Positions 1-39,466 of a stretch of DNA of 39,466 nt are shown here, piece by piece. The notes beneath the pieces are model-generated. The model was given only the letters and a program-made list of their open reading frames with translations, was not told the origin of the DNA and did no database searches. A program made the position numbers and the translations under genes. The stretch's first letter is position 1. Every line of letters begins with the position of its first letter. Source of the DNA: Candidatus Thorarchaeota archaeon (GTDB lineage: Archaea > Asgardarchaeota > Thorarchaeia > Thorarchaeales > Thorarchaeaceae); the NCBI GenBank assembly GCA_003345595.1, contig PRDI01000015.1:1-39466 (forward strand). The letters run 5' to 3'.

Positions 1-2
1 TC

Positions 3-740
3 TTCCACTATACCCCCTGGGGTCACACTGGCTATGCGTACGGCTCGTATGAATTGGACGGATTCTCTGACCTCTTGCTGACCATACAGTACCCGTATGT
101 TGTTTTTCTCGGCGTAGTCACGTCTGGTTTGGACACTGGAATCATTCTGCAGTCTGCAATTCTAGTAGTTGCACTACTGGTTAGGCTTCGTCATGGGTTC
201 CTTCGAGCAAGAGCAGAGTCCGTACTCGGCGACCCCTGCCTAGTGCCACTTCTGTTGGTATTGGTAGGCGCATTCCTACCTTGGTTTAGGTATGACTACG
301 TGTCTCCTGGTGGGACTTACATGAATCATGACGACTACCACGCATTACAATTCGCTGGGGTATTCTTTCCTCCGCTTGCAGTTCTTACGCGACAGACACC
401 ATCTGGAATGACTGCACCCTACGTGTTGGAAACATGGTTCCTAACCATGCCACTATTCGTGGCTTTCTTCTGGATCCCCATACTGGGTATGGCATGTCTA
501 ATAGGAACGCAACAGATCTCGCTGAGCTGGAGAAGGCTTGTGTCAGTTGCGTTTCCATCTGTGATGATGCTAATGTCCGCACTTGTTCTTGCAGTGCTCA
601 GCTGGGTTGCACCCGTCGGCTTGTGGATGGTTCCAGACGTGGGCCTATGGCTGATTCTGTTGTCGCCTGTCGTATTCCTCATCCAGATTGGAATCCGGAG
701 AGTACTAATAGCTTCAGGAGCCGATTCCATGAAGACGTAG
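3..740 (+). CDS. Multi-pass membrane protein, 5'-truncated, tandem paralog of next gene
   Basis: The frame is open from the window edge, so the N-terminus is missing. What remains is the end of an extracellular beta-rich region (ending near a YELDG motif) followed by about five hydrophobic segments. The same layout and motifs occur in the next gene: ELDG.S.LL, then YPY-V-LGVV, a GAF/LPWFRY-type motif, and a closing LILLSPV-IQIGI stretch. The two are therefore paralogs in tandem. I recognise no enzyme motif. The likely role is a cell-surface or membrane-anchored ectodomain protein. An internal TTG at 54 could be called as a start, but the homology to the neighbour continues upstream of it, so I treat the gene as partial. 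Confidence 0.75.
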   Translation, partial: FHYTPWGHTGYAYGSYELDGFSDLLLTIQYPYVVFLGVVTSGLDTGIILQSAILVVALLVRLRHGFLRARAESVLGDPCLVPLLLVLVGAFLPWFRYDYVSPGGTYMNHDDYHALQFAGVFFPPLAVLTRQTPSGMTAPYVLETWFLTMPLFVAFFWIPILGMACLIGTQQISLSWRRLVSVAFPSVMMLMSALVLAVLSWVAPVGLWMVPDVGLWLILLSPVVFLIQIGIRRVLIASGADSMKT

Positions 741-827
741 GAGACATTGGAGTTGCATCGCCGAAGAGCAAGTGAGAGTTCACCTGAAGACGAATCGAGG
801 GCTTGCAGGCCTCCTCCGAGCGGACAC

Positions 828-2630
828 ATGGACGGCTCCGCAGTCAGTCTGGCACGTCGTGGTATGCGCTTGCGGGTTTTGGTACGTAAGTACGGGGATG
901 ATCTGATAATCATCATTCTGTTGCTCTTGTTGACACGAGCACTGGTCATCTCTTCAACTGTTGATTACAGTCCTAGAGTGAGCCTCTCTCCGGTTGGATC
1001 AATATCCGGAACGCGTGGCGTGGATAGAACGTATCAAAGTTGTCTATCCTCTCGCTCAGTACATCTGATTAATAGCACCAGACTCGATTACTATAATGGT
1101 TGGGATGTCGCCTCAGATTCCTATAATGGCTCCATGTACCCGGATGGATTTCGTGTTAGTCTTGTGAAATCCTCCGTAACGTTCCAACGTGAGCTCTACA
1201 TACCTATTCAAGACTACGAGTCGATCAGTGTTTCCCTTCAAGTCGAAGCTTTGTCCGGGTCGGCAAATGTGAGCATGAGCCTGACCCCCAGTATCCGGGC
1301 GGGCAACCACTCAGAAGTGGAGGTAAAGGAGTGGCAGACCGAGTGCCTTGTCGTGAACATGTCCCTAGATGAGCTGAAGATCCAGTATGTTGATTATTGG
1401 ATGTGGCAGTTCTATTCTAGAATACAGATATCTTCGGAAGAACAGGCAGAGATTCTGATCCATAGTTTGGACATTGAAGCACACTCGTCCGAGATTCTGA
1501 CGCCTGTGTCTGTTGACCTTCAGAATACCGGCCAAGATAGTCTGCTGTCTGATCCGCACGTTCGACCAGCCTTCTGGTACCTGTTACTTGCAGTGTCACG
1601 ACTAGACGATGGAAATAGAGCCCTCGTCCGGGCTCAGGTCGCCAACGAAACTCTCTATCTGCCAATCGGCAACTACTCGATAAGGGCAGGCTGGTCTCCC
1701 ACTGCAAATTGGGGAAGCTACATCGATTACGAACAAGCTGACTTTGCCATTCGGGAGAACCAGACGACGCTTCTGGGGATTCGGCTGCCTACTGTCCGGC
1801 TGAGTATTGAACTCTCTCCATACATTGTATACGTTTCTGTAACCATGAGGGGAACTGGCCCTGATGCATCTCTGTTTTTGCATGGTATGTACTTGGAACA
1901 GTCGTTTTACTTGCCTGCGTCGGTTGGGTCGATAAACATCTCCGTTTCCCATGTGGCCCCTTGGAGCCGCGAAGGTCGTTTGGACAGTCAGTTCGAGTTG
2001 GATGGGTCTTCCAACCTTCTAGTGTACATAGACTACCCATATCTAGTTCTTCTTGGAGTCGTCATGACCTACCTAGATTTCGGTATCCTTGTGCTTCTTG
2101 CTGGTCTGGTGGTTGCAGTCATGACTAGGCTCCTCCGACTGCTTACTCAGAAGAGAACGGAGCCCCTGTTGGCCGACCCGGGATTGCTGCCATTCTTGCT
2201 GATCCTCTTGGGTGCATTCATGCCTTGGTTTAGGTATGTCGACCCAACGTCGGGTCTTTCAAAGACTGTTTGGCCGTGGCTCGGCGTCTACACACAACAG
2301 ATGCGAACTGGTGTCATTTTTCCCTATCAGGATGAGTTCTGGGGATTTGGACTTCCCATATTCGTGCTTCTCTTCTGGGTGCCTCTGTTCGAAGCTGCAA
2401 CACGGATAGGAACGCCAACGCCGGCCCTAAGTAGTGACAGGCTGGTCCCTATGGCGTTTCCAGTTGTCCTGACCTTGGTTCTGGGGCTGTTTCTTGCTTT
2501 ACAGGGCTGGATTCCAGAAGTTGGTACGTGGATGATTCTATTATCACCTGTAGCATTAGCCATCCAGATTGGCATTCAAAGGGTTTCCCAGTCTCACGAC
2601 CCACTTCCTGATGAGCTGCATTATGGCTAA
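828..2630 (+). CDS. Exported membrane protein: glycosylated ectodomain plus C-terminal multi-TM
   Basis: The protein is about 600 aa. It has a hydrophobic anchor near residues 19-37, an ectodomain of roughly 380 residues rich in N-x-S/T sequons, and about five C-terminal membrane segments. The last 200 residues match the preceding gene closely (YPYLVLLGVV, PWFRY, MILLSPVALAIQIGI). The ectodomain looks beta-rich and resembles archaeal cell-envelope proteins, with no catalytic motif I can name. The frame opens with TTG at 747, six bases after the previous stop and with GGAG just before it. ATG 828 is preferred because the extra 27 residues are low-complexity, and ATG 864 is also possible. The short gap implies co-transcription with the upstream paralog. 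Confidence 0.75.
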   Translation: MDGSAVSLARRGMRLRVLVRKYGDDLIIIILLLLLTRALVISSTVDYSPRVSLSPVGSISGTRGVDRTYQSCLSSRSVHLINSTRLDYYNGWDVASDSYNGSMYPDGFRVSLVKSSVTFQRELYIPIQDYESISVSLQVEALSGSANVSMSLTPSIRAGNHSEVEVKEWQTECLVVNMSLDELKIQYVDYWMWQFYSRIQISSEEQAEILIHSLDIEAHSSEILTPVSVDLQNTGQDSLLSDPHVRPAFWYLLLAVSRLDDGNRALVRAQVANETLYLPIGNYSIRAGWSPTANWGSYIDYEQADFAIRENQTTLLGIRLPTVRLSIELSPYIVYVSVTMRGTGPDASLFLHGMYLEQSFYLPASVGSINISVSHVAPWSREGRLDSQFELDGSSNLLVYIDYPYLVLLGVVMTYLDFGILVLLAGLVVAVMTRLLRLLTQKRTEPLLADPGLLPFLLILLGAFMPWFRYVDPTSGLSKTVWPWLGVYTQQMRTGVIFPYQDEFWGFGLPIFVLLFWVPLFEAATRIGTPTPALSSDRLVPMAFPVVLTLVLGLFLALQGWIPEVGTWMILLSPVALAIQIGIQRVSQSHDPLPDELHYG

Positions 2631-2702
2631 GGTGATCGCGAACCAGCGCAGACGGTTGTGCCAGCAATCTTGATTTGAGAGTGTCTTCGGATTCTTCTTC
2701 GG

Positions 2703-3548
2703 ATGAATTCCATGGTGCTGTTAGGTTCAAGGCCTAGGCTTAATGACCTCGACGGACGTGAGTGGGTCAAGTCCACGAAGTCTTGGTTTGTCGTAAATCC
2801 CCGTTCTCGGAGCAAGACCCAGATGAAACATCCGGCGAAGTTCCCAGAGGGTCTTGTGACCCGATTTGTCAGATACTTTTCTCGGGAAGGCGCATGGGTG
2901 ATTGACCCGTTTGCTGGCGTAGGCAGTACCATGGTTGCCTGCAAGACGCTTGGCAGAAACTCCGTGGGCATAGAGCTGAACCCAGATTATGCGGCCACTG
3001 GACTTGCCGACACGAATCAGACTGCAGGGTCGGGAGAGCACCACATCATCATTGGCGACTCGATTCAGATGGCCTCATTACTTCAACGGGAGTTTGGAAA
3101 CAGCATCCCTCAGTTCGACTACCTCATCACCTCTCCCCCATATTGGGACATGCTCCATAAGTCACGAGGAGGCAACGAATCCGTGCACAAGGTCCGGCGC
3201 AAAAGGGGTCTGGACCTTATCTACAGTGAAACCGCATCTGACATTGGGAATATCACATGTTACGACGACTATATCGAGGCAGTCGCGCGAGTGCTGGGAT
3301 GTGCGCAGCACTTTCTCAAACCCGGTGGGTATGTCACACTGGTTGCACAGAACATGTTGGATTCCAATGGTGTGATGCGACCGATTGCGTGGGATCTTGC
3401 CCGTAGGCTGTCAATATCCTATCGTCTAAGGCAGGAGCAGATTTGGTGTCAGGACAACAAGCGGCTTGGCTGCTGGGGTTATCCCACGACATACGTGTCG
3501 AATGTGCACCACCACTACTGCCTGATTTTGCAGAACAACCATGCATAG
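2703..3548 (+). CDS. Orphan DNA methyltransferase, probably N4-cytosine type
   Basis: The protein is 281 aa. It carries SAM-dependent amino-methyltransferase motifs in the order X (MKHPAKFPEG, residues 41-50), I (DPFAGVGST, 68-76) and IV (TSPPYW, 143-148). The SPPY form of motif IV is typical of N4-cytosine enzymes, while DPPY is usual for N6-adenine. The short distance between motifs I and IV fits the gamma-like motif order. No restriction endonuclease or specificity subunit is adjacent, so it appears solitary and may have a regulatory or epigenetic role (inference). No THUMP domain is present, which argues against a tRNA G10 methylase. ATG 2712 is an alternative start. Confidence 0.85.
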   Translation: MNSMVLLGSRPRLNDLDGREWVKSTKSWFVVNPRSRSKTQMKHPAKFPEGLVTRFVRYFSREGAWVIDPFAGVGSTMVACKTLGRNSVGIELNPDYAATGLADTNQTAGSGEHHIIIGDSIQMASLLQREFGNSIPQFDYLITSPPYWDMLHKSRGGNESVHKVRRKRGLDLIYSETASDIGNITCYDDYIEAVARVLGCAQHFLKPGGYVTLVAQNMLDSNGVMRPIAWDLARRLSISYRLRQEQIWCQDNKRLGCWGYPTTYVSNVHHHYCLILQNNHA

Positions 3549-3641
3549 ACTCTGCACTGTCTGGCTCGAGTGAACAGAGTTGCAGACTGGCATGGTCCAG
3601 CTTCGTTCATTTCATAAGCCTCTCTGAATGCGCTCGAAGGC

Positions 3642-4556
3642 ATGGCGAGGACTATCAGACGGCTTGAGATCTCTGATCATGCAGACGTGAATGCTCTCTG
3701 CGCCACGTTGGAAGAGCATGACTATGTTCCGGATGCATTCCCGCAATGGGCTGATTCCAAGGACTCGGAACCTGTCGGCGTCTTCGAAGGAAAAGAGCTC
3801 ATAGGCATCGTCACCCTTAATCTCGTTCCAGATTCCGATATCGCTTGGGTGAATGGTCTCAGGGTCAAGGCGGATTATCATCGGAAGGGCGTAGGGTCAT
3901 TTGCCACAGCCCACATAATTGCCCTTGCAAAGCAGAAGGGAGTCAGGACACTATGGTATTCAACGGGTAGTAACAACGAAGCGTCAATAGGACTGGCCAA
4001 GAAGATGGGTTTCGTTGTCGCTGACCGTGTGGGCTACTTTCGTGTCGACAAGCCGTTTCCGCCACATCCTTCACCGAGTCCAAACTTGCACCCGCTCACG
4101 GTCGGCCCGGAGCGGCTATCCGAGATGCTGAAGGACGACTCAGAGCTAGTAGAAAGCAAAACGCTACCCTTGGCTTGGGATTTCGACTTCAAGACTCTGG
4201 CCGGCCTCAGAAGAATGGCTGCTGAAACCGAGTTCAAGGTTCTGATCGATGAAGATGGCAGGAGTTCCGGTTTGTACTACAGCAAGGCGTTCGTGCGCGA
4301 GGACGGTACGAGAATCACTTTCTCGATATTCAGCCGAGATCAGGCAACCTTCGTTGACATCATGTCAAGGGCCTTTGATGATCTTGAGAACACTGGTGCC
4401 GACAGGGGTGTGTTCTTCTTGAGCCCGAAGGCGAAGGACTGGGCTCTAAGCCTTGGTGTTGTGCCCGGGGAGTACCTGAATTCAAGCTATTTCCTGTTCC
4501 AGCTTGATCCTTCAAAGACCGTGCCTAGAGGAAGAATATCGCCAAGATCCCGGTGA
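3642..4556 (+). CDS. GNAT-family N-acetyltransferase with C-terminal extension
   Basis: Residues 1-140 form a GNAT acetyltransferase domain. The acetyl-CoA loop is YHRKGVGS, and it is followed by a typical NxxSxxLxxKxGF-like stretch (NNEASIGLAKKMGF). Residues 150-304 form a second domain that could be a degenerate GNAT fold or a substrate-binding partner. The substrate is unknown. A TATA-like TTCATAAG at 3611-3618 lies about 28 bp before the ATG, which suggests a nearly leaderless transcript. The last 32 bases overlap the 3' end of the convergent DUF1614 gene. Confidence 0.85.
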   Translation: MARTIRRLEISDHADVNALCATLEEHDYVPDAFPQWADSKDSEPVGVFEGKELIGIVTLNLVPDSDIAWVNGLRVKADYHRKGVGSFATAHIIALAKQKGVRTLWYSTGSNNEASIGLAKKMGFVVADRVGYFRVDKPFPPHPSPSPNLHPLTVGPERLSEMLKDDSELVESKTLPLAWDFDFKTLAGLRRMAAETEFKVLIDEDGRSSGLYYSKAFVREDGTRITFSIFSRDQATFVDIMSRAFDDLENTGADRGVFFLSPKAKDWALSLGVVPGEYLNSSYFLFQLDPSKTVPRGRISPRSR

Positions 4557-5223
4557 GAAAGACTCCGTCCCACGTGCCTGCTCCACCAATCGATGCGCTG
4601 CCTGTTCTGAGCTGAGTTATTTTTCCGAGGTTCAGAATGTCTGCGCCGAGGAGGGCACCAAGTGTACCGGATACGTAAGCTACAACGTAGGTGTCCTGCA
4701 GCGTCGGTATGAACTGAATCAGGGAGAGCGTTATCAGAGCTGCGGCGATTGGAGGAAGAAGAGCTGGAGTGACAATACCTACGTTTGGCTCTATTCTCGC
4801 GACTGCGTGCACAAAGACGGTGATGACCACTACTCCCAAGAGTGCAGGCACCAGTGTTTCCAGATGTTCGAGCAACAGGTACATGCTGACTGAGATTGGG
4901 ATTATGGCTCCACCGAGGTTTATGCTTAGCCGCAGTTTTCCGGGACAGTCAGGGGTCTTGACCTTGTAGCTCAAGCCCCAAAGACTAAGATAGTCCTGCT
5001 CCACGCAAGGCGTCTTGTCAGACTCCACTGTGGCTATGGGGATGTTAACGAAGCTGCCAATCAACGACCCGGGTATGATTAGGAGTGCCAGCCAAGTTGG
5101 GAGTCCTAGCTCGATGAACACAGTCCCTGCCGCTTGCAGGAATAGCAGCATGACGATGGCGACGGCTAGTATGATAAACAGTGAGAAGCTTCTCCTGCTG
5201 TGGTGAAGTTCCATCTCGCTCAT
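4525..5223 (-). CDS. DUF1614-family integral membrane protein
   Basis: The protein is 232 aa with about six hydrophobic segments. The C-terminal motifs, a GALLGADILNL-type segment and the IGGAG-TWDG-FLTGI region, are characteristic of the DUF1614 family of archaeal and bacterial membrane proteins, whose function is unknown. A loop at residues 70-95 contains two cysteines (Cys72 and Cys93). It is the last gene of a probable minus-strand run after phosphofructokinase and a zinc-ribbon protein, with a 30-base gap to the latter. The 3' end overlaps the convergent GNAT gene. Confidence 0.8.
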   Translation of the reverse strand: MSEMELHHSRRSFSLFIILAVAIVMLLFLQAAGTVFIELGLPTWLALLIIPGSLIGSFVNIPIATVESDKTPCVEQDYLSLWGLSYKVKTPDCPGKLRLSINLGGAIIPISVSMYLLLEHLETLVPALLGVVVITVFVHAVARIEPNVGIVTPALLPPIAAALITLSLIQFIPTLQDTYVVAYVSGTLGALLGADILNLGKITQLRTGSASIGGAGTWDGVFLTGILAIFFL

Positions 5224-5253
5224 ATTATCGTCATAGTCGCTTCATCAGTCCTG

Positions 5254-5829
5254 CTATTGAATGTTGGCTTGAGTACCTCGTTGCTGTCGTTCAGTTGTCG
5301 ATGAGTCGTAGGAGTCGGACTCATCTTCCTCGTAGTCATCGAAGACGGACCAGTTGGGCGCGTATGAGATTGGTTCGAGGTCTCTTGGTTCGAGATGAAG
5401 CGTTTCTACCTTTGCGATTTCCTTTCGCAATGTGTAGGATTTGGCTCCCTCCCATCGAAGGTAATCATCCGGATCGGCGGAGTATTCGCCTTGGTATCTG
5501 CCGCACGTTCCGCCGCAGAAGACCAGCTTACTGTCACGGATTACGAGAGCGTCTCCGCACCACCTGCAGACTGCCTCCATACCATGAACATGAATCCTGC
5601 CATCGACTAATTGTACAAACATGACTGTTCCATCGAGATTGCAGACACCCCACTCCTCACCTTCCTGTCTGATCCTTTGCCACAGCTGAGGCTTGGACCT
5701 TACTGTCTTCCCGGTTGCAGATGGGACCGGGAGGTGGTCCCACTTGCCGCCGGACTTCTCATCGAAGTCTTCCAGCCTTGTCTGTATAGTGGTGTCCCTC
5801 ACGCCCTGTTGTATCATGACGGGACTCAT
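5254..5829 (-). CDS. Hypothetical protein with one CxxC/CxxxC zinc ribbon
   Basis: The protein is about 191 aa and I do not recognise its family. The central part contains C88-x2-C91-x13-C105-x3-C109 (CRWCGD and FCGGTCG), a plausible zinc ribbon. An aromatic and charged region follows, then a strongly acidic tail (DDYEEDESDS). ATG 5829 is chosen over the GTG two codons upstream because GGGGTG lies just before it. The gene starts about 20 bases after the phosphofructokinase stop, so the two are probably co-transcribed. A nucleic-acid or protein-binding role is possible but not shown. Confidence 0.7.
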   Translation of the reverse strand: MSPVMIQQGVRDTTIQTRLEDFDEKSGGKWDHLPVPSATGKTVRSKPQLWQRIRQEGEEWGVCNLDGTVMFVQLVDGRIHVHGMEAVCRWCGDALVIRDSKLVFCGGTCGRYQGEYSADPDDYLRWEGAKSYTLRKEIAKVETLHLEPRDLEPISYAPNWSVFDDYEEDESDSYDSSTTERQQRGTQANIQ

Positions 5830-5850
5830 AAACACCCCAAGACCGACTTG

Positions 5851-6819
5851 TCATGTCGCAAGGTCACCGATGAGATCCAACATCCACTTGTCTAGAGACT
5901 TCTTCTTCTTCCATGTGTCCTCGTATGGCGTCTTGACAAGATTGCCCCTGACCTCACCCAGCATCACACCTCTCACGCCCTCAAGGATACAATCCACAGC
6001 ATACACTCCTAGTCTTGTCGCCAGGATTCTGTCTTGACGAGTAGGGTTACCACCACGCTGGATGTAGCCGAGAACCGAGATACGGGTCTTTTCCCCTGGC
6101 AGCAGCCCATTCAGCTTCTCCCCAATGGCAGCTGCGTTGCCCTCGTCATCGCCCTCGGCCACAATGACGATGGCGCTTGACTTGCCTCTCAGCCTGCCTT
6201 CTGCTATCTTGTCAGCAATCACTTTGAGGTCCGTCTTTGTTTCTGGGATAGCGACCGCGGATGCACCTGAGGCGATGCCGACGTGAGCACCAATGGCACC
6301 ACATTTCCTTCCCATGACCTCCACGAGGAACACACGCGAGAAGGCTTCGGCTGTATCTCGAATCTTGTCTATAGCATCGAGCGCGTTGTTGACCGCCGTG
6401 TCAAAACCAATAGAGTAGTCTGTGCCCCAGATGTCATTGTCGATTGAGCCCGGGATTCCTATGGTCTGTCCGGGCCAGTACTTCTCAAGCGCGGTGAGAC
6501 CCCGCATCGTACCATCGCCACCAATAGCGACGAGTGCCTGGATATCGTGCTCTTGGAGGACCCGGGCGGCCTTCTTCAACCCCTCTTCCGTCTTGAATTC
6601 CTCCGATCTTCCGGTGGTCAGGATGGTGCCGCCCCTGTGGATAATATGAGCGACCGATCGTGAATCAAGGTCGCCCAAATTCTCATCCAGAATACCCTGA
6701 AAGCCTCCGTAGATGCCAACAATTCTAAGTCCATGGCCGAGACCGATTCTGACAAACGCTCTGATACAAGCGTTCATGCCTGGAGCGTCTCCGCCGCTCG
6801 TCAAAATGCCTACTCGCAT
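5851..6819 (-). CDS. pfkA: ATP-dependent 6-phosphofructokinase (PfkA type)
   Basis: The protein phosphorylates fructose 6-phosphate to fructose 1,6-bisphosphate in glycolysis. It is 322 aa, the usual length for a PfkA subunit. Visible motifs are the N-terminal TSGGDAPGMN, the nucleotide loop GGDG at 100-103, the catalytic PGSIDND with Asp127 as presumed base, IGFDTA, SRVFLVEVMGR, and a C-terminal GYIQRGGNPTRQDR. The Gly in GGDG, where PPi-dependent enzymes carry Asp (GGDDT), points to ATP as donor. Many archaea use ADP-dependent sugar kinases instead, so this PfkA-type gene is informative about lineage. A TATA-like box about 28 bp upstream suggests a near-leaderless transcript. Confidence 0.92.
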   Translation of the reverse strand: MRVGILTSGGDAPGMNACIRAFVRIGLGHGLRIVGIYGGFQGILDENLGDLDSRSVAHIIHRGGTILTTGRSEEFKTEEGLKKAARVLQEHDIQALVAIGGDGTMRGLTALEKYWPGQTIGIPGSIDNDIWGTDYSIGFDTAVNNALDAIDKIRDTAEAFSRVFLVEVMGRKCGAIGAHVGIASGASAVAIPETKTDLKVIADKIAEGRLRGKSSAIVIVAEGDDEGNAAAIGEKLNGLLPGEKTRISVLGYIQRGGNPTRQDRILATRLGVYAVDCILEGVRGVMLGEVRGNLVKTPYEDTWKKKKSLDKWMLDLIGDLAT

Positions 6820-6843
6820 GAGGACCTGAACGGATGTTGGTCA

Positions 6844-6851
6844 CAGATAAG
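6844..6851 (-). promoter_or_regulatory. TATA-like box for the phosphofructokinase gene
   Basis: CTTATCTG on the minus strand is centred about 28 bp upstream of the ATG at 6819. Archaeal transcription usually starts about 26 bp after the box centre, so the transcript would begin at or a few bases before the ATG. Confidence 0.4.
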
Positions 6852-6920
6852 CAAAGCGAAACGGTCCAAACGGGGGGAATTGAAACACGTTGACCACGAT
6901 TGTATGCCTCGTCGCACTCA

Positions 6921-7403
6921 TCAATGAACCCAGTCTGCGGCATCCTTGGATAGGAACAGCAAGTAGTCGGTGCCAAGGACCTCAACACCCAGGGTTCGAA
7001 GAGTAGCAGCCAGCTGTCCTCGATGATGTGTGGTATGCAGTAGGTACTGGAGATAGAAGTCTAGTGAATCTACGTCAAAGGGGTCGTCAGAAATGTGTGT
7101 GACGGTGATCTTTCCTTGGGGTATCTCTTCTATGACCCGCCCTAGGCGGACGTCTAGTTGCTGCCACCTTGACATGAGTTCCTCCCTTGAGAACAGTCCC
7201 ACCTTGCCAAACACGCTTTCGTCTGACGAGTTGTCGCCATAGAAGAAGCAGGTTTCGAGGGCTAGGACTATATGTATACATAGATCCTTGACGCTTTTGC
7301 CGCGGACTTTTCTGGCAAATCGCTCGTCATCGAGCTGACGAACCATCACTCTCATCCTGTCGCCAGCCCACACGTGATAATGGCCAAGGTTCTTGAATGT
7401 CAT
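6921..7403 (-). CDS. DinB/YfiT-like putative metal-dependent protein
   Basis: The protein is 160 aa, the usual DinB-like four-helix-bundle length. Near the N-terminus is an HYHVWAGDRM segment. A histidine lies in the second helix (CIHIVLALE), and the C-terminal HTTHHRGQL motif carries the remaining metal ligands of the family. DinB-like proteins often bind a divalent metal and some act as thiol-dependent transferases. No substrate can be inferred here. A TATA-like element at 7440-7447 precedes the gene. Confidence 0.85.
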   Translation of the reverse strand: MTFKNLGHYHVWAGDRMRVMVRQLDDERFARKVRGKSVKDLCIHIVLALETCFFYGDNSSDESVFGKVGLFSREELMSRWQQLDVRLGRVIEEIPQGKITVTHISDDPFDVDSLDFYLQYLLHTTHHRGQLAATLRTLGVEVLGTDYLLFLSKDAADWVH

Positions 7404-7439
7404 ATGTAGCTGCCCTCTGTCTTGAGTGCGTTTCGTCGG

Positions 7440-7447
7440 TATTTATC
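7440..7447 (-). promoter_or_regulatory. TATA-like box for the DinB-like gene
   Basis: GATAAATA on the minus strand is centred about 40 bp upstream of the ATG at 7403. That predicts a transcript with a leader of roughly 14 bases. Confidence 0.45.
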
Positions 7448-7498
7448 AACACCGATTGACTGAGTGCAAGGTCGGCTGAGCGTCAGGAGGTTTCCTGT

Positions 7499-8026
7499 CT
7501 ACCATCGGTCATGGTGGATCTTCGATTCGGTGTACCGGTTCTCCCTTCCCTTCTTTTCGTTTGGGATGCCAACCGGGGCAATGGCGAATGGGACGACCTG
7601 TTCGGGGATGCCCAGTAGTTTCCGGAGTCCGTCCATTCGCTCCTGTCTCGGGTAAACGCCCAACCAGACAGAAGCGAAGCCGCTTGCATGGATTGCCAAG
7701 AGAAGGTTCTCCATTGCCGCCGAGCAGTCTTGAACCCAGAATCCCCTATACCTCTCTGCGGCAAGGTCACCGCAAACGAGTACTGCGGCAATAGCGTCGT
7801 TCAACATCTGAGAGGACTTGTGAATCTCGGTGATTCTGTTGAGAGTCTGCCTGTCCCTTATGACGACAAACTGCCAGTCCTGTTGGTTGCCTGCAGACGG
7901 TGCACTCATGGCCGCTGTGAGGACGTCCTTGATGAGGCTGTCCGGGATGTCCCCCTGCTTGTACTTTCGAATGCTCCTTCTAGTGAGTAGCGCCTCCATT
8001 GCTTCCACAGTATCGACCCTTCGCAC
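7499..8026 (-). CDS. Nitroreductase-family flavoprotein
   Basis: This is a 175-aa FMN-dependent nitroreductase-like oxidoreductase. It has the N-terminal RRSIRKY FMN-contact motif, SAPSAGNQQDW, and a C-terminal GxxxVWLGVYP segment followed by VPFAIAPVGIP, all family hallmarks. The physiological substrate is unknown; family members reduce nitro compounds, quinones or flavins with NAD(P)H. The open frame begins with GTG 8026. ATG at codon 10 (7999) is an alternative closer to the first conserved motif. The gene lies 95 bases upstream of the DinB-like gene on the same strand. Confidence 0.9.
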   Translation of the reverse strand: MRRVDTVEAMEALLTRRSIRKYKQGDIPDSLIKDVLTAAMSAPSAGNQQDWQFVVIRDRQTLNRITEIHKSSQMLNDAIAAVLVCGDLAAERYRGFWVQDCSAAMENLLLAIHASGFASVWLGVYPRQERMDGLRKLLGIPEQVVPFAIAPVGIPNEKKGRENRYTESKIHHDRW

Positions 8027-8341
8027 AGGGGACTTCGTCTGCCTAAAAGGGTTTCATGCTATGTCGGAGTTGCGCGTGAGCATGTAATACCTACTTGACC
8101 ACGACACACGTTAATCGAGTTGGTTTCTCTCCCGGACTATGGATCCTGCGCCGACAAAACCGTGTTTTCTCCTGACCTGGTCGTTCATTCCCTCTGGCAG
8201 GAGTGCTTTCCATTCAGAAACGACTGAACCTCTGAGAAGTCAAAACCTCGGGAAACTTGCAGGACCGCCCCACGCAAAGTTCCTAGCTATTCGCAATGTT
8301 ATTTTAGCCGCTGTTGCTCTAGCTTGTGCAGGCCTTTCCAG
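8027..8341. other. Intergenic region between divergent nitroreductase and P-type ATPase
   Basis: I see no convincing gene here. A short plus-strand frame at 8139-8396 has unremarkable composition and runs into the ATPase gene in another frame. The stretch should hold control elements for both divergent genes, and for a Mg2+ transporter a leader sensor is conceivable, but I can point to no recognised riboswitch. Confidence 0.4.
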
Positions 8342-8350
8342 TACTATAAC
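8342..8350 (+). promoter_or_regulatory. TATA-like box for the P-type ATPase gene
   Basis: The sequence TACTATAAC is centred about 35 bp before ATG 8381, predicting a leader of about 9 bases. It lies downstream of the alternative start at 8324, which argues for ATG 8381. Confidence 0.45.
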
Positions 8351-8380
8351 GGTAGTAAACAGACGAGAAGTGAAGGTTCG

Positions 8381-10903
8381 ATGGAGAGCAACGTAGAAGT
8401 TTTCTGGAGTCAGCCCATCGAGGATCTGTATGAGGCACTGGAGTCGAGTCCTCATGGTCTATCCACAGAGCAGGTGGAGGAACGTCTGGCTTCGGCTCAA
8501 GCAACTCGCCTCGGACGCAAGACCGGGCACAGCGCCATTGCCATCTTCTTGCGTCAGTTCAAAAGCCCCATTGTGCTGCTTCTGCTGGGAGCGGCAGTGC
8601 TTGCGTTTTTCACGCAGGATAACATTGACGGTGCTATTATCGTCGTGCTGCTGCTGATTAGTAGCTTCCTCGGATTCTGGCAAGAGCATCGAGCGGCTCA
8701 TACTATCGAGAAACTTCTGTCGATGATCAGTGTCACCATCGAGGTATTGAGAGATGGAGCCGTGAGGTCAGTTCCTTTGGATGACGTGGTCCATGGGGAC
8801 GTTGTCGTTCTTTCTGCTGGGGATTTGGTGCCGGGTGACTGCAGAATCATCGATTCTAAGGATCTCTTTGCAAACGAGGCGTCGCTAACTGGGGAAACGT
8901 ATCCTGCGGAGAAATCGGCAGGAAGAGTAGACGCAGATTCGCGCCTCGCTCTTCGTACGAACTCACTGTTCATGGGCACATACGTAGTCAGTGGTGCTGG
9001 CATGGCCCTTTTGGCGAAGACCGGCAGCAACACAGAGTTCGGTAGGATATCGGACCGACTGAAAGCGCGACCACCAATGGCCGAATTTGAGCGGGGTGTC
9101 AAACGTTTCGGAGCACTTCTCATTCAGTTGATTCTGCTCCTCACCCTTGCGATATTCGCCATCAACGTGTTCCTGAGCCGTCCAGTGCTTGACTCCTTCC
9201 TGTTTTCCTTGGCCCTAGCAGTCGGGATGACACCTGAGCTTCTGCCAGCCATTGTGAGTATCAACCTTGCACACGGTGCACAAGAGATGGCTCGGAGCAA
9301 AGTCATCGTAAAGAGGTTGACAGCGATTGAAGACTTCGGAAGCATGAACATACTGTGCACCGACAAGACGGGCACCTTAACAGAGGGGCGAATGAGAATC
9401 GAGTCCGCAATCGACTTCGATGGCAACGACAGCAAGAAGGTCCTGTTGTTTGCCTATCTGAATTCTTCGTTCGAGAGCGGCTATCGAAACCCGATTGACG
9501 AAGCCATACTGGCGTCCGTCACAATTGATGTGTCACAATACTCGAAAGTTGATGAGATTCCTTTCGATTTTATACGAAAGAGACTGAGCATCCTAGTCAC
9601 AGACGGTCAGTCTCACTACCTTGTAACGAAAGGAGCGGTCACAAATGTCCTCGATGTCTGCACGCGCGCCGAGAGCGCAAGTGGCCAGATAGTGCCAATT
9701 GATCAGGTTGCCGAGACAATTCGGACGAAGTATAGGACGCTGAGCGAGGAGGGTTATCGAACACTTGGCGTCGCCACGGTTGATATGGGAGCCAGTTCAA
9801 TCGCAAGAAAAGAATCTGAGCAGGATATGGTGTTCCTGGGCTTTCTAGTGATAGCTGACCCCCCGAAGGCAGGTATGATGGATACACTTTCGGAACTCCG
9901 CTCACTAGGAATATCGCTCAAGGTCATCACCGGAGATAATGAGCTTGTCGCAGCACACATAGGACGAGAGATTGGGTTTGCTGAAGCGCGGGCAGTGACC
10001 GGGTCCTCTCTCAGACACATGAGTGACGAGGCTCTTGTCAGGCTTGCCATTGATGTGGACATCTTCGCCGAGGTCGAACCCAATCAGAAGGAACGAATAA
10101 TCATGGCTTTGCAGCACGGAGGCAACGTTGTAGGTTACATTGGCGACGGCATCAACGACGCATCTGCACTTCACACTGCTGATGTGGGTATCTCCGTCGA
10201 TTCAGCTGTGGACGTGGCAAAGGAGGCTGCCGACATTGTGCTTCTCGAGAAGAGCCTCGAATCGCTAGTACAAGGTGTTCGGGATGGAAGACGGACATTC
10301 GTTAACACCATGAAGTACATCTTCATCACTGTCAGTGCCAACTTCGGAAACATGTTCAGCATGGCTGCTGCTTCACTGCTACTTCCCTTTCTGCCTCTTC
10401 TGCCAAAGCAAATACTGACACTCAATGTCCTTTCCGACATGCCAGCTGCCACGATTGCATCGGATAATGTAGAGGCTCAATTGGTGGCACAACCCCGAAG
10501 GTGGAATATTCGATTCATAACGCTATTCATGGTCGTATTTGGAATAATCAGCACCGCCTTTGACTTTCTGACTTTCTTCATTCTATTGCTAGTCATTGGG
10601 GCTGGAGAAGTCGAGTTTCAGACGGGGTGGTTCATAGTGTCGATGGTCACCGAGCTGCTCGTGTTGCTTGTTCTCCGGGATCAGGGACGGCTGTTCTCAA
10701 GCAGGCCGAGCACGTACCTTAGTGCTGCTACTGTGATAGTGTTGATTATCACTCTCTTGCTGCCATATTCGCCGCTGGGTGTGTTGTTTGGTCTGATTCC
10801 ACTTGGGCCATTGCCCATGTTTCTTCTATCTCTCGTGGTTGTAGCCTACGTTGTGACCACGGAGCTCGCTAAGAGGCTGTTTTACATGAAGGTGAAACGT
10901 TAG
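8381..10903 (+). CDS. P-type ATPase, P3B (MgtA-like, magnesium-transporting) family
   Basis: The protein is about 840 aa with a complete P-type ATPase layout. It has an N-terminal cytosolic segment, two helices, an actuator domain with TGE at 170-172, and a membrane helix carrying VGMTPELLP (281-289). The phosphorylation loop is DKTGT with Asp328, the hinge is GDGINDA (588-594), and six further helices follow. The VG-TPE-LP motif and the IEDFGSMNILCTDKTG context match MgtA/MgtB Mg2+ importers rather than Ca2+, Na+/K+ or heavy-metal pumps. The ion is inferred from family. ATG 8381 is chosen because the TATA-like box at 8342-8350 would exclude the longer frame starting at 8324. Confidence 0.9.
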   Translation: MESNVEVFWSQPIEDLYEALESSPHGLSTEQVEERLASAQATRLGRKTGHSAIAIFLRQFKSPIVLLLLGAAVLAFFTQDNIDGAIIVVLLLISSFLGFWQEHRAAHTIEKLLSMISVTIEVLRDGAVRSVPLDDVVHGDVVVLSAGDLVPGDCRIIDSKDLFANEASLTGETYPAEKSAGRVDADSRLALRTNSLFMGTYVVSGAGMALLAKTGSNTEFGRISDRLKARPPMAEFERGVKRFGALLIQLILLLTLAIFAINVFLSRPVLDSFLFSLALAVGMTPELLPAIVSINLAHGAQEMARSKVIVKRLTAIEDFGSMNILCTDKTGTLTEGRMRIESAIDFDGNDSKKVLLFAYLNSSFESGYRNPIDEAILASVTIDVSQYSKVDEIPFDFIRKRLSILVTDGQSHYLVTKGAVTNVLDVCTRAESASGQIVPIDQVAETIRTKYRTLSEEGYRTLGVATVDMGASSIARKESEQDMVFLGFLVIADPPKAGMMDTLSELRSLGISLKVITGDNELVAAHIGREIGFAEARAVTGSSLRHMSDEALVRLAIDVDIFAEVEPNQKERIIMALQHGGNVVGYIGDGINDASALHTADVGISVDSAVDVAKEAADIVLLEKSLESLVQGVRDGRRTFVNTMKYIFITVSANFGNMFSMAAASLLLPFLPLLPKQILTLNVLSDMPAATIASDNVEAQLVAQPRRWNIRFITLFMVVFGIISTAFDFLTFFILLLVIGAGEVEFQTGWFIVSMVTELLVLLVLRDQGRLFSSRPSTYLSAATVIVLIITLLLPYSPLGVLFGLIPLGPLPMFLLSLVVVAYVVTTELAKRLFYMKVKR

Positions 10904-10961
10904 GTGTTTCTTGGCCATGATGGCTGAATAGCAGGGTATGGTGAAGGCGATGGTGTCACTC

Positions 10962-12278
10962 TCAGATGATGACGCTCTCGATCTCAACTTTGCGTTGCTT
11001 CATACTGAGGGCATTCGACGGCATCCTCTTCCCGCCAAAGAGCTCAGCTTCGGGCTGTCCTCTATATAGTGCGTCTACGATTCTTGCGACCGCATCAGCC
11101 TTCATGATGCCGCTGCCGCTTGTTCCGTTCACGACCATGAACCCACTCTCTTTGTACGCGAATGGGATTGCGTCAGGACTATAGTTGTAGCCTCCTCCCC
11201 AGCTGTTCGCAGGCCGGGCACCTTGGAAGACAGGGAAGTACTTTGCCAGTACTGGGTAGATACTGTTCTCGTAATACGCCATTTCGGCAGTCGCATAGCT
11301 GTCTGTCTGAACGTAGTCGTAGGCGCGACCAACCTTGTCTGCACAGCCTACCCAGAATCCCTTCTCTTGGAGCTGAGGTCTGAAGTAGACTCCTGCCGAC
11401 GGTAGAATGGTAAATGGAATTGACGCTCTAGAGCTGAAACCCCTTGTGTAGAGGAGATCGAGCAAGGGTTTCTTTTCTGCGGCGTGAATGACAAACAGCT
11501 GACGTTTCTTTGCTTTCGTTTCGCTGTCGAATCCGATTGGATCCAAGAGTCTGTTCGTCCAAGCATCAGTAGCAAGGACAACAGTTTCTGCCCTGAGCTC
11601 CTTGGTGGCAGTCCTCACGCCGTTGACGCGCTTGTTCTGCCAGATCAGAGGCTCACCCGGCAAGTCTAGCCTGGGATCCGCCTCGAGCAGCAGGCTCTTC
11701 ACCTCGACCCCGAATCTCGGTTTCACCTTGCTGAGCTTTGTGAACTCTTGCAGATAGAAATCCACAAGTTTCGTTGGGTCAAGAACGCCGCAGTCCGGAC
11801 CGAAGAGCCCATAGCTGACCTCTTGGAGGTTCATCAGCTGGGCTTCCTCATCTCCTGTGAAATCAACATTGAGAGATGGGATGATCTTCTTGAGCTGGTG
11901 CTTATCGTATGCCGTGTACTTGATGCCAGAAGCAGTCATCCTCTGCATCCACATCTTCACAGAAGGATCGGTGAACTGCTTATCACTCAGGAGCCACAGG
12001 TAGCCGCACTTCTCAAAGGTCAGATCGAAGTGCAGGTCCTCCTGAATGTGCTCTATGAACTTGATTGACGAGTCTGTGAGCAGCTGGTTCGTCGACGATG
12101 CAAACATGTTTCTCACAGCAGCCGCACTCATAGCAGTGTTTCCCTGTCCGGCGGCCGGAAGTCGATCGACCAGCAGTATGGTCTTGTTCGGACTGTTCTT
12201 TTGCAGATAGTACGCCGTTGCCAGGCCAACAACGCCAGCTCCGACAACGATTATGTCGTAGTTCTCTGTGCTGCTCAT
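10962..12278 (-). CDS. FAD-dependent oxidoreductase of the DAO/glycine-sarcosine oxidase type
   Basis: The protein is 438 aa. The N-terminal dinucleotide fold VVGAGVVGLATAYYL (about residues 11-25) is followed by an acidic-end strand (ILLVDR). A second FAD contact is TVVLATDAWTN, and the C-terminal GTSGSGIMKADAVARIV motif is typical of the D-amino-acid-oxidase superfamily. The likely reaction is oxidation of an amine or amino acid, but the substrate is not evident. On its strand a TATA-like GTTATAATAGG lies upstream at about 12322-12332. It is divergent from the propeller-repeat gene, so the two may be co-regulated. Confidence 0.88.
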   Translation of the reverse strand: MSSTENYDIIVVGAGVVGLATAYYLQKNSPNKTILLVDRLPAAGQGNTAMSAAAVRNMFASSTNQLLTDSSIKFIEHIQEDLHFDLTFEKCGYLWLLSDKQFTDPSVKMWMQRMTASGIKYTAYDKHQLKKIIPSLNVDFTGDEEAQLMNLQEVSYGLFGPDCGVLDPTKLVDFYLQEFTKLSKVKPRFGVEVKSLLLEADPRLDLPGEPLIWQNKRVNGVRTATKELRAETVVLATDAWTNRLLDPIGFDSETKAKKRQLFVIHAAEKKPLLDLLYTRGFSSRASIPFTILPSAGVYFRPQLQEKGFWVGCADKVGRAYDYVQTDSYATAEMAYYENSIYPVLAKYFPVFQGARPANSWGGGYNYSPDAIPFAYKESGFMVVNGTSGSGIMKADAVARIVDALYRGQPEAELFGGKRMPSNALSMKQRKVEIESVII

Positions 12279-12434
12279 CCTAGGAGCCCCCGATGAAGTG
12301 AATCCACGCGAGATTCTGTCCTATTATAACGGTTTTCTTTGTTACTTAACTGATAGAATGGAACTGGCCCGATGTTATGCACGGAAGAATCATATCTCTG
12401 TGCTTCCATCGCACTCCACAGGAGAACTCAACAT

Positions 12435-13424
12435 ATGCCCGGTTTGGTTGTGAGAATGGAAAACGGCGACCTGAAGTGGTTCCCATTTTTCAAGCACGGT
12501 GACAAGTACACCTTCTTTCCCTCGAACGACCAAGAAGAGAAGGAGAGCGGACGGAAGGTTGGTGATGGTTTCAACTTCAGCAAGTACCTGACTGGATACT
12601 GGAAAGCCGGCAACATACCGAGTCATCGAAGGCGGATTGGCGGCGGCAGCTCCCTGATCTGTGTTGAGAAAGGTGGTGACCTAAAGCACTACCCATTCAT
12701 TGGAGCGACCTTCATGATCAAGGACGCAGGTGAGAAGGTGGGCTCGGGCTTCAGCCCTCAGTATGACTACTACGTCGCGGAGTGGACCAACCGAGGTATG
12801 TCTGATATGGTTGTCCGTGATGATAAGGGCGACCTGCGTTTGTTCCCATGGAATGGCACCAAGTTCACTGACTTGGGTAGGTCTGAGAGGGTAGGTGAGG
12901 GTTTCACAAAGGACAGAATCCCATATCTCTATCCCGGGTACTGGAATGGTGGATCTTACCCAGACCTACTGGCGCGAGAGAAAGATGGCGACTTTCAAGT
13001 CTATGCTTTCAATGGCAAGACGTTCAAGGAGATCAAACCGCGAAAAGTGGGAATAGGTTTCGGGAAGGAATTCACACACATACTCGTAGACGAGTGGATG
13101 GGCGACGGTAACCCAGATATTATTGCGCGTCATAAGAATGGCAAGCTCATTAGGTACCCATTTGGGAGGTTCGACCCAAAGGAAACTCTACCAGTGTTTG
13201 CTGGTCCTCCCTACGCTACCGTCGGAGACGGATTCAATGAGAAGTGGGTGTACATCGTTGGGCACTGGCGGACGCCTGGCAAGCCTGATCTTGTAGTCTG
13301 TGATGACGACCATAATCTGAGGTTCTATCCGTTTGACGGACAGACCTTTGTCGATCTGCACAAAGAGGACAAGCTCGTCGGCAAGGGCTTCAAGTGCACA
13401 CACTTCTGGGATTTCTATACTTGA
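12435..13424 (+). CDS. Six-repeat beta-propeller-like protein, not exported
   Basis: The protein is 329 aa built almost entirely from six copies of a 50-70 residue unit starting near residues 4, 74, 125, 178, 229 and 286. Each unit has a (L/M)(V/I/L)xR...GDL..YPF strand pair. About 25-35 residues later comes a VGxGF turn (42-46, 102-106, 153-157, 205-209, 263-267, 315-319). This resembles tachylectin-2/FG-GAP-like propeller blades, known for sugar or protein binding. There is no signal peptide or membrane segment, so it should be cytosolic. ATG 12435 is preceded by AGGAG about 10 bases upstream. Function unknown; binding scaffold or lectin is inference. Confidence 0.8.
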   Translation: MPGLVVRMENGDLKWFPFFKHGDKYTFFPSNDQEEKESGRKVGDGFNFSKYLTGYWKAGNIPSHRRRIGGGSSLICVEKGGDLKHYPFIGATFMIKDAGEKVGSGFSPQYDYYVAEWTNRGMSDMVVRDDKGDLRLFPWNGTKFTDLGRSERVGEGFTKDRIPYLYPGYWNGGSYPDLLAREKDGDFQVYAFNGKTFKEIKPRKVGIGFGKEFTHILVDEWMGDGNPDIIARHKNGKLIRYPFGRFDPKETLPVFAGPPYATVGDGFNEKWVYIVGHWRTPGKPDLVVCDDDHNLRFYPFDGQTFVDLHKEDKLVGKGFKCTHFWDFYT

Positions 13425-13515
13425 TATACAGTCGTCGCGTGATGAGTGCGCCTTGGAGTGAGTGATGAGCATAGTAAGGTTGGCGGAAGCTTCAAATCAA
13501 GTGAACCTGATATAC

Positions 13516-13540
13516 GTGGTAGGGGTTCGTGCCCAACCAC
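13516..13540 (+). other. Hairpin upstream of a small basic ORF
   Basis: GTGGT (13516-13520) pairs with ACCAC (13536-13540), and inside it GGG pairs with CCC across one A-A mismatch, closing a loop around TTCG. It lies between the propeller gene and the small basic ORF. It could be a terminator, a leader structure or chance. Confidence 0.25.
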
Positions 13541-13598
13541 CTGTATGTATGCTGGCTCGGGCGAAATCTGGAGGCGAATTCGTGGAAACACTGGAAGG

Positions 13599-13739
13599 AT
13601 GGTCACTATGAAAAAGAGAAAGACCGGAAAGGAGCAAGTTGCTGAGTCGTATCAGCCTGGAAATGTCGGTTCAATGTCTGGGCCAATACCTTCGATAAAG
13701 AAGAAGAGGAGAAGGCCTGTGGAATCTGGAGAAGACTGA
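13599..13739 (+). CDS. Possible small basic protein (about 46 aa)
   Basis: The frame encodes about 46 residues with two Lys/Arg clusters (KKRKTGK near the start, KKKRRRP near the end) flanking a Ser/Gly/Pro-rich middle. GGAAGG lies just before the first ATG and nine bases before the second ATG at 13608, which may be the true start. The composition suggests a nucleic-acid-binding small protein, but short basic frames arise by chance. I do not recognise a family. Confidence 0.3.
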   Translation: MVTMKKRKTGKEQVAESYQPGNVGSMSGPIPSIKKKRRRPVESGED

Positions 13740-13885
13740 GAGGGTACAAAACGTACGCGTAGAATGTGCGTTAATTGTGACTCATCCGATGTCAGTTCGG
13801 CAGGAATCAGTAGTTGAACGGACTCGGGTTGGCGCGGGCGTGTGTGTCCGAAGCACAGCCCGGGCATCGAGGGCGACGGCGTAAT

Positions 13886-15484
13886 ATGACCAAGACGGGA
13901 GGAAAAGAGGGCAGATTGCCCTTGGTGATTGCAGTGCTGGCGCTTTTGATGGCCTTTCTTGTTTCCATCTATGCCCCCACCGCACCTGTAATTGCGGACA
14001 GCATAACTAGCAGAGCAGGGTCGCCCGTACACAGCAGTCAGTCACAAGAAGAGGACGGGAACAGGATTGCGATTGTCAGGCCGAGTTTCTCTGCAACGGC
14101 TTACCAAGATGCGTTCTATACCTTCTACTCAAAGTACAGAAACGTGCCTTCGGGCGAGTACGTCACGACTAGCCTTGGGCTCTTGAACAGAACTCTGGTT
14201 ACAGAATGGAAATGGAGTGAGCAGCTTCGCACATGGTTCAATACCGAGGCCGCGTCCTCGCTCCATTTGGTGCTCGATGAGACCGTGACAGTCGTAGATG
14301 AGACTGACGTAGATAGCGGTGAGCTCTTTGAAAACGGAACGAGAAGATATGATGTTCTGATACTCGGATTCACGGAGTATGTCACGCAGAGGGAATACCT
14401 CTACTACAAGCTATTCGTGGAGTCTGGCGGTATCATGATAATCATGGACGCGTGCAACTTTCTGGCTGAGGTGTCGTACTCGAATGGCTATGTGAGTCTG
14501 GTCAAGGGGCACGGCTGGGAATTCAACGGGACCCACGCGTGGAAATCGGTGTATCATAGATGGCCTGAGGAGAACACCAATTGGGTCGGAGGTAACTACT
14601 GGAAGTATTGGTACGGAAGACATTACGACTACTTCAGCGCGAACACGTCGAACCTAGTAAGCACCTATCTCAGGACCGCACTTGGAGAGAACATAACCAC
14701 AAGCTATGGTGGCCACGAAGAGAATCTGCTACAGAATCTGACCCAATCAGAAGTGATAGGCTACTGGCATTTCTTGGATTCGAGCGAGTACCCCGGCGAG
14801 CCCATAGCCGCCTACATGCATCGCTACGGAAAAGGGACTGTCATTCATTCGGGAATAATGGCAAGTGATGCGATCATGTCCGATAGGTTCCTCGGAGTGC
14901 TCCTTGCAGCCGGTATCAGATTCGGTCTTAACGGTAACATTGAAGAATGGGCCTATCCCGAAGCTCTGGTTCCGTCTGATGATGCAATTGAATGCCAGAC
15001 CACGCTGTACGATCGAGACGGAAATGTAGCAGCGGGGGCACTTACAAGCGTAGCATATTGTGACGTCAGTTTCAGTGCAATCACGGACGTCCTTCGAGGT
15101 TGTCATCATTCGAACCTCTCTTCGGTAGCGGGGAAACTCACTGAACGACCAGATGGGGAGGGACGTCTATTCCAGAGTCGCATTATGCAGGGTCGTGCAG
15201 TCAGTGACAACTGTTGGAGGATTGACATTGATACCCTTGACCTACCCAATGGTAACTACGGTCTAGCTATCAATGCTACATGGAAGGGAATCAGGAGTCC
15301 GGTCATGTTCAACGAATCCATTGATGTCTTGCCTTTTTCCATTGCCAATGATGAGATACCGTCAGTCTACCCATGGATCGGGACTGTGACTGTAGGGACA
15401 AGCATCGCAGTCGCTGCCGTAGCTTACGTATGGTTCACCAGAAACAAGGCCCGGATAGTGACGACCAATGTGCGTCCAGCTTGA
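13886..15484 (+). CDS. Exported, membrane-anchored protein with GATase-like core
   Basis: The protein is about 532 aa. A hydrophobic signal segment at roughly residues 12-36 and a single C-terminal helix followed by a short basic tail make it a surface ectodomain anchored in the membrane. The core contains a YDVLILGFTEYVT strand-loop and an ESGGIMIIMD strand. Further on is YGKGTVIHSG followed by LAAGIRFGL, an arrangement seen in class I glutamine-amidotransferase-like folds that lack the catalytic cysteine. Several N-x-S/T sequons are present. Function unknown; the fold assignment is inference. ATG 13886 is chosen because the longer frame to 13814 adds an Arg-rich, non-signal-like extension. 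Confidence 0.75.
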   Translation: MTKTGGKEGRLPLVIAVLALLMAFLVSIYAPTAPVIADSITSRAGSPVHSSQSQEEDGNRIAIVRPSFSATAYQDAFYTFYSKYRNVPSGEYVTTSLGLLNRTLVTEWKWSEQLRTWFNTEAASSLHLVLDETVTVVDETDVDSGELFENGTRRYDVLILGFTEYVTQREYLYYKLFVESGGIMIIMDACNFLAEVSYSNGYVSLVKGHGWEFNGTHAWKSVYHRWPEENTNWVGGNYWKYWYGRHYDYFSANTSNLVSTYLRTALGENITTSYGGHEENLLQNLTQSEVIGYWHFLDSSEYPGEPIAAYMHRYGKGTVIHSGIMASDAIMSDRFLGVLLAAGIRFGLNGNIEEWAYPEALVPSDDAIECQTTLYDRDGNVAAGALTSVAYCDVSFSAITDVLRGCHHSNLSSVAGKLTERPDGEGRLFQSRIMQGRAVSDNCWRIDIDTLDLPNGNYGLAINATWKGIRSPVMFNESIDVLPFSIANDEIPSVYPWIGTVTVGTSIAVAAVAYVWFTRNKARIVTTNVRPA

Positions 15485-15504
15485 CTTGTTCCGCTGAGTT
15501 GCTT

Positions 15505-16023
15505 TCACGGGAGAATAGGTCTATCCAAACGGTGCAACTGTATCATGATTGCGCGCAACGTTCGTACTTCCTCCCATGATTTCTGCAGAAGGTAAGTGTT
15601 TATTTGCTTCCGATGCAACAGGAAATGCCAAGGCGATGTTGCCTTAACATGAATCGATTGCTTCATTTCGTGAGAATCAAGGAACCCAGATGCTTGCCGC
15701 ACGAGCCAGCTCTCTTTTTCTTGGATTGCGGCTTGATGCCAACCTTGACATGCAACGACTTGGCACTTCGTACTCTTCCCTACCGGGAGGTGACACAGTG
15801 AGCAGGCAAAATCAGTCCAGTCTGTTGAGAACTGGAAATGGGAGTGGCACCAAACGCACCGTCTACGCTGAGAAGCGTTCGAGGAATTCCGGTGCCAAGA
15901 AGATCCCAGTAATCGATGACCCCCTGGGTCTCGGTTGGTCAGGTTGCTAGTAGCCTGACGGGGTCGACATATTCCCAGTGTGTTGTGACCCAGTGCGGAC
16001 AGCCCCACTGGGTCCGACTGCAT
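15505..16023 (-). CDS. Probable zinc-binding protein with Cys-pair cluster
   Basis: The frame encodes 172 aa with a striking ligand pattern: C56-x2-C59, C74-x2-C77, C87-x4-C92 and H96. This would be enough for one or two zinc sites, with the motif ACSLCHLPVG at its centre. ATG 16023 is preceded by a purine-rich AGGAAAGG a few bases upstream, a good ribosome-binding site. The stop lies 20 bases from the convergent stop at 15484, as expected of a real neighbour. Against it, residues 1-50 and the tail after residue 110 look unremarkable. I know no named family; zinc-ribbon nucleic-acid or protein binding is inference. Confidence 0.45.
   Translation of the reverse strand: MQSDPVGLSALGHNTLGICRPRQATSNLTNRDPGGHRLLGSSWHRNSSNASQRRRCVWCHSHFQFSTDWTDFACSLCHLPVGKSTKCQVVACQGWHQAAIQEKESWLVRQASGFLDSHEMKQSIHVKATSPWHFLLHRKQINTYLLQKSWEEVRTLRAIMIQLHRLDRPILP
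15987..16014. other. Perfect 9-bp inverted repeat
   Basis: GACCCAGTG (15987-15995) and CACTGGGTC (16006-16014) form a perfect stem with a 10-base loop. On the plus strand a T-rich run follows at 16022-16037, like an intrinsic terminator for leftward-open reading of the plus strand. On the minus strand the stem would lie just after the ATG of the zinc-protein gene and could modulate its translation. Confidence 0.45.
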
Positions 16024-16239
16024 TTTTCCTTTCCTTTTTCAGGTGACCCGACTTGTAACTCTGTGAAACGCGCTTTCGCGTCCTTTTCGATTTGCATACT
16101 TGAATCCTTGTGCGAAACCCGCACTCGCGTCTGCTACGAGAGCACATTAAGGCGGGTTCACGCCTCAAGGCCCTTGGTCCAATGACACCAAAAGGTCCAA
16201 AACCGCATAGAGTCGTGCAGCAATCTAGGTCGACAACTG

Positions 16240-17037
16240 TTGCCGCAAGATCAGCCAGATGCCCATGAGGAGTTGCATGAGTTCATTTCAAAGAGTGAAA
16301 CCAAGACCTATGCAGTCGGCGTGATGCTAGCCGCGGTTTACGGAGTTCTCATACTAGTACCCATGAGTGCGTTTGTAGGCGCACTCGGAATAGCAACGGG
16401 TGGTATTCCTGTGGCCATTTGTGTTGTGCCCCTGTTTGGCATCATGCTGGGACCAACAAAGGGTCTGGTATTTGGACTCGTGGCCGGCATTATTGCGGCC
16501 TTTCTGGCATTGGTCGTGACGCCGATCAGTCTTGCTGTTCCTACCATGCTATTAGGGCCAGCGGTATCAGGGCTTTTCACAGGGCTATCGATGAGAAGGG
16601 CAACAAGGTTCGGCTCGATTAGAGTCCCGGGCCCCATTGTCACAGCACTCTATCTCTTCATAATAATCATGCTCTATGAGGTTCCGAATAGTGCTGCCTG
16701 GTGGTTCATGACTCCCTACATGTTGGCTCTGGTCACTGCCATTCTTCTACAGATCAAGAGCGTCGAGTACAATCGAGATCTTGGAGGTCTCAATAAGTAC
16801 ATCCAAGTCATACCATTTGTTCTCATAGGAACCATGACGGACTTCTCGATGCTTACCATGGGGGCCGTATACATTCTGGGGATTCCAGCGGATGTCTTCG
16901 GCTTCGTGGTCTTCCCGCTAATGCTTGCCGAGCGGACCGTCGCAGTCGTCGCAGGTTCGTTCCTCGCCGTTCTAGTTCTGGCCGCGTTTCGCGACCTCTG
17001 GTACTGGGCGACACCAGAGTCAACAAGTGAAAGTTGA
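16240..17037 (+). CDS. Multi-pass membrane protein, S-component-like
   Basis: The protein is 265 aa with an approximately 25-residue acidic cytosolic N-terminus and about seven hydrophobic segments. Gly-rich helices such as GIMLGPTKGLVFGLVAGIIAA are reminiscent of ECF-transporter S components or related small-molecule carriers, but I see no definitive signature. No ATPase or T-component gene is adjacent. The start is TTG 16240: no ATG precedes the first helix in this frame. A tiny overlapping frame at 16182-16268 is probably chance. Confidence 0.7.
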   Translation: MPQDQPDAHEELHEFISKSETKTYAVGVMLAAVYGVLILVPMSAFVGALGIATGGIPVAICVVPLFGIMLGPTKGLVFGLVAGIIAAFLALVVTPISLAVPTMLLGPAVSGLFTGLSMRRATRFGSIRVPGPIVTALYLFIIIMLYEVPNSAAWWFMTPYMLALVTAILLQIKSVEYNRDLGGLNKYIQVIPFVLIGTMTDFSMLTMGAVYILGIPADVFGFVVFPLMLAERTVAVVAGSFLAVLVLAAFRDLWYWATPESTSES

Positions 17038-17072
17038 GAGCATGAAGGAGCGCTTTGAGCTGAGACGGCATG

Positions 17073-17078
17073 TTTAAA
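17073..17078 (+). promoter_or_regulatory. TATA-like box for the saccharopine-dehydrogenase-like gene
   Basis: TTTAAA is centred about 28 bp before GTG 17104. The predicted transcript start falls after ATG 17089, so GTG 17104 is favoured as the translation start. Confidence 0.4.
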
Positions 17079-17103
17079 GTGCCGGAGCATGTGGTGTCTT
17101 CTT

Positions 17104-18315
17104 GTGGCTCGCGTCGTCGTACTGGGCGGTTGTGGTGCTGTCGGAAGCGTGGCAGTTAGGACGCTAGCTTCGCTTGGAGACTTCTCCGAGGTCGTAGTGG
17201 CCGACATAGATGCCAAGAAGAGCTCACATCTCGTCGACGATATTGGTTCGAGATGTCTGTCTTCCTTGACAGTTGACGTTCTGGACAAGAGAAATCTTAC
17301 AAAAACGATTGAAGGATCCGACGTCGTCTTGAACTGCGTTGGTCCATTCTACAAGTCTGGGCCTCTGATCCTAGAGGCTGTCATCAGAGCCGGAGTGAAC
17401 TATGTTGACATCTGTGACGATATTGATGCAACTGAATTGCAGCTCAAAATGGATGGCGCTGCGAAGCGTGCGGGAGTGTCTGCATGCATAGGTATGGGTA
17501 GCTCGCCCGGTGTCACAAACCTCTTGGCAAAGTTCGCTGCTGATAGTCTTCTCGAAACTGTCGAGTCCATTGACTTGTACCATGCTCACGGAGGCGAGCC
17601 TGTCGAGGGCGCTGGTGTCATAGGACACAGAATCCACTGCATGCAACTTGACGTACCTGTGTACATCAATGGCGTTCTCAAGAAAGTGAAGTTCTTTGGC
17701 CGGGCAGGCGCGGCGCTTCAGGAGGAAGTCGACTTTCAATTAGTAGGGAGCCATCGTGTGTATCCATACCCGCATCCCGAAACGCTGACATTGCCCAACT
17801 ACATCAAATGCCGGCGGGTGACGAACAAGGGAACTGTTCTGCCAGATGCGTACTTTCAGCTCACCCTAGGTATTGTACAACAGGCTCTGAAGAGTGGCAG
17901 ACTCAATCTGAAAGAAGAGAGGTCTTCTGTGTTGGAGTCGATGATATCCGATATCATTCAGCAGCGTGAGCGCATACTCAGGGAAACCAGCTTCGGAGAG
18001 CAGAGAGGATGTGTCAAGATTGTTGTGGCTGGCCAAGAAGGTGGCGAACCTCACAAGTACGTTTTCTCTCTGGCATCTCGAGGGCAAGCTATGGGCGAAG
18101 GTACAGGAATCCCTGCTGCCTTTGGTGCCGCGCTGATGCAGCGCGGCAAGGTCAAGTCAAAAGGTGTCTTTCCTCCAGAGGGCTGTATACTGCCTCTTGA
18201 CTTCCTGGAGATTATGCAGGAGTACCTGAAATTGGACAAGGTGGGAGGCACAGGGTCTCCGCTTACGATTGATTCCGTTGACGCAAAAGGGAACGTAGAG
18301 AAGCTTACGCTCTAG
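17104..18315 (+). CDS. Saccharopine dehydrogenase-family NAD(P)-binding oxidoreductase
   Basis: The protein is about 403 aa. It opens with a Rossmann strand-loop RVVVLGGCGAVGS, followed by an acidic strand end (VVVADID), a DVVLNCVGPFYKSGP loop and GVNYVDICDD. These are the signatures of the saccharopine dehydrogenase / Lys9-like family, which includes carboxynorspermidine dehydrogenases. The mid-protein GMGSSPGVTNLLA motif is also typical. The exact substrate is not evident and no lysine or polyamine gene is adjacent. GTG 17104 is preferred over ATG 17089 from the TATA spacing; the extra residues (MWCLL) are not conserved-looking. Confidence 0.85.
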   Translation: MARVVVLGGCGAVGSVAVRTLASLGDFSEVVVADIDAKKSSHLVDDIGSRCLSSLTVDVLDKRNLTKTIEGSDVVLNCVGPFYKSGPLILEAVIRAGVNYVDICDDIDATELQLKMDGAAKRAGVSACIGMGSSPGVTNLLAKFAADSLLETVESIDLYHAHGGEPVEGAGVIGHRIHCMQLDVPVYINGVLKKVKFFGRAGAALQEEVDFQLVGSHRVYPYPHPETLTLPNYIKCRRVTNKGTVLPDAYFQLTLGIVQQALKSGRLNLKEERSSVLESMISDIIQQRERILRETSFGEQRGCVKIVVAGQEGGEPHKYVFSLASRGQAMGEGTGIPAAFGAALMQRGKVKSKGVFPPEGCILPLDFLEIMQEYLKLDKVGGTGSPLTIDSVDAKGNVEKLTL

Positions 18316-18323
18316 GAACCGGG

Positions 18324-19103
18324 CTACAGTCTGTCATCGCCGTTGCCTACTGAGGTTGTATCGGTCTTGATAATGCGGCCCATCAAAAGGCTGTACGCAG
18401 AGATCAGAATGAGCGGAGTGTGAAGGAACGCCATCCAATACGTATACCCCGGAATCAAGAAAACCCCAGTTGCGTTCCAGAAGCCGATTATGAGTCCCGC
18501 CAGACCAGTCATGGTCAGAAGTCTCTTGTCTACCCGTGGGTATGCCAGTGTTAGCAGTCCGAGCATGACTGGGACTGTTGGACAGAACATAATGCCGTAT
18601 GTCGAAGTCAACAACAATAGTGGGCTGAAATCGGGTTCGAGAGTTGCGCTTATTGGGAACCAGAACGCCAAGATCATGAATGGTATTACCCAGTAGCGCC
18701 ATGCTCGAAGTCCCGCGAAGGCGTATTCGTTTTTCGGTCTGTAGGCCTCTGCAAACCAGAAAGCGGCCACGATTGACATGAGCACCAAATTGCTGGTTAT
18801 GATCACAAGCCCGTAGTCCTCTGTGTAAGCTATGTGTTGAGTGACAGCAGCGAATAGCAGAGTGACACCGAAAAAGAAAGAAAGAACCCGACCAATCTGC
18901 TTTCTATAATAGGTTCCCACCAAGAGCAATAATGTCGCAACGTGGAACAAAGGGCTCAGCCATGTATATGCATTGGAGGAAACGCTGAGTACTGCTGCGA
19001 TGACTGCACCTGTCTGCTGCGGGTCATAGGGTACCTCGGTGATTGACGGCAGAAATGATGAGAATACAAGGACTGCATAGAGGCTACCGGTTTTTCTTTC
19101 CAT
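18324..19103 (-). CDS. Multi-pass membrane protein of unknown function
   Basis: The protein is about 259 aa with around seven to eight hydrophobic segments and short loops. No conserved catalytic motif is recognised. It is convergent with the saccharopine-dehydrogenase-like gene, with nine bases between stops. ATG 19103 is used because AGGGA lies about five bases upstream; the frame extends to GTG 19142, adding 13 residues. Confidence 0.65.
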   Translation of the reverse strand: MERKTGSLYAVLVFSSFLPSITEVPYDPQQTGAVIAAVLSVSSNAYTWLSPLFHVATLLLLVGTYYRKQIGRVLSFFFGVTLLFAAVTQHIAYTEDYGLVIITSNLVLMSIVAAFWFAEAYRPKNEYAFAGLRAWRYWVIPFMILAFWFPISATLEPDFSPLLLLTSTYGIMFCPTVPVMLGLLTLAYPRVDKRLLTMTGLAGLIIGFWNATGVFLIPGYTYWMAFLHTPLILISAYSLLMGRIIKTDTTSVGNGDDRL

Positions 19104-19231
19104 GTCGTTCCCTACTTTGACAGTAGCCGTGCTCCGCAGCACAAAAGGTTGTCGAGTGAGATGTCCATGAGGAATGCCTTATAGATGAGTAAGAGGAGCG
19201 ATATGGACTGCCGTGCCCAGTGGATCTAGGA

Positions 19232-20728
19232 TTATGTCAGTGCCCGGAACAGTGGCGTTATAGCACCGGTACCGATCGATGCTACAGACGTCAGTTTCCT
19301 GAGCAGATACGATATGTTGCGTATTATTGCGACAGGCATGGTCTTTCCTTCGAGTACTCTTCCCGAGGCGTCTTCTACGAAGACCTGAAGAGTCTGAACG
19401 CCTATCTCGCGCGGTTCAAGAGTCACCCAAAGAGAGACACTGTTCTTCAGGATTGTTGCGAGGACGTGTGCGACATCTACGTCCGACTCGCTCACGAGTG
19501 GGATAGGTTCTGATGGAATTGTTAAACCGCCTCTGCCCTCTGCCGACACACTGACTTTGAGCTCAGCCGGCTGTAGACCTGATACGACAATTCTCACTGT
19601 GAAGTCTCTAGCATCTTTGGAGTTGTTGAAGAGCAGCAACAAGAAATGGCACTCGCTGTCCTTTACGCACACCTCCTGCGCGGCCGCATCGACATAGACC
19701 GGGTCGCTTGCAAGGAGAGAGATGTTGTCCACTAGCTCGAGCTGCAGTCGGTCAATTAGGTCAAACACGGCCGGCGTGGTTGACTCAATCAGGTGGAAGA
19801 CACGGTAGATGTCTGCAGCCCTAAAGTAGTGTCGCCCACCGATTTTCACTCCTTGGTCAGGATGATAGTGTTCCGTCTTAAGGTCTAGAAACTCACTGAG
19901 TTCTTCGATGACCTTCTGGTGGCTCAACACTCCGCTGTGTTCCATGTAGTGCAGGTAAAGCAGCTTTTCCACTGCAAGGGCAACGGGGTTCTCACCAGTT
20001 TCATCTTTGAGAACTGCTTCGACGAAGCTCGGTTTCAGGCATTGTCGAATGGCATCAGTGAACTCATCCCACTTTAGCCGTACAATCGGATCGAGGTGCC
20101 CTCGGAAGACATCTGCGAAGAAGTTGTCTAGCAGGAGCTCATGAGATGTAGGTCTGTAGAAGTCAGAGAGGCCAGTCACGGAAGTTATGTCCATACGAAC
20201 GCTGCGAACCATCAGTGATGCTCCGAAGCACACTAGCGACAATCCCAAGCCAAGGTAGGCGACCCCGGTCGACAGCTCTTCAGATAGTACATTCAAAACC
20301 ATCAGCACGTAGCCAGTATAAAGGATAAGGACCAGAAGGCCAAGCAGGAATACTCCCCTAATAGTCAAGATAGTCCTGTCCACGCCGCTCTTTATTGCCA
20401 CAAAACCCTGAAGGCTCTCCAACGGGCGACCGTTCTGCCTCTCCAGCTGCAGCCTCTTTGTGAAGGCGGCCTTGGTCTTGCTTGCGAGCAGACCCAGGAT
20501 TAGAGTGTTGATGGCAAATACGGCAAGGACACCAATAAGAACGAACAACAGTGTTGTCGGCTGAACGATCTTCAAAAGTGCGACAGCTGTTAGTGCGACC
20601 AAGACTAGCGGCAGCGTGTACAGTAGGGGTCGACCGACACTCACATTGTAGGAAGTCAGCTTCGCCTGTTGTGCCTCTGTCTTCTCGACACTCTTTTCGT
20701 CTACTTGGGGATGCTCTTTTTCGGTCAT
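19232..20728 (-). CDS. Membrane protein with cytosolic helical and C-terminal beta domains
   Basis: The protein is about 498 aa. After a charged N-terminus there are two hydrophobic helices (about residues 35-80) and a soluble stretch. Two more helices (about 120-175) follow, then roughly 320 soluble residues. The part from about 200 to 340 is helical and charged. The C-terminal part (FTVRIVVSGLQPAELKVSV and the strands that follow) looks like an Ig- or CARDB-like beta domain. No known family is recognised. ATG 20728 is supported by the TATA-like box at 20754-20761, which would place transcription start about four bases before it; the frame extends to GTG 20743. Confidence 0.7.
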   Translation of the reverse strand: MTEKEHPQVDEKSVEKTEAQQAKLTSYNVSVGRPLLYTLPLVLVALTAVALLKIVQPTTLLFVLIGVLAVFAINTLILGLLASKTKAAFTKRLQLERQNGRPLESLQGFVAIKSGVDRTILTIRGVFLLGLLVLILYTGYVLMVLNVLSEELSTGVAYLGLGLSLVCFGASLMVRSVRMDITSVTGLSDFYRPTSHELLLDNFFADVFRGHLDPIVRLKWDEFTDAIRQCLKPSFVEAVLKDETGENPVALAVEKLLYLHYMEHSGVLSHQKVIEELSEFLDLKTEHYHPDQGVKIGGRHYFRAADIYRVFHLIESTTPAVFDLIDRLQLELVDNISLLASDPVYVDAAAQEVCVKDSECHFLLLLFNNSKDARDFTVRIVVSGLQPAELKVSVSAEGRGGLTIPSEPIPLVSESDVDVAHVLATILKNSVSLWVTLEPREIGVQTLQVFVEDASGRVLEGKTMPVAIIRNISYLLRKLTSVASIGTGAITPLFRALT

Positions 20729-20753
20729 ACCTGTCGGGGTCACGTGCGCTCTA

Positions 20754-20761
20754 ATGTATAA
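20754..20761 (-). promoter_or_regulatory. TATA-like box for the 498-aa membrane protein gene
   Basis: TTATACAT on the minus strand is centred 30 bp upstream of ATG 20728, predicting a transcript start about four bases before the ATG. Confidence 0.5.
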
Positions 20762-20937
20762 GCATTATTGAGGCATATGTCGGTAGTTGCCTTACTCAAG
20801 ACTGCTGGGCAGTCAGATAGAGCGTAAAGGTCGAGGTGCCAGCTCTCAGTGATAAGCCAAAATCCTCACCTTCCGGCGCCACCCGAAGGCCTTTTCAGCC
20901 ACGAAAGCGATGAACAACAACCGAGCGGGTTAAAGCC

Positions 20938-22530
20938 ATGTGTGCTGGATATGAAGTCAAGTACATTCTCGCAATTGACCATGGAACTTCAGGGATGAAA
21001 CCTGCTATCGTTTCCACCAATGGCAAAATCATCGGGTCTGAGTTCGAACCGACTCCTCTGTACCTATCGGCTGGTGGTGGTGCAGAGCAGAACCCATCTG
21101 AATGGTGGGATGCGTTTCTCAAGGCCGCCAAGCGGTTGATTGACAAGAAACTCGTCGATCCCGAGGACATCGTTGGCGTGTGCAACTCGAGTCAATGGTC
21201 TGGGACAGTGGCCGTGGACGAGAATGGTCAGCAGCTCATGAATGCTATCATCTGGATGGACACTCGGGGGGCTCCCTGTGTTGAGCGGACTTTTCACGGA
21301 CGTGTCAAGATTGGGGGCTACCCTGCACTCGACGCCCTTCGGTGGCTCCGAAAGACTGGAGGCATTGCCAGCCATAGCGGAAAGGATCCGATTGCCCACA
21401 TTCTGTACTTGAAACAAGAAAGACCTGAAATCTACAAGGAAGCACGCTGGTTCCTAGAGCCGACAGACTTCATCAATCTCAGACTCACCGGAAAGGTTGC
21501 CGCGTCATACGCCTCAATTATGATTTACTGGCTGACGAACACTCGCAAGATCAACAGAATTCACTATGACGACTCGCTTGTTAGACGAGTGGGCGTTGAC
21601 AAGGGCAAGCTGCCTCCTCTTCTCAAGTCTACAGATGTGCTGGGGCCCGTTTGCAAGGAGGTCGCTGACTGCTTGGGACTGTCTCATGAAACGAAGGTTC
21701 TGGTTGGGGCACCTGACCTTCATTCGGCGATAATTGGCTCAGGTGCTGTCCGAGATTATCAGGGTCATATCTATGTCGGGACAAGCAGCTGGATAACCTG
21801 CCATGTCCCATTCAAGAAGACCGACATCAGCCACAACATTGCTTCATTACCGTCAGCGATACCTGGTCGGTACTTTGTTGCCGATGAACAGGAAACCGCA
21901 GGAGCCTGTCTGAACTTCCTTCGAGACCGAGTCTTCTACTCTGATGATCCCTCCCGTTTCGGTGCGAAGGAAGTTTACAAGGAGTTCGACAGAATCGTTG
22001 AGAAAGCGCCTGCTGGGAGCGGCAGAGTGATTTTCACTCCGTGGCTCTATGGCGAACGAACTCCTATCGAGGATCATACGGTCCGTGGTGCGTTCTACAA
22101 CCTGTCGCTAGATGTGGACCGGAGTCAACTCATCCGTTCTGTCTTTGAGGGCGTCGCATTTAACAGCCGGTGGGTACTGGGCGTTGTTGAGAAGTTCATC
22201 AAGAGACCCATGGACACGCTCAATATGATAGGCGGCGGTGCTCAGTCCGACATCTGGTGTCAAATCTACGCAGATGTACTGAACAGGAACATCCAGCAGG
22301 TGGAAGATCCCATCCAGGCAAACGCGCGTGGTGCCGCCTTCATCGCATCTGTCGGGCTGGGTTATCTCACCTTTGATGCCATTCCGCAGCTAATCGCCAT
22401 CTCGAAGGTCTTCAAGCCGAATCCTGACAATCGTAGGCTGTATGACGAGCTCTTTGGCCAGTTCTTGAACATATACAAGGCCAACAGGCTACTGTACAGG
22501 CGTCTGAACAGCACCGTGTGCGTTCAGTGA
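20938..22530 (+). CDS. FGGY-family carbohydrate kinase (xylulokinase-like)
   Basis: The protein is 530 aa, close to the usual FGGY length. The N-terminal phosphate loop is LAIDHGTSGMKP (about residues 11-22). The mid-protein GAPDLHSA supplies the presumed catalytic Asp, and YVGTSSWITCHV begins the second ATPase-fold lobe. GERTPIEDHTVRGAFYNL and NMIGGGAQSDIWCQIYADVLN are the classic FGGY C-terminal signatures, the latter at the adenosine site. It should phosphorylate a pentulose, polyol or similar sugar with ATP; the substrate cannot be assigned. No sugar isomerase or transporter is adjacent, so it is not in an obvious catabolic operon. Confidence 0.9.
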   Translation: MCAGYEVKYILAIDHGTSGMKPAIVSTNGKIIGSEFEPTPLYLSAGGGAEQNPSEWWDAFLKAAKRLIDKKLVDPEDIVGVCNSSQWSGTVAVDENGQQLMNAIIWMDTRGAPCVERTFHGRVKIGGYPALDALRWLRKTGGIASHSGKDPIAHILYLKQERPEIYKEARWFLEPTDFINLRLTGKVAASYASIMIYWLTNTRKINRIHYDDSLVRRVGVDKGKLPPLLKSTDVLGPVCKEVADCLGLSHETKVLVGAPDLHSAIIGSGAVRDYQGHIYVGTSSWITCHVPFKKTDISHNIASLPSAIPGRYFVADEQETAGACLNFLRDRVFYSDDPSRFGAKEVYKEFDRIVEKAPAGSGRVIFTPWLYGERTPIEDHTVRGAFYNLSLDVDRSQLIRSVFEGVAFNSRWVLGVVEKFIKRPMDTLNMIGGGAQSDIWCQIYADVLNRNIQQVEDPIQANARGAAFIASVGLGYLTFDAIPQLIAISKVFKPNPDNRRLYDELFGQFLNIYKANRLLYRRLNSTVCVQ

Positions 22531-22621
22531 GTTTGACAGATTCATCACAGTATAGTGTCGCTTGGCTCAGGCCTCCACTTGACTAGGGCTCTGCCTCAGT
22601 ACCAATCAAAGAGAGCATGGG

Positions 22622-22682
22622 CTAGCTGGTCGGATCCCAGTGATAGTTTGTCCTTGCATGTTAACCGCAACCAGCCAGCTAG
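22622..22682. other. Inverted repeat between convergent genes
   Basis: CTAGCTGG (22622-22629) and CCAGCTAG (22675-22682) are perfect inverted copies, extendable by G-T pairs, with a 45-base spacer. They sit between the convergent kinase and cyclophilin genes and could act in termination on both strands, though the long loop weakens that. Confidence 0.3.
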
Positions 22683-22718
22683 TCTAGCAACGCTCCTTGG
22701 TGCATCGGTGCTCTTTAC

Positions 22719-23207
22719 TCACTTTGTAGAAGGCATCTTCTTCAGCATGTGCTTTGCTGCCACTGGGTCTATTTCGAGCACTTCCACCTTGGTCATCTTG
22801 TCGCCCTGACTGATCTTCTTCACAACATCGAATCCTTGGGTCACTCTTCCGAAGACAGTGTGCTTCCCGTCGAGATGCTTGCAGTTCTTCTCACTGAGTA
22901 CGATGAAGAACTGACTACCGCCAGTATTCAGACCTGCGTGGGCCATCGAGAGTGCTCCCTCGATATGCTTCTGTCTAGGACCCTTGGTTTCGCATGGTAT
23001 CGCATAGCCGGGCCCTCCTCTACCAGTGCCTTGAGGGTCTCCGCCCTGAATCACGAAGTCAGGGACTACTCTGTGAAACTTGACTCCATTGTAGAACCCG
23101 CTCTTGGCTAGTTCGATGAAGTTCTTCACCGTATTGATGGCATCGTCAGACCAGAGTTCCAGCATGATGACGCCCTTGTCAGTTTCCATTCTCACCTTGG
23201 TTGGCAA
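22719..23207 (-). CDS. Cyclophilin-type peptidyl-prolyl cis-trans isomerase
   Basis: The protein is 162 aa, a single cyclophilin domain with no signal peptide, so it is cytosolic. Visible motifs are [19 protein letters not shown] with the catalytic Arg, [19 protein letters not shown], and [11 protein letters not shown]. It accelerates proline isomerisation during protein folding. TTG 23207 is preferred to ATG 23189 because the first beta strand (KVRMETDKG) would otherwise be truncated, although GGTGA lies just before the ATG. It stands alone between a convergent kinase and an exported protein. Confidence 0.92.
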
Positions 23208-23346
23208 AGTGTCAAAACACCTACACGGTCTTGCGGCTAGACCTCCACTTAGATGTTCTCCTGAGGAATATTACTCCATACCCCGCGTCAACCGGTCTGT
23301 TTCAATTGGACGAAGGAGTCTTTTCCGTATACGTGGCGGCGCTAGG

Positions 23347-24033
23347 TCAGTCATCGACCAAGGTGAGTTCCAAGTATACGGTGAGGTACTGATGATTGTT
23401 CTTCCACATCACGGAAATGGGTGCTCCGTTTGAAAGAGAAACGTTGCCATACCATCCCCAATTGCTATCGATGTTGTTGGACAGGATGTATCCGAAGAAG
23501 AAATGATCGGGGTATAGTCTCGACACCATCAACTGCAGGCTGCTGCTGAAGTATGGGATCTCATCTTGGTAGAGGGAATCAATGTATTGCCATCCGCCTA
23601 TGGGAAGAATGCATCCGGAGATTGCAGGGACTAATATTGCTTCTATATCGTTGTGTATCTCGCTTCCATTGTCAAATACGCAGATCACTTTTGAAACGTT
23701 GACAACTTCTGAGAAGAATGATGAGGAGTTAGTGATTCCATCTAGTGGAGGTAGGCTCGTTACGTTAGCTCTTATTGTCGTGCCATTGATGAGGAGCATC
23801 TCTTCGAAGGTCTGATGGGACAATCTACCTGCCAAGGGGTAGTTGCCATGTATTGCGATTTCGTATCGAAATGAGTCACCAATATGAACACCCCATTCAA
23901 AGTCGGGTGTTGCTATTGGCGCTGGTCTCATGGCAACAAGGACTCCGACCCCGACGACGAACGTTACGGCAATCGCGACAGCAAGAAGAGCTGATCGTTT
24001 CAAGTTCCTACCTACTGGGTCAACTATGCACAT
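23347..24033 (-). CDS. Exported or membrane-anchored protein of unknown function
   Basis: The protein is about 228 aa. One hydrophobic segment near residues 12-35 is followed by an ectodomain of about 190 residues with several N-x-S/T sequons. The ectodomain opens with DFEWGVHIGDSFRYEI, which resembles the first mature residues of the partial exported protein at the right window edge. ATG 24033 is used. TTG 24003, just after a GTAGGTAGGAAC purine tract, is a good alternative and would begin directly at the signal segment (LKRSALLAV). I do not recognise a named family. Confidence 0.7.
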   Translation of the reverse strand: MCIVDPVGRNLKRSALLAVAIAVTFVVGVGVLVAMRPAPIATPDFEWGVHIGDSFRYEIAIHGNYPLAGRLSHQTFEEMLLINGTTIRANVTSLPPLDGITNSSSFFSEVVNVSKVICVFDNGSEIHNDIEAILVPAISGCILPIGGWQYIDSLYQDEIPYFSSSLQLMVSRLYPDHFFFGYILSNNIDSNWGWYGNVSLSNGAPISVMWKNNHQYLTVYLELTLVDD

Positions 24034-24104
24034 TTTCCATTTGTATGTTACGGTTTCTGTATGCCGTGAAAAGTCCTGCCTGAGGCTTCGGCCAAGCGAC
24101 CGGC

Positions 24105-24719
24105 TCACGACTTGGCCAAGAGCGGAGCAATAGTCCTCAGTGCTTTCACGACAGTATCTAGGGGCATCGTAGGAAGCGCCATGTTGTTCTTTTCAATCGC
24201 TTGTGTTGGGAGTGGTGGGACATGCATGAAGGTGGCCCGGGCGTCCAGACGATGCTGGTTTATCATATGTAGCACATTGTAGAGCAGCCAGTTGCATCCA
24301 TACGTCCCTGCATGATAGCTCACCAGCGCCGGAATCCCTTCTTCTTGGAGTCGCTTGACAAGTGGATGGGGGTCTATGCTTGAGAAGTATGCTGCAGGAC
24401 CATCAGGCACGATCAGGTCCGACTCAGGCACGCGCCCCTTGTTGTCGTGCCTTGCTGTGCTCACTGCGTTGACAGCAAGTCGTTCGAATGTTATCGAGCC
24501 CCTGTCCGCTTGGCCGCAGCAGAGTACTACAGAAGGACTGCCCTTGTTCAAGGCCTCCTGAAGGTTAGATAGAATCTCAGAATAGTCGAGAGGTAGCACT
24601 ACCCCAGTCACCAGATAACTGCCGAGCCGCTTACCGTCGAGGGCTTTTGCGAGTTCACCGGATGGATTTACCGAATAATTGTCAAATGGCTCATAGCCTG
24701 TGAGAAGCAGCTGTTTCAT
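24105..24719 (-). CDS. pcp: Pyroglutamyl-peptidase I (peptidase C15)
   Basis: The enzyme removes N-terminal pyroglutamate from peptides. It is 204 aa, near the usual 200-220. The N-terminal LLTGYEPFDNYSVNPS motif is diagnostic. The catalytic triad is visible as Glu79 (ITFER), Cys142 in AGTYGCNWLLY, and His166 in FMHVPPLP. A TATA-like CTTTAGA about 35 bp upstream is possible. It is a cytosolic peptidase, next to a LysE-type exporter on the same strand, but 60 bases separate the two, so an operon is uncertain. Confidence 0.92.
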   Translation of the reverse strand: MKQLLLTGYEPFDNYSVNPSGELAKALDGKRLGSYLVTGVVLPLDYSEILSNLQEALNKGSPSVVLCCGQADRGSITFERLAVNAVSTARHDNKGRVPESDLIVPDGPAAYFSSIDPHPLVKRLQEEGIPALVSYHAGTYGCNWLLYNVLHMINQHRLDARATFMHVPPLPTQAIEKNNMALPTMPLDTVVKALRTIAPLLAKS

Positions 24720-24782
24720 GGTCTGCCGGATATGTTTCAGTGCTGGTGCGTCTAAAGTCTTGCGCTCTCTGAAGAGGCACGC

Positions 24783-25442
24783 CTATAATAGAGCCATCAT
24801 TACGAACCACAAGCCAAGAGCGACTTGGATTAGGCCAATGGCGACGTTAACCCAGTTTATCCCGCCGACCGTGATTCTCTTTGATGCCTTGTCGGATCCG
24901 ACTGCTAGAAACGCTCCAAACAAGAAGTCCGTAGATACATGCGTTAGATAGATGAGAACCCCTGCGATGAAGATGGTGCCAACTCCCACCTGAAGCTGAC
25001 CCACGAGCAGGGTCACGTTCAGCAGTCCGATTGTGAACCACCATATCAAGAAGTAGGGCGAGAGAAGGCTTACGGCAGCTCCCTGAAGAGTCGCCTGAAC
25101 AACAGTTGATGGTGTAGGCTGTGCCGAACGGCCTCCACTAGTCTGCCCACTATTGATTCTCCAGTCTTTCAGCGCGAGCAAGCCAAAGCCTGCTATCACG
25201 AGTCCACCGACTCCGAGAATGATGTCGATTGTAGCCGGATTGGGCTCTAGTACCTCAACACCGACAATGATTGCGGCGACAATACCGACTTCAACTATCG
25301 CGTGCCCGACCATAGGAAGTACGCCGTGAAGGCGACCGTGCTTGCTGGCCTGCATGACACAGGCCGCAGAGAGAGGCCCCGGAGCAAGAGCACCCGTGAG
25401 CGAGAGCACGAACCATCCTGCCAGGATCTCTAGGACTGCCAT
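24783..25442 (-). CDS. LysE/RhtB-family amino-acid exporter
   Basis: The protein is 219 aa with about six hydrophobic helices. The first helix carries GALAPGPLSAACV, the conserved proline-glycine signature of LysE-type exporters, followed by GVLPMVGHAIVEVGIV. A central non-conserved hydrophilic loop (about residues 96-112) and SLLSPYFLIWWFTIG fit the family. It probably exports an amino acid or related metabolite; the substrate is not evident. Confidence 0.87.
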   Translation of the reverse strand: MAVLEILAGWFVLSLTGALAPGPLSAACVMQASKHGRLHGVLPMVGHAIVEVGIVAAIIVGVEVLEPNPATIDIILGVGGLVIAGFGLLALKDWRINSGQTSGGRSAQPTPSTVVQATLQGAAVSLLSPYFLIWWFTIGLLNVTLLVGQLQVGVGTIFIAGVLIYLTHVSTDFLFGAFLAVGSDKASKRITVGGINWVNVAIGLIQVALGLWFVMMALL

Positions 25443-25558
25443 TTACCGAGCCTCGACTGGGCGATTGCATCACACATGGGTCAAGAAAACCTTGATGATT
25501 GAGCCAACTCAGTTTCACCATTCGAAGTCCGCATTAACCAGAACCTCGCAGGGCACTC

Positions 25559-26380
25559 TTACTCGCTTGGCTTCGGCGTCACGAGACCCACGAGCTTCGA
25601 AGTCCAGTTCCTGTCATGTTCCCAGCTCTTGAGAGCTGCCATCCTCTCTTGGTAGACTTCATCGATTCTCTTGACTTGTTCATCCGCCAACATCGTCACG
25701 CCGTCCCTAAGTATCACCGCCATGTGGGTAATCTTGCGCCCAACGCCTGGCGCTTTCTCAGCTGCCTTCTTTGCTGTGTATACAGACAAGAGCGCTTCCG
25801 GCAAGGAACACGACGCATCGTAGTCTTGAATGATGAGCGTCGTGTCAGCATGAGTGTAGCCACTCCCTATTGCGTGATACGACAGATCATCCCACGTAGT
25901 GGCTACACCCGGATCTTCGACGACTGTGATGTGAGCACCGTCGCTGTCGACGGATGCTATGATAAGATCCAATTCAAGGTCGAACTCCTCTATCTCCTTG
26001 TAAGCGGCTTTTGCTAGGACCTCAAGCATAGATTTCTGTGCATCATAGAACTTGGCCATACTCTCGATACCTTTCGGCAGGAGTATCTGGTCTTCAATCG
26101 CTCTCTCTCTGAGTGCACGATAGGTCTGCCTGGTCTTTTCGATGATCTTGTCCCTCGAAGGAGCCTTTAGCTCAGATATCGCCTGACGGACCATGCGAAT
26201 CAGGTCGGTTTCTAGATTCGCATTCCCGGCTGCAGCGACGACGCAATTCTTGGTCAACTGCTTGAGTTTGGATGCAGCAAACTCATATTCGATCATCAAG
26301 TCTTCTCCAGTAATCATGGCGTCCGCAGCCAATACCATGGCCTTGCCGGACTCACAAATAGCAGCGATACAGACCGTCAT
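25559..26380 (-). CDS. Proteasome beta-like Ntn hydrolase with Thr next to the initiator Met
   Basis: The protein is 273 aa. Residues 2-60 read as a proteasome/HslV-type Ntn fold: Thr2 directly after Met, LAADAM with Asp20, and an ASKLKQL segment with Lys38. These correspond to Thr1, Asp17 and Lys33 of proteasome beta subunits. A VAAAGN strand and AIGSGYTHADTTL (the usual GSG loop) follow. The extra helix region at about 85-130 and the charged C-terminal tail are not typical of beta subunits. If Met is removed, Thr would be the exposed nucleophile without a propeptide, as in HslV. No HslU or proteasome subunit is adjacent. The substrate is unknown and the assignment of activity is inference. 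Confidence 0.8.
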   Translation of the reverse strand: MTVCIAAICESGKAMVLAADAMITGEDLMIEYEFAASKLKQLTKNCVVAAAGNANLETDLIRMVRQAISELKAPSRDKIIEKTRQTYRALRERAIEDQILLPKGIESMAKFYDAQKSMLEVLAKAAYKEIEEFDLELDLIIASVDSDGAHITVVEDPGVATTWDDLSYHAIGSGYTHADTTLIIQDYDASCSLPEALLSVYTAKKAAEKAPGVGRKITHMAVILRDGVTMLADEQVKRIDEVYQERMAALKSWEHDRNWTSKLVGLVTPKPSE

Positions 26381-26599
26381 TCGTGTTTCATCCCGTTATG
26401 TCCACTGACAACAAGCTTCCACTCTGGCGATGTGAGGTCATGTATCCCGTGTTCGACGTTCTCTAAAAAACATAGAGGATGCGCACAAGGCTCGATTCAA
26501 CGTAGTTTCCATGAGTGGCAGTGTAATACTAGGATTCTCATGGGTTAACTGTCTAAGCTTGGTTAGCACACGGAAGATGTCTGGAGCGACCATGACAAG

Positions 26600-27073
26600 A
26601 TGTCCGAACAGAAGGGGACCAAGAACAAGCTGTTCAAGGGTCTGACAGACTACGACATACTCGTCTGGGAAGAGGAGAAGATGAGGCACCAGCGAAAGGC
26701 GGGGCGGAAGATAACAGATGTAGAGTTTCTCCGGTACCTGCTCATGGCTTCATCGCGTCCTGTCATATCTGCTAAAGACGGTGTCGCCGGTGGATTCCTC
26801 ACCGGCCAAGGTCCGATCTATGAGAAAGCGGACACGCTACTTGAGAGATACCGTACTCAATCTCAGCCAAAACCCACCGAGTCTGATCGTGTCCCGGGAG
26901 GGCCGGGAAGAGGTGTGGACCGGGACAAGCCTCGGATGGCAGACGAGTTTGTGAATCGGACCTCCATATCCAGATCGGTGATTGCTCCGGACGTCAGCCA
27001 ACGGAACTGTGAAGGGAATGCTGAACAGCCCACACTTGTGAGGGTCAGGTCACAAGCCTTAACTAGGGACTAA
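26600..27073 (+). CDS. Small hydrophilic protein, family unknown
   Basis: The protein is 157 aa. Residues 1-50 look folded and helical (LFKGLTDYDILVWEEEKMRHQ, then ITDVEFLRYLLMAS), while the remainder is rich in Pro, Gly, Arg and Ser and probably disordered. There is no membrane segment or known motif. It lies 62 bases upstream of the winged-helix regulator on the same strand and could be co-transcribed. An upstream ATG at 26592 is out of frame. Confidence 0.55.
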   Translation: MSEQKGTKNKLFKGLTDYDILVWEEEKMRHQRKAGRKITDVEFLRYLLMASSRPVISAKDGVAGGFLTGQGPIYEKADTLLERYRTQSQPKPTESDRVPGGPGRGVDRDKPRMADEFVNRTSISRSVIAPDVSQRNCEGNAEQPTLVRVRSQALTRD

Positions 27074-27135
27074 CATGTATACTAGCGATGGGCGTTCTCT
27101 CACGAGCGAGACTTCGAGAGGCGATATTACCAAGT

Positions 27136-27840
27136 ATGAGTCCTGAAGAAACGGTGGAAATTGACAGAGTCTTCAAAGCGCTGGGTCATGTCACAAGAAG
27201 GAAGATTCTCCAGCTGCTCGCACACACACCCAGGTATCCATATGAATTGAGCAAGTTACTGGATCTCAACCGGAGAGTCGTACTCAAGCATCTTGAGGCA
27301 CTAGAGGACGCGGGCCTAGTGGGTCATGAACCAGGATCGAGCGAGATGGGCCCAGACAGAGTCTACTATAGAGTCAACATGGCTTTTGGTCTCTCAACCG
27401 CAGTGATGCCCAATTCGTTCTTCGTGAGGGTGACAAGGAGCGGGGATGCCGAGACCGCCGCTGCTTCTCAAGGTGTGATTACACCCGAGACCGATGCCGA
27501 CGTCAAGGCTGTGAAGGCATTGTTGAATGAACTGGGACGAATGAACGAACAACTGGAGAAGCTCGATGAGGAGCGCTTGCGTTTCGTTTCGCTCCGCGGT
27601 CAGATCATAAGCCGCATAGAAGACATCATGAGCGATAGGAACTGGGACCAGCGAGTCTGCCAGAGGATCAGGGCGATAGTGGACCCGGTTCGAGCCGACC
27701 TACCCGAGGCGGACGCAGATGAAATCGTCCTTTGGTCAAAAGCCATGGATGAGGTCATGTCTATGTTCGAGAGCATGATGGGTCGAAGAAGCACCCACAC
27801 AGGCAAGCTAGCCTACCAGACTGAAGACCAAAACGTATAG
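27136..27840 (+). CDS. ArsR-like winged-helix regulator with C-terminal coiled coil
   Basis: The protein is about 234 aa. Residues 10-85 form a winged-helix DNA-binding domain: ALGHVTRRKILQLLA, then YPYELSKLLDLNRRVVLKHLEAL as the recognition region, and a wing ending in RVYYRVNM. The C-terminal half contains a heptad-like helix (LLNELGRMNEQLEKLDEERL), probably for dimerisation. No metal or redox Cys pair is seen. A TATA-like GTATAC near 27075-27080 predicts a transcript starting after ATG 27088, so ATG 27136 is preferred; 27088 adds 16 residues. The ligand is unknown. Confidence 0.82.
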   Translation: MSPEETVEIDRVFKALGHVTRRKILQLLAHTPRYPYELSKLLDLNRRVVLKHLEALEDAGLVGHEPGSSEMGPDRVYYRVNMAFGLSTAVMPNSFFVRVTRSGDAETAAASQGVITPETDADVKAVKALLNELGRMNEQLEKLDEERLRFVSLRGQIISRIEDIMSDRNWDQRVCQRIRAIVDPVRADLPEADADEIVLWSKAMDEVMSMFESMMGRRSTHTGKLAYQTEDQNV

Positions 27841-27863
27841 ACAGCCTCTGAGTGTTTGCCGCA

Positions 27864-28559
27864 CTACCAGTTGAGGACTATCTCCCAGTCATACCTTTGT
27901 GTACTTGACATGTCGGGCACATATTCGATTGGATTGTACGGCAACTCAACGCCCGTTGACTTCTGAACTGTCAGGTAGTGCTTGCCCCTTGACGTGGTTA
28001 GAGTCACTATTCCCTGAGCGAGCGAGAACAACTGATTCATGGTGACAGGGTCCGCCGTTTCTGAATTGACAAGGAAGAACTCTAGGGAGCCGTTCTTGAT
28101 GCTCTCCTCAACAGACTCCTTGAAGAATTGGACGACCTCGCGTGGGGAGAAATCTATCAGAAGCGGCGTCAGCCCCTCGAAAAACACGATGTTCGGATTG
28201 ATGGCGTTCCTGAGTCCTCTCAGCATTATGTTGATTTCGTGCAGATGGGGTGAGCAGGTGTGTTTACCGATCGCTTCTTGGCCATACGAAACTTCGAGGA
28301 TCTGGTAGTTCTCCCCCTGATGCTTCGCGAGTTCACTCATGATGGCACGATTGCGAGCCTCAGTGACGACTTGAAGGACCTTCAAGCCCATGTCGCGTGC
28401 GCGCTTCAGCAACGTTAGCATGAATAAGTCGTAGTGGCTGTCCTGAGCGGCCATGATTAGGAAGACATAGCCCTTTGGAGGCCTGCTAACCAAGTTGTCG
28501 ATGATGTTTCCTCTGCCGGTGTCGTGTCCACTCGGTTCGACCGCAACCACGATGTCCAC
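27864..28559 (-). CDS. RecA/KaiC-like protein lacking a Walker A motif
   Basis: The protein is 231 aa. The arrangement of alternating hydrophobic strands and helices (GYVFLIMAAQ, LKVLQVVTEA, NPNIVFFEGLTPLLID, LEFFLVNSE) resembles a KaiC/RecA-fold domain. No P-loop is present, so it is probably a non-ATPase partner or sensor. The gene begins with GTG, three bases after the stop of the receiver gene, indicating translational coupling. In context it is the third member of a KaiC-like ATPase, receiver and partner operon. The fold assignment is inference from layout, not from a diagnostic motif. Confidence 0.65.
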   Translation of the reverse strand: MDIVVAVEPSGHDTGRGNIIDNLVSRPPKGYVFLIMAAQDSHYDLFMLTLLKRARDMGLKVLQVVTEARNRAIMSELAKHQGENYQILEVSYGQEAIGKHTCSPHLHEINIMLRGLRNAINPNIVFFEGLTPLLIDFSPREVVQFFKESVEESIKNGSLEFFLVNSETADPVTMNQLFSLAQGIVTLTTSRGKHYLTVQKSTGVELPYNPIEYVPDMSSTQRYDWEIVLNW

Positions 28560-28562
28560 TCT

Positions 28563-28949
28563 CTATTCCTGAGGAATCTTGAGATGCTTTCGTATCGTGG
28601 CAACGAGTGCTCTGCCTGAGAACGGTTTTACCAGATACTCGTCAGCTCCAACCTCGCGTCCTTTCTCGATGTCTTTGCTGAGCCCCTTCGCCGTGAACAT
28701 CAATATGGGCGTCTTGGCAAATACCTTGTCTGCCTTGAGCCGCTTGCACACCTCGAAACCGTCTACCTTGGGCAGCATGATATCCAACAGAATCAAGTCG
28801 GGTCGTTCTGCCTGAGCAACTCTCAATGCCTCCTCTCCATCGAAGGCGCAGACGACCCTGAATCCCTGCTGCTCAAGAAAGGTCTTGGCAAGCTCAGTTG
28901 TCACCTGCTCATCATCTACCACGAGTATCTTCTTACTTGGTGTTGTCAC
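28563..28949 (-). CDS. CheY-like stand-alone response receiver
   Basis: The protein is 128 aa, a single receiver domain with no output domain. All functional positions are present: the acidic pair Asp12 and Asp13 (VDDE), the phosphoacceptor Asp56 (LLDIMLP), Thr86 and Lys108 (VKPF). It should be phosphorylated by an external histidine kinase, and none is encoded nearby. It starts with GTG, preceded by GGAGGA about eight bases upstream. The gene lies 36 bases after the KaiC-like ATPase and is coupled to the next gene. Confidence 0.93.
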   Translation of the reverse strand: MTTPSKKILVVDDEQVTTELAKTFLEQQGFRVVCAFDGEEALRVAQAERPDLILLDIMLPKVDGFEVCKRLKADKVFAKTPILMFTAKGLSKDIEKGREVGADEYLVKPFSGRALVATIRKHLKIPQE

Positions 28950-28985
28950 TGGTAATTCCTCCAGTCACTGGCTACTGATATACGA

Positions 28986-30413
28986 TTAGACAATCGGCAG
29001 AAGATCAAAGTCAAGAAACCCTCCTGAAAGTAATGGCCGTATTGCGAAGAAGTTCGTTCGAGGATTCGCTCCACAGACAGTCAAGACTCCGCCAATCTCT
29101 TGAACACGCAGCTGTATAGCGTGGCACAGTGAAGTGCTCTTGATAGCTTGCTGTCTGCCAAGTATCGTGAGGGTCACTCTCTTGGTGTCAGGCAGAGCGG
29201 CTGTGACCTCCGCCATCAACTCTTGAACGTGTGCCGCTCCATACTTGTTCTCCAGAGTGTCTAGCGCAAACAGCTCAGTGACATCCATGCCGAACCGTCG
29301 CTCTAGTTGACTCGCTTCATACCTAATTTCCTGCAAGGTCTTCCACGGATCATCGTCAATGGAACGCACATTTCCCTTCTTACCGAGAGCCTGTCTGCCA
29401 AAGAACACGACCTGTTTCTCTACGATCTCTCTGTCCACGAACTGACTGAGACCGCTGGTGAAGCGCTCTGGCGACCATCCTTCCGGCAGAAGGACGATGG
29501 CGGGCCGCCCCAGTTGCAGATGATTTGAGAGGAAAGGTAAGTAGATCGTTTCAAGATAGGGTGCACCGAGATTGTCGACCTCGATGATACTGAGCGTGCC
29601 TTTAGCAAACCCTCCTCTTGTGAGTGTGTCAAAGCTGCGGTTGCCTGTGGACATGCGATCTGGGGAAGGGTCTCCTAGAGGTTCTCTCTCAATCATTATG
29701 GGCGGGTACTGATGGACGTACCATGGCACGTAGGTAAAGAAACCCCTGTCCAGAGTGAAGACGAAAGTGTCCTGGGCTATTGGCATGGACCTCAGTTTCT
29801 CAATTACGAGTTGGCGATACATTCTCCCATCAGTCCGGACTTTCTCGAGTCTGAGGATGGCATCGGCCACGTGATTCAGTCGGGATAAGTCACCTCCAGG
29901 CATGGAAGTGTCCGCAATCAATACGAGCTTCTTCTTTTCCTCTCTTGCCGTCTGAACCAAGGACTGAAGTATCTCTGTCCTGCGTGCGCTGTCGATCGGC
30001 TCGACTAGACCGGTCCAAGAATCCACTACGATAGTGTCGAAGTCCCGTAGGCGGGGCTCGGCTGCCACCAGCTCGTTGATCTTCTGTAGAAAGGACGCAC
30101 GATGTGAGCCAGACCACGTGACTGGGCGCCAGTAGTCCACCACAACATGACGCTCCTTCCAAGCGTCGAATGCCGGACTTGGCCCTGTCCTTATCTCTCC
30201 CCATCCTTCCTTGTCAGTTAGAATCGCACAGGAGTTGGGAAACTCTCTCACTATCTCTTGGGCAAAAAGAGACTTACCCGTGCCTGGCTCTCCGCTCACC
30301 ACGATCACGTAGCCGCGATCGGTACACAGTGCGGTCCTAATGTCTGGCGGAAAGAGGCCTTCAGTGCTCACGTCAATGGTCCCTGCGTTGTACAGAAGGG
30401 TCATTGGTCCCAT
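28986..30413 (-). CDS. KaiC-like double-domain ATPase, second domain degenerate
   Basis: The protein is 475 aa with two RecA-like domains. The first has Walker A GEPGTGKS (41-48) and Walker B ending at Asp131 (TIVVDSW). The second starts near residue 250 (STGNRSFDTLTRGGFAKG) but has VDNLGAP where a P-loop should be, so it probably does not hydrolyse ATP. KaiC-like archaeal ATPases are often signal-transduction partners. The start is uncertain. ATG 30413 and ATG 30404 are available, but a strong TATA-like CTATATATG sits right at 30413. That would instead favour GTG 30371 downstream of transcription start. Confidence 0.8.
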   Translation of the reverse strand: MGPMTLLYNAGTIDVSTEGLFPPDIRTALCTDRGYVIVVSGEPGTGKSLFAQEIVREFPNSCAILTDKEGWGEIRTGPSPAFDAWKERHVVVDYWRPVTWSGSHRASFLQKINELVAAEPRLRDFDTIVVDSWTGLVEPIDSARRTEILQSLVQTAREEKKKLVLIADTSMPGGDLSRLNHVADAILRLEKVRTDGRMYRQLVIEKLRSMPIAQDTFVFTLDRGFFTYVPWYVHQYPPIMIEREPLGDPSPDRMSTGNRSFDTLTRGGFAKGTLSIIEVDNLGAPYLETIYLPFLSNHLQLGRPAIVLLPEGWSPERFTSGLSQFVDREIVEKQVVFFGRQALGKKGNVRSIDDDPWKTLQEIRYEASQLERRFGMDVTELFALDTLENKYGAAHVQELMAEVTAALPDTKRVTLTILGRQQAIKSTSLCHAIQLRVQEIGGVLTVCGANPRTNFFAIRPLLSGGFLDFDLLPIV

Positions 30414-30455
30414 ATATAGCTAAGTGGGGGCCCTTTGGCCTCTCATGGTGAAACA

Positions 30456-31004
30456 CTAGGCATCGCGCTGACTAGCTTCGCGGAAGAGCTCCATGAAAAT
30501 CGTGTCGTAGTACTGTCCCTCTATGTAGATCCTTTTATGAGCCACTCCGAACTCCTTGAACCCAACTTTCTGGTAGGTTCTGATGGCTCTCTTGTTGAAA
30601 GCGTGGACAGTGAGTTCAATGCGCCTTAGGTTCAAGCTGTTCCAAGCGTAGTCAACGAGAAGACGCATCGCCTCGGACCCGTACCCCTTGCCCCAGTTCT
30701 CGGGGCTGTGAATTGCTATGCCGAGGGTGCAGCTCCCAGATATCCAGTTGATGCCGTGTAAGGAAGCCCCGCCCAAGAACGCGCCGTCAGAAGAGCGCTC
30801 TATCACATAATCGAACTCCCTTCTCGCCTTCATTCCCTCAATGGCAGACCGTAACCACTCGGTTTCCTCCTCTCTGCCCATAGGGATCATCCCGCCGAGG
30901 AATCGTCTTAGCTCAGGGTTATTCCAGCCACGTAGTATGTCGTCCAGATGTTTCTGCTCTAGGACCACCAGGCGTACCAGTTCACCAACAAGCAAGGCCA
31001 CCAC
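30456..31004 (-). CDS. GNAT acetyltransferase, RimJ/RimL-like
   Basis: The protein is 182 aa covering one GNAT domain. It has the acetyl-CoA loop ENWGKGYGSEAM and the downstream NLRRIELTVHAFNKRAIRTYQKVGFKE motif characteristic of RimJ/RimL-type enzymes. These acetylate protein N-termini or small amines; the target is unknown. It lies between the TPR gene and the KaiC-like ATPase on the same strand, with about 40-50 base gaps, so it may be co-transcribed with them. The GTG start is weakly supported. Confidence 0.87.
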   Translation of the reverse strand: MVALLVGELVRLVVLEQKHLDDILRGWNNPELRRFLGGMIPMGREEETEWLRSAIEGMKARREFDYVIERSSDGAFLGGASLHGINWISGSCTLGIAIHSPENWGKGYGSEAMRLLVDYAWNSLNLRRIELTVHAFNKRAIRTYQKVGFKEFGVAHKRIYIEGQYYDTIFMELFREASQRDA

Positions 31005-31055
31005 CGTGCACCCCAGTGGCTGCTGTCAGACATAAACCTCTTCCGGCAACTGCTA

Positions 31056-32642
31056 TCAGCGGTTCAACGCTGTGATGAAGTCCCTGAAGTGAGGGCAGAG
31101 GCCACCCATCCAAAAGAGATTGCCATAGCACTCTTTCCTCATGGTCATCCTCTCCACCCGACATTCGAAGTTCTTCTCGGAGTCGTGGAAGACGCAGATA
31201 TCACTCTGTAGGGATACATCATCAAGGATTCTTTGCCGAACTCGCCGCATAGGAGACGCGTCTTCGGACTTGAGCCACTCGTCGGACTCTCCCATGGTTG
31301 ACTTGATGCGTTCCAATAGCGTCTTAGGTGGATTCTTCTCTTGAGCCCATATCGTGACCAGCTCACTAATGTCAGCATTGAACGCTAGGATTGGCATGTT
31401 AGTCTCGTCACAGAGCTTCCGGGCCTTGCGATACCACGCTATAGCCTCATCGAACTTGCTGCTCATGAAGTTCGCATCGCCAAGATGAAAAAGACTGAGT
31501 CTGAGGAGTTCCTTCAGACCAGACCCTTCTGCCGTCTTGGTGCTATCCATGTAAAGCCGGACTGCCTCATCGATGTCGCCCCTTCTGAGAGCCACATCGG
31601 CCAGGTTAACAGTCGAGTAGGCAATGCCCCTGACATACTCAGCCTCCTGACTTATCTCAAGGGCCCTTCGGTTGTACATTTCCATCTGATCGAGCTGGTC
31701 AAGCATGCGGTCTATTTCTCCGACGTTAATCAGAGCGTTGACGAGGCCAATCTGATTGTTGAGCTGCTGCTGTATGATCAGGAGTTCCTCGAATTGGTCT
31801 CTCGCATCTTGCAGTTGGCCTCTGTCAATTAGTACAACCCCCCTGAGGTTTCTAGCGTTTGCCACACCTTGAAGGTAGCCCATCCTCTCATACCTTCGGA
31901 GAGCAGACTTGAGGAGACTAAGGGCTGTGTCAAACTCTCTGAACTGTTCGTAGGCTCTCGACCGATAGTACCTGATGTCTGAGAGTGCAAGCTGATCATC
32001 AAGAACCTCTGCAGTCTCCTCAGCCGAGTCCAATCTGATGAGACCCTCCTCGCGTGAGACCATTGCCGTCGTGATATAAGCCAAGATAACGCGCGAACGT
32101 AGAAGTGCCGACTGAACCATGGTCCTGATGCTTGCGTCCTTGGTCGTTGCAGTTGTCACCTTGTCTATACTCTCGTTGGCGACTCTAGTTGCCTCATCGG
32201 CATATCCCAAGTCGACCAAAATGGACGCCAGCTCTCCCGAGAGTTCTGCAAAGACGATGTAGTCCTTCGCTTGCCATGCCTGAGTCACGTAGTTCCTAAG
32301 GTTGTTCAGCCAACGTGGGTCAAGACTCTGCCTGCAATAGGCCGCTGCTGCGTATCCCTTGCATGCAAGGCTAGGGCTGGACTTGGCGAGGATCTGATTA
32401 TATCCATATTTCCCTCTCAGGAAGCTAGCTTTCGCGCACATCGCCAAGAAGCTACTTGATCTGTTTACCCATTCTCCTGTGCTAATCCCCTCAATTAGGA
32501 CATCTGTGAAAGCCATGAATCTGTCTTTCTCAGTCCGTGATTCAGACGATATTCTATTCGCCAGATCATCCAGTTCGAAGCTATCGAGACCACTCCTGTA
32601 CATTGCGAACTCCGGAATGATCGGGTCTCTCTGCAATGCCAC
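31056..32642 (-). CDS. Tetratricopeptide-repeat protein with Cys-rich C-terminus
   Basis: The protein is 528 aa and nearly all helical. Typical TPR units can be seen from about residue 200 to 420 (for example ALSLLKSALRRYERMG, ARNLRGVVLIDRGQLQDARDQ, VNLADVALRRGDIDEAVRLY, LGDANFMSSKFDEAIAWY). The last 50 residues contain four cysteines and two histidines in a compact stretch, perhaps a metal site. A regulatory scaffold role is likely given the surrounding KaiC and receiver genes. The GTG start is supported by GGTGA about five bases upstream; ATG 32603 is an alternative. It is divergent from the single-domain KaiC-like gene. Confidence 0.85.
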   Translation of the reverse strand: MALQRDPIIPEFAMYRSGLDSFELDDLANRISSESRTEKDRFMAFTDVLIEGISTGEWVNRSSSFLAMCAKASFLRGKYGYNQILAKSSPSLACKGYAAAAYCRQSLDPRWLNNLRNYVTQAWQAKDYIVFAELSGELASILVDLGYADEATRVANESIDKVTTATTKDASIRTMVQSALLRSRVILAYITTAMVSREEGLIRLDSAEETAEVLDDQLALSDIRYYRSRAYEQFREFDTALSLLKSALRRYERMGYLQGVANARNLRGVVLIDRGQLQDARDQFEELLIIQQQLNNQIGLVNALINVGEIDRMLDQLDQMEMYNRRALEISQEAEYVRGIAYSTVNLADVALRRGDIDEAVRLYMDSTKTAEGSGLKELLRLSLFHLGDANFMSSKFDEAIAWYRKARKLCDETNMPILAFNADISELVTIWAQEKNPPKTLLERIKSTMGESDEWLKSEDASPMRRVRQRILDDVSLQSDICVFHDSEKNFECRVERMTMRKECYGNLFWMGGLCPHFRDFITALNR

Positions 32643-32857
32643 TAATTCACCATCTTAGGAAGGACTCTGGCCAAGCGTTTCTCAAGGTACAACCGTTTCA
32701 GGTCTCTAAAAATGATTCTAGTGCATTCATCCGCGCAAGAATAACCGTTATGGACCATTTTGGCACACAGCTATTTCAACGAATGCCTTCCGGATGTGTC
32801 AGGAAGTCTTCAGCAAAGATAATAACACAACGCGCGAGATGGCTTGTCGGTTGCGCT

Positions 32858-33613
32858 ATGCCAAAGACTCGTGTTAGCAGTGGGGTTTCAGGACTCGACA
32901 AGATCTTGGGTGGAGGATACATTCAGGGCCGCACCGCGCTCTTGGCTGGCGGACCCGGAACAGGCAAGAGCATTCTGAGTTGGCACTTCCTCCTAGACGG
33001 AATATCCAAAGGGGAACATGGCGTCCTTCTCACCCTCGACCAAAGCTCAGAGAATATACAGGATGACATGACGGACTTTGGTTGGGACTCTCGCGGCGCA
33101 GTCAAGTCCAAGAGTCTGACTATCCTGAGCGGAAGTATGACATTGGTCCCTGTTGAGAAGGGGTATGAGTATGTCATTGGCTTCGATCACCCGTTGCTGA
33201 AGGAACAGCCATTCACTGTCGCCCGCCTTGCCAGTCTTGTCAAGCAGAAAGCAGCAGAAACTGGTGCTGTGAGACTGGTAGTAGACGGATTAGGTCCGCT
33301 TCTTGAGGTCGCGGGGAACCGTTTCGAAGTCAGGCAGACTGTCTATTCGTTCATGAGAGAAATCATCACAAAGAACACGACCGCTCTTCTAACACACGAG
33401 CTAAAGACCGGTCAGGATGCAAGGAGTAACGAGATGCCGTTCTTCATTTGCGACACAGTTGTGAAGCTCGACATGGTGTACAGCGGGGGAGACTTCGTTC
33501 GGACGATGCGGGTCATTAAGATGCGCGGGTCCAGTCATGTCATGCGGCCTATCATCTTTAAGATAGGTGCCGACGGAATCGTGGCATTCCCTGATGCAAG
33601 ACTGCCGGACTGA
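32858..33613 (+). CDS. KaiC-like single-domain RecA-superfamily ATPase
   Basis: The protein is about 251 aa. It has GVSGLDKILGGGY upstream of the Walker A GGPGTGKS (31-38), a typical KaiC-like entry. Walker B is VRLVVDGL near 139-145, and a C-terminal TMRVIKMRGSSH segment matches the KaiC region that contacts the next subunit. It is probably a hexamer-forming ATPase involved in signalling. ATG 32858 is chosen over the frame opening at 32636 because the 74-residue extension is not KaiC-like and overlaps the divergent TPR start. Confidence 0.88.
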   Translation: MPKTRVSSGVSGLDKILGGGYIQGRTALLAGGPGTGKSILSWHFLLDGISKGEHGVLLTLDQSSENIQDDMTDFGWDSRGAVKSKSLTILSGSMTLVPVEKGYEYVIGFDHPLLKEQPFTVARLASLVKQKAAETGAVRLVVDGLGPLLEVAGNRFEVRQTVYSFMREIITKNTTALLTHELKTGQDARSNEMPFFICDTVVKLDMVYSGGDFVRTMRVIKMRGSSHVMRPIIFKIGADGIVAFPDARLPD

Positions 33614-33678
33614 TTTCCCAGGAGTCTCTCCGGCTAGGTGATTGCCCAGATGTCGTTGGCTGAAACCGCGTTCATTTA

Positions 33679-34065
33679 CTACCGGTAGACGGGTGCGACC
33701 TTCTTCACAAGGTCAATAAGATCATACATGCTGAAAGGCTTCTGAATGTACGCTCTTGCGCCCACAGCGAGCATGGTTTCTTCAAGTTCTTCTGTCGGGT
33801 CTGCTATCACCACTACCGCCAGGTCCGGATTGATATCCAATAGGTCCTCGACCAATCTGACGCCCTGAATATCTGGAAGATGAAGGTCCATAAGAACGAT
33901 GTCTGGGTTGTTATGGGTGCAGCTCACCAGTAGATCCTCTCTGTCTGAAACCTCATCAACCACATCATCTCCTGCCTCCTCAATCGCTATTCGGAGAAGC
34001 GCTCGGAGGAACGGTACATCACCCGCAACGACAACCGTTGTCACTTCGTGGTTGTGGAAGTTCAA
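33679..34065 (-). CDS. Atypical CheY-like receiver domain protein
   Basis: The protein is 128 aa. The phosphoacceptor Asp60 (VLMDLHLP) and Lys109 (QKPF) are kept. The N-terminal acidic pair is replaced by AGD with only one Asp, and the Thr/Ser switch position is Ala88 (VVVIADP). It is probably altered in Mg2+ binding or phosphorylation response. The frame opens with TTG 34065, right after a G-run; GTG 34044 would begin at the first beta strand and is possible. It lies 43 bases after a canonical receiver gene, likely as an operon pair. Confidence 0.83.
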   Translation of the reverse strand: MNFHNHEVTTVVVAGDVPFLRALLRIAIEEAGDDVVDEVSDREDLLVSCTHNNPDIVLMDLHLPDIQGVRLVEDLLDINPDLAVVVIADPTEELEETMLAVGARAYIQKPFSMYDLIDLVKKVAPVYR

Positions 34066-34108
34066 TCCCCCCAGATGCCAAGTCCCCCGGTCCGGGCGTT
34101 CCTCGCTC

Positions 34109-34471
34109 CTATGTCACCATGGCGGTCTCGACGAGATCCAGCATGTGACGAATGGTCACGGGCTTCAGTCCAAAGCTTGCTGCTCCAGACTTCATAGCCT
34201 GGTCACGGACATTCGCATCAGCACTGATGAAGACGATCCGGGCGCTTGGCTGAACACTTAGTATCTCTCTCATTGCCTCGAGACCGTCCTTGTTAGGCAT
34301 TCGGTGGTCAAGAATGATTACCTCAGGCTTTGGCTCCATCGCCATAAACTTCCGTATGGCCTCCTCTCCATCATAGGCATCTGCCACGACTTGGTGGCCC
34401 TTTATGGCGAAAACGTCCTTGTAGAGCTTGTGAAGGATCGCTTCGTCGTCTATGATGAAAATTGTCGCCAT
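34109..34471 (-). CDS. CheY-like stand-alone response receiver
   Basis: The protein is 120 aa, a receiver only. It carries Asp8 and Asp9 (IDDE), phosphoacceptor Asp55 (IILDHRMP), Ser83 and Lys103 (LKPV), so it should be phosphorylatable. The gene is first in a two-receiver run. GAGGTGG about 13 bases before the ATG may serve as ribosome-binding site. Its promoter is probably in the A/T-rich area near 34575-34607, giving an 80-110 base leader. Confidence 0.9.
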   Translation of the reverse strand: MATIFIIDDEAILHKLYKDVFAIKGHQVVADAYDGEEAIRKFMAMEPKPEVIILDHRMPNKDGLEAMREILSVQPSARIVFISADANVRDQAMKSGAASFGLKPVTIRHMLDLVETAMVT

Positions 34472-34599
34472 TTGCGTGTGTCCACCTCGAGGCCTATGCC
34501 GAATCTGAAGCCTGCCTGAGGGTTGTAGCGATGACCACTCGTTTCTGATATCACTACATGCGTGCTCAAAGCTAATGGTATAACTTGTTGTCCCGTAGG

Positions 34600-34607
34600 T
34601 TATAAAT
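34600..34607. promoter_or_regulatory. Strong TATA-box-like element in a gene-poor region
   Basis: TTATAAAT is near the archaeal TATA consensus. Read rightward, it predicts a transcript from about 34630 with no clear reading frame behind it. Read leftward, it predicts a transcript from about 34578 that would reach the receiver gene at 34471 with a leader of about 107 bases. Confidence 0.4.
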
Positions 34608-34629
34608 GAATTTCATGCAGTTGAAGTTT

Positions 34630-34826
34630 CGGCTTCTAGATGGAAAACGCCGCACGGGTGAGACTTGCCGTGGGCAGGTCAGGAAGAACGTGTCCTTTTC
34701 TGAGCGTCAGGGGAAAGGGCCGTGGTCTTCCGTTACATAGCAGTCGGGGCTGCTGAGGGGCTTGCTATCTAATTGCTCTCCCTCAAGTCCTGAACCGCAC
34801 CAATCTCGGCAGGTTTCCTGACTCCC
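34630..34826 (+). ncRNA. Candidate non-coding RNA region
   Basis: No plausible protein frame exists here although a TATA-like element precedes it. A hairpin can form between ATAGCA (34737-34742) and TGCTAT (34763-34768). AGCAG (34739-34743) could alternatively pair with CTGCT (34750-34754), giving two mutually exclusive structures. No known RNA family is recognised. The case rests on promoter position and weak structure only. Confidence 0.2.
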
Positions 34827-35172
34827 TCAATTCGATCGCACATATTCCACGATCTGTATGCTCGCTACTCGCTGTCTATCACTCAGAACCATTCGATTTC
34901 TCGACAGGTCGATACAAGTCCTGATACCAACGTCACTCCACTGCACCAGCATGTGACTTCCTCCAACTAATACAGTACAGGATATGAGACTTCCTTCATA
35001 GTGAGGATGTCTATATACCCCGCTGCTCGTAGGCCATAGTTGCCGGGAGCAAGTACAGCACTTCAAAGCGTTGCTCGGCTGGAATGCTGTCAGCTGAGGT
35101 CATACCATCGTATTCGATTGTTGAATACGGTCTCTGGTTGTGGCCCCCAAGATCACCATGCTCTGTACTCAT
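34827..35172 (-). pseudogene. Probable frameshifted small gene (about 115 aa if repaired)
   Basis: Two minus-strand frames join neatly. The first, from ATG 35172, reads through FEVLYLLPATMAYEQRG and stops at 35011-35013. The second, one base out of phase, continues with YRHPHYEGSLISCTVLVGG and ends in VASIQIVEYVRSN at 34827. The switch coincides with a run of four C at 35018-35021 (GGGG on the coding strand), and removing one base restores a single frame. It is either a real frameshift or a sequencing/assembly error in a homopolymer. I do not recognise the family. A TTG at 35205 is an alternative start. Confidence 0.35.
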
Positions 35173-35946
35173 ATAGTGTGTACCAGTAGTGTTTACCGAG
35201 GACAACCATGATTATCTGCTTCCTTTTCTGTGGTGACCGCACTATGTTTCAGACTCCGAGTATGGCGCTCAAAACGAAATCCCCTATCGGCAAATGCTCG
35301 TAGCGCTATTCGGCTGGGTACCGAACATAATGATGATGAAGAGCGAGTATATTCAACAATGATAACCGCAAAGCATGTGAGATGCAAATGCCGTCAAATG
35401 GAACATTTGGTACCAAGTGACGGACATAAGATTTGCTCAAGTCAGTGACTAATAGTAACGACGAAAGACTGCTGAGTGTAGCTCACAAAAAATCGAGGGT
35501 ATGGAATAGGTATGGCGCAAAAGAGAGCCATCTAGCGGCTCGGCGGTCAAGGCGAAGGCACTGCCAAATGCGCCATTAGGATGGCTAAGGGCATCACCTT
35601 TGCCAACACCATTGCGTAGATGGTTGTATTGGGTGATCTTTTGAACAGCCTTTCGTATAAGAACCTGAAAACGGTACGCAATGGTTTGGATAGCATCGGC
35701 TTTTTGATCCCGACAGAACTACAGGTCAGTTATGCAGCCTCGTCCGGCTTTCCACTTTCGAGGAGTGTCGGCACAAGAGTGCTCTGCTCGGTCTGCTTTG
35801 ATTTCTGCAGATTGGCTCCAGTGTTTCTGCTCTTAACAATGGGTTGGTAATGTGCCTTTTGAATGCCCGCCTGTCACCTCAAAGACTATGCTTGCAGGCC
35901 AGCGCTTAGGGTATAGCTTATATCATACGAATAGCAGTGGCCGGGA
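35173..35946. other. Gene-poor region with one interrupted plus-strand frame
   Basis: The only structure I find is the plus frame from ATG 35512 to the stop at 35848-35850, broken by TAG at 35533-35535 and 35617-35619. The middle segment (RLGGQGEGTAKCAIRMAKG) has coding-like third positions. This may be a decayed gene. A TATA-like CTTATATC at 35917-35924 precedes the membrane-protein gene at 36056. No repeat or mobile element is evident. Confidence 0.3.
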
Positions 35947-36055
35947 ATGCTGGGAGCAACTGATTCTTCCCCTAGCACTTCTACGACCTCTCGGGTATCA
36001 GACCTAGCTGCACGCCAGAAGGACGACCCGGACGATCCATCTACGGTGATGAAGA

Positions 36056-36820
36056 ATGATCGAGTTAATGATAATCCTAGCCCTAAGCGGGATAATCCTA
36101 GTCATCTCTGCTCTGCTGAGGCTAAGAAAAGTCGGAAAGTTCAGATCATTGGGTAAGACCATTGAGGGCAAGTTTGACGTCAAGGGCTTAGACCTCTCGG
36201 GAAGAACTGAATATGCCGATTGCTTTTCTCACGATTGGTACATCCGGCATATGACAGGAACCCAGCACGGCCGAATGGGTGAATGGTTTCAGCGCCAGAT
36301 GATGGAAAGGACCATTGCGACCTTTCTCTGGTTTGGAGTCCTCCTTGGATGTTCCGCAATGTTGATTGGCCTGCTTGTATTCTCGTCGTTAAGGCTTCTT
36401 CAAGTGGGAGCTCTCGTCCTCTTCTTTGCTGTTTTGTTGGTAATCGGTTCAGGCGGAGTAAACGTCTCCGAGCAACTGTTGGCTGCTCTGTTACAAGCCA
36501 AACCGGATGAGTATCGGCGTGACGACTATGCCTATGTGAGGATCTCAATCAGAACGATTATGACATGGAGTCTGTTTTGTCTCGCCGTAGGAATAGTCTT
36601 CCTTGTTAGCGCACCCTTTGACACACTGTTGTTTGACGTACTTGGAACCGGAATCATGCTTTTTGGAGATGCAGTCCTTTGGGGCCCAATGCTTAGGCTC
36701 TTCTTGGTATGGGCGCCTCTTGGAGTAATCTACATCAGCTTGGTTGTCCCATTCATCTTCATAATCGTTCCACTGGTCATCTACTCGGCCTATCGTCGCA
36801 TAAGATATGGATCTGCATGA
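36056..36820 (+). CDS. Multi-pass membrane protein of unknown function
   Basis: The protein is 254 aa. A first hydrophobic helix at residues 3-22 is followed by a soluble loop of about 65 residues containing one Cys and several His (DCFSHDWYIRHMTG). Two helices near 88-130 come next, and then about three more after residue 165. No family is recognised. A TATA-like element near 35920 would give a long leader of about 110 bases, in which a 69-aa frame starting at 35947 overlaps the gene. Confidence 0.65.
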   Translation: MIELMIILALSGIILVISALLRLRKVGKFRSLGKTIEGKFDVKGLDLSGRTEYADCFSHDWYIRHMTGTQHGRMGEWFQRQMMERTIATFLWFGVLLGCSAMLIGLLVFSSLRLLQVGALVLFFAVLLVIGSGGVNVSEQLLAALLQAKPDEYRRDDYAYVRISIRTIMTWSLFCLAVGIVFLVSAPFDTLLFDVLGTGIMLFGDAVLWGPMLRLFLVWAPLGVIYISLVVPFIFIIVPLVIYSAYRRIRYGSA

Positions 36821-36957
36821 CATCGATTCCTTCTTTGCGCTGATGATATGGTCTGCGTGACGCAGCCGAACCGTCACATCTGAATGTTCATTAGTGCCTG
36901 CAGGGTAGCCGTCTTACCTTAGTAGTCACGGAGTCGTGGACGGCAATCTAGGATTCG

Positions 36958-36964
36958 AAGGAGG
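36958..36964 (+). promoter_or_regulatory. Ribosome-binding site that fixes the TTG start of pirin
   Basis: AAGGAGG ends eight bases before TTG 36973, an ideal Shine-Dalgarno spacing. No ATG in the frame precedes the conserved pirin N-terminus, so the site supports the TTG start. Confidence 0.7.
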
Positions 36965-36972
36965 ATACCGGT

Positions 36973-37830
36973 TTGGACAGACAGCGAAGTGTGGCGAAGG
37001 TCTGGAGAAGTCAACCGACGTTGGAAGGCGCAGGTGTGCGTCTGAAGCGAGCCTTTGGATTCTATGAAGTCAAGGCACTCGACCCATTCCTGCTGCTTGA
37101 TGACTTTCATTCAAAGAACCCGGACGACTACGTCGCAGGCTTCCCATGGCATCCACATCGCGGCATTGAAACCGTAACGTACATGATTAGCGGAAAGGTT
37201 GCACACAGAGATAGCTTGGGCAATTCGGGAGTGATTGGACCCGGCGACGTCCAGTGGATGACTGCAGGAAGCGGGATCATCCACGAGGAGATGCCTGAGC
37301 GAACAGAGGGAATGTTGGCGGGCTTCCAGCTATGGGCCAACCTGCCGGCATCTCACAAGATGATGCGCCCACGCTACCGAGGAGTGGAGAGCAAGGACAT
37401 ACCTGAGGTGACACTTGAAGGCGGCGCAAGAGTCAAAGTGATATGTGGTAGAGTTGATGCCACAGTGGGGCCAGTGACCGAGATAATAACGGACCCTGAG
37501 TATTTGGATGTCACACTGTCCAGCAAGGGCCACTTCGTTCATGCAGTCAAGAGTGGGTACACAGCTTTTGCACACGTCATAGACGGAAGGGGCTACTTCG
37601 ACAAGAACCGGAGTCAGTCTGTGGAATCAGAAACAACCGTCCTGTTCTCAGACGGGTCCGAGGTCGAAGCACTGGCTGCTGCCAGAATGTTCCGTTTTCT
37701 CCTGGTTTCGGGCAGACCTCTTAGGGAACCGGTTGCTTGGAGAGGGCCAATCGTAATGAATACTGAGAACGAGCTGGCACTGGCCTTCGATGAGTATAGG
37801 AATGGTACGTTCCTGAAGCACAGACAGTGA
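36973..37830 (+). CDS. Pirin-family cupin protein
   Basis: The protein is 285 aa with two cupin domains. The N-terminal cupin has the full pirin metal site: His60 and His62 in FPWHPHRGIET, and His104 and Glu106 in SGIIHEEMP, with GDVQWMTAGSG before it. Pirins bind Fe or another metal; some are quercetinases and others regulators, so the precise role is open. The TTG start is fixed by a strong AAGGAGG site. It converges on the zf-PARP gene with about 50 bases between stops. Confidence 0.92.
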   Translation: MDRQRSVAKVWRSQPTLEGAGVRLKRAFGFYEVKALDPFLLLDDFHSKNPDDYVAGFPWHPHRGIETVTYMISGKVAHRDSLGNSGVIGPGDVQWMTAGSGIIHEEMPERTEGMLAGFQLWANLPASHKMMRPRYRGVESKDIPEVTLEGGARVKVICGRVDATVGPVTEIITDPEYLDVTLSSKGHFVHAVKSGYTAFAHVIDGRGYFDKNRSQSVESETTVLFSDGSEVEALAAARMFRFLLVSGRPLREPVAWRGPIVMNTENELALAFDEYRNGTFLKHRQ

Positions 37831-37881
37831 TTATCACTAGCCGCCAATCAGGCGAATCAACCTGAAACCGGATTCCTCAGC

Positions 37882-38553
37882 TCAGCCGAGAGCCTTCCTC
37901 ATGTCCTCTTTCTCTTGGTCTGATAGTTTGTCGAGTCCCTCAAACGAGTCGACAGAGCGGTTGCTGATCCTGCTCTTCACACACTCAAGATGGTGCCAGC
38001 GGTACGTGACATGCTCTTGGAACATAGAAGGCTCGCCAACACGAAGATGACCTTTCTCAATAGGTAGGTTGCAGGTCCGACATGTCGCGCGACCAGACTT
38101 GGCTGTTTCAATCACCCACTTCATCTCCTCTTCCTTGTGCTCCTCATCGACAAACTCCTTGAGTGATTCTAGAAACTGCTTGGGATTGGGGCCTGCGAGT
38201 TCCGGTGTCAAAGTCACGATGAATGAGTCGTACTGCGTCGGTTTGTATGACACGTCAACGTTTCCGTTTTTGTTGACCTGCTTGATTTCGGAGAATGGCG
38301 GCCATTGACTCGTGTCCTTCATGTATTTGACCATCTGCTTGACCAGAACATTGGACGCGTCTCTCTTGGAGATCATCTTCAGACCATCACTGGTTACGAG
38401 TCCGTACGCTGTGGAAGTGAATGTCCTGCCGCTGTCATCAGTGACATGAGACTTGATGAGCACCAAAGACCCGATTGGTGCTCCGTTCTTCACCCTAGGC
38501 ATTCGGAAGGAGTTAGGGTTCACGAAGTATGCCCATTCTTCGTGAATGTCCAA
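37882..38553 (-). CDS. Protein with C-terminal PARP-type zinc finger
   Basis: The protein is 223 aa. Residues 150-222 match the zf-PARP domain of eukaryotic PARP1 and DNA ligase III. It has AKSGRATCRTC, then RVGEPSMF, a Trp-His-His-Leu-Glu-Cys segment (WHHLEC) and a following helix with VDSFEGLDKLSDQEKEDM. The zinc ligands are Cys158, Cys161, His188 and Cys191 (C-x2-C-x26-H-x2-C; PARP1 finger 1 has x28). In eukaryotes this finger recognises DNA breaks. The N-terminal 135 residues form an unrecognised alpha/beta domain; there is no PARP catalytic domain. TTG 38553 is used because a TATA-like box about 51 bp upstream gives a short leader and an in-frame TAG lies only 12 codons further up. Confidence 0.85.
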   Translation of the reverse strand: MDIHEEWAYFVNPNSFRMPRVKNGAPIGSLVLIKSHVTDDSGRTFTSTAYGLVTSDGLKMISKRDASNVLVKQMVKYMKDTSQWPPFSEIKQVNKNGNVDVSYKPTQYDSFIVTLTPELAGPNPKQFLESLKEFVDEEHKEEEMKWVIETAKSGRATCRTCNLPIEKGHLRVGEPSMFQEHVTYRWHHLECVKSRISNRSVDSFEGLDKLSDQEKEDMRKALG

Positions 38554-38600
38554 CCATTCGGTCAGATACAGACTCTCCCAAGATACCTACGTAGCCAAGT

Positions 38601-38608
38601 CATTAAAG
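38601..38608. promoter_or_regulatory. Possible bidirectional TATA-like element
   Basis: CATTAAAG is centred about 26 bp before ATG 38630 on the plus strand. Read on the minus strand as CTTTAATG, it is about 51 bp before TTG 38553, giving a leader of about 25 bases. It could drive both the zf-PARP gene and the micro-ORF chain. Confidence 0.35.
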
Positions 38609-38629
38609 CCTATCGCCACAAGGTAGAAC

Positions 38630-38704
38630 ATGGCGCTTGTTAGCTCTACTCAAGAAAACTTCGGGAACAAAGAGTTTCAGTGGCTCCATACATGTGGCCT
38701 CTGA
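38630..38704 (+). CDS. Possible leaderless 24-aa micro-ORF
   Basis: ATG 38630 coincides with the transcript start predicted from the TATA-like element at 38601-38608. The 24-residue product begins MALVSSTQENF and ends before TGA 38702-38704. The next small ORF begins one base later. It could be a leader peptide or a real small protein; support is positional only. Confidence 0.25.
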   Translation: MALVSSTQENFGNKEFQWLHTCGL

Positions 38705-38705
38705 G

Positions 38706-38795
38706 ATGGGAAAGACTAATAGCGGGAACGACGAGAGTGAATTGTCTACTATCCACTCGGTTCAAGACGTGTTGGGAGGTGCCAAAGAATGGTAG
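38706..38795 (+). CDS. Possible 29-aa micro-ORF coupled to the next gene
   Basis: It begins with MGKTNSGNDESEL and ends in GGAKEW. The start follows the previous stop by one base and the stop (TAG 38793-38795) overlaps the ATG of the following membrane protein, an arrangement typical of translational coupling. The ribosome-binding site of that next gene lies within this ORF. Confidence 0.3.
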   Translation: MGKTNSGNDESELSTIHSVQDVLGGAKEW

Positions 38796-38989
38796 CGAGT
38801 TACGGTGATTTCCTAGCGGCACTAGCGTGCATCCTCGTAGCATTCTCACTGCTTTTTGCGTTCGCGGCGTTGTCCACGATGCCTTACTCCGAAGCAGCCT
38901 CCATAGCTACATTTCAAATGACCGTGATGGCACTTGGCCTATCCGCAGTGGCCTGTGCCATACTCAGTAATGCCTATGCAGGAAAGTGA
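38789..38989 (+). CDS. Small two-helix membrane protein (66 aa)
   Basis: Two hydrophobic helices, at about residues 7-29 and 41-62, are separated by a short loop (STMPYSEAAS). GGGAGGTG about seven bases before the ATG is a strong ribosome-binding site, which is the main reason to believe this short gene. No family is recognised; small membrane proteins of this size often bind and regulate larger membrane complexes, but nothing here shows a partner. Confidence 0.65.
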   Translation: MVASYGDFLAALACILVAFSLLFAFAALSTMPYSEAASIATFQMTVMALGLSAVACAILSNAYAGK

Positions 38990-39226
38990 AAAGCCTGCTG
39001 TCACCGACAGCATGACACGAAGCATACGTTCGACACGCATGGGTTGCGGGATCCCTGAAAAGTTGGGCTTCTCCGCTAGGTTCCTGACTTCCGTGTGCCT
39101 TTCCTCGTTCAAGTGTTGGTCTTGGCATGGACCTAGACCTACTTCAAGAGCTGGTGAGTGAACACAGTCGGTCGGTGCCTTTTTCTGCATGGGAATCAAT
39201 CATGTGCCCAACAAGGGGGCTCGCAA

Positions 39227-39466
39227 ATGCGGCTTCGCAATCCAGTCATCCTCTCTGTCGTGTTCCTGTTGTCACTGCTCACACAGGTTTCAGCAACGAA
39301 CTCACAGGGCTTCGACTGGGCCGTCGCACCAGGGGATGAAATGCAGTTCACAGTCGATGCAAGTGGTCAGGGCGTGGGACCTTTGCACGAAGCGATGTAC
39401 TTCAGGGTCGACGAAGTACCTGAGCTCAGTGAAGATTTCGTGGTCATGAACAGAATACCGATTGTC
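39227..39466 (+). CDS. Exported protein, 3'-truncated by the window edge
   Basis: The 80 visible residues start with a Sec-type signal peptide: basic MRLRN, a hydrophobic core VILSVVFLLSLL, and a likely cleavage near TQVSA. The mature part opens with GFDWAVAPGDEMQFTVD, resembling the start of the ectodomain at 23347-24033. AGGGGG about eight bases before the ATG supports the start. The frame is open to the last base, so the C-terminus is unknown. Confidence 0.7.
   Translation, partial: MRLRNPVILSVVFLLSLLTQVSATNSQGFDWAVAPGDEMQFTVDASGQGVGPLHEAMYFRVDEVPELSEDFVVMNRIPIV

Follow-up and report, generated by a model that had tools for sequence, protein, structure and literature searches.

The window, by which we mean the whole stretch of 39,466 nucleotides analysed here, comes from a Candidatus Thorarchaeota assembly of 2.73 Mb (83% complete, 2.9% contamination) and encodes on its reverse strand a zinc finger protein of 223 aa (37882..38553, from a TTG start). 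Homologues of this protein begin with MTEWLEY, the window reads L-TEWLDI, and the frame is open upstream to a CTG. Judged from the sequence, the true start may therefore be this CTG at 38563-38565, which would give 227 aa. The protein has three parts, all on the reverse strand: an N-terminal domain (N-domain; residues 1-134, 38152..38553) that is predicted to be beta-rich with one long helix and has no Pfam family, a variable linker modelled with low confidence (residues 135-144, 38122..38151), and a C-terminal zf-PARP finger (residues 145-222, 37888..38121). The preliminary description of this DNA had placed the finger at 37882-38106, i.e., residues 150-223 and the stop codon; the location holds, except that the domain begins slightly earlier, near 38121. 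A pirin gene (PF02678 and PF05726; 36973-37830, forward strand) is convergent with the finger gene, and two response regulators, a KaiC-like ATPase and a TPR protein are encoded near these two genes in the window.

Eukaryotes classically sense single-strand breaks with the finger of PARP1, and the window protein carries a genuine finger of this type. In the genome search, it matches PF00645 over profile positions 1-87 of 87 with 62.2 bits (E 1.9e-16 for the genome, cut-off 39.3) and is the sole match in the assembly, while a Pfam search with the single protein gives 60 bits (E 4e-16). A comparison with PDB sequences listed 20 entries up to E 1; fifteen of them are fingers from PARP or DNA ligase III (E 5.1e-11 to 0.0013), and the predicted finger fold superposes on PARP1 Zn1/Zn2 and on the ligase III finger. 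The zf-PARP identity first claimed from the letters alone is thereby confirmed by both profile search and fold comparison, and the zinc-ligand pattern read from the sequence, C158-x2-C161-x26-H188-x2-C191, is exactly the C-x2-C-x26-H-x2-C originally given.

Residue conservation was counted over 73 distinct N-domain/finger proteins (codon positions are on the reverse strand). The zinc ligands C158 (38080..38082; PARP1 C21), C161 (38071..38073; PARP1 C24) and H188 (37990..37992; PARP1 H53) are present in 73/73 members and C191 (37981..37983; PARP1 C56) in 72/73, and W146 is invariant in the alignment of the window protein with P0002-P0013. R171 (38041..38043) is the equivalent of PARP1 Arg34, to which we assume a DNA-contact role, and is Arg in 72/73 members. 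The equivalents of Arg18, Phe44 and Val48 are R155 (38089..38091; Arg in 70/73), F178 (38020..38022; Phe or Tyr in 65/73) and V182 (38008..38010; Leu, Val or Ile in 66/73). In PARP1, Arg18 is inserted in the DNA minor groove, Phe44 stacks on an exposed base, and Val48 contacts nucleotides at the break (PMC4678113). Conservation of these DNA-end contacts fits a break sensor, and the residues and the model together predict that the finger likely recognises a nick, gap or end like PARP1 finger 1.

Nothing besides PF00645 exceeds the cut-off in the Pfam search of the window protein; the catalytic PARP domain PF00644 is absent among matches up to E 1, as is an ATP-dependent ligase domain from the Pfam result. 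This bears out the preliminary description, which had noted a finger with neither a PARP nor a ligase partner, joined to an N-terminal domain that could not be placed. Set against PARP1 and its zinc finger 1 (Zn1/F1), the window protein differs in having a single C-terminal finger and no second one, and it has its own N-domain instead of WGR or catalytic PARP domains (by Pfam). It differs from DNA ligase III in lacking a ligase domain; the one ATP-ligase match in the genome is a separate gene on another contig, with no finger match. Short two-finger proteins, bacterial by title (L014-L017, L019-L021) or untitled (P0014-P0017), have a closely similar first finger (AKSGRATCRTC...), but they consist of two fingers (~175 residues in P0014-P0017) with no N-terminal domain, and P0014-P0017 share 42-57% identity with the window protein over 22-32% of the query. 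Two proteins labelled by NCBI as ‘PARP-type zinc finger-containing protein’, with no function given (P0021, P0034), belong to the same family as the window protein. A 2014 survey states that PARP proteins were not detected in any archaeal genome (PMC4245714), and we found no paper on Asgard zf-PARP proteins among the matches listed in open-licence PMC full text, as judged by title and start of abstract. The Pfam family itself is known; what is new is a true zf-PARP finger in an architecture that is neither PARP nor ligase and has an unnamed partner domain.

Of the phylum's 227 genomes, 57 have a PF00645 match, which exceeds the cut-off in 54; among the 45 best genomes, 13 have one. The 57 genomes are distributed as 20 in the window's family (f1), 17 in f6, 3 in f7, 6 in f8, 10 in f9 and 1 in f10, and the other genome of the window's genus (G192, 93% complete) has no match. 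Such a patchy distribution indicates that the finger is not core machinery. The catalytic domain PF00644 exceeds its cut-off in 0/227 genomes, with one weak match (20.7 bits vs 26.7). WGR (PF05406) is found in 20/227 genomes, with 18 of 22 matches in open frames of 72-121 aa, and is unmatched in the window's own genome. The reader parts of PARP1 thus occur separately in the phylum, without the enzyme. As a finger with end-contact residues occurs in 57/227 genomes, none with PF00644 over the cut-off, the origin of break sensing would be separate from that of ADP-ribosylation. Open frames of ~500 aa with a WGR match were also seen at L096 (208-1707, forward strand), L095 and L097, in families f17, f21 and f20; by eye, the WGR match of the L096 frame is preceded by a SWIM-like motif and by an ATP-dependent DNA ligase domain.

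To describe finger architectures, frames were read in every PF00645 family but not in every genome (4/6 in f8, 5/10 in f9 including L054, 2/3 in f7). Two fingers flank a middle region in the f8 genomes read and in one f9 genome. Between the two fingers of L054 (f9) lies an Ssb-like OB domain over the cut-off (PF21473, 50.7 bits); the f8 middle region is OB-like by eye only, and L012 (f8) gave no OB match when scanned against Pfam. The remaining f9 proteins read have tandem fingers and a winged-helix-like tail (by eye). In f7, where two of three were found by profile and one was scanned, the finger is followed by an OB-like region with a sub-threshold HROB match. Three further architectures are single cases. 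In L053, a finger stands ahead of ~550 unplaced residues. In L062 (5190-5981, forward strand), which is Thorarchaeal, a region resembling a PD-(D/E)XK-type nuclease by eye precedes a diverged finger that scores 28.9 bits, under the cut-off, and there is a weak PADLOC match to UzuA (E 0.0037). The finger of L061 (4823-5692, reverse strand) is followed by a domain that also occurs in LRR proteins near some finger genes; we give little weight to this as a functional link, since the domain belongs to a large multigene family (86/227 genomes, up to 11 matches per genome).

The N-domain has partners other than the finger. Its profile matches in 54/227 genomes (19 in f1, 16 in f6, 2 in f8, 1 in f11, 7 in f19, 6 in f20 and 3 in f21), and zf-PARP is also present in 19/19 of these f1 and 16/16 of these f6 genomes, and in 0/16 of the f19-f21 genomes having the N-domain. 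The f11 match (L138 in G055, 24 bits) was rejected as a false positive that is AlaX-like by eye. N-domains are homologous across architectures (hhalign 99.2%, E 2.4e-19, 126 columns), and a WGR reading of the domain was given a probability of 0.4% by hhalign against four Asgard WGR domains. We read 20 finger-less N-domain proteins and set aside L138 and the truncated L139; short finger-less places in G103 (46 codons, one stop) and G204:C244 (54 codons) lie outside these 20. The remaining 18 comprise six with a CxC...CxH SWIM-type motif, ten with an OB-like region, one with both (L137) and one with neither (L133).

The CxC...CxH motif is C-terminal in L120-L124 and L136, where L122 and L123 are near-copies. 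Proteins with an N-domain, a SWIM-type motif and no zf-PARP lie at L121 1431-2033 and L122 3735-4394 on the reverse strand, and at L124 4478-5110 and L136 4147-4797 on the forward strand. In L137, an open frame of 1369 residues (1-4107, forward strand) combines the N-domain with two SWIM-type motifs and an OB-like region, and by eye it also has LRR-like repeats. A Pfam scan covered ten finger-less N-domain proteins, of which five have the CxC...CxH motif; SWIM was matched in L121 over the cut-off (31.3 bits) and in L122 below it (16.5 bits), and was unmatched in L120, L124 and L136. Neither Pfam nor PDB gave a significant match for the OB-like region, and because its profile was built from eight of its own matches, the independent matches are L125, L128 and L137. 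Two f8 genomes (G034, G037) encode an N-domain/SWIM-type protein plus separate finger matches. These SWIM-type and OB-like Asgard proteins have the N-domain in common with the window protein and differ from it in the C-terminal module. It thus seems that the N-domain stays constant while the nucleic-acid readers beside it are exchanged, and its presence in all three architectures provides a handle on how Asgard archaea may treat DNA breaks.

Our preferred reading, to which we give roughly an even chance, is that the window protein combines a genuine PARP-type finger, with predicted nick or end binding, and an N-domain that acts as a non-enzymatic adaptor bringing in a separate repair factor. 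A single zinc would organise the fold of the finger, R155 would insert into the minor groove as Arg18 does in PARP1 finger 1, and F178 and V182 would meet exposed bases in the manner of Phe44 and Val48, while the N-domain would stay outside DNA contact and dock a partner. A candidate partner could be the finger-less ATP-dependent DNA ligase of the same genome; it is a plausible client because it is a separate gene, whereas eukaryotic ligase III has the same kind of finger fused. A docking role is suggested by the N-domain meeting three kinds of C-terminal module, having no obvious catalytic set and being mostly acidic (net charge -3 in the window; acidic in 52/72 members measured). Several points count against the adaptor: no conserved repair gene was seen next to window-type loci (by eye, among cluster representatives), the finger is patchy, the stacking aromatic is missing in 8/73 N-domain/finger proteins, and the finger has a negative net charge in 22/73.

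An adaptor or binding role accounts for the exchange of SWIM and OB modules just as well as an effector does, and the exchange could also mean, contrary to the adaptor reading, that DNA is bound partly by the N-domain itself. In that case the protein might be a two-handed binder, with the N-domain on the single strand and the finger on the duplex end, which would protect gaps and recruit no partner. We consider this rather unlikely; the net acidic charge of the N-domain speaks against plain nucleic-acid binding by it. The members lacking the stacking aromatic or carrying negative fingers, together with the winged-helix-like tails after fingers in other Asgard families (by eye, L022 and L054), might instead point to a transcription regulator whose zinc finger no longer senses breaks and has become a protein- or sequence-binding module; however, zinc ligands, minor-groove Arg and stacking pair are jointly conserved in most members, the window included, which makes such a role improbable. 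Similarly improbable is an N-domain that is an unrecognised catalytic effector switched on at breaks (e.g., a nuclease or end-processing enzyme). In its favour, the fold is compact, confidently modelled and unrecognised, catalysis could conceivably rely on the charged residues K63 (invariant), K34 and D109 (both nearly invariant over 46 rows), and L062 hints that finger-effector fusions may exist. Against it, the residues invariant across both the 29-row and the 46-row sets are K63, P85 and F111 alone, no cluster of Asp, Glu, His or Cys is invariant, the window has Val in place of a Glu that at least 90% of the 46 rows keep, and Pfam lends no support to a nuclease in L062. From the early proposal of a DNA-break sensor with a novel effector, the sensor is supported by its conserved DNA-end contacts, while the invariant residues of the N-domain form no obvious active site that would speak for an effector.

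The main finger tree contains 46 fingers and 84 columns, after 12 of 58 rows were dropped as long or near-copies, and eukaryotes are represented by five rows only: PARP1 F1, PARP1 F2, ligase III, the plant finger 1v9x, which we take to be from Arabidopsis, and P0083, whose PF21728 match is presumably a PADR1 domain and hence marks it as eukaryotic. In the best tree, these five rows form one group (96/87) among the window-type fingers, nearest to f6 (86/83), and the fork joining the eukaryotic and all window-type fingers is weak (73/80). The 58-row tree has the same nesting (90/92) and some long branches. Holding window-type fingers apart from eukaryotes was not rejected (p 0.335), nor was grouping eukaryotes with Hod F2 (p-AU 0.295), bacterial fingers (0.191) or, narrowly, Hod F1 (0.058). 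The suggestion in the preliminary description that the protein bears on the origin of the eukaryotic finger is therefore favoured by the best tree, with alternatives not rejected, and we treat an Asgard origin as a lead that is not settled. Hodarchaeal tandem fingers were also considered as the source of PARP1 F1-F2, but F1=F1 and F2=F2 groupings were marginally rejected (p-AU 0.036 and 0.044, 84 columns), and independent tandem duplications in eukaryotes and Hodarchaea are likelier. A wider scenario, which we offer tentatively, is that a Thorarchaeal/Heimdallarchaeal adaptor with N-domain and single finger, free of ADP-ribosylation, was ancestral to the PARP1 and ligase III fingers, which would have undergone duplication in eukaryotes and become fused to catalytic domains from other sources. 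The Hodarchaeal tandem would be an independent duplication, and the N-domain a new fold serving as an Asgard-born break hub with PARP finger, SWIM and OB as interchangeable readers.

Some gene neighbours are shared among subsets of loci. L008, L078, L084 and L087, from one genus-level group, have a sensor-like gene close upstream. At ten f6 loci (L011, L069, L070, L073-L076, L079, L081 and L083, with L011 and L070 being the same contig), the N-domain/finger gene is closely preceded by a same-strand gene of 158-160 aa that is ferritin-like by eye; in L079, a small ORF separates the two. As these loci are closely related, this may be plain synteny.

The first protein search gave 17 matches among 80 candidates, of which 13 (P0001-P0013, P0001 being the window's own protein) align over most of the protein and the other four are the short two-finger proteins P0014-P0017. 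Identity between the window protein and P0002-P0013 is 35-87% (alignment A1). A second search with the N-domain profile gave 29 matches among 488 candidates; 27 have PF00645 and the remaining two are pieces of 112 and 105 aa. A full-length N-domain/finger protein is encoded at L010 (6046-6768, forward strand) on a contig titled Planctomycetota. The contig is GC-rich (0.715) and its other genes have a bacterial look by eye, so the gene was probably transferred to bacteria at least once. In L005, a finger-less N-domain copy of 160 residues (9153-9632, forward strand) and the contig's N-domain/finger gene are ~500 bases apart. The N-domain/finger gene of L065 (899-1601, reverse strand) is split over two frames and is possibly a decayed or frameshifted copy.
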